A stretch of DNA of 64,000 bases, from the NCBI GenBank assembly GCA_910589415.1, contig OU342636.1:40935735-40999734 (forward strand), written 5' to 3'. The notes under the pieces were generated by a model, which saw only the letters and a program-made list of their open reading frames with translations, did no database searches and had not been told where the DNA came from. Below, one piece after another: positions 1 through 64,000 of the stretch (positions within the stretch are counted from its first letter, which is position 1; every line of letters starts with the position of its first letter). Both the position numbers and the translations under genes were made by a program. The stretch comes from Malachius bipustulatus (taxonomy: Eukaryota; Arthropoda; Insecta; Coleoptera; Melyridae).

Positions 1-686
1 AATTAGGTACTTACTGGAAAACCTTAATAGTTTTTTGAAGAACAGTAAATAACAGTTACGTTGATTGGTCCATCATGAAAATCCGATAAACGAGTCTCCG
101 GTAACCTACGCGCGAAATGATGCATGTCGAAAATTGGATGCACTTTTTTTCATTGATTTTTTTCATCTTTTGTGATGGAATTTTAGTGTGTATCTCTTTT
201 ATTCATGAAAGTGAGTTTTGCGTGATATATTGAGTTTTGTTAGTGCAGGTTTTCCCGGTGCTATCACGTGCGTGCTTACTCGCTGCGTGAAAACTTCGAT
301 CACCGGCTTGGTCCACCGACCGTTTTCGTCAGTGCTGTTCCTGTTTCATTCCACAGCACATGACTGAAAATTAATAACTGCTTTTTTTGTGAAAAATCTC
401 CAAGGTCAGGCAAAGTTGAGGAGTGCTGCAAATTTGGATTTAACATCTCTTAATGGTCCTCTATCGAATTTCGTATAGTAAAAAATTTGGGCATGGTAAC
501 GAAAACTCAAAATACCATTCTGCTGGCCTAATAATAGTGTTCTATAATAACTTTTTGTTAGAAAATGCATGTGAGTGATTCATGGCTAATCGACTTTAGG
601 CAAACCCAGACAAAACGCAGACCATCATCTCTTGTTCAGGATGAAAGGGTCGCAGCTATCAGTCCTCTGCGAGGTTGCTCGGCATT
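1..686. other. Unassigned AT-rich DNA
   Basis: I see no open frame with recognisable homology, no RNA gene and no clear inverted repeat. The stretch ends where the first inverted-repeat element begins. Confidence 0.4.
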
Positions 687-1084
687 ATACAGGGTGATCT
701 ATTAGCTCACCATGAAATTATGACAAGTGAAATAGGGGCGATTAAAAAAAGAAAGAATAATCATGTAATTATGTCCTATTTCAATTATTTACGGAGTTCC
801 AGGACCTCAAAGTTTCCTGCATAAGGAGTCAAGTTAAGAATATTTATTCAACAAATATTTAACTTTTTATATAAAAAAATTCGCTGGTAGAGGGACAATT
901 TTTTTTCTTAAATAAACTAACGGGTAAAACCAAGGTAAAATTAAATGCATATTCTTAAACTCGCTCCTTATGCAGAAAAATTTGAAGTCCTGTAAAAATA
1001 CTACAAATTGGACATATTCTTTTTTAAATAATCTCACCTTTCACTTGTCACAATTTGATGATGAGCTGATAGAACACCTTGTAT
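687..1084. mobile_element. Inverted-repeat (MITE-like) element with TACAGGGTG ends
   Basis: The left end ATACAGGGTGATCTATTAGC and the right end GATAGAACACCTTGTAT are imperfect inverted copies. The inversion continues inward: 'ccatgaaattatgacaagtg' on the left answers 'cacttgtcacaatttgatg' on the right, and 'cctgcataaggagtc' answers 'gctccttatgcag'. The arms therefore occupy most of the roughly 400 bp. There is no coding capacity. It belongs to the class of non-autonomous insect elements ending in TACAGGGTG that recurs throughout this window. I could not define a target-site duplication. Confidence 0.7.
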
Positions 1085-2179
1085 ACTGACTGTATAAAAT
1101 TGAAATAGATATTTTTAAACTTAATAAATTACTGTTTAATAAGTCACTTTAGCCCTAAAGTCACTTAAAACGCTAGTTGAAAACAATAGTAACCAGGCTT
1201 TAAGTTTAAAGGTGACTTCAATCTTCTTATGTAACGGGCAATTCTAATAATTTCTTTCCTTTGATTGATGAAAACGCATTTCTTTTCCTTTAAAAGTTAA
1301 CGGTGATAGTTTTCGGTTAATCGGGTTTTTTGACCTAAATTTTGACAAAAGATTATTTGGAGTTCCGCAAAAACAAGTCTGAAGTCGGTACAATCTTTAT
1401 ATTAAGGAAAAGAAAACAGAATCGAGCCCATAAAAGACTGAAAAATTGTACATGGACTCCTGACTTTAGTTTCCATATGCACTGAGCGAAAAAGGGACGT
1501 AAATATAACGAAAACGTACGTTGTATCAATGAATTTTAACATGGAAACTCGTCCAACGTACAAGTTTATTCTCTCAACGAAAAGGAAATCATTAATCTAT
1601 GAACGTATTCACTGACCAAGTCTTTGATTCGTTGAAGAACGAACAAGTTGTTGTATTAACGAATTTTATTCATTGAGGAGTAGAGGGTTACTTTCGTGTA
1701 TGCAACGAATTTTTTTCGTTAGAACAATGAATGCTATGTTATTATTTGATGACCATGATTCGTTGATTTTATAATTCTAAATGGTTGGTTTACGTACACT
1801 GATCATAGTTTCGTGGATCCATATACACTGTCATTATGAATATTTACATTGTTGTAAAGAAACATTTAACGTTAATAATATGAATAATTTTAATAACTTA
1901 ACGTTTTTTATTCATTCCTATAATGAAATTGCCGAGGGTACATAAAATGATGTCCCGTCCTCAAGATATGTTGAGATCAAACATGTGAACGGCAAAGTTT
2001 TACAAGCGGAGCGAAAACTCGATCGGATTTAAAAGCTGTAATTAAAATTAGCATACGGTATTAAGAAAATATGATCTGTATAATTCTAACGCAATTAAGA
2101 AAATCATTTTACGACACTCACCAAGCCAAAAACGTAGTTGATTCTTATAATAATTAACGTGAAAGTTCACGACGCCATT
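1085..2179. other. Unassigned AT-rich DNA with a possible weak palindromic repeat
   Basis: No gene is recognised. Within about 1465-1845 there are many scattered AACGAA/TTCGTT words. The outer segments 'ttccatatgcactgagcg' and 'ggatccatatacactgtc' resemble each other, which may mark an old palindromic MITE. The match is too weak to set boundaries. Confidence 0.3.
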
Positions 2180-2395
2180 TCAGGAAACTTAAGGTGTTTG
2201 CGCACCCTTCATCCGCGAATTTCCAGGAGAGAAAGAGAATGAAAACGCAGGTTTAATGATGAAACGCACCTGATTGCAACTTGACAGTCGATGTTACGAA
2301 ACTCGAGACCTCCAGTCGGCCGATGCACTAAAACCCACCATCACTCACTCACTGCGCGCGCCCGCCGTTGTCTCCGTATTGCTGGCATTTAGCCG
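2180..2395 (+). other. Candidate non-coding 5' exon or promoter patch with splice-donor-like end
   Basis: This segment is more GC-rich than its surroundings and non-repetitive. It contains CACTCACTCACTGCGCGCGC and ends in CCG followed by GTAAGT at 2396, a near-ideal splice donor. Such a layout would suit a first, untranslated exon of a host gene whose remaining exons lie outside or far downstream. There is no TATA box or coding frame to support it further. It is an inference from composition and one donor-like site. Confidence 0.25.
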
Positions 2396-3307
2396 GTAAG
2401 TACAAGGTGTACGTTACATTTATATCAAGCTTATATTTTCTTTTATTTTTCTCACTCTTTTAAAATTTTGATAGTGGACATAGAGTACGAGATGCTGCAA
2501 CTGATTTGACTTGGTGTAATTCATCAACTGGCTTTTTTAGACTGTTAGTTCACTCAAATTAGACCAAACGTTTTGATTTTGTTGCAATAAATCATGTAGG
2601 AACTCTTGGTTCCGGGAATATGTTAACATGTAGAGGGAGGTTTCCTGATAAATGCCTAATAAATTAATAAAGAGTTGATCAATTGTATAGGTACAGTTAA
2701 ATACGTTGAAGCATCTCGTAAACTAAGCCCTAAATCAAAATTATAAAAAAAATAAAAAAAATAAAAGAAAGTACACTTGACCTAAAAAAATCATTTGAAT
2801 CAGATGTGTGCACAGGCACGAGAAAACGTTGGGAGGGGGGTCAATGTGCACTATTAATGTACCCCCGTTTTCTCCCTTCGCGCTTCGATTCTCTTGAGCA
2901 AATTTTACCGAAAACTGTGCCGTCATAGGAAAGTAGTATGTCTATGCAAAACTTCAACTGAGAACATTTTTTAAGAAATAACGAAGTTATGAATAATTTT
3001 TTTTAAATATCGACTTACACGCTGTATTTTGAAAACAGGAGGCCCGTGTGAAAAATCCCATTTAGACCAGTCTAAAAACGCTGCAGATATGGAAAGGAGA
3101 ACGGAACGAGTGTATCAGTGGCACAGTCTTATTCCATCTGGAACATCTAGAGAGAGCATCTGTCCATTAATGATTTTTTTTTTCAAAAATTCATTAAGAA
3201 ATTAAATGGAAAATTTTAATTGATATGGGAGTTGTTAGGTATACAACTTTCAAAGAACTAATTTGCTAGGTGCTAATGGTAAGTAGGTACCTATACTTCT
3301 TTCATAC
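2396..3307. other. Unassigned AT-rich DNA
   Basis: No recognised gene or repeat. The 61-codon minus-strand frame here begins in ordinary sequence and ends in a run of A/T-encoded Phe/Leu. It has no recognisable domain and I do not call it. Confidence 0.35.
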
Positions 3308-3893
3308 ATACAGGTGTCCCAGAAGAAAGGGGACAAACTTCGACGATAGAATATTCACTTAATTTTAGGACAAAAAGTCTCAATGAAATGAACACATTCT
3401 TTAGAGTGGGTGTTTTCATTCCAAAGCTAGAGGGTGTTCGCTTCGCTCATTTCACAAACCTTTTCACTCACAAAATAAAATTTCACTTTTAACACTAATA
3501 ACATAAATAGATATTAAACGCCATTTTACGACAAATTTTATTGTATTCAGTATAGTTTTTTAAAGTTTTTTAAAATTTTTACATGTTTATACATTTTATG
3601 AGTGAACAAGGGACCAATCGGCCACGAACTTCTCAATTTTTTATAAAAAACTTAAAAAAAATTATCAAAAAAACCTAAACCCAAATAAATTAGAAGACAA
3701 AAACTCAACATTAAAGAGGGTTCAATAAAAATTATCAAATTGATAAATTGATTTTATATTGGCGTAATTTGAACACAAAGTTCTATAATGTTAGCTGGCT
3801 AAAATACGTTTAGCTTGAAAACAAGCTGAACGTAAAAAACCTAAAGAAGAAGAAGTTCGATGTCTGTCTCCTTTATTCTGGGACAGTCTGTAT
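3308..3893. mobile_element. MITE-like element with about 38-bp terminal inverted repeats
   Basis: The left terminus ATACAGGTGTCCCAGAAG, then AAAGGGGACAAACTTCGA, is matched in inverted form by TTCGATGTCTGTCTCC, then TTTATTCTGGGACAGTCTGTAT, at the right end. The interior is AT-rich and non-coding. A cluster 'gagggtgttcgcttcgctc' lies within it. Termini of the form TACAGG(G)TGTCC are shared with other elements in the window. No clear target-site duplication is visible. Confidence 0.75.
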
Positions 3894-4337
3894 ATGCAAG
3901 TTTGGGTAAATTTTTCAGGATTGCACTAATGACTGTCACCGGAACCGAATTTGCAAACGCCTCAACTTAATTTTCTCCTTTTTTAGTCCCTTCTCATCTT
4001 TAGATAGAATCACCATTATCTCCAGAATTATAAATTGACTTGATAGTATAATTCCAAGCCTTTTCAATTATTTCCTCGACATCTCGCAACTATCAAACTG
4101 TTAAATTGCAAGCTAAGTCATTACTTAGCTCAAATGGAAAGTCTTAAGACTTCAAAATTATTTTTTTTGGGTCTTGACTCAAAAAAATAAGAGCAAGTCT
4201 GAATAAGAGATTTCCTCTTCATGCAGGAGATGCTGATTGGTTAAAAATGACAACTAATTTTATTCGCATCAATGTAGCAAGGAAGAATAAGAGTTACCAA
4301 CCACCAAGGGATAAAGAATCGGAAAACGTGTATGATA

Positions 4338-4808
4338 TTATATGTAGGTAGAATATCGGGCCCATAATTTATAACAATAAAAAGTAAACATGTGTAAACC
4401 CCCTCCTTTAGTAATATTTAAATATGGCAACGCCTCATTCATCAACCACCTAGTGACAATCCTCTCAGTACACACGGAATGTAAACGGGCCAGGCGACTC
4501 CTGTTATTATAAACTCGTAAATCTAAAAACTCCCTGCATATCGGGCGCAAAACAACTCCCCTGCCATCCTCCGATTCCCTCCCCTCACTCCCACCCCCTG
4601 ATGGTGCGAGAGAGACCGACCGAGTAGGGGGAGCGGGGCGAAAGGGGAGAGCTAAAAACGCAAAATAGAGAGTTGCGAAAATATGTACAAAGAGTGCCCT
4701 AGCAAAAGTTGTGTGTAGGAGTAGCGAATTTTCTATAACCCCGGCGCTGGCGTCGTTGCCATGTTTATTGTACGCATTGGAACGGTTTCGTGATGGCGCT
4801 GACGTCAA
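4338..4808 (-). other. Unrecognised 156-codon open frame over a GC-rich, promoter-like patch
   Basis: This is the longest uninterrupted frame in the window. I recognise no domain in its translation: it is Arg/Ser/Pro-rich in the first half and mixed afterwards, with no signal peptide or membrane segment I would trust. The GC-rich half (about 4540-4810) has a homopurine/homopyrimidine tract, CpG clusters and a perfect CRE-type palindrome TGACGTCA at 4800-4807. This suggests regulatory DNA at least as strongly as a protein. The frame may be open only because of low stop density in GC-rich sequence. Treat it as a candidate promoter or 5' exon rather than a gene. Confidence 0.2.
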
Positions 4809-4810
4809 TA

Positions 4811-6542
4811 AATACAGCCTGATTTTTATAAAACATTATTGTGTCACTGTGTCACTACTGTCACTGTTATGATTTTTCAGGAAGTTTTGTAAAAAAATGC
4901 ATTTTTTTTTTCAATACATATATATACTTAGTAGCTAAACAACTTAATTTGGCGACTATTTTCCTTTACGTTAAAATTTATACATGCATGATTGTTTCAG
5001 TCATGAAACTTGCTATAATTATTCAAAAATTAAAATCGCAAGATGATCATGATCGTGAGAATGATAACAGCGACTTGTGCATTTTTTATTAAAGAGTGTT
5101 GCAGAAAAAATATTGTTAGAGAAAAACTAATTATGTGACAGGCGCATTATATGCAGTAGTGCATAATTTTCACTATATCTGAAACAGTATTTCATTAATC
5201 CCTGTCAATCACTGGAGTGACACGAAGCAGCAATATGTCTGGAGATTCGTGGCATCAATCTTGTAAAAGGAGCAGCTAAGAATCTGGCCTTTTAAATCGG
5301 TCTTGGCACTATTTTATACCAAGTCAATTATTAAATGAAAGTATTTTAGGTCGAAATCAATCTTCAGTAGAATAAAAGAAACACAAAAAGTATCAACTAT
5401 CCCTTTGTCCTTGAGCCGAAATAACGCGGATTGATTCATTCACACCAAGCCTGTTGGATTTTTCCGCCCCGAGTCGGAAATCGAACTTACTCATGCCAGT
5501 GTCAGTGATCTGATGGTCCTCGCTCAATGATGTGATCTCAAAAATGCATCTAAAAAGCTCCATTTTAACCAGAACTGAGGTATTATGAATATTAAAAATT
5601 AAAATTTAACACTAGAAATCTTACCCTTCCTGGATTAAATAGTCGTTTAGACGGAGACTACATATTAGAGGTCTTGCAGCTCTTAAAATTAAAAAATACA
5701 TATTCGGTCAAAAATATACTAAAATTCATCAATTTACGTACAATCTACGCGGAAATGTACCGTATTTGAGATACAGCGTATAAAAAAGATTATTATTGGA
5801 TTTTTTTTAAGATATCGCAGGAACCGTTTGAGATAGATAACTCGCAGCTATTGGTATATGTCTTATCATTCACAGCTACTTTTTTAATACCAGGTTAATT
5901 TTTTTAAGGTGATAATGGTGAGTGAATCAGAAGGGCTCTAGTTTGGCTTGATTCTTGTAAATCAGCTTCAGAAGAGAGAAGACATAAAGTAAAAGAAACT
6001 GACCCACCTAAAATGACCTCTATCTACCTACTATATATTTAAAGGTAACTCTCTTCTGCAGAAAGAAGATTCTACTCTCTTCTACTACGGAGAGATTCCT
6101 CAAATCCACCCCATACGGCCAGGTACGAGACGTGTCCTGGTGAAAAGAGCAAAGTTAATATCTGAAATTTGTTTTTGTTCTACCATTTTTCTATCGCTTA
6201 TTCGACCCTGTGATCAGTAAATTCCCGGTCATAGTTAAAACCTGTCATCTTTTATTTATTTTTATCTATATCGCTGCTGAAGATTGAAGTTACTTTCGCA
6301 TAGATGATATGACAACCGAAATTTGAGTAATTAAAATGTAGTTTTGTCAAAAAATGAACAGGCAAAAGGTGGACAGGGTTGAGAGCGAAGCGACGCGAAA
6401 ATCCCGTCCGTCCCATTTTTTTGTCATTACAAAATTCGTATGTTTACGTTTTTTGACATTAGGCAGCTGTCATACGTCGAGGTCGTAAAATTATTTATTT
6501 GAAAATATATCCAAAATAATAATTAATTAGTTTATTTCATAC
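4811..6542. other. Unassigned AT-rich DNA
   Basis: No homology recognised. An 83-codon plus-strand frame at 4841-5092 has low-complexity, Ile/Lys/Tyr-rich content and no domain. Short imperfect repeats exist, but nothing with defined ends. Confidence 0.3.
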
Positions 6543-7007
6543 TGTTACGGGTCTCACAATAAATAAATCACCACCAAAGTCTGCAAATCTTTATTGACCA
6601 AATTATAACCTCTAATTAATAATAAACACACACAGCTGACTACACTACTACTCTTGTACTTGTCTGTTATTTAAACCGCTATACTGTCACCACTGGCTTC
6701 CTTACTTCACACTTCACTTCACTACTGCTCTGTTCAGCTTCCACTAGTTACTACTGCTCTGTCTTCACTTCTTCAGATTCATTCCACGTCCAAACTAAAA
6801 CTGTCCCACGCAGCCGCGAGGCTGCTCTTATATAGTTCCCCCGACGGGGCAGCGAAACAGTAGGTACATTCTCGAACGTTGCACCGGCCGTCGATTCGTG
6901 GATTCTGGAAATGTCGGATTGTTCGGCGAGCCCACTCCAGAAATCCATAGAACTAACGTCTGTCTGTCAATGTGTCACATGACATGTGACTGGAACTGTC
7001 GCGAACA
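6543..7007 (-). mobile_element. Solo LTR of a gypsy-like LTR retrotransposon
   Basis: Read on the minus strand, the segment starts TGTTCGCG, ends CCGTAACA, and has LTR architecture. A TATA box lies in the context CTATATAAG (plus 6827-6835), with CpG-rich sequence upstream. After about 230 bp an AATAAA polyadenylation signal follows (plus 6590-6595), then a short U5-like end. The TG...CA ends fit an LTR of roughly 465 bp. No matching second LTR or internal region occurs nearby, so it is probably a solo LTR left by recombination. The five bases on each side do not match, so the exact ends or the duplication are uncertain. The small minus-strand open frame inside (6751-6948) is promoter sequence, not a gene. 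Confidence 0.65.
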
Positions 7008-7443
7008 TGTCATTGACTAACTCAGTATAAAAAAAAATGTAAACAAATGAAACGGAGGGCTAGGAGCTCTTCACGAAACAAATAGAATGTTTCCAGAGCG
7101 GTCTCGTTATAATACTAATACATTATAACTAGATAAACGCTTGGTTACCGTAACTATAAACATATTCATAACTCCCTTGGGACTGTTATGAATCCATAAC
7201 TCCCTCTATTATTACTATTTGTTTAATTCTGGTAACCATTGGATGTTGGTTTTGTTGTTGCATTGTTGGTTGAATATTTGGATTTCATAATATGTCATTT
7301 TCTACAAACTTTCCAGCTGATATATCCATGGTAATCAATAATCATGCTTACTCAATTATTAAAAACATTCGTTTAATTTTAAAAACCAACAGATTTCGTT
7401 TTTATATTTCATTTTATATGAAATAAAATTAATTATGTAGCAC

Positions 7444-7554
7444 GGGAGTTATTGGATGTTAATAACCTCGGGCAACTTAACAATCCCGAGGGACTAACGT
7501 CCCTCGGGATTGCAATATGTTGCCCTCTGTAATTAACATACTCATAACTCCCTT
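7444..7554. repeat. Long imperfect hairpin with CCCGAGGGAC core
   Basis: Inner arms CAATCCCGAGGGAC and GTCCCTCGGGATTG flank a 3-nt loop. The palindrome continues outward through 'gttaataacctcgggcaac' against 'gttgccctctgtaattaac', then GGGAGTTAT against ATAACTCCC, with small interruptions. About 50-bp arms make a stable fold in RNA or single-stranded DNA. Related 'ataactccc' words occur just upstream (7150-7205). Confidence 0.7.
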
Positions 7555-7589
7555 GATACATAAATAACTATTATTTTCGAAAAGAGTAA

Positions 7590-7905
7590 CTTTTTTTGAC
7601 GGCTGTCAAATTTGACAGCGCACGTTTTAAAATTTACCAAATAAAAATGAATTTTAGTTATTCGCGAACGTCAGAAACCGGTGACGGGTAGCGCGGAAAA
7701 TTTGTAATGGCTGTCAAATATTTGAAATCTGACAGCTCTGTAATCTGACAGCTCTCTAATCTAACAGCGAACTTTTTTAAAATCTAATAAATTATCATAG
7801 GTAAGTTTAGGTCATACGGAAATGTCTACAACAGAAAATTTTTGACATCTGTCAAATATCTCAAATCTGACAGCTGTCAAATGTGACAGCGCATTTTTAT
7901 AAATT
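7590..7905. repeat. Cluster of CTGTCAAATNTGACAG palindromic repeats
   Basis: At least three short palindromes of the form GCTGTCAAA(T/A)NTGACAGCGCA occur near 7600, 7712 and 7860, with extra 'ctgacagctct' units between them. The first and last are followed by similar AT-rich sequence ('tttaaaatttaccaaa' and 'tataaattttcaaaa'), so the cluster may be a degraded element with palindromic ends. Confidence 0.6.
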
Positions 7906-8559
7906 TTCAAAATGCAATCAAATGCAAATCAAAGTAAAATAACACTGCTAAATTCTAATATACAATTAAAATTTTCTGTTTTATCTAGAAACTTTTTGGT
8001 ATTCTTTGTTTTTTTTTGCATCTGCAACCGCTATCAAGAAAAAAAGGAAACAATTTCCTTCAAATTAGACAAAATTAAAATTGTTAAAATGGTGAATCAG
8101 ACTCTGGCTTTTTGGATAATTTCTCAGTTCGAATAACTTTTTGACTAAAGTTTGACCAACCTCAAGGAACTAGAACAAAAAAGAAAAAAAATATTTTAAT
8201 TTCAACACCCTGTAGATCGAATAGATCGATAACGAATCGGTTTATATGACGGTTTATATTACATATCTATGTTTTTATGAACTATTATAGGCATAAAATA
8301 AACCAAATAATCACCTCCTTTCGTATGCACCTGGTATTTAGGAACACCCTGTTGTAATGAAGTCGTGAATTTTCGACTTCATTTTAGTCAACTGTCATAA
8401 ATAGTGGAATTATAATAATTATTAAACTTTCTCAAGCGCATTTATTTCCGATAATTTTTCAGATCATTGAATGTTTTTTTATGAACAGACCAAATTTTAA
8501 GCGAGCTGAATCGAGGCAGTTGACTACAAATTCGGAAGCCACATCGCTGATACCGGCGC

Positions 8560-10060
8560 TGATATCACCGTAGGTAAAAACTGAATAAACCTTTTTTATA
8601 CACTGCGTCCCAACTGAAAAACGGTAGATAGTTAATCCAGAAGATATGGCAAAAATGAAAAATCACGAACATTTTGGCTTGAAAATTCACTTCCGATCCG
8701 GCGTTCTTACGGTGATTAGTAGAGTGTTGAGAGTTTCGATCCGGTGTTATTACGACGGGTAGTGGTATTGACTTCCGATCCAGTATCCTTACGTCGAACA
8801 GTATAGTGTCATCTTTATAGTGATAAACCGCCGTAGGCCGTAGGTAAATAGATAGATTGTACGAGATCTAATTCACTCCCGATCTGGTGTTATTATTAGA
8901 GTTAGTAGTGGCGAGATAGTAGTACTGGTATGTAGTTTGAATCGATTCATAGACCGGCCATCCGCGTAACGCGTTCCGAAATAATAGTCCAGACCCCGAG
9001 TTAGCGCCGTTTCCAATCTTCCGAGACTAGAGCAGACCACCATCCAACTCCGTGTCAAGGTAGGTGGTAATTAATACCAGCCGTAATTTTTCTCTTGTAT
9101 TTGGTTGTGTCACGATCACCCCCGGAACCCGCTGTAGCAACAAAGGCCCCGTTCTTGTCGTGAGATTGCTTACCCCGGCGTCGCAGGGGGTAATCTCGCG
9201 GTGGTAGCGCGGTCTGGCGCTAGTCAACAGCCCATCGACACCTGTCTTCCGCTGGAGTAACGAAGGTCCCGTCTTTGTCGTGAGATTGCTTACTCCGGCG
9301 TCGCAGGGGGTAATCTCGCTCTTCAACCTACCCTGCTTCAGCTGGTCGTCTTTTGCGTGTAGCGCGCTGGGTCGATGGGGCCGATTTTCCCACGACGACT
9401 TATCCCTGGGGGCGGAAGCTCGAATTTCTGGTTTATTGGCGAGTTTGCCAATTCCTTTCAACCCAAAAATTCAACACCTTGATTCTCTCTTCGTTGTCGT
9501 TTGTAGTCCTTCCCCACAAACCCAAATACCTCTGGAATCTTTTTTGTCACATGCGAGGCTGCAGAGCGCCTTGAGATTGGGTGGTGGCGTGACCTGGTAC
9601 TCGTCCAAACAGCACGCCGAACCTCAGCCCCTCCAGTAAGACGCGAACCCGATTTCGACACTCGCACATGAAATAAGTACGAGTACTAACTCTCATACCT
9701 ACCGGGGAGCCATTTTTAATTATTGGGATTTACCGCCTCCGTTGACCGCACCCCGCTTCCTGCCGCTTTGCTTCGCAACCCATAATAAAACGACCGCTAA
9801 AGTCAGTCCGCGTCCACTTTTGTGATAACCTCATCTGACCCCTGGCATTCCCGTCTTCTCCATTGAGTTGCCCTGGGACAAGGGTACGATTAACGTACCA
9901 ACTGTGTGATAACTCAGGTAATTGGGAAAAGATAGCGAGTCCATTTTCCCGGGGGAGTAAACCCTCTGCAAAAATCTGGCGCCCGAGCAATCCGTCCGAT
10001 TCCAGCCAGTTTCCCGGACGCCCGGAGTTGTCATCACACTGTATAATAAATTAATGGCAC
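8560..10060. mobile_element. GC-rich LTR/leader-like segment with internal repeats
   Basis: A 1.5-kb GC-rich island in AT-rich DNA. It contains (1) degenerate repeats of ACTTCCGATCCGGTGTT type at 8689-8910; (2) a 120-bp tandem dimer at 9121-9320, listed separately; (3) AATAAAA near 9784; and (4) TGGCGCCCGAGC at 9977-9988, preceded by TCTGCAAAAATC. The last item resembles the primer-binding site that follows a 5' LTR. The composition suits the LTR and untranslated leader of a BEL- or gypsy-type element. I find no TG...CA repeat partner and no gag downstream. The overlapping open frames on both strands reflect high GC rather than genes. Confidence 0.4.
9121..9320. repeat. 120-bp tandem dimer containing a conserved hairpin
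   Basis: The block GTCGTGAGATTGCTTACCCC, then GGCGTCGCAGGGGGTAATCTCGC (9157 onward), recurs exactly 120 bp later (9277 onward) with one substitution (C to T at the base before TCC). Each copy can fold as GAGATT..TTACCCC / GGGGGTAATCTC around a GGCGTCGCA loop. The substitution would turn a G-C pair into a G-U pair. The flanks of the two units (first about 35 bases) are also alike; the last 40 bases differ. Confidence 0.75.
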
Positions 10061-11214
10061 CTTTTCTTCCAAAACCATAATAAAATAAAAAAAAGTTCCG
10101 TATTTGCAAAAATAAAGTTGATGATGTCAGCGGAAATTCGAAACGCGTAACCCTCAATCTTATTATATATGTTGGAAGCAAATTAAAAGCGGCCATGAAA
10201 AAGTGCTTTCAGTTTTTTATGCCTTTTCAAATAAACTAACTAGATGGGAATTTAAAATTTCGAAGATTTAAGTTTTTTTTCACTTTTTTCTGAAACTATT
10301 AGAGATAATCTAATTTTTTTGTCAGCTTATTATTGAGCGTTAAATTTAGTTTCTTTGGATTGTTGCCAATGGTACCTGTTTGGTTACCTTTCTGAAATTT
10401 CAAAGATGAATGTAACGAGACAAGTTGAGTGGAACATTGAACTACCGAAACATTGATTTGAATGAATTTTTATTTCACCAATCTTTGATTTTTGAAAGTT
10501 ATTTATTGATTACTGTGTGTTGCTGCGGTCAGAGAAAGCTTGTTCAGAAACGATGGATGATAAAATCAGTGTTGTGCAATATTTTGTTGTTAAGAAAAAT
10601 AAAATCTTGTGACACATTCTTGATTTGGTAGCAGATAGAAGATAACAAACGATTTCAATGTAAACACTTTGGTTAGAGAGCAAACTTTGAGTTCATGAAC
10701 ATTCTTTTGTGGGTCAGCTATAGCTAAGACGTTCACTGAGAAACTCAAAGTAGCAGATTTAATTTAAGTTTTCTATATAGGGTCAAACAATTAATTTGGG
10801 TTTCACAGTGGAATGCGATTGATCTCTAATCAAAGGTAAGCCGTATTTGAAAGAAGTTCAACAGTAGATCCCTAAACGCGAAAGCCTAGGTTATCTTGTG
10901 AATCATTTATTTGATTCTGTTTATGATACCTTTACAGCTTTTAGCGTTGACACATAGAGTGAGGATGTGGATTGTCCCAGAACTTTGGTATACAATACGT
11001 AAATTAAATTTCAAGAATTTTACTACTTTTTGACGAAAAAATTATGAATCAAATATCAAAGACGATGCTGCAGTCTCTGGCAAAGGTACCTATTTCAATT
11101 ATTTACAAAAAAATAAAATGTGTTATTGAATTTTCAGAGTCTATACATCAATGAGGACGTATCTCATCTGGCTCAGAGCTTAAAGAGGGGAGGAAAAAAC
11201 ATAAATTTTGTAAA
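10061..11214. other. Unassigned AT-rich DNA
   Basis: No recognised gene, repeat boundary or RNA. Several short plus-strand frames are AT-driven and show no domain. Confidence 0.3.
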
Positions 11215-11610
11215 ACCAAAATATACCTCAAAAATGATATCTCACGTGATCCCCATGCCCTCCTGCACACTCAAAATTATAATTTTGAAATTAGAAGGGA
11301 CTGCAACGTTGTCTTTGACATTTCACACATCTGTTTTACGTCAAAAAGTAATAAAATTCATGCTATTTGATTGATTTTTTGTACAAAGCTCCAATCTCAT
11401 TTGCTTCAGAATTTAAGGGCTTTATAATCTGAAAACAGACTGTCAAAATGAAAAGTAAAATAATTTTTATGTGGATAATTAGGTATAACCCATTTAAAAT
11501 GAGATACCACTTGAACCCATGCCATTTAATATTTTAAAGTTGACAGTGACTGCAACGTCGTCTATTATATTTGACACATCGATTTTATGTCGAAAAGTGG
11601 CCATTATTTG
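11215..11610. repeat. Degenerate direct repeat of about 265-bp period
   Basis: 'aaaatgatatctcacgtgat' and the following 'ccccatgcc' at about 11231 correspond to 'aaaatgagataccacttgaa' and 'cccatgcc' at about 11496. In both units this is followed by 'gactgcaacg(t)cgtct', a 'ttgacacatc.gatttta' segment and 'gtc.aaaagt'. The first unit is open on the plus strand, but the second is not, so coding is unlikely. Confidence 0.6.
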
Positions 11611-11889
11611 ACACATATCGTTTTCCATGAGTTAGAGAGGAAAAGTTTCGAAGTGCATATAGTCGGACAGTCGCCTAAGCCTGGGCGCAGACTCAGAATC
11701 ATACTAATTGGTATACCTATATATAAATAAAATTGACTAAGAAGATTTCCTAAAAAGGGTTCTGTTATCTTTGATCAACCTGCGGCGTATAACATGTAAT
11801 GATTCAACACATCGTGGATAAACAATAATAGTAAATTGAAAAAAGACCGAAATGCAGTAAAAATCAAATTGTATCATTCCATCAACACT

Positions 11890-12070
11890 GCATATCAAGA
11901 ATTACGTCCCGGCAACGTGGCCGATTGGTGGGAGAAGCACGGGACGAGTGAGGGATACTGAATGTAAACTGCGGGAAGTCCCGGGGCAACTCCCTCTTTA
12001 CCCGCCGCCCCTGTATGACGGGGATTAACATCCTCATATTCAACATCGAGATACACGCGAACCTTTATTT
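11890..12070. other. Short GC-rich island of unknown nature
   Basis: CCCGGCAACGTGGCCGATTGG and nearby sequence stand out from AT-rich flanks. A 78-codon minus-strand frame crosses it without a recognisable domain. It could be an LTR leader fragment or a short exon. I see nothing decisive. Confidence 0.25.
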
Positions 12071-13759
12071 TATTTCTCTGCGTGTGTCGTGTGTATGATA
12101 GGTTAGAGAAAGTATTTTTAATCCAGAGCAAAAAGGTTTTTATATAAAAAAAAGATAAATAAAAAGAATTTTATTAGGATCGCTTACAAGTAAACAAACG
12201 ATTGTTATTCTCGTTCGCTGATATAGCGAGGGACCAAATAAATATCTAATTAATTATCGAACTGACGAGCCTTTTGCTTGTAAATTTTGTGTTTCTATAA
12301 TATAGTCTCTTCTGTTTTGTGTATTTGAATGTTGACGTGTTTCCGTAATAAACAAAACAACAAAAACTCCGGGACTTCTGATGAAATACTAAAAATAATT
12401 TTCCCCGCACTAGGCCACCGCAGTTTTACAAACATTAGGATAATAAAAATGATGTATTCTTCCACAAGCTTTCAGTTCGAGACTCCTGAAATTAGAACAC
12501 CCGTGATAAGAAAAATGCTATAGTTGAGGCGGTGGTCAAAAAATTTATCAAGTAGGTACCGAGGTTTGGAAATCGCTTAAAGGGGACCAATTCATCAAGC
12601 CAATCGACGTATAGGCTCGAAGCTAACATCATAAAATGCTACCAGAGTAATGATGGAGGGGTTGTAACGTTTTGCAGAATCCGAGGACAGGTCGGTTTCA
12701 GAGGGGATACAATTATTAGGATGTGAGACGGAATCTATTTAGGATGGCCATTATGGTCTCTGCATGCGTGCTGAGAACATAATCAAGAATACTGTAGTGA
12801 TTTTTTCGGCTGCTGTGGATCAAGGTTTTGAAATTACAGTGTGGGACTCTTTTAATAGAATTATTTGTGGGAACATAGACCTCCTCAACCGCTGATCGCG
12901 AATAAAACTTATTTGGGGTCTATTAGCAAAGTAGGATGTAACGAGATCCAAGCTGGCCCTGCTAAACCCGTAGCCGCTCAATTTGAGGATTGTGAAAGTA
13001 CTGCAAGAAATGTTTTTATTTTTAAATCAGTTTGAGAATGTCTTATCAGCTTCAAATCGTTTTCCGTGTTTTCGATGGAAATTGGTGGATTTATGGATTC
13101 AGAATTCAACTTTTTTAATTTTGCAGTTTTTTTGCAAATTATTCTTCAAGTATTTTGTATCAAGATGTGACTTAATTTCCATAAGTTTATGGAGAATTTA
13201 AAAGACACTGTACTAAAATTTCAATCCTTTAGAACAGTGGCATCCGTTGAAGCCTGCGGACCACTGAGTAAGAAATTGATACTGTGCGTACCACAGGGAC
13301 CAGGGACCACAGGGATATTTAGCGCCCTGTGGTCAAAAAATTATTTAAGCGTCCTTCACAGGGCGTGCGCGAACGAAATTCTCAGTCCCTTTCAAAATTT
13401 AGAGATAACCACGGTCGTACCGACATATACATATTTATTAGGAGGGGGGAGACCTGACGAGATCCCCTATTTATTTAAAAAATTTGTTCATTTCAGGAGA
13501 TATTATTAAAATGGAACTGTTTATACAGGGAGTTTTATAAGTAAGGCTTTTTTTAAGTTGCTTTTTCGTAAATACCTTAAATTACTCAATTTAGCTGTAA
13601 TCTTTACCAATAATAATATTGACCTAAAAAATGTACGCCAATTATTTTCCCGTAATTTTCATATTTTTTTGAATCAAGCAGCTAAAAGTACAGCTTTTTC
13701 AAAGTACAGATCAATCAAGAAACATGGGAAAAAAATTAGTTTGAGAAATGGATTTATAT
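12071..13759. other. Unassigned DNA, possibly including decayed coding remnants
   Basis: Between about 12540 and 13000 base composition is balanced and codon-like, which may be an old retroelement fragment. I could not match any motif. A 106-codon plus-strand frame at 13189-13509 has no recognised domain. Confidence 0.25.
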
Positions 13760-14263
13760 TATACAGGGTGGTGCACCAATAAAAATTTCGAAACTGGGTT
13801 ATATACAGGGTCGTAGTGCCTAGTACTTAAAATTATTTTGGATTATACTAGGCAGTGTGTCCCTTATCTCAGAGCTCACCATAAGTATCTCCTAAGCGCT
13901 AAGAGATACAGAGTCCGTTGAATGAGAGAAAAGCTGCTCTATTTTGTGGTCATTTCGAATCTGTCAAAACATGCGAGATATCTGTGACCGTTCCTGAAAT
14001 ATTCTGAAAAAACTGAAAAATCTAGATTCCTTATTTTTGCCATATTTCTCTTATTTTTGGAAATTAAAAAATATCTTTTTTATTATTGAAGATTAATAAA
14101 TAATTTTTTGTAGGATTATAAAGAACATCAAGAGCTATCCATCTGACATTTCAAAAATTTTCAAAGCCAACCAGATCCCCGAGTTTTCGTAGTAAACTTT
14201 TGTTTTTTTAAGGCCAGTATTTTGTATTAATGTTATTCTGTATTAAAAAAAATTAACAGCCAA

Positions 14264-14459
14264 TATTATAAAGGCTCATTAGGCTAACCGGCAGATTTCT
14301 GTGGCCGTTTTTGAAGCTAATATCGACGTCAAGGGACTTTTATTAACATTTTTGTAATTACTTTCATGTCAAGAATAGATAAATTTAAAAAAAATTACAC
14401 TTAGACTCGATACCTTCTTCAGAAATCTGCCGGTTAACTTATAATGAGCCTTTATAATA
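14264..14459. mobile_element. MITE with about 37-bp terminal inverted repeats
   Basis: TATTATAAAGGCTCATTA, then GGCTAACCGGCAGATTTCTG, is mirrored by CAGAAATCTGCCGGTTAACT, then TATAATGAGCCTTTATAATA. One short interruption separates the two halves of the arm. Total length is about 196 bp with a non-coding interior. Confidence 0.8.
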
Positions 14460-14831
14460 CCCGCTGTAAGGAAACCAAAAATTTATCACATTAAAAAATT
14501 CTTTAAAATTGAAAAAAAAACGGCTTCTTCTTCTTCGAAAAAAAGAACCTCTCATCAACCGAATATCATAAAAATAACTATAAGTCAAGCAACGTCACGT
14601 CATATTGCGATGTCACACGATCGTTTGGTGGAAAAACTTTCTTTAAAAAAAAAAAAAAAAATTTTTAAGAAATTTTTTCTTGAATGTGATAGATTTTGAC
14701 ACATGAGAGTGACATATCAAAGTTACGTTTTTTTTATGAAAAGCTTTGATGTTATTACACTGATGTTATTAAAAAAAAATTAGACTGGTTCTTACAATAT
14801 TTTTACGGTATGTAAATTGAGTAGTTTGTGA

Positions 14832-15834
14832 GTTATACAGGGTGGGCCATCGAAAAGGTAACAAGCCTAATAGTTTGGAAAGTGAAGATGTATGCGAAAA
14901 ACGCCGAAACAGGTCGATTTTGTTATCGAGGGGGACATATTTTCGTGACAAATTTAACTACCCAAGTTCACCCCTTTGGCAGGGGTAGCTACCCCTTTGC
15001 TTATCATCATAGGGAACAGATATCGAGTGATACATCATTTGAAAACTACTTGAATTTTTTTTACAACGATCTCCAACATTGTGGGTTTCGCTTACATACA
15101 GGGTGGCCCAACGAAAACGTAACTCGCCCTAATAACTTGGAAACTGAAGATGTACGCGAAAAACGCCGAAACAGGTCGATTTTGTTATCAAAGTGGGCAT
15201 ATTTTCGTGGCAAATTTAACTACCCAAGTTCACCCCCTTGGCAGGGGTAGCTACCCCTCTGCTTATCATCATAGGGAACAGATATCGAGTAATACATTAT
15301 TTGAAAGCTACTTGAATTCTCTTTACAACGATATCCAACATTTTGAGTTTCGCTTACATACAGGGTGGCCCAACGAAAACGTAACTCGCCTTAATCACTT
15401 GTATGTGTATGTAGGCCACCCTGTATGTAAGCGAAACCCAAAATGTTGGATATCGTTGTAAAGATAATTCAAGTATCTTTCAAATGATGTATCACTTTTG
15501 CTTACATAAAGGGTGGCCCAACGAAAACGTAACTCACCTTAATCACTTTGTATGTAGGCCATCCTGTATGTAAGCGAAACCCAAGATGTTAGTTTTCGTT
15601 GTAAAGAGAATTTAAGTAGCTTTCAAATGATGTATCACTCGATAGCTGTTCCCTATGATGATAAGCAAAAGGGGTAGCTACCCCTGCCAAGGGGGTCAAC
15701 TTGGGTAGTTAAATTTATCACGAAAATATGTCCCCTTCGATAACAAAATCGACTTGTTTCGGCGTTTTTCGCATACATCTTCACTTTTCAAATTATTAGG
15801 CTTGTTACCTTTTCGATGGCCCACCCTGTATAAC
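14832..15834. mobile_element. Nested inverted-repeat element with TTATACAGGGTGGGCC ends
   Basis: The left arm (14832 to about 15107) and right arm (about 15553 to 15834) are inverted copies covering GTTATACAGGGTGGGCCATC, the CGCCGAAACAGGTCGATTTT block, the GGCAGGGGTAGCTACCCC palindrome and the ATCATTTGAAA block. Between them is a second, diverged unit in direct order (about 15098-15375), beginning ATACAGGGTGGCCCAACG, and partial inverted pieces of it (about 15395-15560). The two long plus-strand frames here (14828-15250 and 15150-15461) merely read the same 260-bp repeat unit and are not genes. Confidence 0.85.
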
Positions 15835-15971
15835 AAGTAGTGAAAATCACATTTTTTTAAGTTCAAGACAGTCTACAACAGAAACGGCTCAAGATAGAGG
15901 AAGATGGCTTACGTTTCTCTATCTTAGCTTTTTATGTTCTATTTCATGGAATAGTAATAATTATTGTAGTA

Positions 15972-16103
15972 TAGTTGGACCAGAGATATAACGAAACGAC
16001 TTCTGTCATTTTATCAATTTTTGGATTATTGAAATATTGTTGAAGTCATAAAATATGACAGTTTAACAATTAGATTTTTTCGTTATATCTCTTGGTCGAC
16101 AAT
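15972..16103. mobile_element. Short MITE, copy 1 of a three-copy family
   Basis: Ends TAGTTGGACCAGAGATATAACG and CGTTATATCTCTTGGTCGAC are inverted copies. The interior has ATTGTTGAAGTCATAAAATATGACAG. Diverged partial copies lie at about 25018-25140 and 25690-25812. Confidence 0.75.
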
Positions 16104-16367
16104 ATTTTTTTTTTAATTTAGTGATGCGTTGAGAAATCTTGAATTTTTCAGATTTTTCATCTACATAATAGGATACCTAGTACATAAAAATGTAGAATAG
16201 GGACATGTAGCCATTATTTAGCCGTTTTCGTTGTGCACAGCTTTGAGCTTCGAAAATTGAGATTTTCACTTTCTTATAAACTCCTAAATTGCCTATTTAA
16301 ACACCAACTGTAAAAACCAGTCTTATTTTTTCTTCTCATACAATCTTAACGTGCAATAACATAATAG

Positions 16368-16396
16368 CATAATAATAATAATAATAATAATAATAA
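16368..16396. repeat. Microsatellite (AAT)n
   Basis: Uninterrupted AAT/TAA triplets, about nine units. Confidence 0.9.
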
Positions 16397-16559
16397 AAGA
16401 AAACATAACGTCACTCTCATATAAGACAACCTGTATAGTCCAAAATAATTTTAAGTTATAGGAACAACGACCCTGTATAAAACCTAGTTTCGATTTTTTT
16501 TTAATCGCTTCAGGCTACATAAGCCGAGGCGGTAGTGGCGCCCCACCCTGTATATAAAA

Positions 16560-17622
16560 AAAGAAAAAAAAGAAAATTTGTTTCTTGTATAGTCCAGAGA
16601 TATCCAATTAAGTGGATTTTATTAATTTTTTTCAAAAGCTAAGGAAGACACAAAAAAATTCAAGAAAGAAAAAATTATACTTTTAGCTGATTAATTAAAA
16701 ATAAAAAATAAATTACGAAAGAGTTTGTGGCGTACATTTACACAAAAATATTTGTAGAGGTGCCGTTCGGGACACCATTGGACTTTATAAATTTAATCAA
16801 GCTAGGACTAAATTAGCTCCTGAATACTACAAAAAATACAGCCAAAGTACAACAAAATTGGGAATATGATATTTGAGATACTTACGCAAAAGCATTTTTT
16901 TTTTAAGTTTAACACCCAATGTACCTAGTCATATTTTGGAAACGAACATGTTTATAATATGAACTTTCAATTCTAAAATTACTCAAATAATCGGATATCA
17001 AATTGTTACTTAATTAAAACCCTTACAAAAAAAATCAGATAAAATATTCACGGTCACGAGGGCTGTGCAAGTATAATAAAATTATTTTTAGTTATACAGT
17101 ACCTATTATTGCCCTCTACAGTTTGTCGAATTTTTGAATGCGCAATTTATATGACTTACAAACTAATCAAAAACGCTATTTTCCAATTTTCAGAGCATGT
17201 TTACATTGGAGATAGCTTAAAATATAGAAAACAATTGTACCTACAATAAATTAAAAAAGTTTTTTTATTCATAACTTCGTTATTGTTTGTTTCTTGGACT
17301 ATTCGGTTGAAATTTTTGTACTTCTTCTTATGAAAAACAAATCTTTCTACCTTAAACTCTTTAAAAGCTTTCTAAATCAACAAAATCCTTCAAAAATTAT
17401 AAAAATAGAAATTAACATTTGTTCTAAAAAATAATATCTTTGAACCAGAGACGTGCGTAGGAAAAAGTTAGGAAGTCAATATGAAAAAAACTTTTTTCAT
17501 TTTAACTAAACCACCCTATATCTTGAAAACTTGACGCCTATGTGAAAAATGTGAAAAAAAGAAAGTCCCATTACTTTTGACCAAACAGACTGTGTCTAAC
17601 AGCTTGATCAACTTTTTCATGC
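16560..17622. other. Unassigned AT-rich DNA
   Basis: No coding or repeat boundary recognised. Several poly-A and poly-T runs occur. Confidence 0.3.
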
Positions 17623-17690
17623 TTAAAAAAACCTTCTTGCGCATCAATCGCATAGATAGTGTATTTTTATGCGATTCAATTATGAATATT
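17623..17690. mobile_element. Composite repeat, copy D (5'-end fragment)
   Basis: CCTTCTTGCGCATCAATCGC, followed after a few bases by ATAGTGTATTTTTATGCGATTC, matches the left ends of copies B and C (54028 and 57341). Homology stops after about 65 bp. Confidence 0.8.
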
Positions 17691-17943
17691 TTCACGGCTT
17701 TTTAAATTATTGGCTTTCTGAAAATTTCCATAGTCATGTCATGTTAGCATAGTGCAATATGTACTGTGAAAAATTTTCTGTGATAACTTCATTTCATTTC
17801 GTTTGAAAGCGTGCCTTAAAATGGATTTTTAAATTTAAAAATCAAAAAAATTGGCAAAATTTAACAATTTATACAATAGATGAATGACATGTTGTCAGAC
17901 AACATGCCATCCATTAATGTTGTGCTGTGAGCAGAGGCGGAAA

Positions 17944-17986
17944 TTGTAGACACGTGTTTCGTCCTGTTTGGGACTCTTCAGTACAA
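17944..17986 (-). ncRNA. Candidate type I hammerhead ribozyme, family 1, antisense copy
   Basis: Mirror image of the plus-strand motif at 18002-18044 within the palindrome's left arm, and identical to it. The core is CUGAAGA, stem II GUCC/GGAC, GAAA, a short stem III with palindromic ACACGUGU, and cleavage position after GUC. The two motifs of the element are divergent. Confidence 0.8.
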
Positions 17987-18001
17987 AATCGTAGAAAGAC
18001 T

Positions 18002-18044
18002 TTGTACTGAAGAGTCCCAAACAGGACGAAACACGTGTCTACAA
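18002..18044 (+). ncRNA. Candidate type I hammerhead ribozyme, family 1, sense copy
   Basis: Stem I: TTGTA (18002-18006) pairs with TACAA (18040-18044). The core CTGAAGA is at 18007-18013. Stem II is GTCC (18014-18017) with GGAC (18024-18027) and loop CAAACA. GAAA (18028-18031) follows. Stem III is two base pairs closing ACGT inside the self-complementary ACACGTGT, then C18039 at the expected cleavage position (GUC). Every universally conserved hammerhead base (C3 U4 G5 A6, G8 A9, G12 A13 A14, A15.1-U16.1, H17) is present. A minimal stem III with a palindromic loop is the known form in metazoan retrozymes and Penelope-like elements, where dimers help activity. Cleavage itself is not shown by sequence. 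Confidence 0.85.
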
Positions 18045-18279
18045 TTTCCGCCTCTGCTCACAGCACAACATTAATGGATGGCATGTTGTCTGACAACATG
18101 TCATTCATCTTTTGTCTAGCAACGCCTAGTAGGGGCTTTACCTACTTCATGCACACCGGGAGGCACTGCACTCATTTTTGGCATGCATTATGGCTGTCTG
18201 GGGTGTATCCTATGGCGCAAGCCGAACCCACCGTGCCTTTTATTTTATTTTTATTTCAATTTATACAATGTTTATAGAA

Positions 18280-19440
18280 ATGTAGACATTTTTACCCTTT
18301 TCTTACCCACGCCTCTGGCTTATTAATAGAAATAATGCAAATTGTACTGCATTAGCTCAAATTTCAAATAAGTTTATTCCAATCATGTTAATTTCGTTTA
18401 AAAATTTTTGTTTCTGACTTAACCCCTAAATAGGGTTCAAAATCTAGCAATTTTCCTAAAATTGAAAAGGCCGCCATTTTGGAACGTTTTTACCTATTTT
18501 ATTCAAATACAGTACCAGACGACTACTTGAGGTTATCTTACTACCTACCAGAAAAATTTCAGCGCGCTAGATTGAAAACTTCGACCAGAACCCGTGCCTC
18601 ACGGATGGTTTTTTTTTTAAATTCGGAGGGACATACTGTAGAAGTAACGCAACTCTAGGAAAATGTTTTTTATGAAAATTTAACGTCAGCCCTGAGGTTT
18701 ATAAGAGTAAAAAATTTCGTTCATTAATCTTGAAAGATGAATATAAGCTACAGGAGCGTTTTTAAAATTTTAGAGAAATAAACATCATATAAAAAAAAAT
18801 CGAATATCTCCGCCATTTTTCTTATTTACTTTTTGAAATTCTCAAGGATTGAAGTCTATTAGTATAGTTGTCTACTGTAAAAATTTCAGTTTAATTACTT
18901 CAAAAATGTGCTCATAAATTGTTAGAGAAATTTAGCCATTTTTACCCTTTTTCTACCCACGCCACTGGCTTATTAATAAAAAAAAATGCAAATTTTATTG
19001 CACTTAATTAAATTTCAAGTCATTTACTTCCAATCTTGTGAATTTGATATAAAACTCTATTTCTATCTAGCTTATACAGGGGTTAAAAAAATAGTCTTTT
19101 TTGCAAAAATTAAAATGGCCGCCATTTTGAAACGGCTCAGCCGATTTTGCTCAAGTGCAATACCAGACCACTCCTTGTGGATGTCTTACTTCCACAAAAG
19201 TTTCAGTCTCCTAGATCGAAAACTGCGACCTGAAATGAGGTGACAAAAACCGAATTTTCCGAATTTTGAAGGGACACCCTGTAGAAGTGACGCGACTTTT
19301 GGAAATTTTTTTAATGAAAATCGAAATTGTTCCTAAAGTTTAATAAGAGTGCAAAATTTCGTTCACTAATCTTGCAAGATAAAGCTACAGGAGCGTTTTT
19401 AAAATCGAAATTTCGTGATTTTGGAGAAATAATTATATAC
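18280..19440. mobile_element. Two old, diverged relatives of the composite repeat body
   Basis: About 18285-18790 and 18925-19440 both carry, in order, 'tttttaccctttt.ctacccacgcc.ctggcttattaat', a 'caggggtt...aaaatagt' block, 'ggccgccattttg.aacg', 'caataccagac.actccttg', 'agaagtgacgcgac' and 'ctacaggagcg'. This is the order seen in copies A, B, C and E, but at clearly lower identity. They lack the tRNA-like part and the ends. The 85-codon frame at 18986-19243 is part of this repeat. Confidence 0.75.
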
Positions 19441-20940
19441 CTACCAATAAGTGCAAAACTTTAGAACACACGTTAGACTTTATTGCATTGCATTTATTAG
19501 TTAGACCTTTTTGGTTGCACAATTTGAGATCATATACGCAATGCTAACAATAGAAAAACGTTTTTTTTCGGATTTGAGAAATTTTTTTTAGATATTTGAT
19601 ATCCTGTTACATATCGATTATGAAATCTTTACAAGATAAAAATATTAAACACAACGCAACCGCTTAATAGACGACTCAAATAAAACCTTCATTTTGAAAA
19701 GGATTGAATGCAGATTAATAATAATAATTTCAAGTCCTTTTTAATAAAGATTTTATGAAGACAGCCATGCGTTGAAATTAATACATAATTAAGGAATTCC
19801 TAATTAAGTTTTTGTGGTAATGTAATGAATACTTTTATTACAGGTTGCTAAATGGTATCTACCTAATGATTGTATATTTGCTAAACATAAAACCAAAAAT
19901 TACTCGGACTTACTCTTAACTCTAGGTATTTCATGTTGTTATTTGGTCAATAAGAAATAAATATCAAACACTTTCTAATAGCAATAATAATAATCATTTT
20001 CACGAGCTTGCATAATCTAAGAAATACTATTCTCCAAATTAAAATAAAACGAAATCATTATCAGAATGCAGACTGGTGTTTCTGCTACCTAACGTAATTT
20101 TACAATAGTAACGTATTTTTTGGGAATATAAACTTCAAGAAGTAAAATAATAATTTCAGATTAGACGACTAAAACTTTACGTATAACTTGTGGACAATGT
20201 AAAAGTGAATTAGGAGTGTACTCATCTGAATCTCATCATCACTTTGTGTGTTCAGGTTAAGCGACGAGAAGTGTTGAAACACGTATTAAGAAACAATTTT
20301 CTTGATGCAACACTCAAAGCAATATTTGCAAAACTTCTAATCGAAATAATTATTAAATAGGGTGCATGATAACAACCTTATTTCCTAATTTTGAATGTTA
20401 TTAGGTCAATTAAAATAAAAAAAGCATTACGTCTCTTCGCAATCGCAATGGTTTTGAAACTGTAGATTTTTTTTATTCCCCCCACAACTATCACAAGTAA
20501 ATTTTTTTTTATCAAAGAATAACAGAGCGATATTTACTATAATAGAAAAGCGTATAAATTGTGAGAATGTGATTCCAAAGCTTTTTACCGATTTTCAACT
20601 CAACGTACTTTTAGGGGAGCATCTCCCCTTCAAAGAATCCACATTGAGAAACAATTCGGCGTTTAAACTCGTTCTACAAACTGGATGACGGTAGGTAATA
20701 CAAAGCGTACTGAAGACCTGCCTCGTTTTGATACTTAAAAACGAAAATATTGATTTGTCGAGATGATGTTCAGGAAGAACGAAAACCTTCCTCAAGAAGA
20801 CGTGTGTGCGCTATTTGGGTTTTCCGAGAAAAACTTTAAGAAGAATTCGACTTTTAGAGTGGCATATCTTATGTACGATCATACAAAATTCAGACTGTCG
20901 TAAGCTATGACCAATAATTGTAAGGTCCTTCAGAATCGAG
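19441..20940. other. Unassigned AT-rich DNA
   Basis: No gene recognised. From about 20590 the composition becomes more balanced towards the LINE pseudogene that follows. The LINE's 5' part may begin in this zone but is too decayed for me to identify. Confidence 0.3.
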
Positions 20941-22190
20941 GTGACTTGTCAGTGGTACGAGAGGGAACACATTTCCGTCAACCATCGCGAAAATGTCATA
21001 GTATCATTTTCCAACTCTTCTGGAAGACACCATTCATTTGCAGAGGAAACTAAGTACCTAGAAGTCATCCTGGATAAAAAACTTACTTGGAACTCTCATT
21101 TGGAAAAAATTATAGGTTATAGGAGCCAAACTCTTCTTCTGGACGTGAAAAAGTATCGCGTGGTGGTCAAAAGGCAAGCACGTCATGGTCAAAGCAAAGC
21201 CTACAGAGACAAGATTTTCTGGTGATCTGTGGTGCCATTAACACCACAACGTCGGCGGCTATGGAGATTATAGAGATTATAGCTTGGAGCGAACCAGGTT
21301 ACTGGATGACATAGAAAGACTGGGTATGACCTCGAACATAATGCCTAACACCATCAGGAACCGCTCTGTTTATAAGGTCCTTCTCCCGGGAAGACAACAG
21401 GACAACTGAAATGTACTGCTAACAGCACATTTCTGATGGATCTAAACCATCCACAGGAATTGGAGCCTGAGTGTGTGTCTCGAAGAAGATACACGTCTTG
21501 AGCCTGGGACTTCACGCAACAACTTTCCAGGCCGAAATCTATGCCAGAGCTCTGTGCGCGCAGATGCAGGAAAAGATAAACTGCCAACGCAGATCAATAA
21601 ATATTATTTTCAGAGAGTCAAGCGGCTCTAGAAGCCCTTAACTCCAGCTACTGTAAGTCCAAGTTGGTCTGGAACTGTCAATCAACTCGAGTGGTCTAGC
21701 AAGAAGCAAAGAAGTAAATCTGATTTGGATTGCGGGCCATGCTGGATGTGGATATGGAAATGACGAACTTGTCGACCCTCTGGCTAGGAAAGGTGCTGAA
21801 TCCAAATTCATTAGACCAGAATCAGTATTTGGTTTACCACCGGATATTGCCAAAACAACAATAACTACGCAACTTGACAGAGAGGGAAGTCCTCCAGCAC
21901 TGGCAAAACTTACTAAGATTGGATCATTCGAAGACCTTCAATTGCACGTCAAAAAAAAAAAAAGAAAAAAGAATCATCTTCAAAGGATGGGTTTGGCCAT
22001 CAGCGCTAAAAGTTAGATTGCAGAATGACGAAACAGCACGTCACATTCCAGCTAGTATCCCGCTCTCCCGCTCTGGGAAGAACCAGACTACAAACCTTTG
22101 GAAGTAACTTTATCAAACCGAAGGACAATACCAATAGTCAAGATGGTCAGCTCAGCTTCTTCAAAAAGGCTGACCTCTTAAGGTTAATCT
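20941..22190 (+). pseudogene. RNase H-bearing non-LTR retrotransposon, 3' half of ORF2 (family L-I)
   Basis: Read across frames, this gives the end of a LINE reverse transcriptase, an RNase H domain and a C-terminal tail. The motif ETKYLEVILDKKLTWNSHLE (about 21050) is the RT thumb region. LVICGAINTTTSAAMEII follows in another frame. Then ISDGSKPSTGIGA (RNase H start, about 21430), FQAEIYARALCAQ (about 21525), LIWIAGHAGCGYGNDELVDP (about 21725) and a tail with REVLQHWQNLLRLDHSK (about 21880). Stops and frameshifts separate these pieces, so it is dead. The same tail family occurs on the minus strand at 25141-25690 and 51655-52040. The clade is probably within the I/R1/LOA/Jockey assemblage; I cannot narrow it further. 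Open frames on the opposite strand are shadows. Confidence 0.85.
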
Positions 22191-22489
22191 GACACGACTA
22201 GATCTAATCTAGTGTTAACTTTGTGTCTTATTACAATGAACAACACTGCCAAATTTCACCAAAATCGACAAATGGTTCTTCGAGATATTAATACAAAACG
22301 ATTTAACTTAACTTCCACTCCAATATGAACTTTTCTACTTGAATTTGGTTTTAAGGATGCGCCCTTGGAATTATGGCCTGTAACACACTGTATAATTGTT
22401 TTATTTATCATCAGAAAAATTATTGTTTTTTTGAGAACAGAAAACCTTCTGCTCATTCAAGAAAGCGTGCAGTTTGATATAAGAGTCGT

Positions 22490-22710
22490 TGCTTGGTTTG
22501 AAGATTCCAGCCTTAATGCAGTTACTCTTAAAGGAGAACGGGATCGAACGGGACTTTTTGAAACCTCAGTTAGAAGCAATTGACATAGGAAACTTCTGGT
22601 TCAAGCAGGATGGCGCTACATGCTCCAGTGTACTATGCCGACTGAGGGCTTTGCAGAAAGCGGTAACCAGGACATTCAAACACACAGCTGGTATCGAAGA
22701 TTCCGTCTAA
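22490..22710 (+). pseudogene. Mariner-like transposase fragment
   Basis: The peptide DIGNFWFKQDGATCSS (about 22580-22630) matches the block around the second catalytic Asp of mariner/Tc1-type transposases, usually written (F/Y)QQDGA(P/T)(C/P)HT. Upstream, LLKENGIERDFLKPQLEAI reads in the same frame, and downstream homology fades. The His-Thr expected after the Cys is replaced. Only about 70 codons survive, so this is a small dead remnant. Confidence 0.65.
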
Positions 22711-22810
22711 TATCAATGTTAGTTCTACAAGCCATAGGTCATAGCTCAGAAAGGAAATGACGAATCATTTCGAAAATATGCTGAGTTTAGTGACAAGAAG
22801 GTAGATAAGG

Positions 22811-22833
22811 TAGGTAGGTAGGTAGGTAGGGAT
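22811..22833. repeat. Microsatellite (GTAG)n
   Basis: GGTAGGTAGGTAGGTAGG tract, about five units. Confidence 0.9.
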
Positions 22834-23719
22834 AGAAAATCAGCGGTGATAAGAAGATAAGATATCTCATGGACAACAATGAAACTGCAACTTCATTTTT
22901 CAAAAACTCTTTTTATTTTATCAAAATTTTAAGAAAATTTTTATTTTATCGCAAATGATTTTTTGTAGCTTTCACCTGCCAAGATGTAATTTCAAAGCAT
23001 TTTTTCCAAGGCTTAGTTGAACCAATAAAGAAGCCACCGCATTTCTCCACGTCTCATTTCTTTTTACAGCCCTTCGAACGTAATTAAGTGAAATTTAATT
23101 TTTAGATTAGTAGAGAATATTAGTTTATCTGTTAGCAGATTTTATTCCTGATTACATCTCACTCTTAAACTACGAGATTCTGCGACGGGTTCCAGATTGG
23201 TAATTTCCGACTGCGAGTATTCACGATATTTGATTTTTCCTTATTTTCCCCTTCGCCTGGGAGGGAAGCGTGCTGTGGTGTGGAAGTAGGTCAGGACGTC
23301 GGCCTTCTACGATGTACGATACGTAATTGCATTCGTAGAGCCCGGCTGGGTGTAGAGACGGAGATGCAACACGCGCATAGGTGAGCATTCCCTGCCTTTC
23401 TCTTGCAACTTGTAACTTCTCACTGCGGTCTTGACAGCTCCGCAAAAGGACCAAACAGAGGATAACCGGCAACGTAACAACCACTGGCGACTCGTCCAAT
23501 TCACTCCAATACTAATCACACCGATTAAGTCACGAAGATTGTCTTTCTATTGCTTAAATTTGTCTACATCCACCTACCTATGTGACATGTGACTCAAAAA
23601 TATTTACAGTCGTAGTGAGCGATACGGCAATAATTTAATGTTGGACTATTCAAAAATAACCTTTGGTCATAAAAACTTAATTTTAAAACCTTAAAGTCTT
23701 ATGAAATTGCTATCATAAT
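22834..23719. other. Unassigned DNA including a GC-rich island at about 23220-23510
   Basis: The island has balanced composition, CpGs and two overlapping minus-strand frames of 92 and 70 codons. No domain is recognised. It could be an LTR leader or an exon fragment. The rest is AT-rich without recognisable content. Confidence 0.25.
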
Positions 23720-24330
23720 TCTTGCAGCTCAGTGCTCTAGGTTGGCGACAATTTTTCCAAGAAAGTCGCCAATTTGTTCTATTGAGTGCAACTCTGGCAG
23801 TCATGGAAGACGTTGTAGGTATAGAATTTCTTGTAAGTACTGAATTACAACTGTCGCAATAAGTGGGCTGGTGTTGTAGTCCATAAAAACATCATTTTCG
23901 TCCATAAATGGTATAAAGGGGACAACTTGTGGTTCAAAACATTCAGACCATTGAACCATGTTCTGCGACATATGCAAAATCTGTTTAGCTCTCCTGGTCT
24001 TTTATATCTCGGTCTAAACTTGGACTCATCTGTGAAGAGCACGTTCCTCCATGCGTTGTTATCCCAATTTATACACTGAAATGCAAAACTTAAATCGAAG
24101 ACCTGAAAAGAAGTTGGTCTTCTCGAAGAACAACGATGTTCAATGAGCCACCAATAAATAATTTGACTGAGACCTACACTCCATGAACATCACGCAATTA
24201 AAACAAAGCAACCGTCCCTATCATTTGTTGACAGTGTTCGACTAGATCCAGTCCCTCTAGTGAATAAGTCCGTTCTTTGGTAGCAAAAGGTCTAATGCCC
24301 AGAAAATACCGATTGGAGTTATTGCGGTTT
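23720..24330 (-). pseudogene. Tc1-like transposase pseudogene
   Basis: On the minus strand, NVLFTDESKFRPRY (about 24005-24045) is the block around the first catalytic Asp of Tc1-family transposases (VLFTDESRF). Downstream, a frame change leads to DYNTSPLIATVVIQYL (the region usually read as D-A-PH-A) and then LHSIEQIGDFLGKIVANLEH (about 23730-23790), matching the SPDLNPIEHIWD.LGR end with the Asp-Glu part altered. Upstream sequence to about 24330 probably holds the DNA-binding half, but I can trace it only loosely. Frameshifts and lost catalytic residues make it inactive. Confidence 0.75.
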
Positions 24331-25017
24331 TTTGGTTAAAGTGGATGCAGTCCATTTTAGTTTAATAGAAGAGGGGACGAAATATAAACATTGGCTCCTG
24401 CAGTAATTCGATACTAGGAGCTCTATGGGCATAAAGCTGTGTCCTCAAAACGAAAATGTTCAATACATACCATATTGGCTGAATCATACTAGGCGTCGGA
24501 TTTATTGAGCGCACAGGGATAAAAGATTAGAATACATGTAAAGGCAAAAGAGAAGGTGATATATATCCCAGACGAAATACCTGTCACCAATTTTTCCAAA
24601 GCGATCAATTTTTAATTAGTTTTTCGTGTCACAAGTTGCAAATTGTTGTCGCTTCGCTAATTTCAGTACCGATATGACAACGTGCAGATTCTCTATCCTC
24701 TATCTAGCTATCTTGTCCTATGTGATTCTACACACGTCGTAACATAATGCAACCAAAATGGCATACTGGACTCTTTGATCATCATTATACAAAGAAAAAT
24801 TTCAGCAGGAGTTTCAGGAGGCAATTGTTGACAAGCTGATAAAATTAAGTAAATGTCAACAAAAAAACAAAACATGAACAGATAGCAACATGAAAAGAAA
24901 ACGAAAATCTACAAGGTAGCGCCAGAGTCATGCCTCAATCGAAAGTCGCTATCATTTTGTTTTCACTTGACATATCTCTGTAGTTTTTTGACACCTGCAA
25001 AGTAGAGACGTAGGAGA
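24331..25017. other. Unassigned DNA
   Basis: No gene or clear repeat recognised. It may include the 5' part of the Tc1-like element, as composition is balanced near 24340-24480. Confidence 0.25.
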
Positions 25018-25140
25018 ATATAGTTGACCAAGAAATATAACGAAATAATGTGATCATTGTTAAAGTGCCAAAGTGCCATATTTTATAACAACTTCAACAA
25101 TAATAGCTCCATAATCAAAATAGTGATAAAATGACATACA
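25018..25140. mobile_element. MITE family of 15972, copy 2 (left part)
   Basis: Starts TAGTTGACCAAGAAATATAACG and runs through ATTGTTAAAGTGCC...CTTCAACAATAATAGCTCC...AAATGACA. The right inverted repeat is missing, replaced by the 3' end of a LINE. Confidence 0.7.
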
Positions 25141-25690
25141 ATTTATCGTGACACTGTGGGCCACTGTGACACCTCCACTACGACCGAAGGTCTATTGTGG
25201 CTCACATCTAGTCATGCTACATTACCCCATCAGGTAATGTAGCGGATGCTCCCTCCTTCTCTTTGCGGAAGCTGACCATCTTGAATATTGTTAATGTATC
25301 CAGGTCTTCCAGTGTGAGAAAGTCTCTTTCGATGGTTTCTAATCTAGTCCTTCTCAAAGCGGGACACTCACATAGGATGTGTTGTGAGGTTTCGTAATCC
25401 TCTAAGCACAGGTGGCATTGAGATGATGATTCAGCTGATGATTGAGATGATGATTCCGCTTGCAATGCTCAGTATATAGGCCTATTAGGGCTTTCAGTTC
25501 TTTCCTGTTAAGCTCCAATAGTTCTTTAGTCCTTTTTTTTCGAAGTACCCTTTATAAAGGCCTTCGAATGGTCCAATCTTGGTAAGTTGTGCCAGTGCTG
25601 GAGGACTTCCCCCTCAGACCAATTTTGTGTTGTCTGGTCCAATAAATTCCTGTCCTGGCCAGAGAGTTCGTTCTTTCCATATCCGGCATG
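25141..25690 (-). pseudogene. LINE 3' end, family L-I, 5'-truncated
   Basis: On the minus strand, fragments appear in the same order as in the pseudogene at 20941. First comes the end of RNase H, MERTNSLARTG (about 25660). EVLQHWHNLPRLDHSK-like sequence follows (about 25590), then RKELKALIGLYTEHCKRNHH (about 25490) and the Cys/His tail CHLCLEDYETSQHILCECPA (about 25345-25410). A 3' UTR follows with GTGGCTCACATCTAGTCATG, shared with the copy ending at 51655. The CxxC...HxxxC tail is a normal C-terminal feature of this LINE type. A simple repeat of His-codon units (ATCATCTCAATC type) has expanded before the tail. There are frameshifts, so it is dead. Confidence 0.85.
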
Positions 25691-25812
25691 ACGTTCTCTC
25701 CAATAATTATTGTTAAACTGCCATATTTTATGACTTCAACAATAGTTCAATAATCAAAATATGATAAAAAGACAGCCAGAAGTTGTTTCGTCATATTTCT
25801 GATTCAACCATA
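25690..25812. mobile_element. MITE family of 15972, copy 3 (right part)
   Basis: Begins AATTATTGTTAAACTGCCAT and ends GTTTCGTCATATTTCTGATT followed by CAACCA, the right terminal repeat. Its first 90 bp correspond to the last 90 bp of copy 2, so the LINE fragment between them is flanked by a long direct repeat. Confidence 0.7.
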
Positions 25813-25899
25813 ATAATGAATATATACATACTGAAAGAACGTGCTGAAATTTCAAAATTTTATTATCAAATTATGGCGCCTCAGTGAAGTTTTCCTCTA

Positions 25900-26460
25900 A
25901 AATTTGGTCGGCGTCTGATTCCAAATCTGAAAATAACACGCAACATTGTTAGACGACTTGAAGAAAAAGGGACTGGGGGCGACGCTACCTGTTTTTGAAG
26001 GCCTCGTACAAGCCGCTCAAGAGGTAATATTGACCTAGTGAGAGAAGATATTGTGGCACATTCTCAGCTTAACGAATTTTGTTGCTGGAGCCTATAAGGT
26101 ACAGGCAATGCAACGCTTATAGCCTTCACTCTTGGAAAGACTCCAAGAGTGAAGTCTTGGACTAAATGTACTAAATACGAAGCACACTTTTGTTTCAATG
26201 GATCCCCGGAATAAGCAAAGCCATCGCAATTAGGGATGGTGACTGGGGCAGTGAAAATCCGCGAATCTTTCACGAAACTCCAAATGCGCCAAAAGTTAAA
26301 AGTGAACACATGGTGCGCCGTCATTGCAAGCAGGGTGATCGGTTCGTATTTTCAGTTTAACCGAAATGTTTCCTAAGCGGCTTATTTAGAAACACGGGGA
26401 TTTACCATGGCCGCCCAGGTCACCCGATTTGAAAGTTCAGAACTAATTTGTCTGCAATCT
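25900..26460 (+). pseudogene. Tc1/mariner-superfamily transposase pseudogene
   Basis: Several frames supply pieces in the expected order: NFVAGAYKVQAMQRL (about 26080-26120), LGLNVLNTKHTFVSMDPRNK (about 26150-26215), SENPRIFHETPNAPKVK in one frame and VNTWCAVIASRVIGSYFQFN in another (about 26245-26355), and KHGDLPWPPRSPDLK (about 26390-26432). These match a family widespread in insects: a YKVQ.VQ.L region, a block around the first Asp (here lost), a NTWCA(I/V).A..VIGPYFF region, and the last catalytic block WPPRSPDL with its Asp kept. Frameshifts at about 26300 and in-frame stops show it is inactive. The 86-codon minus-strand frame is antisense noise. Confidence 0.8.
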
Positions 26461-26775
26461 GCATTTCGTAGCCGTTGACTGTAGAAATTGTTCTTTACAG
26501 CAAGAACTGGTCAAACTATAATTTATTGTCCGGTTTATCTATCTTTGGGAATTCTCATATCAGAATTATTATAATTGCAGGCATATCGAAATATTTTTTT
26601 ATCAGGAACTCGCTATCTTAATTGTGTAGAGTGTAGAGATATAGTAGACGTAGACGTAGACGTTTCACTCGGATAAGACTTCGAGCTCTATTTTGAATCA
26701 CTCAAATCTAATACGCTCAGCTATAAAATCGGTTACTTCTATACCTAATACATTGTGTCGATTGACGACAATTTC

Positions 26776-26975
26776 AGCAGCGCCACCAAGTGTATGTGGG
26801 TGACACTATAAGATATTTTCGGTCTAACATAGCGGGAGTTTTAAACATCAACATTGAAAACAAAATTTGTAAGATGACACTAGTACTAGCAATCAGTGCA
26901 ACAATAAATAACAAAGCCTGCAATATGTTGGTTTTAACAATAAGTGACACCCTTTGCCGCATGGGGGCGCTGTAA
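26776..26975. mobile_element. About 200-bp MITE with CAGCGCC termini
   Basis: GCAGCGCCACCAAGTG...GGGTGACACT at the left is mirrored by AGTGACACCC...CATGGGGGCGCTGT at the right. The arms are about 30 bp and imperfect. The interior is AT-rich. Frames open on both strands here simply reflect the palindromic layout. Confidence 0.65.
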
Positions 26976-28424
26976 AACTTGTTGTTCAACTAAAGGGAGA
27001 GTTCCGGTATTGGCGGTATTATTAGTTGAACGCATTTGCTCTAATATTATTAATTATTATTATTTGGTGCAGAAAATAATGAAATATTATATACAATAAT
27101 TATTATTGTAGTACATACTATAAAAGGTGATAATCATTTTTTATAATATTATATTACTAAAAACGCCTATTTTTTACACGAACGTGGATAGAATTATTTA
27201 AATATTTATAGTATCGGCAATCTTCACTACTTCACAAAAATGCATCTATTTATATTAAATCGATTAAAAAAATTGATGCACGCCAGTGGTTGCATTTAAA
27301 TGTTTGTTGCATCTTGCATCTTGGTCGGTTGCGAAATCGACTCGGCTGCAAATTATGAATTGGTTTATTTATTCTCATTGGCATCAGAGACCTATGCAAT
27401 AATTGCACGAGATGGCACAGTTAGAGGCGAACTTTCCAATACCGCCGTTGTTGGGCGGTGCTATTATAACTGCACTTTCCAGCGTTTGTGCACTCATTAT
27501 CCTCATCATCCGGCTACAGGACGATGAATAACTTTACACATTTGGATTTGATCACGTTGTTAAAGAATATTTAACTCGGTTTATATTTTCTTCCTAGAAT
27601 TCCGAAAGATGGGCAATTCAATACTTGAAAAATTGTTATATTATTAGATTTATAAAAAATTTTTTTCTTTTTTTTTCTTTTTCTTTTTTCTTTCCTAAAA
27701 TGGCAAATTTCTTTTTCAAAAGAAATAAAATTTTCTTTTTTAAAATGGCATCTGCTTGTTACATATTATTGTGGCGTCATTTGTTTTTATCTAATGACGT
27801 CAATAATTTTTTTTTAATGGCAACCACCGAATACTTGTGATACATCGTTACAAAGGTCCTTAAGGAAAATATTGTTTGCCCAATTAATTAAAATTAAAAT
27901 TCTATAATTTTCTACAAAAAAAACTTTCTTAGAAAAAAAGGTCTAAGTATCCCTATTCGAAGGTCTTCCTAAGAAGAACCTTCCCTCAAAGTTTCATATA
28001 AAGGGTGCTTCTTTATAATTGCGAGAAAAATTGGAGAAAAAAAAATAGATTGAACCAAAAAAATTCACTAGACGTGTGTCCGGAAATGGAGATACAGGGT
28101 GTCAAAAAAAATGACAACTCTCATAAAAAATAATACACATCAACAGTAATAGTACCAAATGCTTCAAAAAGGCGTAGATTTGAGTATCGAAATAATTTCC
28201 AGCCTGTATATCTTTACTTATTGATTTCCTTATTCCTTTACTTAATAGTTTCAGTTTAAAAATATTGAGCAGTAAGGTAAGTTCATCGGACAACAAAGCG
28301 AAACGTTATCGTCTATTATTTTTCGGCCTTCACTTTAAATAATTAAAGAATTGATTAAATTTTTTCGGAATTTTATTGAATAGTTCGACAGAAAAAGTTT
28401 GGTATATGGAATTCTTAATTAAAA
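26976..28424. other. Unassigned AT-rich DNA
   Basis: A 75-codon plus-strand frame (27300-27527) has more even codon use than its surroundings and several cysteines, but I recognise no domain and see no start context or exon signals. Low-complexity T/C tracts at 27655-27740 produce a spurious Phe-rich frame. A TACAGGGTGTC word at 28094 hints at another degraded element. Confidence 0.3.
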
Positions 28425-28680
28425 TGTAATTGAGAAACGGTTAGATGTATTTCATAATCCGTTAAATGTAATTGAGAATAGTCAAAAATGTAATTTAGAA
28501 TGTGTAGATTGTAATTGGGAAAAGTCAAATGTGATTCAGAATTCGAATTGTAATTCAAAATGCGTTAAATGTAATTGAGAATAGTCAAATGTAATACCCT
28601 GATCCGCTATGCAGGGAATGTTTCTCAACTATATTTCTTCTGAAATACATTTAACAGTTTCTCAATTACAACTGGAAAAA
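28425..28680. repeat. Degenerate short tandem repeat with inverted end
   Basis: Units like TTAAATGTAATTGAGAATAG, then TCAAATGTAAT, recur four to five times from 28425 to 28600. TACATTTAACAGTTTCTCAA, then TTACA, at about 28645-28670 reads as an inverted unit. It may be a palindromic element with internal repeats. Confidence 0.65.
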
Positions 28681-29370
28681 GTGTAGAATACAATTTCCTT
28701 TCTACTGGAATAAATGAGTGTCAGCAGAAGCTGTCATTAAAAAAATGAGTCTTATGATCTTTGACTGCCGTTTTTGAACATCAACACTTGATATTCATCT
28801 GGACTTCTGGGTACCTAATTGCTACAGAAATTTTGTTTCATCATTTCGGACGGCCTACGAGGTAAAAATTTTTCTGTATAAGCAATTCCAGCGCCTATTG
28901 ATTTCAAAAGTGACATGTGTCAATCGCCCACACTCAGAGCTGCAATGCCAAACGAGGAGTGTAATGAAAATCACAGATGACCGTATATAAGAAGAAAGTT
29001 CATGTCGATTTTGTTTTTTTGTAAAATGGGCAAAATCAATTTGTGACTGATGTGTAAATTTCATGCTTCTACTTCAACTGCAGGTTGGAAAGATTTCTCC
29101 CGGCTCGAGGGCGAAAGCAGGAGGATATTTCATTTTTTTGCATTCATGTGTGTTGATTTGTTGAGCTCGTTGAGCTTTCCCAACATAATTATTCATAAAA
29201 AAATAACCACTTTAACCTGATTTTGACGATTTTTAGGACACTTCAATCCATTTCACTCACGGAATATTATAAGACTCATCTATAGGGATTTATCATCTGT
29301 AGGGTGTTATTTGTGCCGTGCATCAACATAGGACAAATTACGAACCTTATTTTTTTGGAGGGGGGGGGGG
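28681..29370. other. Unassigned DNA
   Basis: No recognised gene. A G-run of 12 occurs near 29358. Confidence 0.3.
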
Positions 29371-29835
29371 CACTATAAAGTGAACCGAAGGTTGAGTATA
29401 GCATTGATCTGGGTCCCGAGTCATACTAATATAACCAGCTATTACGTAGCAGATCAACTTGCTAAAGAGATTCTGTCCTAGCGAATTATCAAAAAATGAA
29501 GATAAATCCGGAATTGGCAAATCGGAAAATCTCTTTCCAGGGACATTTTCCAAACAAAATGTGGTTTTCAAAGCTTCCCTTCGTAGATCTTAGGGATATT
29601 ATACTACCATTATACGAATGAGGACTGCTTACTGGTCTTACAGGGAAACACAAAAATATAATTGGGGTGGCTGAACTTCATATTGTGAATGTAGACCACC
29701 TATTTTTAGAATGCTCTCGGCTTAGAATCGAAACTAGATAATTTCGACATTTATGGACATTTTTGATTTCATATGTGGCATACCTACCCCGATGGATGTG
29801 GTAACAATTTTGCTCAATCTTATTTGATCTTAATC
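29371..29835 (+). pseudogene. LINE fragment: end of RNase H plus C-terminal tail (second family)
   Basis: On the plus strand, WVPSHTNITSYYVADQLAKE (about 29408-29467) is the conserved end of a LINE RNase H (WVPxHxxIxGNExADxLA), with the Gly-Asn-Glu part altered. After stops, IRMRTAYWSYREHK-like sequence (about 29612-29655) and NVDHLFLECSRLRIE (about 29690-29735) give the tail in which His and Cys of an HLFLECP motif are kept. It is too short and interrupted to be active. It differs from family L-I in tail sequence. The long minus-strand frame here is antisense. Confidence 0.7.
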
Positions 29836-31022
29836 TTAAATTAATTAATCTTAATCTCTGGGGTCTGCTAAATGGACAGCTAGTTGTTTTTCTATAAGTT
29901 TGTATTTTTTTTTTACAAATTTTTATCAATTTCACCACAACCCTTAGGTATTTATATTCGATCAATTTCCGAACTTAACCTTCGTATTCTAGCAGCGATC
30001 CTACATACCAAGTTTTCTCCCACTTGGGGGATTACATATCAACATTCCTAGTCGAAGATTCCGAACTGAAGAATAACTAAATTTGGATTAGGTTATACAT
30101 AATGTAAATATTTTCTTCAAGTGGGAGAATGAAGTGTAGAATAATAACGAATAAATCGCAGCTTGATAATCACTGCTTTCATTGCCTTACATTTCCATGG
30201 TGACCCTTCGTGGTCATTTATCATCTTCATGAACGATAAGACTTCTATTGATAAATACTAAAAATTATTCAGCTCTTGCAGCTCAGTCAAGTTTTTTAAC
30301 TGTCTTTTTCAAGCACATTCCTAATATACATTTTTAAGCTCTCGTCGTCTGTGCTCTTCAACTTGTGCACTCTAAAAATTTAGTACTTATTCGATGTTTT
30401 TCTTCCAGAAATGTTTTAAATTTCTTCGCATTTTATAACAATATAATACGTGACAATGCATGTTTAGAATGTAAAGAAAATTAATAACAATATTAATTCC
30501 TTCCGTTGTAAAATATAATTTTACCGCCTAAAAATTATTGAATTGAAAGAATAATTTGCATTTGCTAGATTTCTATTTTTGTCTTCTTCATTATGAATGT
30601 AAGATCTTTCCCACATGTTTTATTTGCAGCTTAAGCAAAAATTTCACCTTATTCATGTTTCCATTACGTAATAAGAATCATCGGAATGTTACATTATAAT
30701 GAATGTTTCAAAGTCTATTATTCAGCTTGAGTTACACAAAGGTTATTATAACTTGAAAAAGTCTGTGGAAGCATATTTTTAAGAAAAACGCTGTTGAAGC
30801 ATATTTTAAGGCTACAGAGCTGAATTATTTGTTAGATTTGGCTACTATATTAACTCCAAATTTTCAAAATGTTGATGTTTTTTTGTCAAATATATTATAG
30901 TAAAGGTATATTCGTAAATTAGCCCTATAAGCACTATGAATAACACTGCCAAATTACAAAGAAATTCTGTAATTTGAAATATTTAAGAAAAAGCAACCTA
31001 AAAATAGTATATTGTATACCTA
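29836..31022. other. Unassigned AT-rich DNA
   Basis: No gene or defined repeat seen. TTTTACCGCCTA words at 30519 relate to the hairpin repeat that follows. Confidence 0.3.
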
Positions 31023-31122
31023 GGCGGTAAAGTGGCACTTTTCAGGCCTCAAGAAGATATGGCCAGGCGAGGCGCAGCCGAGGCTGGTCACTTCTTGAGG
31101 CCTGAAAAGACACTTTACCGCC
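31023..31122. repeat. 100-bp hairpin repeat (GGCGGTAAAGTG ends)
   Basis: GGCGGTAAAGTGGCACTTTT, then CAGGCCTCAAGAAG, is mirrored by CTTCTTGAGGCCTGAAAAG, then ACACTTTACCGCC. The loop is CG-rich and itself symmetrical (GGCGAGGCGCAGCCGAGGC). A partial relative is at 31540-31610 (TTTTACCGCCTAGGCAGG..AAAGTGGCACTTTCTCC). Confidence 0.8.
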
Positions 31123-31140
31123 GTGGTTTACACATGATTT

Positions 31141-31727
31141 TTTATCCTACATAATAATAATAATAATTTTTTTTTTTTTTTGAAAAAATTTGTTTTGAAA
31201 GAAAATTTATTGAATACCTATATACATATGTTTGCTTGATACATTACTATCAGTAAGCGTAGATTAGTTAAATTACAATCAGTAATTTATTTATTTATTT
31301 ATGGATAACATTAATAGTGAACGTTGGATTTTGAATATTACAATTATTATTGAAAGAAATTCCTTGTTTGGATAAATTTGACATCAGTACCTCACTATTA
31401 GTATTTAATTTGCTGGGTCTTGCTGGTCTATTGACATTGACAGATTGACATACAGCTATAGCTTGCTTGCTATTGGTTCCCACTTGAAATAGCATTCAAT
31501 TGCAATTGGGTGGCCCTCTAGCGTGAAAATATAAAAATAATTTTACCGCCTAGGCAGGAAAAGTGGCACTTTCTCCAGGGGCATGCAGTCGAGAAAGTTC
31601 AATTTTCTTATGGGGTAGGATAAAAATAAGTTTATCATCCTGTACCTTGAAAACAAAACATTTACGGACCCGTGTTTATATGAAATTTAATTTTATTGTA
31701 TATACTTGATTACTACTTTGTGTATCA
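31141..31727. other. Unassigned AT-rich DNA
   Basis: A short ATA-repeat and a poly-T tract occur at 31148-31180. Otherwise nothing is recognised apart from the hairpin-repeat relative at 31540-31610. Confidence 0.3.
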
Positions 31728-32390
31728 GCAGTCTTTCAGTTTACCAACGAGTATCCCATCCAGTCGTCTTGAAAAACTTCTTGGAGAGTATCTTCGACTT
31801 CTTTCGGGTGAAGTTCCCGAGAAGTTCATTGGCTTTACTCAACCCTGACAGGTACCTTCAATGGATTTCTCTCAATTTTTCTACCTCCCTTTCGGGGTTC
31901 TGCCTTAAAGAATGTGTCTTTGAAGCCACAGACTGGGCCTGGTCCTATAAAGCACGTTGATGGTCTTTTCTTTGCCAATGAGTGGGGCTCATTTCCCTCA
32001 ATTCCAATATTCTTCTTTTCTTATTCTGTATTCTGAATTTTATTATTCTTGACTAATTCGTTGAGATTTTCCAGGTACCCCAAAGCCATTTAGAAGCTAT
32101 TGATAAGAGCTGACGATAAAAGAGCTCAGCGTCTTTATGCCTGCTCAACTATCCATTTAATTGGTTATGATTTAATATCATTTATATTAATTTTATTAAG
32201 ATTTTGGGTTTGTATATTAATAATATTGGCTAGTGAAAAATTATTTAAATTAAATTTTCGTGGTTTCTGTCGAGGTTTTTTTGGACACATACTTCAATTG
32301 CTTGTAGTTCCGCTTGAAGTATGGTTGGGGATGTTTCCATGGGCTTGGAGTACTTGGAGTGCGCGGCCCATAATAGACACCTGGCTATAT
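31728..32390 (-). pseudogene. LINE 3' fragment, RNase H family L-II, copy 1
   Basis: This segment aligns by eye with 37545-38230, where the minus strand encodes a recognisable RNase H. Shared blocks include CCAGTCGTCTTGAAAAACT, AGTATCTTCGACTTCTTTCG, AATGTGTCTTTGAAGCCACA, ATTTCCCTCAATTC and TGGGCTTGGAGTACTTGGAG. An AT-rich insertion of about 90 bp interrupts it near 32000-32060 and another near 32170-32240. No open frame survives. The 99-codon and 84-codon plus-strand frames are antisense to the element. Confidence 0.7.
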
Positions 32391-32989
32391 AAAAAGTAAT
32401 TATATCCTTTTTGTGTGAGCTCATGCCTTTTGTTTCAATTTTTCAAAAATCCATTTTGATCTTCTTTTTGTTTTTTTTTTAAATTTTGAGTGAACTAATA
32501 GTCTCTGTGCTTTAATGAAAGCAGATTAACAATTTTATTTATTCTACAACAAAGTGCTACAACTTTATTTTCATTGACTTTTCTCATAGAACGGTTGATT
32601 TTTCCAATATTTTGCTTCGGACGGAAGCAATTTTGCAATTGTAAATTTTCGAGAGAAACGGACCATCGTTGAAGGAGCATAGCGTAGTTCCTTGGGTTTA
32701 TAGAGCTGTGGTTGAGCTTAAATTGTTACAAATTTAATTAACTTTAAAAATGTGCTGACTATTTGTTGAAAAATGCATTTGACTGAAAGAGCAAAAAGTG
32801 AAAAGAGTCCCAAGATTTCCCAAGAATCCGAAATTTTGAAGTTGCAATACCCTAAGTGGTCTATAGAAATTACTAAAAAAAAAAAAGTACATCAAGGCTT
32901 GCAATTTTAATTTTAGTTTCTACAAGCCTATTATGGAATAAATTTCATATTTCAAAAAAAAAAAACTATTTTGGGGGAAAAAGCTCACA
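32391..32989. other. Unassigned AT-rich DNA
   Basis: Nothing recognised besides poly-A runs near 32880 and 32955. Confidence 0.3.
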
Positions 32990-33475
32990 TATTTTTATCC
33001 TCTACCGCTTCTTCCCTGACCATTCTGGGCATTTTTTTAAAGAAAACTTACCGTTTTTGGACTGAAAATCCATAGTCTGTTTTTTCTGAGTATGAGGACA
33101 CCTCGACATTGGGGAGAAAGTTGATAACTTTCAATTATAGAGAGTGATTAATGTTACTCTACTCTCTTATCGAATGCAATTCATAATTAGAAAGCTAACT
33201 CAAACTAATTTCAAAACTGGGTTTAGTTTTCTAAACAAACATATTAAAACCCAGTTTTGAACTTAATTTGAGTTTGCTTTCGAATTATGAATTTTATTCG
33301 ATAAAGAGGACAGTAATATTAGTCATCCTGCATAATTGAAAGCTTCAACTTTCTCCCCACTTCCGAGGTCTCCTCATATTCAGTAAAATCCGGACTATGA
33401 ATTTCCAGCCCAAAAACGGTTGCCATATAAAAAATGCCCTCAATGGTTTGAGGGGAATAGCGGTAAAGGTAAAAA
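32990..33475. mobile_element. Foldback element with about 235-bp imperfect arms
   Basis: From the centre outward, AAAACTGGGTTT pairs with AAACCCAGTTTT, AACTCAAACTAA with TTAATTTGAGTTTG, ATTCATAATTAGAAAGC with GCTTTCGAATTATGAAT, GGGGAGAAAGTTG with CAACTTTCTCCCC, ATGAGGACACCTCG with CGAGGTCTCCTCAT, and 'ccgtttttggactg' with 'cagcccaaaaacgg'. The arms are about 33000-33228 and 33246-33470, at perhaps 80% identity. No coding content. The arms show no hammerhead core. Confidence 0.8.
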
Positions 33476-33672
33476 TACAAATTGAAGATGAAAAGATGCT
33501 AAATAAAAAATTTAAGTTGACGTGTCCGAGCTTCTTTCTCAAAAATATTTTTTCTCATATTTAGAAATTGATTCCATAACTAACACTATTTTGCTCCTAT
33601 TGTTTGCCTCTGAGAAGAGTTCTTTTTTCTAGCCTAGAAATGTCTTGTAGAAGAAAAACTTATAGAATAAAC

Positions 33673-33674
<2 letters not shown>

Positions 33675-33704
<30 letters not shown>
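33675..33704. repeat. Microsatellite (AAT)n
   Basis: About ten uninterrupted AAT/TAA triplets. Confidence 0.9.
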
Positions 33705-34069
33705 CGTTTATTTGCCCAACAGATTATGATATCCATTTACTGGACAAAACAATGTTTGTTTTCTTAAATACCTATTTAACATTAATAACATATAAAAAAA
33801 AACACCAAAAAACAAAATAATACAGAACTAAGAATTTAAAGAAATAATGGAAAAAATGAGGACATACGTCCCAATAAATGTCGATTCGATTGACCAGATA
33901 CACAAGCAATATTATAGAGAAACTTGTAGAATTAACCTTAAATAAAGAAATAGTGTATTTTTTATGCGATTCAATAGTGAATATTTTCTTCCTATTTTTT
34001 TTGATAATGAATATAATGAAAAAATAATCCGATTTTTTTTGGGAAAACCTACCTACCAAAAAAAAAGAA

Positions 34070-34145
34070 TGATCCTCTCGTGGTTTCGAACCCGCACCAA
34101 CAGTTTACTGGGCAAGGGTGTAATGAACTGAGCCACGGTGCGTTT
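34070..34145 (-). other. tRNA-like internal pol III promoter (SINE-like head), copy A
   Basis: On the minus strand, TGGCTCAGTTCATTA fits the A box (TRGCNNAGYNGG) at 9-10 of 12 positions. GGTTCGAAACC, about 31 nt downstream, fits the B box (GGTTCGANTCC) at 10 of 11. The spacing matches tRNA genes and tRNA-derived SINEs. I cannot fold a full cloverleaf: the T stem and D stem are poorly paired. It is therefore best called a degenerate tRNA-derived promoter. Confidence 0.65.
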
Positions 34146-35163
34146 CAAATTTGTAGTGCTGATCGCGTAAGTATATGTAGTACGTCAGGTACCTACACCT
34201 ACACATTTTATTTTTTAAACTAGTCATATCTTAGTTATTAAAAGACCAATTTGAATACTTTTTTCACCTGCATGTAGGTGATTTAATTGTCGTTGCGATT
34301 GCTCTTCTAATTTTCAGAACCATTCATAATTGAATGTGAAAAAAAAATAAAAAAGAAATTGCGAACCATTTCATCGATTAAATAATTTTATATAAGTGTA
34401 AGCTAATTTTGCACAAGCCAAAAACTTTTTTAGTTTTCGTTTAAAGTGCTACATTAATCGAGGCGAATTGAAGCTAAGACATCAAATTATATGTTAAAGA
34501 AAAAAAAATGGAAAATTTCGGTTCAACTTCTTCAAAAATGGACTCATAAACGGTTATAGAAATTTACACATTTTTACCCTTTTCCTACCCATGACACTGG
34601 CTTATTAATGGAAAATATGCTAATTTTATTGCATTAACTCAAATTTCTAATAATTTTCTTCAAATCCTGTTAATTTGATTTCAAAGTCTTTTTGTCATCT
34701 TGTTCATACAGGGGTTCAAAAAATAGTAAATTTTCCGAAAATTCAAATGGTCGCCATTTTGAAACGGCTCGGTCGATTTTGCTCAAGTGCAACACCAGAC
34801 CACTCCTTGTGGACATCTTACTCTCACAAAAATTTCAGCCCCCTAGATTGAAAACTGCGGCCAGAAACCGTGCCTCAAGGACCGGATTTTTGGAACTTTG
34901 AAAGGACACCTTGTAGAAGTAACGTGACTTTTGGAAATTTTTTCAACGAAAATCTAAAGTCATTCCAAAGCTTTACAAGAATACAAAATTTCGTTCACTA
35001 ATCTTGAAAGATAAAGCTACAGGAGCGTTTTGAAAATCGAAAAATCGTGATTTTGGAGAAATAAATATATATATATAAATATATAGTAAAAAGAAGACGT
35101 TTATTTGGGTTCTCGGGCTCATAGATAATACTGATCTTAAAGTCAAAAGCAGACAAAAACAAT

Positions 35164-35222
35164 GTTGAAGACATGGATGGCCATTTCGCTCTTTTTAGAG
35201 CTCATCAGCATGTCATATCAAC
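35164..35222 (-). ncRNA. Candidate type I hammerhead ribozyme, family 2, antisense copy
   Basis: Exact reverse complement of the motif at 35296-35354, in the left arm of the palindrome. It has the same core, stems and cleavage position and faces away from the centre. Confidence 0.85.
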
Positions 35223-35295
35223 AATCGTAATTGTCTACTTCTAGCTAAAGATCAGTTGATACTATAGCTTTAGCTAGAAGTAGACAATTACGATT

Positions 35296-35354
35296 GTTGA
35301 TATGACATGCTGATGAGCTCTAAAAAGAGCGAAATGGCCATCCATGTCTTCAAC
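35296..35354 (+). ncRNA. Candidate type I hammerhead ribozyme, family 2, sense copy
   Basis: Stem I outer part GTTG (35296-35299) pairs with CAAC (35351-35354). An internal loop ATAT/TT follows, then inner stem GACATG (35304-35309) with CATGTC (35343-35348). The core CTGATGA (35310-35316) is the most common natural form. Stem II is GCTC/GAGC (35317-35320, 35327-35330) with loop TAAAAA. GAAA (35331-35334) follows. Stem III is the self-complementary ATGGCCAT, with C35342 at the cleavage position (AUC). All invariant bases are present. The internal loop in stem I and the A-rich loop II are where natural type I hammerheads make their tertiary contact. Confidence 0.9.
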
Positions 35355-35414
35355 ATTGTTTTTGTCTGCTTTTGACTTTAAGATCAGTATTATCTATGAG
35401 TAAAAAATACACTA

Positions 35415-37519
35415 ATATGTTTACAGTGTCAGTGCAGGCGGTATAATATTGTGAAAGGCAAAAAACAATAACAATTATTACGTTACCTATAACACTTTTA
35501 CTATTACGTTTATCCCAACATTTTATACAAATGCAATCTGCAAAAATTATCTGATACTTTTAGGATTTTGGAATTCTTGGTGTTCTGCGGCTTCAGTGGG
35601 TTGTTTATAGGGATGATCTTGTGAATTTTAGCACAAAGTAAAACACAAATTAGAAAACTGTTTTATTTTGAACTGTGATTACACCACGAGATTAATCTCA
35701 TTATCATCAGATTAAATATTCAAATAATTTTTGTTATTTCGTAAAGGTTCTTTATTAATTAGAATTTTCTAAAAATCAACCTTAAATCGGTTTTCATAAA
35801 ACTGAAAAGGTACCTTCTCTAAATTCATCAAAAAACCCTTTAAATTTCTTATAAGTTAGCCATCTTATAGATTAGAAAATGGACAGGTACCTATAAGAAA
35901 CTCTTTTGACCTTAATTGTGTCTTCAAATTAATAGGGTCTTAGAAATAAGAAATCAAAATTAATCATCATAATAACCTCTAAGACGCTAAATGGAAAATC
36001 CTCATTTAACAAATAATTGATATTTACTTTCAATATTATTAAGAAAAAAATAATAAGTCCTAGGTAGTCATAATTTAAATAATATGTAGGTATTATATTA
36101 TCTCCCGACTTTATTCGCAAATTGTAATATTCCTATACATAGTAGGTACTAACAGAGAAACCCCTAGCAAGGTAGCTTATATATTTTTAATGCCCTTCCT
36201 CCAATGAAAAGAGACCTCGGTTGCCTTGGCAGGCCCTAGGAAATACGGCAAGCATTCTAACGAACGATACAGCCTGTTGAAATAAAATCCACATTTTAAA
36301 GCATATTCATATTGATCGGGCACTTTTTAACACCCCTTCTACCCCCGTGTCTGCCCCCCTAAATGCGTAGTAATCACCCACGCATACACCACGACCCTCT
36401 AGGATAGTGCAACTAGCGTTTTTCTCCACGCGTTTCCCTCACCAGATCGCAGCATCCGCGACTAGCTCTGTCCTTTTCTAATACGCAATGCCCACTATTC
36501 CATTTTAGTCAATAGGATTAAATTAGTTTTTACTCAAGAGGTTTTATGTTAAAAAATATAAAAAATAGGTAAATAGATTTCGTTTCAATAATGAAAGTGA
36601 TCACACAATACACCTATAAACTGGATTTTTTCAAATTTAAAACGGTAGCTAACTATATAGGTATTGTTAGGTTTTTTTTTTCATTAATTTAATAAAAGAA
36701 TTTCGGAATTTCCTAATTAGTACTTCAAATTAAAATAATGAGAACATTTTCAAAAGTACAAGAATCTGTTGTTGTCAATGAAACCATACTTGATCCAGCA
36801 ATACATGGGGATATAACAAGTAAAAAAATAGCATTTTACTGGGTGTCTTTTTGAAAACTATCCACGCTGAATAAATCCGTTGGTGTTTTGTTTTAAATTT
36901 GGGTCAAGACGTGTCTCCCGAGAAACAAAAATTGACCTGTCTCAGAAATTTCCTCAAACCCAAATACCAAAATTCAGGGTTGATAGTTGATAAAAAAAAA
37001 AAGTCCATAAATCCAGTAAATTTATGGATATTTCTACTTCCCTAATAATTACTTTAACAAAAAGATAAATGAATTTTTTTCAGAAAATTTAAAATTACAA
37101 ACCAAAATATTAAGTCATTTGTCATTTTAATCGTGGATCACTGGGTCAAAATTAATGTGGGAAACCTAATAATGTTATAATTTTAAGATTTGAGAATCGT
37201 CAAGAGACTCAGAAGTATACAAGGTGTTTCCGACACACAGCTGTCCCGAATGAGTGCTTGTTCGCTGGTGTTTGAGATGTTCGCTATTTTTTGTTCCGAA
37301 TTTCTATCTTTATATTAAGTGATGATGATGAGCATCAAGAAGGTGATGATTGATCGCCCTGATCCTCGTCAGTTGATCCCTGCGCGCACCGTCCTTGGGC
37401 GTAACCTAATTTAAATGTAAATTTTGACTTTCCATTGTATGGGACCTCTAACCCGTATAGCCCGACCTCGTATCTCTTATCGTTTCAGAGATCTCAGAAC
37501 CTAGAAACGTAATTTTCCC
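35415..37519. other. Unassigned DNA with a GC-richer patch at about 36290-36490
   Basis: Mostly AT-rich without recognised genes. The patch at 36290-36490 is pyrimidine-rich (CACCCCTTCTACCCCC) with several CpGs and could be regulatory or an LTR fragment. A TACTGGGTGTCTTTTTG word at 36837 and ATACAAGGTGTTTCCG at 37218 may be the ends of a decayed TACAGGGTG-type element. Confidence 0.3.
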
Positions 37520-38540
37520 CCCCCCCGGCTAATGACCGGTAGCAGTTTACCTACTAGTATTCCTTCCAGTCGTCTTGAAAAACTGGTGTGGACCCATAGC
37601 GTTTCTTCTTTTGAGCTCTAACGCTCGCAATTTAGCAGCAGGTGACGAGGTGTCTCGTCTCCCTTTCTCCAAAATATGCAGACGCCGTTCTCTTCTATGC
37701 CTAACTTCCTCAGGTGTTTCTCTGGCTTACAATGTTCCTTAAGGAATCCTCTCAACGTTCTGAGACGTTACTTACTGAGGTGGGGAGTATCTTCGACCTC
37801 TCTCGGTTGAAGTTCCCGAGTAGTTCCTCCTGAAAGGTCCCTCCAATTGATTTCTCTTAGTTTTTGTTCTTCCATTTTGGAGTTCTAGCTTAAAGAATAT
37901 GTCTTCGAAGCCACAAAATGGGCCTGGTCTTCTATTTCCAATGGCTGGACAAGTTCATTTCCCTCAATTCGAGTATGACCTTGTAGCCATTTGAGATGAA
38001 TTTGTTTTTTCACGTTTAATTCGTGGAGGCACTCCCAAGTTATTTTGGATCTGATAGTCGAAGAGCTCAGGTCTTTGTGGCTGGCTGCTTGAGTATCCGT
38101 CAGTAATGAAATTTCTCTGTTTTCGTAGTTTCTGTCGAGATTCATTCGGACGCTTACTTCTATTGCGTATAGTTCCACTTGAAGTTTAATTAGGGATGTT
38201 CCCATGGGTTTGGAGTACTTAGAGGCCCATTGACTCCCCTGTCTCGGTTACCCGGACGGTTTTGAAGCCGACTTGTGTACCATTTAATTGAACCTTCTAT
38301 GAGAGTGCAGAAGTTCCAAACCTCGTTCACAGAGAGTTCAGCGATGAAGTTGTTCTCGAAACTGAATTTCTTAACATTTCTGTCTTTTGGCAGTAACAAG
38401 AGCTTCCCGCGATCACTTCAAAGTTGGTCCTCAATGGCTCTTTGTCTACTCCTGATTCTTACTCTTGACATTCTATGGAGAGCTTTTCCGGCACTTCTCT
38501 CCATCACCAATTGTAGATCTAGATGTCAGATCTAAGATTA
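37520..38540 (-). pseudogene. RNase H-bearing LINE pseudogene, family L-II, copy 2
   Basis: The minus-strand frame at 37885-38205 is a clear RNase H remnant. It reads GTSLIKLQVELYAIEVSVR (Glu-Leu-Tyr block), LLTDTQAASHKDLSSSTIRS (Thr-Asp-(S/T)-Gln-Ala-Ala block with its Asp), KITWECLHELN and HLKWLQGHTRIEGNELVQPL (WxxGHxxIxGNE block with catalytic His). This follows the order and spacing of LINE RNase H. The preceding frame (38190-38399) probably covers the RT/RNase H junction, but I recognise it less well. Downstream (37520-37880) lies the tail and 3' UTR shared with 31728-32390. Frame breaks at about 38200 and the loss of the (A/D)xLA end show decay. Confidence 0.8.
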
Positions 38541-38989
38541 CCTCCAACGCCGCAGTTGAACAAGTTCTCATTGCTCCTGCGATGCAAAGACATGCGAGCC
38601 TCTGGATCTTCTAAGTGTTTCCCTTACTGTTACTAACTTGGATCTCTTGTACCAGGCAACCGCTCCGTTTGTGATGATATTAGCATCTTTAGAATCATTA
38701 GCATGATGTAAATACAACCACATGGATTGCCCGTCATTCTTCTACACACCATGAGTACGGTTGTGGCTTTCCTTACTGAGATGTTGTCCGTATTTTCGCT
38801 ACAATAACATCAAAGTCTAAACCACGGTTTAAGTTCTTGGAACTTCCTTAAATCTACCATCCTTGCCACGATTAAGCCATCAGTGTCCAGTTCTTCACGT
38901 ATACGGAAAAATTCGTTGCAATTTGACTAGTTTTCTGACAAATACCCCAACTGGATTGATAGCCTCTAAATAACGGTATAACGCTGTTG

Positions 38990-40110
38990 AACGAAATCAT
39001 TTTAGGACAAATAAATAAATTGTTAATCTTCTTTATTGGCATTATATTCAATCCAAGAACAAATTTTTAATCATCTCATCTTCTCGCCAGAATCCAGCGG
39101 TTTTGGTTTTGTGAGGTAATCTGCTCAGCGTACTCGCGGTTCATTCTGTTCCTTTGTCTTACCCATCTTGGGCATTCGAAGATGGTGTGTTGAGGAGAAT
39201 CTATATCCCCGCGAAGCAAGTATTTGTTGTCCTTGATTTTGCCTGTCCTATTGTATAGGTAGCACGCAAAGATTTCGTGACCCATCATGGGTGCATGGAT
39301 CACGTACTGATACACCTATTGCTTGTGGCTTTCAGTTCACTCTCTGATGTCCGAAGTAAACACCTTCGTTCATTTTTTATACTCTCCCCGTATTTCTGCC
39401 AAGTCTGTCTGAGTCTTTGTCGTGCATCTGCTCTGTATAGTCTCCCTTTTCTCTATAATTCGTTTCTTTCGACGACCTGCAATCTCGTTAGGGGTGCATT
39501 GTCTATTGTTATTATAGGGTTAGTTCTTCTTTCGGTATACTCGATTGAGCATTACTTCGCAGTATTTATAGCTAATAAGTGCTGAGTTTTTTGAGATTGG
39601 AATTTACTCTTGCCAGGGTATTAATTGCGTTGCTCGATCTTTCGCATATCATTTTTGCTGTTGTCATTTCTTATAGATTTTTTTATCTAGGTAGAACCCA
39701 ATATACTTCAGAGATGGTTGCATCTGGAGTCTCCTGCCAAGTATCATAAGTTTGGGAATTTTCATGTTGACCACAAGAGAATCACTCCTATATTCTTGAG
39801 GGTGCAATTTTAATATGTATATCATCCACGGCTTTGGTGATCTTTTCTACGGCATGTTGCCGGTTCTTCGAGTGTTTCCTGTGTTCTGCCAGCTATTTTC
39901 TGTTTTATCGAGGTGACCTTTTCTAGTGCGTTGATAGGGGACTTGCCCTTTCTAAACCTTAATTGTTTATTGTGCATGGCGTCTCTTTCTGCTAACTCCA
40001 GTTCCACTCAATTTTTTATTATGACCTGCAGCAGTTCTTCCATGACGTTGACGAAGCAAAGCTCTTCTCAAATTTTGACAGTGTGTTCAGGGGATGAAGA
40101 AAAAAAAATT
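38990..40110 (-). pseudogene. R1-like LINE pseudogene (RT finger to C-terminal tail)
   Basis: On the minus strand, LRFRKGKSPINALEKVTSI (about 39910-39965) matches the RT block QFGFRxGRSTxDAI. Sequence resembling the YLGxxLDxxL thumb motif lies near 39715. The tail at 39076-39315 reads HAPMMGHEIFACYLYNRTGK, then GDIDSPQHTIFECPRW. It is a good match to the R1-type C-terminal region, in which GHGCF.YL..IGK is followed by a Cys/His motif ending (F/I)FECPRW. The first Cys pair of that motif is missing (NKYLLRGD where C..C is usual). Many stops lie between the pieces. The plus-strand frames at 39277-39585 and 39913-40158 are antisense. R1-type elements usually target rDNA, but no rDNA flank is seen. 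Confidence 0.75.
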
Positions 40111-40985
40111 GTAATACGATCATTTCAGACTGTAGTATTAATATCGTGTTATATTTAACACCGCGCTGTCTTGCTTTATAATATCGAGCGTAATAAACTT
40201 ATGATCAAATGTCAACCGTTTATGAGATTTTGCCAAAATAATTTTTTACTTATTTAACTTATTTAATTACAAAGGCAATACCTAATCCAAGATAGTGAGA
40301 TCTGGTGTTCTTGGCGGCGTGTTCTAACACCCCCCAAAGGGAGTTCCATTTAAAAAAATAAAGATTTTGACCTAATGATGAAATTTGGGGATTTCTCAAC
40401 GACCATATTGACTTCTCTTTGACCTCTCTACGTGTTGTGAGTTCTACAACCACTCCAAAGTACATCTTCTCTTCCTAAGTTCCGCACTCTGTATGGTGGA
40501 TCATATGTATTCCTGATTAACTGGCCAAAATCTTGACTTAACAGCAATTTATTCTTTGTCTGAGACATGGTCGCTTCTATCTCTTCTCTCAGTGAGAGTA
40601 TCTGTAATATTTTTTAGCTTTTAGTTAATCTGAAACGACAAAGCCTATTTCATCCAGAACTCTGTTTTTTTATTAGAGCGCTAATTAGAATTTAAATCGC
40701 TGTGAAGGAGGGTTATGATGGGAGGGCTAAAAAGTACCTAGGCACCCAGCCACGAGCGGATGAAGACTATTTCAACTCATGTGAGATCGACCCGAGCGAA
40801 GAGAAACTTGATTTTGTCCCCATACGACTCAGAACTAATCTGACGACCAGTTACAGATTGACTGTAAAGAATTCCCGTCAGGAATACCTAATAGGAAGTT
40901 TCTCAAGAGGCCGTCGAAAAAATGTATCTCAAAAATTGCAGTTTTCAAAAACATGAACCTAAATAACAATTTACAGTTGTCTATA
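40111..40985. other. Unassigned DNA
   Basis: No recognised homology. An 84-codon plus-strand frame at 40702-40956 and a 68-codon minus frame at 40259-40465 have balanced codon content and may be retroelement or exon fragments. I see no motif in either. Confidence 0.25.
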
Positions 40986-41632
40986 TACAGGATGGTTCAT
41001 CACTTATGTACACCCCCGAAATAGGGGTTAATTTTAAAGATAAAAAATTGAAATTTTAAGAATTCGTGTTATAAATATAGGACCACAGAATAGCGTAATC
41101 ACTTTATTAATTTTTTTCTCTTTCGGCCACCAGCAGTAAAAAGCTGATTTTGGTGGTAAATAAAGTGACCAAAATAAATTCGATTTTTCTTCAATAGGTA
41201 TAGGTACATCGGTAGAAATCGATTATTAAAATCAAAATCGCTGAAAAGAAATATCAAAACTAATTATGTACAAGGCTTTAATAATTAAATAAAATACCTA
41301 AAACTGGAAATGACAGGTAGAATGATTGGTATATGGTAGTAATAAAAGTGACAAATAATCTGAAGTCTAAAGTAAACAGTCCCCAAGAATACAGGGTGCC
41401 ATTGAACTCGAATGGGCATTCTTCTATTCTTCTGTTTACTTTCTACCGATGTATTGACGAAAAATCGAGTTTTTTTGGCCACGACTCCACCACCGATTTA
41501 CAGTTTTTTTGCCGCTAGTGGCCGAACGAGAAAAAAATAATTACAAACGAATCCTCAAAGTTAAAATTTTGTTCGCACTTTGAAAATTAACTTCTATTTC
41601 GGGGGTGAACATAAATGATGTACCACCCTGTA
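40986..41632. mobile_element. Inverted-repeat element with TACAGGRTGGT ends
   Basis: The left arm TACAGGATGGTTCATCACTT, then ATGTACACCCCCGAAATAGG, is mirrored by CTATTTCGGGGGTGAACATA, then AATGATGTACCACCCTGTA. Inner segments 'attcgatttttcttcaatag..gtacatcggtagaaa' and 'tttctaccgatgtattgacgaaaaatcga' pair again, giving arms of about 300 bp. The small open frames within (41285-41482, 41333-41518, 41541-41849) come from the palindrome. Confidence 0.8.
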
Positions 41633-42714
41633 CAGATAAATATCCTTCATTGACAATTGCGTGCGTACAGGTTGGTATAGCCAGTTTCATTGACACCAAA
41701 TAAAAGTCTATGTGAAAAATGGGTGCCTTGACTTTTATAAGGCGATTTTCACACTTAAATTCAGCAGGATCAAATTGATAGGTGTTGGTGTTATAACAGT
41801 TTTCATTTTCCAAGCAATGTGAAAATTTTTTCGCAAAATTTAATCGCAAAATACGAGGGACGTATGCCGTGTGTTTCTAATGAGATCACTTGCTCTGATT
41901 AATAGATCGCGCAGTGATTAATTAATTGTCAATCTGCAATTTTGAACCATATTATGTTTAAAAGGCTCACATACTGCTTACAAAAGCTTCAATTAGTCTA
42001 ACCTTCTGACATAATTTGGACGTTTGTTTAAAAAATACAAATTATCCTATTGAGGCCCTGATTTTTCCAGAAGCGATCTCCCCACTCTTCTCTATGCAGA
42101 GAAGAGCGGAATTAGCACGAGTAGTTAAAATTATAGATTTTTTTTTAATCCGGGGCGTCTCGGAGCGTCACAAAAATCTAATGCGTTGCGCAGAATTAGT
42201 GCCCGAATATAAAACTCAGGCGTGGTTAGAGTTAGAGGCCCCCGGAATCCAAACACTAGCGAGCGAAGAGAGATATGCAGATGGACCTCAGTATTGACGT
42301 TCCTATTTCCAATTTAATTATTATGGATGCTGCCACTGCTGGCTGATGTCTCTTTTTACACGCCTCTTTGCCCTTCGCGGCCGCGGCCACCACCGGTACC
42401 GGCTGTTACGTCATGTCAGATTGTCGCTCGCTAGGACGGAAATGGAAAATATAATATGCACTCACATTAACACTATTAGTTTCTAAATTAGAATAATGAT
42501 CTTACGTTAACCACTATCTATTTAGTTTTTCTAAAAGGGCTGCAGAAAAATATTCTTTGACCTTGTCCATAATTTGGACTTTGGACTCTGTGTTAGTTGA
42601 TGTTTTAGGCCTTTAAAACTTGAAGGAATAATTATTTTGTTTCTTAAAAAATAATTGACAATAATTAACATTTTGCCAAGGGAACAAATTTACCTGTCAA
42701 GCAGCCTATTTTAT
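41633..42714. other. Non-repetitive segment with GC-rich patch at about 42050-42430
   Basis: From 42050 to 42430 there are CpGs, a NotI-like GCGGCCGCGGCC run and a 93-codon plus-strand frame (42016-42297) with reasonable amino-acid composition but no known domain. It lacks inverted repeats. It could be an exon, promoter or LTR of an unknown element. It is one of few places in the window worth testing as host gene sequence. Confidence 0.3.
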
Positions 42715-44862
42715 ATACAGGGTTATGCAAAATTTCATGGTTCCAATATTAGGAAACATATTAAATCGCAACTGGTTAGAGTAAGTTAAATGGGGGAAAA
42801 GTGGTGCTTTTTTTGATTGCGATTTTTTTTCTACCGTTAATAACTCACTCTGTATAAAAGATATACATATACCTAGAATTATGAATTCATCCCATTGGCC
42901 ATAGTTGACATGTACTGATTATGTAAAAAAAAACAGGGCAATCTAGATTTGGCATAGCGATAGTCAACTTTTATTTTTCTCATGGACACCATATTGGAAT
43001 TTTACATCGTTCAGTAGAAAATATCACACTTGTACATTTTAAGGGAACCAGAAAAAATTTCATTTGAAATTTGAAGGCCACAATGCCTCGGAAACGGGGT
43101 TACTTTGACCCCAACATAGTGGAGAGGATCTGTCAAAAAAAAAGGCTCCATCCGCCTTGGACTCGAGAATCTTTTTTTTATTTATTTTTTCATAAATTGG
43201 ACCCCCTCTTCATTTTGGTGGCATTTTCAAAAATTTAATCGACGCCCTGGCGGAGAAATGTACATGCGAAGACATCGGCAACGTGATTAATCTAGCCGCG
43301 GAGCAGCGAGAGCCGGGGGCGGAGCCTAGCGCTCCCTCTCCTTTCTCTCTTCTCTCACAGACACACACGCTAGATTAATTGGTTTACATATCACGTCCGC
43401 GTGCAGGCCCTAATTGAGATAGCGACATGGGGTAAGCTTGAAAGGGGACACTTAGCCCTAAAAAATGCCGGGTAGCGGAACCCGCTAACCCTAATCCTTG
43501 CCATTCTACAGGACCAAACGCGTTTGATGACCCTGTGACCTTAATAATGGTCCGATCGAGGTCTACTGGGGCTCAAATCAAAGATCAAAAAAATTCCCGT
43601 CTGATGACGAAAATTTTTTTACCCACACCCCCTTCTTTCATGGCAAAAAAACAGTTTTAAGAAAAAAAAGGGGGGAGGGAAATCGGTTTTTTAGCGGGTA
43701 TCTTGCCAATATTGGCGGAATCGAAAAAAAAAAATACCATTTTAAAGTAGGCATTCCAAAGTGCCATTTCCCATTGGTTGGGCCTGACGCCCCAATATTA
43801 GCGAAAGTTATAGCAATTTGAATTTTAATTATGATTTCCCCTCCCCCTCCCCCTCTAATCGAGATAGCGACTTCAAAATCTCAGGCATCATTGAGGACAC
43901 TGCTGTCTGTCGATGAAAAAAAAATTCAGTCCCTAAGTCGATTTTTTCCATGCAAAACACGCGAACACGAACGGCGGTGTATTCGCACCGCGGCGGAACC
44001 CTGAAGAAAGGGTCTTAAAATTGAAAATGCGATATCTCGAGAACCGTTTGACCGATTTGGACCAGTCAAAGTTCAAATTACGCGTTTGAGAGCTCTTCAT
44101 TTTTCGACAGGATATTTACTATGCTCAGAGTTGAATTAAGCGAGTTATGTGCAAAAAACCCATTGCCGATGTCTTTTTTTTTTTTTTTTTTAATTAACGT
44201 ATATGGCTTTGGCGGAGACCAATTAGCCAGAACTTTTTGAAAAGTAAAAACTGAGACATGAAGGAATAACAGTAAATTAGCAAGCCATACACCCCAGCAC
44301 TCACGCAGGGGCTCATCCAACAAACGCATGGAAACTGTATAGCTATAGTCTAGTTAGTTAATAGTAAATGTCTTCGCATGCACATTTCTCCGCCAGGGCG
44401 TCGACTAAATTTTTGAAAATACCACTAAAATGAAGAGGGGGTCCAACTTTATGAAAAAAAAAATAAAAAAAAATTCTTGAGTCCAAGGCGGTTCGAAAGT
44501 TAGACCCGCTCTACTAACAGAGGTAGCTCTGTTTATCTAATAGGCAACTAAAACTGACAATCTCCAGGCAAAATCTAGATGGCCGCGATTTTTTTGACAT
44601 ATTCAGTAGGTAGGTACATGTCAACCATATTGTGCAATGAGTTGATTTCAAAATTTTAGAACTGTATATCAGCTGCTACACAGACTGAGTTATCAACAGG
44701 AGAAAAAATTAAAAATTTCAGTTTTTTTTCAATTATTATCTAGTGACCTATGCAAAAAACTTAACTCTGAAAGATTCATGGGAGACAGAGTCTCCATCTC
44801 TAACCATTTCCAATATCCCAATACTGGCACCATGAAATTTTCGTAACCCTTTATAAGTAAAT
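42715..44862. mobile_element. 2.1-kb inverted-repeat element
   Basis: The left end ATACAGGGTTATGCAAAATT, then TCATGGTTCCAATATTAGG, is mirrored by CCAATACTGGCACCATGAAA, then TTTTCGTAACCCTTTATAAG. A second strong pairing lies inward. 'cgccttggactcgagaatct' and 'ggaccccctcttcattttgg' up to 'gacgccctggcggagaaatg' and 'catgcgaagacat' (43158-43285) are inverted at about 44366-44490. The arms are thus about 570 bp, with the middle parts diverged. The centre is GC-richer (43300-43440, 43960-44060) and non-coding. A poly-A retroposon has landed inside (44172-44282). The similarity to other TACAGGGT elements is limited to the tips. Confidence 0.8.
44172..44282 (-). mobile_element. Short poly-A retroposon inside the inverted-repeat element
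   Basis: Minus strand: 'tttactgttattccttcatg...gtctccgccaaagccatata...cgttaatt' followed by a run of about 20 A (plus-strand poly-T 44173-44192). The same 100-bp sequence with a poly-A tail is inserted at 62557-62657. No duplication was recognised here. Confidence 0.75.
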
Positions 44863-45399
44863 TACGAATATTTTCGACTATGACACATCGATATCAGTTA
44901 ATACAAAGATCTCTCCTTCAAGATCAACTCGAGTCTTGGAAAACAAAGTGATGTGAGCTCAGGCTTTCGATGTCCTAAAGTGGTAAAGTTCGTGGTCCCG
45001 TACTTCGACCCCAGCGATTTGAATCAAAATGTGGAGGATTGGTTTCAATAAAGTGGATGAAATCCGTAAAATGTTGCTCTCCTTCTGAGAATCATACGAG
45101 CAAGTCCCAAGGCCGCAAATTGTTATGACACTAAAGCCCTTTTTGGTTCCTACGAAGTCTCAACGTTGAGGTAGTCTGACCCTCAACAAGAACATGCGTG
45201 ACCCAAAACTTCCATGGTAGAAAGCCGAAATTTGAACCTGAGAGAACCCGGGCAACTTTTAACCACTACAGAGACAAAGAGAGATAGCAGGGCATAAGAT
45301 TCCTGTCAGGAAGTTATACATTTTGCCTCAGTCTGCCCAAAAAGACTAAAAACTCAACAATATTCCAAATGACTGACGAGTCGTGTCCCAAGCGCCCTC
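44863..45399. other. Unassigned DNA, possibly gag-side remnant of the gypsy element
   Basis: Balanced composition suggests decayed coding sequence leading into the gypsy remnant, but I recognise no gag motif. Confidence 0.3.
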
Positions 45400-47150
45400 T
45401 AACGAACCACAAATATTATAAGCCAGTAAAAATTAACAACCAAACATCGAAAGCAATCGTGGATCTGAGTAGCACTTGCAACACCATCAGAGAAGATGAA
45501 GTTGACAGGTTGCCACTTGAACGCAAGCCCGCAGTATAATTATTCATGGCTCTGGATGGAGAGTGGTTCCAGCGAAGGGAACTGACGATTTTTATCTGAC
45601 TTTCGACAAGGTTCGCGTACTCACATCTGCGACAGTGGTACCAAAGCTTATTTAAAACACATCAATATTAATTGGACATCCAGTTCCGAAAATCCAGAGG
45701 TCCTTTATAAGTACACCGAAAATTTACATTTCTATTTCTGTTGGGTTTTAGGGAAATATACCAGTTGAAGTTAGAAATGCAGCAAGAGGACCTGTACGAT
45801 CAACCGGTTGTGAATCTGCCAAATGTTGAAAACCTGCCAAAAATTACAATTATCGTCCAAGTAGCCAGTAGCCGGTGGCTGGCCTAGCCAAGGCAACAAT
45901 AAACGGCTAATGATCAAGATATTATATTGAGTAGAGACTTGAGTCGAATACCTTCAGTATGACATTGAACAGTAACTTACGTACTTTCATCAGTGTAGTT
46001 TCAGAGAGAAAGTATAGAAGGCAAAGCGTTAGGCAAGCTTTAGGAGGAATAAGACACCTAGGCTGGTTTTGTTCTCATTAGGGGTGTAAGCATAGATGTC
46101 GCAAGGAAAAAGAAACGGTGAGTGACTATAGAAATACGAAGGCCTTGACGAAATAAATTTATGTATTTTATGTGAGTAATTTTCTCTCTTTCTTTTGCAT
46201 TACAGTTTTTTAGGAGGCCGCCGCTTCTCTGTCTCGTTAGTGTGAAAGTTTCTTGCGTCCTGTGGTTTGTGTACAAGTGACATTTGATTGTGCCAGGTCG
46301 ACAGAGATTGAGATTTGAAGAGATTAGAAAATGACTAGCCCTTCTGTGATAGACCATACCGGATGTTGAAGACGGAGCAAGAATGTGTGAGAGAAATTGT
46401 CGATGACTTACTGAGAAACGAAGTTATCCGAGAATCGCATTCGCCCTATTCGTCGCCCATTTACTTCGTAAGAAGATCGATGAACAAAGAATGCGTGTTA
46501 ACTATCGCAAGTTCAACAAGATGACCATCAATGACCAGGGGTGGACGACCAGTTGCACAAGCTGCAAGGAAGTGTGCATTACATAACATTGGACTAAAGA
46601 TCAGGCTATCATCAGATTCCCATCGTCGAAAGCTCGAAAAAATACACAGCATTCGTCACAGTGGAAAATCAATTGGAATATAATCGACTACCCTTTGGAT
46701 TGATCAACGCATCAATGCATTTCAGCGGCTTATGAACAAGGTTTTGGAACCTGCTCGTGACAGTGCCGCAATTTATTTGAATGGTGTTTTTTTGTTTTTC
46801 GGAGCTGTGGCAGAGGGGTTAGAAAATTTGGAAAAAGACTTGCAGCTCCTACAACAGATTTGAATTTGAAATTAGACATTTAATGACTAACTTTAGACCA
46901 CAGTAAGTGCAAATTTTTGGAAACATCTCTCGAATATTTGAGGTATGAAATCAATAATAGCAGGGTGCGACCTGGAGAAATGAAGGCAAATGCGGTAAAA
47001 GAATTTGAAGTACCTCTCAGTGACTTAACGAAGAAAGGCTTTAAGTGGTCCTGGACTGATAAGGAGCAGACTACTTTTGAGCAACTGAGAAACACTCTTG
47101 TACTGTTACCACTGTTACCACTTTACAACCCGAAAGCAGAAACATAAGTA
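45400..47150 (+). pseudogene. Gypsy-type LTR retrotransposon pol pseudogene (protease and RT)
   Basis: Protease-like KINNQTSKAIVDLSSTCNTI (about 45430-45490) has Leu-Ser-Ser in place of the active-site (D)TGSS. After a non-homologous insertion (about 46080-46350), RT blocks follow in order. They are KTEQECVREIVDDLLRNEVI (about 46365) and RESHSPYSSPIYFVRR, a frame-broken D.LDKL..Y.TLD.A.GYHQ region, then FVTVENQLEYNRLPFGLINA (about 46655-46710). AAIYLNGVFLFF (about 46767) has Asn-Gly in place of the catalytic Asp-Asp. SLEYLRYEINNSRVRPGEMK (about 46923) follows. Finally VKEFEVPLSDLTKKGFKWSW joins two motifs normally about 25-30 residues apart, so an internal deletion has occurred. Integrase and LTRs are absent. 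It is inactive by several independent lesions. Confidence 0.85.
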
Positions 47151-47206
47151 CTTTTATTAGGTACACAGGCTGTCCTGAAAGTAAACCGCCATTCATCAAT
47201 CACTGA

Positions 47207-47372
47207 TATGGGTCATGTCAATTAAAGTGGCCATGACGTCATTGAAAATAAAATTGCAAGGTTGCCAGTTTTCAAGACAGGATGATTACTCAGTTTATAG
47301 GTTAGGTCAGGTTGATATAAAGATGTTTTTATTCGTGACGTCATGGCCAGTTTAGCTGACATGACCCATAAT
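47207..47372. repeat. Hairpin element carrying TGACGTCA in both arms
   Basis: ATGGGTCATGTCA, then ATTAAAGTGGCCATGACGTC, is mirrored by GTGACGTCATGGCCAGTTTA, then GCTGACATGACCCAT. Arms are about 40 bp with one mismatch region and a spacer of about 80 bp. Each arm contains a CRE-like (A/G)TGACGTCA(T) word. Confidence 0.75.
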
Positions 47373-48004
47373 AGGTAATGTCATTCTAAGAGAAAAAGTT
47401 TCTATGCAGTTGGGTCCGGAAACGACCCGTTAACGATTTTTTCTTATGAGTCAAAATTAATCAGGACCAGGACCATTATTGAATTTGAGCTGTTTTTCAG
47501 TTGAATCCTCAAGCCTCAGATATCTCTTCCCACCTATAAATTGATTAGTATTAAAAGGGCGAAATGTCATTTACAAGGCGGCTCATGATATAAAGAGTTA
47601 CTGCCCGTGAAGGACGCGGTCGGTCATCATCTACGTCCGTATAAGTGTAATTTTCGGATGGACCCAAGTACCTAATTTAATATTATAACCTAAGTGTCGT
47701 GTGTATGCGTTCTGGTTAGGGTTAACCAACATCATACTGTGATTCTGATAATTATTTTAAGCCGTTGTTTACCTTTAAAAAACAGGTTAAATTTATGCCA
47801 AACAGTATTGTGTAAAGATTTTCTTAACATGCATTCATGAATTTTCGAGAGTCTCTAAAAAACTTACGGTAACTAGGCTAACAATAATACTAAAAAAGGC
47901 TTACTACCAAAAATATTTTTCACACTAGAGAGACATGATACTTTGAGAAGCTGCTTTTCCTCATCTTAAGTGGAAAGCTGTTAGTAAGTAATTTCTAGAC
48001 TTCT
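47373..48004. other. Unassigned AT-rich DNA
   Basis: No recognised content. Confidence 0.3.
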
Positions 48005-48625
48005 AAACTTTTTTATTTTTCATTTAAAGTGCTACATTAATCGAGGCGAATTGAAGCTAAGACATCAAATTATATGTTAAAGAAAAAAAAATGGAAAATT
48101 TCGGTTCAACTTCTTCAAAAATGGACTCATAAACGGTTATAGAAATTTACACATTTTTACCCTTTTCCTACCCACGACACTGGCTTATTAATGGAAAATT
48201 TGCTAATTTTATTGCGTTAACTCAAATTTTCAATAATTTTCTTCAAATCCTGTTAATTTGATTTCAAAGTTCTTTTGCCATCTTGCTCATACAGGGGTTA
48301 AAAAAATAGTGAATTTTCCGAAAATTCAAATAGTCGCCATTTTGAAACGGCTCGGCCGATTTTGCTCAAGTGCCATACCAGACCACTTCTTGTGGATATC
48401 TTACTCTCACAAAAATTTCAGCCCCCTAGATTGAAAACTGCGGCCAGAAACCGTGCCTCAAGGACCGGATTTTTGGAACTTTGAAAGAACACCCTGTAGA
48501 AGTAACGTGACTTTTGGAAATTTTTTCAACAAAAATCTAAAGTCATTCCAAAGCTTTACAAGAATCCAAAATTTCGTTCACTAATCTTGAAAGATAAAGC
48601 TACAGGAGCGTTTTGAAAATTCACT
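48005..48625. mobile_element. Composite repeat, copy E (truncated at both ends)
   Basis: Matches copies A-C from 'aaacttttttatttttc.tttaaagtgctac' to 'gataaagctacaggagcgtttt'. It lacks the tRNA-like part, the AT tract and the right end. Identity to copies A and C is high, so truncation is probably recent relative to the diverged pair at 18.3-19.4 kb. Confidence 0.85.
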
Positions 48626-49146
48626 CCGCGATATTTCAGTTTTTAAATAAATTTTTCTTGCAAGTTTTGATGAGCAAATTTTGAAGCTTGATGTCTTACC
48701 TAGAGATGATTTTGAAATTTTGGGTTTAACACCCACATTTATAAGGTGATCGCTAAAAATCAACTATCTGCTCTAGAACTCTAGAACTTAGGGCGCATAC
48801 CTACTGATGCTAAAACTAACTCAGAGTCAACATAAGTTTTTCTACATTTCTTCTGGTTTTGGCAGGAAAATTGAATGAAAATCAACTTGTCTCTAAACAG
48901 AATAGCAATTAACTATGAACATTTTAGAATTATCTTGCTGACATGAGACAAAAAAAGGTGATAATAGCAGCAAAATTACATCTGCATGATTCGGAGTAAT
49001 CAGCGCCCTTGCTTACTTACGAAAGGAATTGTTGTTTCTCTTGTTTCTCGCCGAATTCCATCTTTTGGCAACTATGGAGATCGAGCAGTTCAACGCGACT
49101 GCAATGTTCCGAGCCAAAGCAACATGTTCTGCAATCCTTTGAACTA
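48626..49146. other. Unassigned DNA
   Basis: No recognised content. Confidence 0.3.
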
Positions 49147-49453
49147 TCTCAGGTAAAGCTGGCCACACTACTCGGCACTTTACAAGTATTCACAAGTACT
49201 AGCCAAATATGGAGTAGTGTGCAAAACGACGTGGCGTACAACTTGGCACAGCTCGGCTTTACTTGCCAGTCCACTTCTTGTACTTCCCCTTTTCGTTGTC
49301 GGTGAACTTTTACAAGTCAAAGGTCGTTACTTGGAAAGTGTTTTCAAGATCGCACCACCCGCGTTGCTATAAGCAGAAGTAGTAATGTATACCGGCTTGA
49401 CTTTTCCTTGCACAAGTACTCAGACCTACTCGCCGAAGTAGCCAGCTTAAGTA
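49147..49453. mobile_element. About 300-bp MITE with AAGCTGGCCAC ends
   Basis: TAAAGCTGGCCACACTACTC, then GGC...ACAAGTATTCACAAGTACT, at the left corresponds inverted to CACAAGTACTCAGACC..ACTCGCCGAAGTAGCCAGCTTA at the right. The interior is GC-richer than the flanks and contains an open plus-strand frame without a domain. It may be a deletion derivative of a hAT- or CACTA-type transposon. The target duplication is unclear. Confidence 0.6.
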
Positions 49454-50059
49454 AGGGCACTAATTCCCCCCGAACGTTTTTTGTCGGGTCAGCAACAAAA
49501 TTCTTAAAGTGTTAAAAAAAGGAGGTTTGTTTGGAGACAAGTTGATTTTAGTTGATTCAGTTCCAGGAACAGGTTGCCTTTCCCTTCAACGTTTGTTCTT
49601 AGTCAGTTCCCTTCTCTGGATATATTTCCCTGGAATTTTAGCTTCAATGTGAGCTTTACATTTTAACAATCATTTGGCGGGATGGTTTTGAGATCACTTT
49701 ATAAAAACAGGTTCTTGATAGAACATTTGAAAACCGTCTCGGAGTCAAAATTTACTCATCAAAACTTCAGAGGAAGATTTGGGGGTAAGAAAACCGCGGA
49801 GAGATTTTGCAGCCTTCACGTATCAGCCTGTAGAAAATTAGTTGGCGGCCTTCTGAATTTAAATCCACCAAAGCAGAAAAATAAAGGATAGGGCTTCTCA
49901 TGCTAAAAAAATTGAAATTCCTTGGGGCTATCCCCTATCAATGTGAAGCAAAATATTGAGATGGCGGTACTTTCGAACATTTTTTTTTTTAATTTATGTT
50001 AAAAAAATTCTGAGATGCTGAACGATGAAAAAAGATGCTGAGAGATGTGATCGGTGGTC
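49454..50059. other. Unassigned DNA
   Basis: A 69-codon plus-strand frame at 49682-49891 shows no domain. Nothing else recognised. Confidence 0.3.
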
Positions 50060-50475
50060 TGAAACCTGGGAATTCCGTTGACGTCTTTGGCTTGAGCGTT
50101 AGTATTGTCATCTCAGGGATGTCATAATGATCTGATCGTAACACCACTGAACAAACTCATTAATTTGTGTCTCAGTAGAGGCATTTTTCCTGCAGTTCTT
50201 AAATAAGCAGCAGTGGCCAGGCACCACTGCTGTACAAGAATGTACTAACTGACGATCCGTCAAATTATAGGTCGATTTCCATCTTTCCAGTGTTTTCTAA
50301 GGTGTTGAAGAAAATTATTAAACAACAACTGATTTTCTTTTTCACACATTATTTTTCTGACAGCCAATTTGGCTTCCGAACCGGGTTTTCTACAGTGCGT
50401 TGTATTGAAAATATCCTGAGGGGATTCGAGCGAGGTGATTTTTTTGATTTGCATGAGTTATGATTTCCTCTCCAA
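50060..50475 (+). pseudogene. Jockey/CR1-like LINE reverse transcriptase fragment
   Basis: Plus strand: TPLNKLINLCLSRGIFPAVL (about 50141-50200), then in a shifted frame an uninterrupted stretch with DDPSNYRSISIFPVFSKVLK (about 50253-50312), KIIKQQLIFFFTHYFSDSQF (about 50310-50370) and GFRTGFSTVRCIENILRGFE (about 50370-50430). These are RT blocks 1 and 2 of the NYRPISxLPxxSKxLEKI and QFGFRxxxST type. Sequence ends near the first catalytic Asp block, where FFDLHEL is all that follows. It is a truncated, frameshifted remnant. The minus-strand 64-codon frame is antisense. Confidence 0.8.
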
Positions 50476-51654
50476 TGAGGTCTTGATTCCCAAGTTGTAC
50501 TTTTAAAACTTGCACCCTTTTAGCGTGAAATTGTTTGCTTAATTTCTGACCGATCACTTAATCACTAACTTCAGTCAGTGAGAGTTAGGAGTGTTTGTGA
50601 GGACTTTTTGCCTAACTATTAGGTCCCCTTGGAGTGCTCAAGTCACAATAATTTGGAGAAGCAGCTCAGCAATGACGCCGATAAGTTTCTGAGATTGTTA
50701 GTCCTTATGACGTTCGTGATGCTAAAGACGTTTTTAACGCGATAGCTTGAAAATAATTTTTGTCGTACAAATTTAACGAATGGGCGTCTTCTGTTCAGCT
50801 ATTGATTTTTGTTATAATTTTTTATTTTTATCTCGCTTATAATTATCTTCAGGCAATTATTCTAGTTTTAACATTACTGTAGACGCACGTGCCCTTGCTC
50901 TCTGGGTCGCAAGTTATGATACACTCTGCTATTAGTAGATGCAATATGATTCGCTGTTGTTGAAATAAGGGTTACATTTTCTAATTTACTTCTTCAAGTT
51001 TAGATACCAGGCTATTTTTTGAAACAAGGATAAAGGTCGACAGTGTTTGTCATTGCTCCCATTCTCGCCCACATTGAAACTCAAAGTTGCTTTTTAGTAA
51101 CATGAGTTAAAGCACGTGTCACTGTAATTTCACAAGATAATCAATTATCTAATTTTTATAACAATTACTTAAACTGACATCCACCGTGGGAGCCGTTAAT
51201 CGGGAGTTTTTATATTATACAATCACAATCGAGCGTCGTATAACTCTTCTTTTTATTAAAATATTTATCTAAACGTAAAAATTCGTGAAGAAGTGGACTG
51301 CACGAATAAGAACGAGCTTTTGCCCTAAGTATTTGCTCCAGAGGGTGATCATCGACTTCTCAGATGCTCAGAGCTTGGTGGATATTGGTAGGTCCTCTCA
51401 GTCGGGGAAGTAGGTACCTATAGGTAATTAAAAATATGATTAAAGCAGGGACAGTTGTTTCTCCTGCAAGGGTGAGAACTAAGGAGTGCTAAAAATAAAA
51501 TAAACTATTATTAATGATTCATTATAAAATTAGTTCTACCGACGAACATGAAGTCAGGGGTGTTGAAAAAGTATATTTATAAGCAGCATAAATCACCAAA
51601 ACAAGCTAAAAGACAAAAAATGACATTAGATTAAATTAGATTTACTTGTGAGCT
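50476..51654. other. Unassigned DNA
   Basis: Possibly further decayed LINE sequence up to about 50700, otherwise AT-rich without recognised features. Confidence 0.3.
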
Positions 51655-52040
51655 AGTAGCATTATTGTGACACTCTGCGGCTAAAGGTCTTTTGTGGCTC
51701 ACATCTGGTCGTGCTTTATTAATCCCACCAGGTCAGCTTCTTTGAGGAAGCTGACTAGCTTGGTTATTGGTGATATGTAGCCATTGTTCATTGGTAATGC
51801 ATCCAATTGTCCTCCGGTGTGAGGAAGTCTTTCCGGAAAGTATGTACTCTGGTTCTGCCCAAAGCGGGACACTCGCATAGGATGTGTTTTCCTGTTTCGT
51901 CATCATCCAAGCATAGGTGGATTTCAGCGCTAAGCCCCTCCTGTGCAAATGATGGTTCACTTTGCACAGTGCCCTGTATACTAGGCCTATTAAGGTTTTT
52001 AGTTCCAGTTGCTTTTCCATTTCTCTGAGATTTTATGGCA
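51655..52040 (-). pseudogene. LINE 3' end, family L-I, joined to an RTE fragment
   Basis: Minus strand: ELKTLIGLVYRALCKVNHHL (about 51945-52005), then the tail HLCLDDDETGKHILCECPAL (about 51860-51920) and a 3' UTR with GTGGCTCACATCTGGTCGTG near 51700. It is the same family as 20941-22190 and 25141-25690. One frame change separates the two parts. Upstream it joins RTE-like sequence at about 52020-52045, with no intervening RT or RNase H. Confidence 0.85.
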
Positions 52041-52800
52041 TGGGTTATTTCATCTTTGGTAATTTCAGGTCCCTTTTCGTTTATATTCTCATCCGCTGCT
52101 GGTGGTGTATGTACTCGATTTACAGTCATCGAATTACTACTCTGATACGAATTTCTTCCATCTTTGGAGTTTTTTTTTATATATCTAGATACTAGTTGAA
52201 CGTTTCTTGTTACAGTTTGCCACTTAGTTCACTTTCTTGTGTAGATTACTTGGGTCGTGTTTTTCTTGCAGACTTTCAATCTCGTTAACCTGGATTTGCG
52301 TTATGGAAGATTTTATCATATTCCAGGTTTCCTCTATATTCTAATGGTATTGGTTTTGGATGTTTGCCATTTCACAGTCGATCTTGGAACTTATTTGCGC
52401 GTACACATTTGGTTACTGCAGTAATTCTGGTGCTAGTTTTAAGAGTCGCCTTTGGCTAACTGATTTTGAAGCGTCTCATCGAAAGTCTCATTCCCACAAC
52501 AGGATTATGGTTGCTATTAATTTCTGCGCCAGGTTATGTTGTTACTCTTTGAACGTACTTATTCAATTTTGAAATTAGATTGCTTATGATGCGACCTGTA
52601 TTATCAGCAGGGGATTTCCAGGTGTATAATCTTCTAAGGTGCTGTTTAAAGAACGTATTGGCAACTAAGAGATCCGACTCTGTACAGAACTGGATAAGTC
52701 TACCTCCTCTGGTATTCCCTTCACCGAGACGGTACTGCCCCACAGTGTCACCCGCCTCCCTTAGGACCATATTTATTTTACTTTTCTTCGAGTTTCATCG
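52041..52800 (-). pseudogene. RTE-like LINE fragments (endonuclease and pre-RT linker)
   Basis: Minus strand 52534-52770: REAGDTVGQYRLGEGNTRGG, then RLIQFCTESDLLVANTFFKQ and RRLYTWKSPAD. These are a typical RTE-clade apurinic-type endonuclease segment (VG.YGLG.RNERG.RL..FC....L.I.NT.F....RR.YTW.SPD). At 52050-52130, PEITKDEITHAIKSQRNGKA, then TGT, matches the linker just before the RTE reverse transcriptase (I....EV..AI..LKNGKATG.D). Between them the frame is broken. The catalytic RT is absent because the sequence switches to the L-I tail. Confidence 0.8.
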
Positions 52801-53203
52801 CCTCTTCCAGCGTTGAGAGAAAATCTTCTATTTCATCATCACTTTTATCGTTTGCTGGAGCATAGTTTGTATTATGTCCGGGTTTCAGTATGTGGAAAAA
52901 AAAGCAAAGCAACCTTGAAAAACTACGAAAAACCGTTAAGTTTTTCCTGATTTTCTCGAAAACGGATGAGCCAAATGAAAATGCAATTGTAGCATAAGAA
53001 GCAGCTTTTTTTCCTTAAGAAGTTTTACATTTGACATTTTACTGTAAAATAATTAGGGGAGCCAATATTTCCAATAGTTTATTTTAACATGGGAATTCCC
53101 TATGTCCAGAAATCCAAGAGACACAGTCTCTTGATTTCTTGATCTATATCCCTTGATTTTAAGAAAATTTTGTTTTTGGAAAGGATACAGATTCGTTATT
53201 CAT
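52801..53203. other. Unassigned AT-rich DNA
   Basis: Nothing recognised. Confidence 0.3.
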
Positions 53204-53675
53204 GTACAGGAGTGTCCGAAAAATATGAAGAAGATAACAAAATGTAAACAAAATAACATGCTGCTATGTTATTACATTTTTAGATTGTATAAGAAGAAAA
53301 AATAAAATTGGCTTTTACCGTTTATGGTGTTTAAATTAAGATGTTTTTGATTTACAAACAAATGTAAATCGCAATTTTCGACGACACTGTATGTACACGC
53401 CCATATTCTGCTTTTTATGTAGGTATTGTCCTGTGATGTTGTGAAATTTTTTTACAGAGTGATAAAAAAGCCGTTGACGTTGTAAAATGCCATAAACTTC
53501 AAAAATTGCTATTTTCACTTGTTTATAACTCAAAAACTACACAATATAAACATCAACTGTAAAAATCAGTCTAATTTTTGCTTCTCAGACAATCTAAAAT
53601 GCAATAACATAGGAGCATGTCATTTAAAAAAACATAATTTTGGTATGTTTTATTTGGGACATTCTGTATATTATT
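53204..53675. mobile_element. TACAGGAGTGTCC-ended repeat, full copy; relatives at 16.2 and 63.1 kb
   Basis: The left end TACAGGAGTGTCCGAAAAAT and right end TTATTTGGGACATTCTGTA are imperfect inverted copies. The interior block 'aacatcaactgtaaaaatca...aatgcaataacataggagca' has relatives near 16300-16375, and the 'gatgaaaatcgtaatttcc' type block has relatives near 63155. Non-coding. Confidence 0.6.
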
Positions 53676-54027
53676 AACATTATTTTAAAATGTCTCTTTA
53701 ACGGATCTGTATTATCCTTTTCAAAAACAAAGTTTGCTTAAAATCAAGGGACATCGTTCATAGTCGTCCGTCCCGTATACCATGAATAACCCTGTATATA
53801 CCCAAAACTAATCAATTATTCAAGTCGGTGTTTTCAGTAAATACATGATTTTGGAGTTTCCAGGGACCCTGATTAAGTATTAGTCCGATAGCCGATTTTC
53901 AAGAAATAAAATGTCGGCTCCCATATGGCGGACGTCCCTCATAAATTCATGACATTTTAAACAAACTCATCATTAGATCAACAAAAAACCCAAAATCGTG
54001 TATAATTAGAAAATATACTAAAAAAAC
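53676..54027. other. Unassigned DNA
   Basis: CCCTGTATA words at about 53791 suggest fragments of TACAGGG elements. No boundaries are resolved. Confidence 0.3.
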
Positions 54028-54173
54028 CTTCTTGCGCATCAATCGCAGAAATAGTGTATTTTTATGCGATTCAATAATAAATATTTTCTTCCTATTTTTT
54101 TTTTATAATGAATTTAATGAAAAATAATCCGATTTTTTTTTGGGAAAACTCCACCTACCTACAAAAAAAAAAG

Positions 54174-54255
54174 AATGATCCTCTCGTGGATGCGAACCCG
54201 CCGCTCCAACAGTTAGCTAGTCAAGGATGTAACAAACTGAGCCACACGGTGCGTT
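54174..54255 (-). other. tRNA-like motif, copy B
   Basis: Minus strand TGGCTCAGTTTGTTACATCC, and 35 nt downstream GGTTCGCATCC. The A box is conserved; the B box has a C at the usually invariant A position, so promoter strength is doubtful. Confidence 0.5.
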
Positions 54256-55182
54256 TCGAATTTGTAGTGATGATGGGGTAGATATATGTAGTACGTCAGG
54301 TACCTACATCTACTCATTTTATTTTTTAAACTGGTCATATCTTAGTTATTAAAAAACCAATTTGAATACTTTTTTCACCTGCATGTAGGTGATTTAATTG
54401 TCGTTGCGATTGCTTTTCTAATTTTCAGAACCATTCATAATTGAATGTGAAAAAAAATAAAAAAGAAATTGCGAACCATTTCATCGATTTAATAATTTTA
54501 TATAAGTGTAAGCTAATTTTGCACAAGCGAAAAACTTTTTTATCTTTCGTTTAAAGTGCTACATCAATCGAGGCGAATTGAAGCTAAGACATCAAATTAT
54601 ATGTTAAAGCAAAAAAAAATGGAAAATTTCAGTTCAACTTCTTCAAAAATGGACTCATAAACGGTTATAGAATTGACACATTTTCACCCTTTTTCCTACC
54701 CACGACACTGGCTTATTAATGGAAAATATGCTAATTTTATTGCATTAACTCAAATTTCCAATAATTTTCTTCAAATCCTGTTAATTTGATTTCAAAGTTT
54801 TTTTGCCATCTTGCTCATACAATGGTTCAAAAAATTGTCAATTTTCCGTTAATGTTCAAAAAATTCAAATGGCCGCCATTTTGAAACGGCTCGGCCGATT
54901 TTGCTCAAGTGCAATACCAGACCACTCCTTGTGGACATCTTACTCTCACAAAAATTTCAGCCCCCTAGATTGAAAACTGCGGCCAGAAACCGTGCCTCAA
55001 GGACCGGATTTGGGGAACTTTGAAAGGACACCCTGTAGAAGTAATGTGACTTTTGGATTTTTTTTCAACGAAAATCTAAAGTCATTCCCAAGCTTTACAA
55101 GAATCCAAAATTTCGTTCACTAATCTTGAAAGATAAAGCTACAGGAGCGTTTTTAAAATCGAAAAATCGTGATTTTGGAGAA

Positions 55183-55233
55183 ATATATATATATATAAAT
55201 ATATAAATATATAAATATATAAATATATATATA
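55183..55233. repeat. (AT)n / ATATAA low-complexity tract
   Basis: ATATATATATATAAATATAT, extended with repeated AAATATAT units. Confidence 0.9.
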
Positions 55234-55370
55234 TCGTGGGCAGGTGAATTTTGGAAAACCACTTTTTCGTGATCTGGGGGTCATGATCGGTGGACATTTG
55301 ATGAGTTTGGGTGATTTTCGAAAAGTGATGTCGTCCTCAATAGTGTATTTTTTTGTTAAAAAATACACTA

Positions 55371-56554
55371 ATATTATATCCGGTCGACTTTTGGCACCCT
55401 CTATATTCGTATCCAGGCATGGTAGATTTTTTTTTTTTGAAAACATGCATAATATGTAGAGAACTTCAAAAGCTACAACTTTTATCAAGTCCATTTTTAC
55501 TCCCGATTGACCGTTTTGTTGGAAAATCAAAAAAATCATTTTCTCCCCCTAAAGTTAATTTATTTCTTTTGAAAAATAAAAAATTGAAAAAAAAAGTTTC
55601 AAGCAAAAGTTGGATATATCTTCATCTTCAACCATTTTTGTAAAAATACTCTTTTACGTAGAACCGATATTTACCGAGATACACAATTTCATCCCTTAAT
55701 AAATAAAAGTTGGCGGCTACCCCTTACGGAATCCGAGGGGGGGGGGAATTGACTAGAGTGTTCTAGTGGCGCCCCCTGTTTACCATTAAATTTTCGTTAA
55801 ACTTCTGATTAACGCAATTTAGGTCCTATTTGACTGGATTACTAACGATTATTATAAATTTCTCCAATGACGTTAGTATTTATTTTGTATCTACCTACAT
55901 AATCGTAGCCAGAAGTTCATCGATCTATAATTTTGCATAATGCTATTATTATAAATTCCTAATAAATGGCACAAGAAACCACAGATATCTCTGATATCTC
56001 TAATATGTAATTGAATATCGCATCATAAGCCTCTTTAAGGTGGAATTTACTCTATTGTTATTTTCATAAGTTGGACAGTTAAAACCACTACACATGTGTT
56101 TATGAATGTTAACAAGATATGTTTATTGTTTGTGCTATATTGTACTTAACGGTAGTGACATCCATTTTTGATGAAGTTATACACGGCTGAAATTATGATA
56201 ATACGCAATAGATTTTTAAATTAAAATTATTCGTCACTGCAAATGAAACAATTGTTCATTAAAATGCAATATTACCTAATCGAGCGAATAGAATAAAAAA
56301 AAAATTAAGCAAAAATTTGATGTGTAGATAGTTCTTTACTATATCTACCTACTTGGTGTATTGTGATGTTAATTATAGGATAAATTCGATATTAGGGGAA
56401 AAAGTTATTTATGTGACTTCTAAGTTAGCTTGACCTTTAGGATAATATTTTCTAAGTAGTCGCCTAGAATGTTTTTTAAATGATAAGTTTTTTCAACATA
56501 TTTATTCATTACCTATTCAAAAATACTCTAACTATAACAATTGTTCGCCTAGGG
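55371..56554. other. Unassigned AT-rich DNA
   Basis: A 9-10 base G run and several AT-rich frames. No recognised gene. Confidence 0.3.
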
Positions 56555-56786
56555 TAATTTTATTTAATGAAATAAAAATAAAAACAAAATAAAAGGCACG
56601 GTGGGTTCGGCTTGCGCCATAGGATACACCCCAGACAGCTATAATGCATGCCAAAAATGAGTGCAGTGCCCCCCGGTGTGCATGAAGTAGGTAAAGCCCC
56701 TACTAGGTGTTGCTAGACAAAAGATGAATGACATGTTGTCAGACAACATGCCATCCATTGATGTTGTGCTGTGAGCAGAGGCGGAA

Positions 56787-56831
56787 ATTGTAGACACGTG
56801 TTTCGTCCTGTTTTAGACTCTTCAGTACAAT
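56787..56831 (-). ncRNA. Candidate type I hammerhead ribozyme, family 1, with altered stem II
   Basis: Minus-strand mirror of 57074-57118 with two substitutions in stem II and its loop. The 5' side reads GTCT instead of GTCC, giving a U-G closing pair with GGAC, and the next loop base is A rather than C. Core, stem I (ATTGTA/TACAAT) and stem III are unchanged. This is the copy embedded in the 319-bp head-to-tail unit. Confidence 0.75.
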
Positions 56832-57073
56832 GTATCTACCAACACACAGCACAGTTTAGATCACGAATCCCGTGAGCAGAATGCAATGAAATAAAAATAA
56901 AAACAAAATAAAAGGCACGGTGGGTTCGGCTTGCGCCATAGGGCCATATCACTGGGGTGTATCCTATGGCGCAAGCCGAACCCACCGTGCCTTTTATTTT
57001 GTTTTTATTTTTATTTCATTGCATTCTGCTCACGGGATTCGTGATCTAAACTGTGCTGTGTGTTGGTAGATAC

Positions 57074-57118
57074 ATTGTACTGAAGAGTCCCAAACAGGAC
57101 GAAACACGTGTCTACAAT
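57074..57118 (+). ncRNA. Candidate type I hammerhead ribozyme, family 1, full motif
   Basis: Stem I ATTGTA (57074-57079) pairs with TACAAT (57113-57118). The core CTGAAGA is at 57080-57086. Stem II GTCC (57087-57090) pairs with GGAC (57097-57100). GAAA is at 57101-57104. Stem III lies in ACACGTGT (57104-57111), and C57112 is the cleavage base. Six-base-pair stem I makes this the best-paired of the family 1 copies. Natural relatives with nearly the same stem II and core occur in retroelements of other animals. Confidence 0.88.
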
Positions 57119-57335
57119 TTCCGCCTCTGCTCACAGCACAACATCAATGGATGGCATGTTGTCTGACAACATGTCATTCATCTTTTGTCTAATTTTATTT
57201 AGATTTGAGATACTTTTTCTATCTTTTTATGTGGAATGGAGTCATAGAGTTTCACCCATATCTCTGATGAATCTAACTCCACTATTGAGAGAATAGTTTT
57301 TGTCATGTGATGCAAGAAAACACTACCACAAAGGA

Positions 57336-58757
57336 AAAAACCTTCTTGCGCATCAATCGCAGAAATAGTGTACTTTTATGCGATTCAATAATAAATATTT
57401 TCTTCCTATTTTTTTTTTATAATGAATATAATGAAAAAATAATCCGACTTTTTTTTTGGGAAAACTCCACCTACCTACCAAAAAAATAGAATGATCCTCT
57501 CGTGGTTTCGAACCCGCACCAACAGTTTGCTAGGCAAGGGTGTAATGAACTGAGCCACGGTGCGTTTCAAATTTGTAATGCTGATCGCGTAGGTATATAT
57601 AGTACGTCAGGTACCTACACCTACACATTTTATTTTTTAAACTAGTCATATCTTAGTTATTAAAAAACCAATTTGAATACTTTTTTCACCTGCATGTAGG
57701 TGATTTAATTGTCGTTGCGATTGCTCTTCTAATTTTCAGAACCATTCATAATTGATGTGAAAAAAAATAAAAAAGAAATGGCGAACCATTTCATCGATTT
57801 AATAATTTTATATAAGTGTAAGCTAATTTTGCACAAGCGAAAAACTTTTTTATTTTTCGTTTAAAATGCTACATTAATCGAGGCGAATTGAAGCTAAGAC
57901 ATCAAATTATAATATGTTAAAGAAAAAAAAATGGAAAATTTCGGTTCAACTTCTTCAAAAATGGACTCATAAACGGTTATAGAAATTTACACATTTTTAC
58001 CCTTTTCCTACCTACGACACTGGCTTATTAATGGAAAATATGCTAATTTTATTGCATTAGCTCAAATTTCCAATAATTTTCTTCAAATCCTGTTAATTTG
58101 ATTTCAAAGTTTTTTTTTTGCCATCTTGCTCATACAGGGGTTCAAAAAATAGTAAATTTTCCGAAAATTCAAATGGTCGCCATTTTGAAACGGCTCGGCC
58201 GATTTTGCTCAAGTGTAATATCAGACCACTCCTTGTGGACATCTTACTCTCACAAAAATTTCAGCCGCCTATATTGAAAACTGCGACCAGAAACCGTGCC
58301 TCAAGGACCGGATTTTTGGAACTTTGAAAGGACAATCTGTAGAAGTAACGTGACTTTTGGAAATTTTTTCAACGAAAATCTAAAGTCATTCCAAAGCTTT
58401 ACAAGAATCCAAAATTTCGTTCACTAATCTTGAAAGATAAAGCTACAGGAGCGTTTTTAAAATCGAAAAATCGTGATTTTGGAGAAATATATATATATAA
58501 ATATAGTAAAAAGAAGACGTTTGTTTGGGTTCTAGGGCTCATTTCAAACGTCTTCTTTTTACTATATGTACTTGGCTCGAATAACTCTCCACTTTGTTAT
58601 TGTAATTATATAAATATATATCGTGGGCAGGTGAATTTTGGAAAAGCACTTTTTCGTGATCTGGGGGTCAGGATCGGTGGACATTTGGTGAGTTTGGGTG
58701 ATTTTCGAAAAGTGATGTCGTCCTCAATAGTGTATTTTTTTGTTAAAAAATACACTA
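57336..58757. mobile_element. Composite repeat, copy C (most complete)
   Basis: It has the left end as in copy B, the tRNA-like motif at 57491-57568 (minus), the full body, an AT tract and a small inverted repeat AGTAAAAAGAAGACGTTT / AAACGTCTTCTTTTTACT (58506-58563). The TCGTGGGCAGG segment shared with B follows, then the terminal palindrome ending AAAAAATACACTA. The unit is about 1.4 kb. In copy A the part between the AGTAAAAAGAAGACG word and the right end is replaced by the ribozyme palindrome. Frames at 58118-58327 and 58430-58783 are repeat readings. Confidence 0.85.
57491..57568 (-). other. tRNA-like internal pol III promoter, copy C
   Basis: Minus strand TGGCTCAGTTCATTACACCC, then a B box GGTTCGAAACC, as in copy A. 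Confidence 0.65.
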
Positions 58758-59369
58758 ATAGAATAACCATAAAAGGTATATAAGCCTGCGATGCATTCAT
58801 TTGCTAAATAATCTGACAGTGGACTGATACTGGTCTGGTAGTAATATGATGAATATCTTTCGTTCTGAACATTAAATACCCAAGAATAGCAGCATTAAAT
58901 GGACCACTGCTAAAACTATGCTCGGCTAACCTCACGATGGAGTGGCATACACAGAACAAGAAAAAGAAGACTGGGGATCTTATATCTAGACAGTAGTTGT
59001 TGAAATGAAAACTGTTCCTTAAAACAGACTTTTAGCCAATATCAGCAAACGACAATCTGAATGAATTGTCGTCAAATGACAATCTCCTTTGAGATATTTA
59101 TTTTGTCGGTAATTTGCTTTTTTATAAAGGAAACGTGTTTAAAATGTACGTTTAGCAATTTAGAAGATCGGTTTAAAATGACAATCCTTCTGCCTTGTGC
59201 CAAAATTAGAAGACATCAAAGCGATGGTTGCTGCAATTACTAGGTACGCATGAAATTGATTGAGGAGGATATTCCTCATCCTGTCTATTTTGTCTATCCT
59301 GTCATTGTCTATTGTACTAGACGTCATGATTTGGTCCTATAATTTCTTACAAAATGAAGCCAATTATTC
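58758..59369. other. Unassigned DNA
   Basis: Mixed composition, perhaps decayed LINE endonuclease sequence towards its end. No motif before 59375. Confidence 0.3.
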
Positions 59370-59442
59370 ATCATGCAACTTTACTAAATGTGGAGACTTC
59401 AATGCAAAAAACACAAACTGGGGAGTGGGGAGGCAAGCTTAG
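59370..59442 (+). pseudogene. Possible LINE endonuclease motif fragment
   Basis: CGDFNAKNTNWGVGRQA (about 59390-59440) matches the GDFNAKHxxWG block of LINE apurinic-type endonucleases (Asp and Asn are catalytic). Only this block is convincing, so it is a tiny remnant or a chance match. Confidence 0.45.
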
Positions 59443-61679
59443 TCAAAGTCACTCGTTTGTATTATTTGTAAGAAAACACAGTTCGCATAAATAACTATAT
59501 AACTTTTATTATTTACATATAATAGTATGTATGACTATAAAAACAAATTCAATACATATAAACTGCATAAAAGTACATACAAGTACATAAGTACAAGAAG
59601 TACATAGGTACGACATAATTACATAAGTAATTGATTTTTATTATAACACGTTTCGGATTTTAATATAATAGGTAAGTACCTAGGTATATTGTGTAATGTA
59701 AATATGAAAATCATTTTCTTCACAAAAACAATGATTTTCATATTTAATATTATTCTTATGCATATAAAAGCTTTATTTACCTATATTAGTTAAATTGAAC
59801 ATATTATATACCAATTAATGTATTATTTAGTGTTGAAAAACATATTATATTTTGTAATAAGTCATTTATTCATTTAATATATTTCAATTAATAATAATTC
59901 GACAGGTAGGTATACTAAACTATAAATAATTGATCATAATATACTTATTTGAGAAACTGTATAAATTTTAACAATAAAATTTAGTGTATATACAAACACA
60001 TGGACGGCACTTAAGTATAACAATAACATGATGGAATAAACATTAAAGGAACAACTAACGAATAATTGTTAAAGGTTTTGCACACAAATTTCACAACTTT
60101 TATAAATAGGACCATGTTTATATTTTTCTTTTAATTTTTGGTTTTTATTCTTAGCAGCTTTACGTTGATTTGAAATGTATAGTAATTTCGGAACGTTAAA
60201 AATTTTGGTCTCTTACTGATTTTCTCATTCAATAAAAATATAAAATATTTAAAAAAATAATGATTTCATTAGAGGGCATTAATTCGCTTTCAATCTACTC
60301 AGTTTCTAATCGTTACAGTATAAAATTTTAAAATTCTGGTCATTAAGTATCTACAAATCAATCAAAAAACAAACACTTGGATAATGTTGATAAAAAATGC
60401 GGCGAAAGGATAGAACAGTTTAGAACAAAGGTGTATACAGGGGGCTTCAATTTATAGGTACAGTGATGAGCAAAAGAAACGAAACAACAATTCTTGCGAG
60501 TTTTTAAAAATCCAATAATTTCTATTGACGTTTTTATTTTTTTAACCAAGGATACGCTCAATGACATCGTCAATTCTTTCAAATGGGACACTCTGATATT
60601 ATTGATTTTTAATTTTGCCGGAATAAATTCAATAAGTTTTTACATTCCAAATTTTAAAGTAGGTTTTTGTCGGTTTGTTATACTTGTTGTCACTTGTTAT
60701 AAAATCGCAATTTTCCATTTTCAAAGTTGTTTTCATGGAAAACGACTCAAGATATCGAAAAACGACTTACATGTCCCTAAATATCTCAACTTTTCGGCTA
60801 GTATCGTATCACCCGTTTTTTACATTTTCCTCAAAAGTAAAAATTCAAGGATTTATCGAATTATTTCGTTTATTTTGCCCCTCACAAAAAATTTAATCAA
60901 AACTGTTGATTTTTGAATTTTTACAAAATAATTATTTTTCAAAAACAATCTGCAGCTTTATGCAAATATCTGCAGATCTTTCAATGAAAACTTAACTCTG
61001 ATAATTTGTGAAGAAAACATTTTAATGAAAAAGGCAAAGTATGATGAATAAATTAAATTCCCTAATTAAAGGAAAAATAAGATAATCTACCTAAAATTTA
61101 TATTTTACTGAAATTCGCCTCGCAAAATGGGTTTCAGATGTGTAATTTTTGGGGAATTTCCATGAGTGATTACGTTAGTGAAAATATACCTACAGGGGGT
61201 GTTAATTGGTGTATAAGCCGTAATTCCAAGGGCGCATATCTGCACCAAATTCAAGAAAAAAAGATCATATAAAATAAATAAGTGTCCTCTTAAAGAGTCT
61301 GGTTTTCGAGATAAGGGGTGTGAAGGTCTAAAAAAATGTATTTTTTTAAAATTAATTAATCTCAAACATCATTTCGCTGATTTTGATGGAATTTAGCATT
61401 GTTGTTTGTCGTCGTGAGATGCTAAGTAATCACCAACTAGATGATAATTGTGCGTTCCAGTGTTCCGGGGGTTAGTTTCACGGGTAATATTAACAAAAAA
61501 TGTATTTGTTTACAAAACTTATATCCCATTCAAAATTTGAATTATTTTGGTACCTCTTCGAATGCTGAGCTTTGTATTACCTTTTGACAAACTTAATTTT
61601 TTTAAATTTAAATTTCTGATCAAATTTGACGTCGACTGTATATTTTATCTACGTTACGCAGTCAAAATATATTATTTAG
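59443..61679. other. Unassigned AT-rich DNA
   Basis: The 140-codon plus-strand frame at 60494-60916 is Phe/Ile/Ser-rich. Its sequence overlaps repetitive words also seen near 63170-63370 (CATTTTCAAAG...GGAAAA.CG), so I regard it as repeat-derived. A CAGGGGGTGTT word at 61193 may be another element end. Confidence 0.3.
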
Positions 61680-61842
61680 GCCCGTATTCATCAATAAATA
61701 TAACCCCTGGGGTTATATTTTGGAACATGTCATTGGTTTAAAATTCGTAGCGTTCGTAGGGTTTGAGCAACAGACCAATCAGCTGTCAGAAAATTCAAAA
61801 TGTAACCCCAGAGTTATATTTTGAAGTTTGATGAATACGGAC
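61680..61842. mobile_element. About 160-bp MITE with CCGTATTCATCAA ends
   Basis: CCGTATTCATCAA at 61682-61694 and TTGATGAATACGG at 61828-61840 are perfect inverted repeats. ATATAACCCCTGGGGTTATATTTTGG near the left is itself palindromic and is mirrored by AAAATGTAACCCCAGAGTTA, then TATTTTG, near the right. No coding sequence. Confidence 0.85.
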
Positions 61843-62546
61843 ATTAGAGTAGGTATATTAAACTTACACTAAAAATACGTTTTATTTGGAATTTCGGGAC
61901 CCATCTCCTTCATTGTTTTGAATGTTTTTATAATAAATGTGTCCTTATGTATTTTTTCAACTAAGTATAATACCTTTGGCATTTTAAATAATCGAATAAA
62001 CTAATATTTAAGATATATTTTAACTTATATTTTATGAGAAAAGTGGAAGTCATTTGTTTTTTAAGCTAAAATTGGCTCTCCAAGACTTATAACATTAAGA
62101 AAAAATAACACAGCCAACTTGAATTTAAAAACATCTGTGGGATATATATTTTTTTTTAGTTAAGCGGCCAAAACTACTATTTATATCTTTTTTGCCGTTT
62201 GATTTTTTTTCGTATCTTACTCCGTTTTCAAGAAACAAAATAAATAAATTAAAGCCGCTTCAAAACAATGTCGAATAATTTGATAAAATAAAATTATGAA
62301 AATTAAAATCAAATTTTCGACAAGCATTGAAGTTCGTTTCATTTATTTTTCCTTGAAAGCAATATGAGATGCGAAAAAATATCCAAATACAAGAAAGTTG
62401 GATTTTTAGTTACTTAACACGAAAATAATTTGTAAACAAGTAAAGGGCGTACGTTTTTTGTTAGTTTTTTTTTTGTGAAATTGCCTCCTGGAACGCGAGT
62501 GGGAATTATAATTATTATCATCTAGTTAGTGCTAACTTAGCGCCTA
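61843..62546. other. Unassigned AT-rich DNA
   Basis: Nothing recognised. Confidence 0.3.
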
Positions 62547-62667
62547 GGGCACAATAATTTACTGTTATTCCTTCATGTCTCAGTTTTTACTTTTCAAAAA
62601 GTTCTGGCTAATTGGTCTCCGCCAAAGCCATATACGTTAATTGAAAAAAAAAAAAAAGGGCACAATA
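62547..62667 (+). mobile_element. Poly-A retroposon with 10-bp target-site duplication
   Basis: GGGCACAATA occurs at 62547-62556 and 62658-62667, enclosing a 101-bp insert that ends in AATTG followed by 14 A. The insert matches 44172-44282 in the opposite orientation. No pol III boxes are evident in this length, so it may be the 3' end of a longer LINE or gene transcript. Confidence 0.85.
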
Positions 62668-64000
62668 GATCTCACCTACAGAAGGCCTTCCATTATTCTA
62701 CAACTTACCGTCTTATTACAACAAATAATACTGACAAAATTCACCAAAATCAACAAAAAAATCTTTGAGATAATAATAAGAAAATTTTTATTTTTTTTTT
62801 AAACTTTAACACCATCATGAAAACCAGACTTTTTAGGACACAAATTTATACAAGCCTTTCTAGGTACTTGAATTTGAACAGAGTGAGGCGCGAGAACCTT
62901 ATGGCATTTTTATATGGAACAGTGTTGGAAGAAGAAGTCTAGAAATCTGTATGATTTAAAGTTTGACGAGTCGAACTAAAAATGTTTACAACCCCTCATC
63001 ACTGATTATACCCGAAGTTGCCATCAACTTTCTTATTTTAAACGAGACACCCTGTATATTATTACATTATCAGATCGTCTAAGAAAATCTAATAACAACG
63101 GTTTTTATAGTCCAAGTTAGTAACGAGTGATTTATAAGATAGGTATAAACAAATGAAAATCGTAATTTCCGTTTTTTCATTTTCAAAGCAGTTTTTCTCA
63201 TTTTTTTTGGAAAATCGCCGATTTTTCATCACTTTGTGTACCTAGAAATTTCATCCACGTAAAAGGATACTACGTGAAAAGGTAAGATAGGGACACGTAA
63301 GCCCTTTTCCAATATCTTGACCCTTTTCGACTTTAGCTGCTTTGAAAATGGAAAATTGAGATTTTCATTTGTTTCCTAAGGTTCTAAGGTTCTCGCCCTG
63401 TATAGCTCATTTAGAAAAATTATACCTAATTGAAATAACTAAGAAATAATGCAAAATAGTAATTAATTCACGTCTTTTAAAGAAAAATTCTAAAACCATT
63501 CAAGAAAATATTTGAATTCTTAAAAAAAATAAATCAGTTATTCTTTCTTCAAATTTGAAACTTATTTTACATGCATTAGCTCCAGTAAGTCCACGAATAG
63601 CATAGGTATCCAAAATTTTAAATTATACTTATGTAATCCGAATTTTTTTTTTATATCTGAAGATCCCTCTCTAACGTGCAGATAATAGATATTGGTCCAT
63701 AATAATATATCGAGAGTAAAATGTAATTATCCAAGTGCTTGTGACATTTGACAAATGAGTAGATAATGCACGAGAAATTCTGGCTCACCCTGTATAAGCA
63801 ATATGTAATTAGCGCCCGAATTAGTGAAGATAGAAGGACCAAGATGATAGTATTATCCAGCATCGTGTAAGCGAAGAGTCGGTGACCTCAAGGTCTTTAA
63901 ACTCTAATAAAAGGTCGAACTGGTTTCGGCACTGGCAAATATTTAGCCAACCTAACCAAACAATCACCTCTCTGGAGCGCTCCTTTTGGTCCTTTTTGCC
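62668..64000. other. AT-rich DNA with fragments of TACAGGG-type repeats
   Basis: About 63045-63405 has CACCCTGTATA, a 'gatgaaaatcgtaatttccg' block and CGCCCTGTATAG, related to the repeat at 53204 and to 15840-16370. CACCCTGTATAAG occurs again at 63787. No gene recognised to the window end. Confidence 0.4.

Follow-up and report, generated by a model that had tools for sequence, protein, structure and literature searches.

A hammerhead ribozyme motif lies at positions 57074-57118 of the DNA analysed here, a stretch of 64,000 nucleotides (the window) from the beetle Malachius bipustulatus. It occupies one arm of an inverted repeat. The locus bears on how elements with a ribozyme of this kind may be mobilised.

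The hammerhead motif and the two foldbacks of the window

The preliminary description proposed a complete hammerhead within a foldback retroelement, and named beforehand a covariance-model search of both strands as one test that could refute it. In a cmscan of the whole window on both strands, with the RF00163 gathering threshold of 34 bits applied, Hammerhead_1 (RF00163) matches 57074-57118(+) with the proposed borders, at 58.7 bits (E 7.5e-13). The match covers the full model, 1-45, and every model pair is standard, so that the motif is upheld. The core reads CUGAAGA...GAAA, with a stem I of 6 bp and a stem II of 4 bp. Helix III is given by the model as ACAC/GUGU; sterically, we read it as 2 bp plus an ACGU tetraloop. 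An exact 26-nt hammerhead pattern had 0 matches in IMG/VR contigs.

There are four RF00163 matches in the window, on both strands. They form two head-to-head pairs, with one hammerhead per strand in each foldback, and the foldbacks (insertions A and B) are 39 kb apart. Both consist of copies of a 320-bp unit (GC 0.447), derived from a tandem array of successive identical units (L009). Unit position 1 is the first hammerhead base and the predicted cut follows position 39. Two positions at which insertions end are named S1 (unit 118, within 6) and S2 (unit ~265-266, within 9). The features, including the target-site duplications (TSDs), are as follows:

17865..17877, left 13-nt TSD of A
17870..17986, minus strand, minus arm of A, unit 2 to 118; the alignment extends a few bases into the duplication
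17878..18256, insertion A, head-to-head foldback retrozyme with outer ends at unit ~118 (left) and ~266 (right)
17943..17987, minus strand, hammerhead of A, RF00163 at 52.2 bits
17999..18262, plus strand, plus arm of A, unit 319 round to 263; the alignment extends a few bases into the duplication
18001..18045, plus strand, hammerhead of A, RF00163 at 52.2 bits
18257..18269, right 13-nt TSD of A
56555..56566, left 12-nt TSD of B
56566..56942, minus strand, minus arm of B, unit 209 round to 267; its 3' end lies at S2
56567..57189, insertion B, head-to-head foldback retrozyme with outer ends at unit ~266 (left) and ~118 (right)
56787..56831, minus strand, second hammerhead of B, RF00163 at 53.0 bits
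56952..57191, plus strand, plus arm of B, unit 198 round to 118; its 3' end lies at S1
57074..57118, plus strand, type I hammerhead ribozyme, RF00163 at 58.7 bits; predicted cut after C57112
57190..57201, right 12-nt TSD of B

Stem II is present in the minimum-energy fold of 57040-57140, together with a lower helix I that lies beyond the 6 bp of stem I and pairs UGUGCUGUG with CACAGCACA; upper helix I is paired otherwise than in the hammerhead. The fold energy is not unusual (z -1.21; 20 of 200 shuffles are equally stable). Because the flanks add the lower helix I, the predicted structure looks more like a canonical type I hammerhead than like the minimal kind of Penelope-like elements (PLEs).

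In the folded tandem context, stems I and II can be enforced for only 0.5 kcal/mol; forcing them against the long hairpin of the whole foldback costs 73.0-76.5 kcal/mol (four strand-by-element cases of A and B). In a transcript of A or B, from either strand, the antisense arm comes before the ribozyme, which should therefore be trapped in the hairpin. As a consequence, a whole-element transcript would be a poor molecule for a cleavage test. The hammerhead at 57074-57118 is intact in sequence and, from these predictions, probably inactive when the whole locus is transcribed, and tandem and single-orientation copies would be better candidates for activity than foldbacks. More generally, a hammerhead detected in a genome by its motif may belong to a foldback and then be unlikely to adopt its fold.

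The element fits an animal non-LTR retrozyme by its size, composition, tandem order, duplications and ribozyme type. A type I hammerhead lies in a short tandem unit, 320 bp as against the ~170-400 nt typical of the class, and GC is below 50%. At A and B the element is non-coding, no reading frame of at least 110 aa overlapping either insertion in the window, and TSDs exceed 4 bp (at least 12 nt at 28 of 58 insertions). The preliminary description's two labels are borne out, 'foldback retroelement' by the head-to-head arms and TSDs, and 'animal retrozyme' by the unit in tandem arrays and the same duplications. A PLE would encode a reverse transcriptase with a GIY-YIG endonuclease; there is no long frame in A or B, and the element is therefore not itself a PLE. 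Like PLEs, it has a head-to-head inverted arm and two unlike ends, one with and one without a tail, at a spacing that differs from theirs.

The window holds several other repeats. An empty site for A or B was sought by means of the window's repeats, among which the left flank had no continuous paralogue. A dispersed repeat of up to ~1.18 kb has six copies, roughly 72-96% alike (33946-35122, 48005-48620, 54047-55205, 57361-58542, 18272-18768 and 18880-19439), one of which insertion A directly adjoins. At the end of another copy lies a perfect palindrome with 133-nt arms and 17 nt between them (35118-35400). Units of 262 and 143 bp, rich in GGTGGCC, are arranged in tandem and inverted at 14832-15834, without a hammerhead by cmscan. 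ARAGORN found no tRNA in the window; by eye, 57501-57565 resembles the reverse complement of a tRNA-derived stretch. Finally, an inverted 103-nt pair (44177-44279 and 62555-62657), 99% complementary and 18 kb apart, probably represents a young repeat family.

The retrozyme family and the ends of its insertions

The assembly searched has 544 Mb in 52 contigs; the published genome note gives 544 Mb, 51 scaffolds plus the mitochondrion, and ten chromosomes (PMC9992895). The first sample consists of the 74 hammerheads scored out of 73,468 first-look candidates; most lie on contig C1, and copy counts are accordingly lower bounds. These merge into 56 loci and, with A and B, make 58 insertions, in which 94 45-nt hammerhead motifs with an intact core were counted, 67 of them identical. 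The second sample came from a DNA search with unit 42-266, in which 40 of 1071 candidates were scored. It gave at least 144 matches in 37 clusters, of which 31 are new, bringing the total to at least 89 separate insertions. Sequences were retrieved for 10 of the 18 new head-to-head clusters, the shorter ones. The first sample was thus chosen by hammerhead and the second, with a partial bias, by a long match over unit 42-266. With this query one arm usually had to reach 266, so that S1/S1 pairs are hardly visible in the second sample; they are detectable in the first.

An exact TSD of at least 12 nt was found at 28 of the 58 insertions versus none of 2000 random boundary pairs in an identical search; one of at least 8 nt is absent at 25. 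By orientation, 27 insertions are head-to-head, 31 are single-orientation and none is tail-to-tail. Their 85 sense 3' outer ends fall at S1 (43), at S2 (30) or elsewhere (12). Among the 55 ends with a TSD of at least 8 nt, 53 lie at the two sites (27 at S1, 26 at S2, 2 elsewhere). S1 is 79 nt downstream of the predicted ribozyme cut, and S2 is 148 nt further on.

In head-to-head insertions the two sites are used one each. With a TSD of at least 8 nt there are 22 such insertions, 19 of them S1/S2, none S1/S1 and one S2/S2 (L038); two have one end elsewhere (L029 and L031), and in L031 the displayed bases suggest a deletion before an S2-like end. All 27 together comprise 20 S1/S2, one S2/S2 and six with an unclassified end, two of which (L056 and L060) extend past the retrieved stretch.

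The second sample was used to test this one-each rule after the rule had been seen. According to the hit table, where a match reaching the query end at 266 was read as S2, 17 of the 18 head-to-head clusters are S1/S2 and one is unclear. The retrieved sequences are S1/S2 in 10 of 10 cases, with ends at 114-119 and 264-268 and with a TSD of 12-15 nt in nine. The 13 remaining new clusters end at S2 (11) or S1 (2), again by the hit table. When both ends are classified, 29 of 30 pairs (22 plus 10, less 2) have one end of each kind, for which independent equal use of the sites gives a probability of 2.9e-8. A foldback of ~5 kb, with 15 minus and 3 plus retrozyme matches, likewise ends at S1 and S2 in the hit table (G000:C16:13231838-13236905).

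The 5' ends (n=103) are scattered over the unit. Only one lies within 2 nt of unit 40, versus 1.6 expected, and with no pile-up at the ribozyme cut the ends offer no direct sign of cleaved linear templates. The left end of L033, which has a 13-nt duplication, is the sole 5' end exactly at the predicted cut (unit 40), and is possibly a cDNA run-off from cleaved RNA.

Penelope-like elements of the same genome

In a search for the GIY-YIG endonuclease 150 of 775 candidates were scored, all of them above the cut-off, giving at least 150 PLE matches. Many have open frames of ~820-855 aa, many lie ~3.3 kb apart, and they are often head-to-head. On contig C11 (84,009 bp) the endonuclease matches recur about every 3.3 kb, and L078 1-1651 contains a head-to-head centre whose 792-nt arms are 100% complementary and 26 nt apart.

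Outer ends were read from 17 retrieved head-to-head pairs, which represent 16 insertions since one of family F5 was retrieved twice. Exactly one tailed and one untailed end is present in 11 of 11 resolved pairs (8, then 3); left out of these were five insertions, namely that of F5 (L097/L098 and L101/L102), L093/L094, L103/L104, L082/L105 and L112/L113. In seven of the 11 the duplication is a TA-repeat run, with borders fuzzy by some bases. In four families the distance between the two ends is 35, 35, 35 and 36 nt, and the first site follows the expected hammerhead cut by 86, 56, 85 and 74 nt, versus 79 nt in the retrozyme. These PLE hammerheads were recognised by eye as putative minimal motifs, and the expected cut positions depend on that recognition. 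Rfam at E 0.5 detected no hammerhead in 16 PLE loci, nor did a strict motif scan. MicroRNA and sRNA matches in these loci were discarded, being below the gathering score, with the best ones in palindromic stretches.

Between the retrozyme and the retrieved PLE stretches there are only chance-level matches (best E 0.11), so that no autonomous partner can be named from them. Unit 249-269 matches PLE family F2 over 21 nt at the F2 start site; as a sequence likeness this is suggestive only. Another match, of 14 nt, to F3 is at a palindromic hairpin, elsewhere in the PLE than the start site.

Probable copying of one RNA from two start sites

We consider it likely that PLE machinery makes two copies of one retrozyme RNA, each from its own internal start site and each on one strand of a staggered break. 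The motif, the unit, the ends, the duplications, the one-each rule and its parallel in PLEs are observed in the DNA; the order of the steps we infer as follows. Multimeric retrozyme transcripts would self-cleave and probably circularise. A PLE reverse transcriptase with its GIY-YIG endonuclease would act on this RNA in trans, making a staggered cut in AT-rich DNA and copying the RNA from S1 (unit 118) and S2 (unit 266). Extension of one strand would leave a single-orientation copy with a scattered 5' end. If both strands were extended, the two would take different start sites of a single RNA, and the cDNAs would be joined at their 5' ends. The result would be a head-to-head foldback that ends at S1 on one side and at S2 on the other, flanked by duplications mostly of 12-14 nt. 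A and B would be two such double-extension products, and in their transcripts the ribozyme, preceded by the antisense arm, would be trapped.

The ribozyme, the retrozyme class, and PLE insertions with an inverted arm and an optional tail are already known. Animal non-LTR retrozymes (Cervera and de la Pena 2020, PMC7229834) share with the beetle element the type I hammerhead, the absence of LTRs, co-existence with PLEs, a tandem unit (170-400 nt there, 320 here), a GC below 50% and TSDs above 4 bp, and circular RNA has been demonstrated for them; head-to-head insertions with two fixed ends, one each, as found here, are absent from the description in the available text of that paper. Plant LTR retrozymes are likewise non-autonomous and hammerhead-bearing with a proposed circular RNA stage, but have type III hammerheads, LTRs and 4-bp TSDs, and Gypsy-type mobilisation is proposed for them (PMC7229834, PMC7761336). 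For animal retrozymes PLEs have been proposed as the movers on the basis of shared features (PMC7229834, PMC7761336). In the open-access literature searched, we found no previous description of retrozymes inserted head-to-head, nor of a fixed pair of ends of which each is used once.

Rotifer Penelope insertions have adjacent inverted pLTRs, TSDs and an optional tail on one inverted pLTR (Arkhipova et al. 2013, PMC3846280). Such PLEs thus share with the retrozyme the head-to-head arm, the TSD, the optional tail on one end and tandem copies; they differ in encoding reverse transcriptase and endonuclease and in their minimal hammerhead. Their tail is of 31 bp, compared with 35-36 nt in the four PLE families here and 148 nt in the retrozyme. 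The purified anole PLE (Poseidon, Anolis) cuts and extends both strands in vitro, and its two internal start sites match the tail (Frangieh et al. 2024, PMC11167929). Here too two internal start sites lie downstream of a hammerhead, and targets are AT-rich; the Poseidon start sites are, however, adjacent, the template is the PLE's own RNA and retrozyme RNA lay outside the assay. Ribozyme activity was unnecessary in vitro, and no strand difference in start site was reported (PMC11167929), which as a population average is compatible with use of one each within single events.

Such a fixed end pair, with one of each per foldback and a counterpart in the genome's own PLEs, is a mechanistic signature in favour of PLE mobilisation of the retrozyme, and the two predicted start sites make the proposal testable in vitro. 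The insertion ends would moreover provide a genomic readout of the use of both break strands by a PLE-type reverse transcriptase. Against the model stand the difference in site spacing (148 nt in the retrozyme versus 35-36 nt in PLEs) and the exceptions to the end rule, namely L029, L031, L038 and the unclear second-sample cluster. The chance-level likeness of retrozyme and PLE sequences, the scatter of 5' ends away from the ribozyme cut, the in vitro behaviour of the anole PLE as to strands and ribozyme activity, and the arms of L023 and L048 (below) count against it as well.

Inverted copies with duplications can be accounted for in other ways. In L1-style twin priming by LINE machinery, the second target strand primes inside the RNA and generates a 5' inversion. 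TSDs of the length seen here suit LINEs too, and at the S1 end of A target and element resemble each other by eye at 7 of 9 positions, which could be microhomology priming. Twin priming, however, yields adjoining rather than duplicated segments, whereas the arms overlap widely here; both start sites are fixed and internal, without a poly(A) end, and the PLEs of the same genome, which are the elements compared, show the same end rule. We therefore regard twin priming as unlikely. A transposase acting on terminal inverted repeats, as in foldback DNA transposons or MITEs, is less probable still: the arms are indeed inverted repeats with TSDs, but the outer ends lie at different unit positions (118 and 266) instead of forming matching termini, 31 of 58 insertions are single-orientation, and arm lengths vary. 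Least credible of all is an artefact, that is, palindromes created by misassembly, or by recombination in a rearranged satellite. Long palindromes are prone to misassembly, L122 in the second sample has no TSD, and about half of the first sample (25 of 58) lacks one of at least 8 nt; yet an exact TSD of at least 8 nt flanks 22 of the 27 head-to-head insertions, and S1/S2 foldbacks are spread over ten contigs.

A further possibility is snap-back self-priming, in which one cDNA folds back and copies itself into a hairpin, as proposed for the inverted structures of Penelope (PMC3846280). It draws support from the foldback centres. Either the arms overlap there by up to 11 nt or as many as 24 extra bases lie between them (17987-17998 and 56943-56951 are examples of such centres), and no more than 21 unit positions separate the inner arm ends in 12 of the 27 head-to-head insertions, versus 3.6 expected (binomial 8e-5), and in 3 of 10 of the second sample. 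This proximity is beyond chance, and dual initiation alone does not explain it. A copied-back strand should nevertheless end where the first one started, yet the outer ends differ, and in 22 of 37 pairs the inner ends are further apart. Snap-back is thus improbable as the origin of the foldbacks, although it may contribute to joining in some insertions.

Dual initiation by PLE machinery supposes a single template, on which the arms bear. Opposite arms could be compared in 16 of the 27 head-to-head insertions, and in 14 of these divergence is lower between the two arms than from the arms of other foldbacks, so that a single RNA, or RNAs nearly identical to each other, served as template for most foldbacks. 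The relation is reversed in L023 and L048, whose arms have diverged less from other insertions than from one another. Median divergence over the 16 foldbacks is 0.9% within an insertion versus 2.35% between insertions (Wilcoxon 0.003). A pooled estimate (0.65% between opposite arms, 4.29% between insertions) was set aside because a few long loci dominate it and because it includes L058, which is not head-to-head; taken insertion by insertion, the case for a single template is less strong than that pooled figure implied.

Both tandem homogeneity and the one-each rule would follow from a monomer circle, since such a molecule has a single copy of each start site and allows repeated rounds of copying. 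Homogeneous genomic arrays could be an alternative source of such transcripts, and the linear PLEs obey the one-each rule too, which weighs on the circle reading.

We also entertain, tentatively, a wider reading as a possibility. Retrozymes and PLEs would share a two-ended target-primed reaction in which one RNA is copied twice, with its own start site for each strand; the retrozyme template would probably be a circle, and a completed double extension would yield a foldback that ends once at each site. These sites would form a matched pair, the small non-coding RNA mimicking with hairpins the 35-nt spacing of PLEs, and the foldback would silence its own ribozyme and become a source of double-stranded RNA. 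In the predicted fold of the circle S1 and S2 share one multiloop, with three hairpins between them; that these hairpins stand in for the short PLE spacing is a guess from the model. The S1-S2 path there is 26 steps, versus a mean of 43.6 for pairs of the same separation, 17% of which are equally close.
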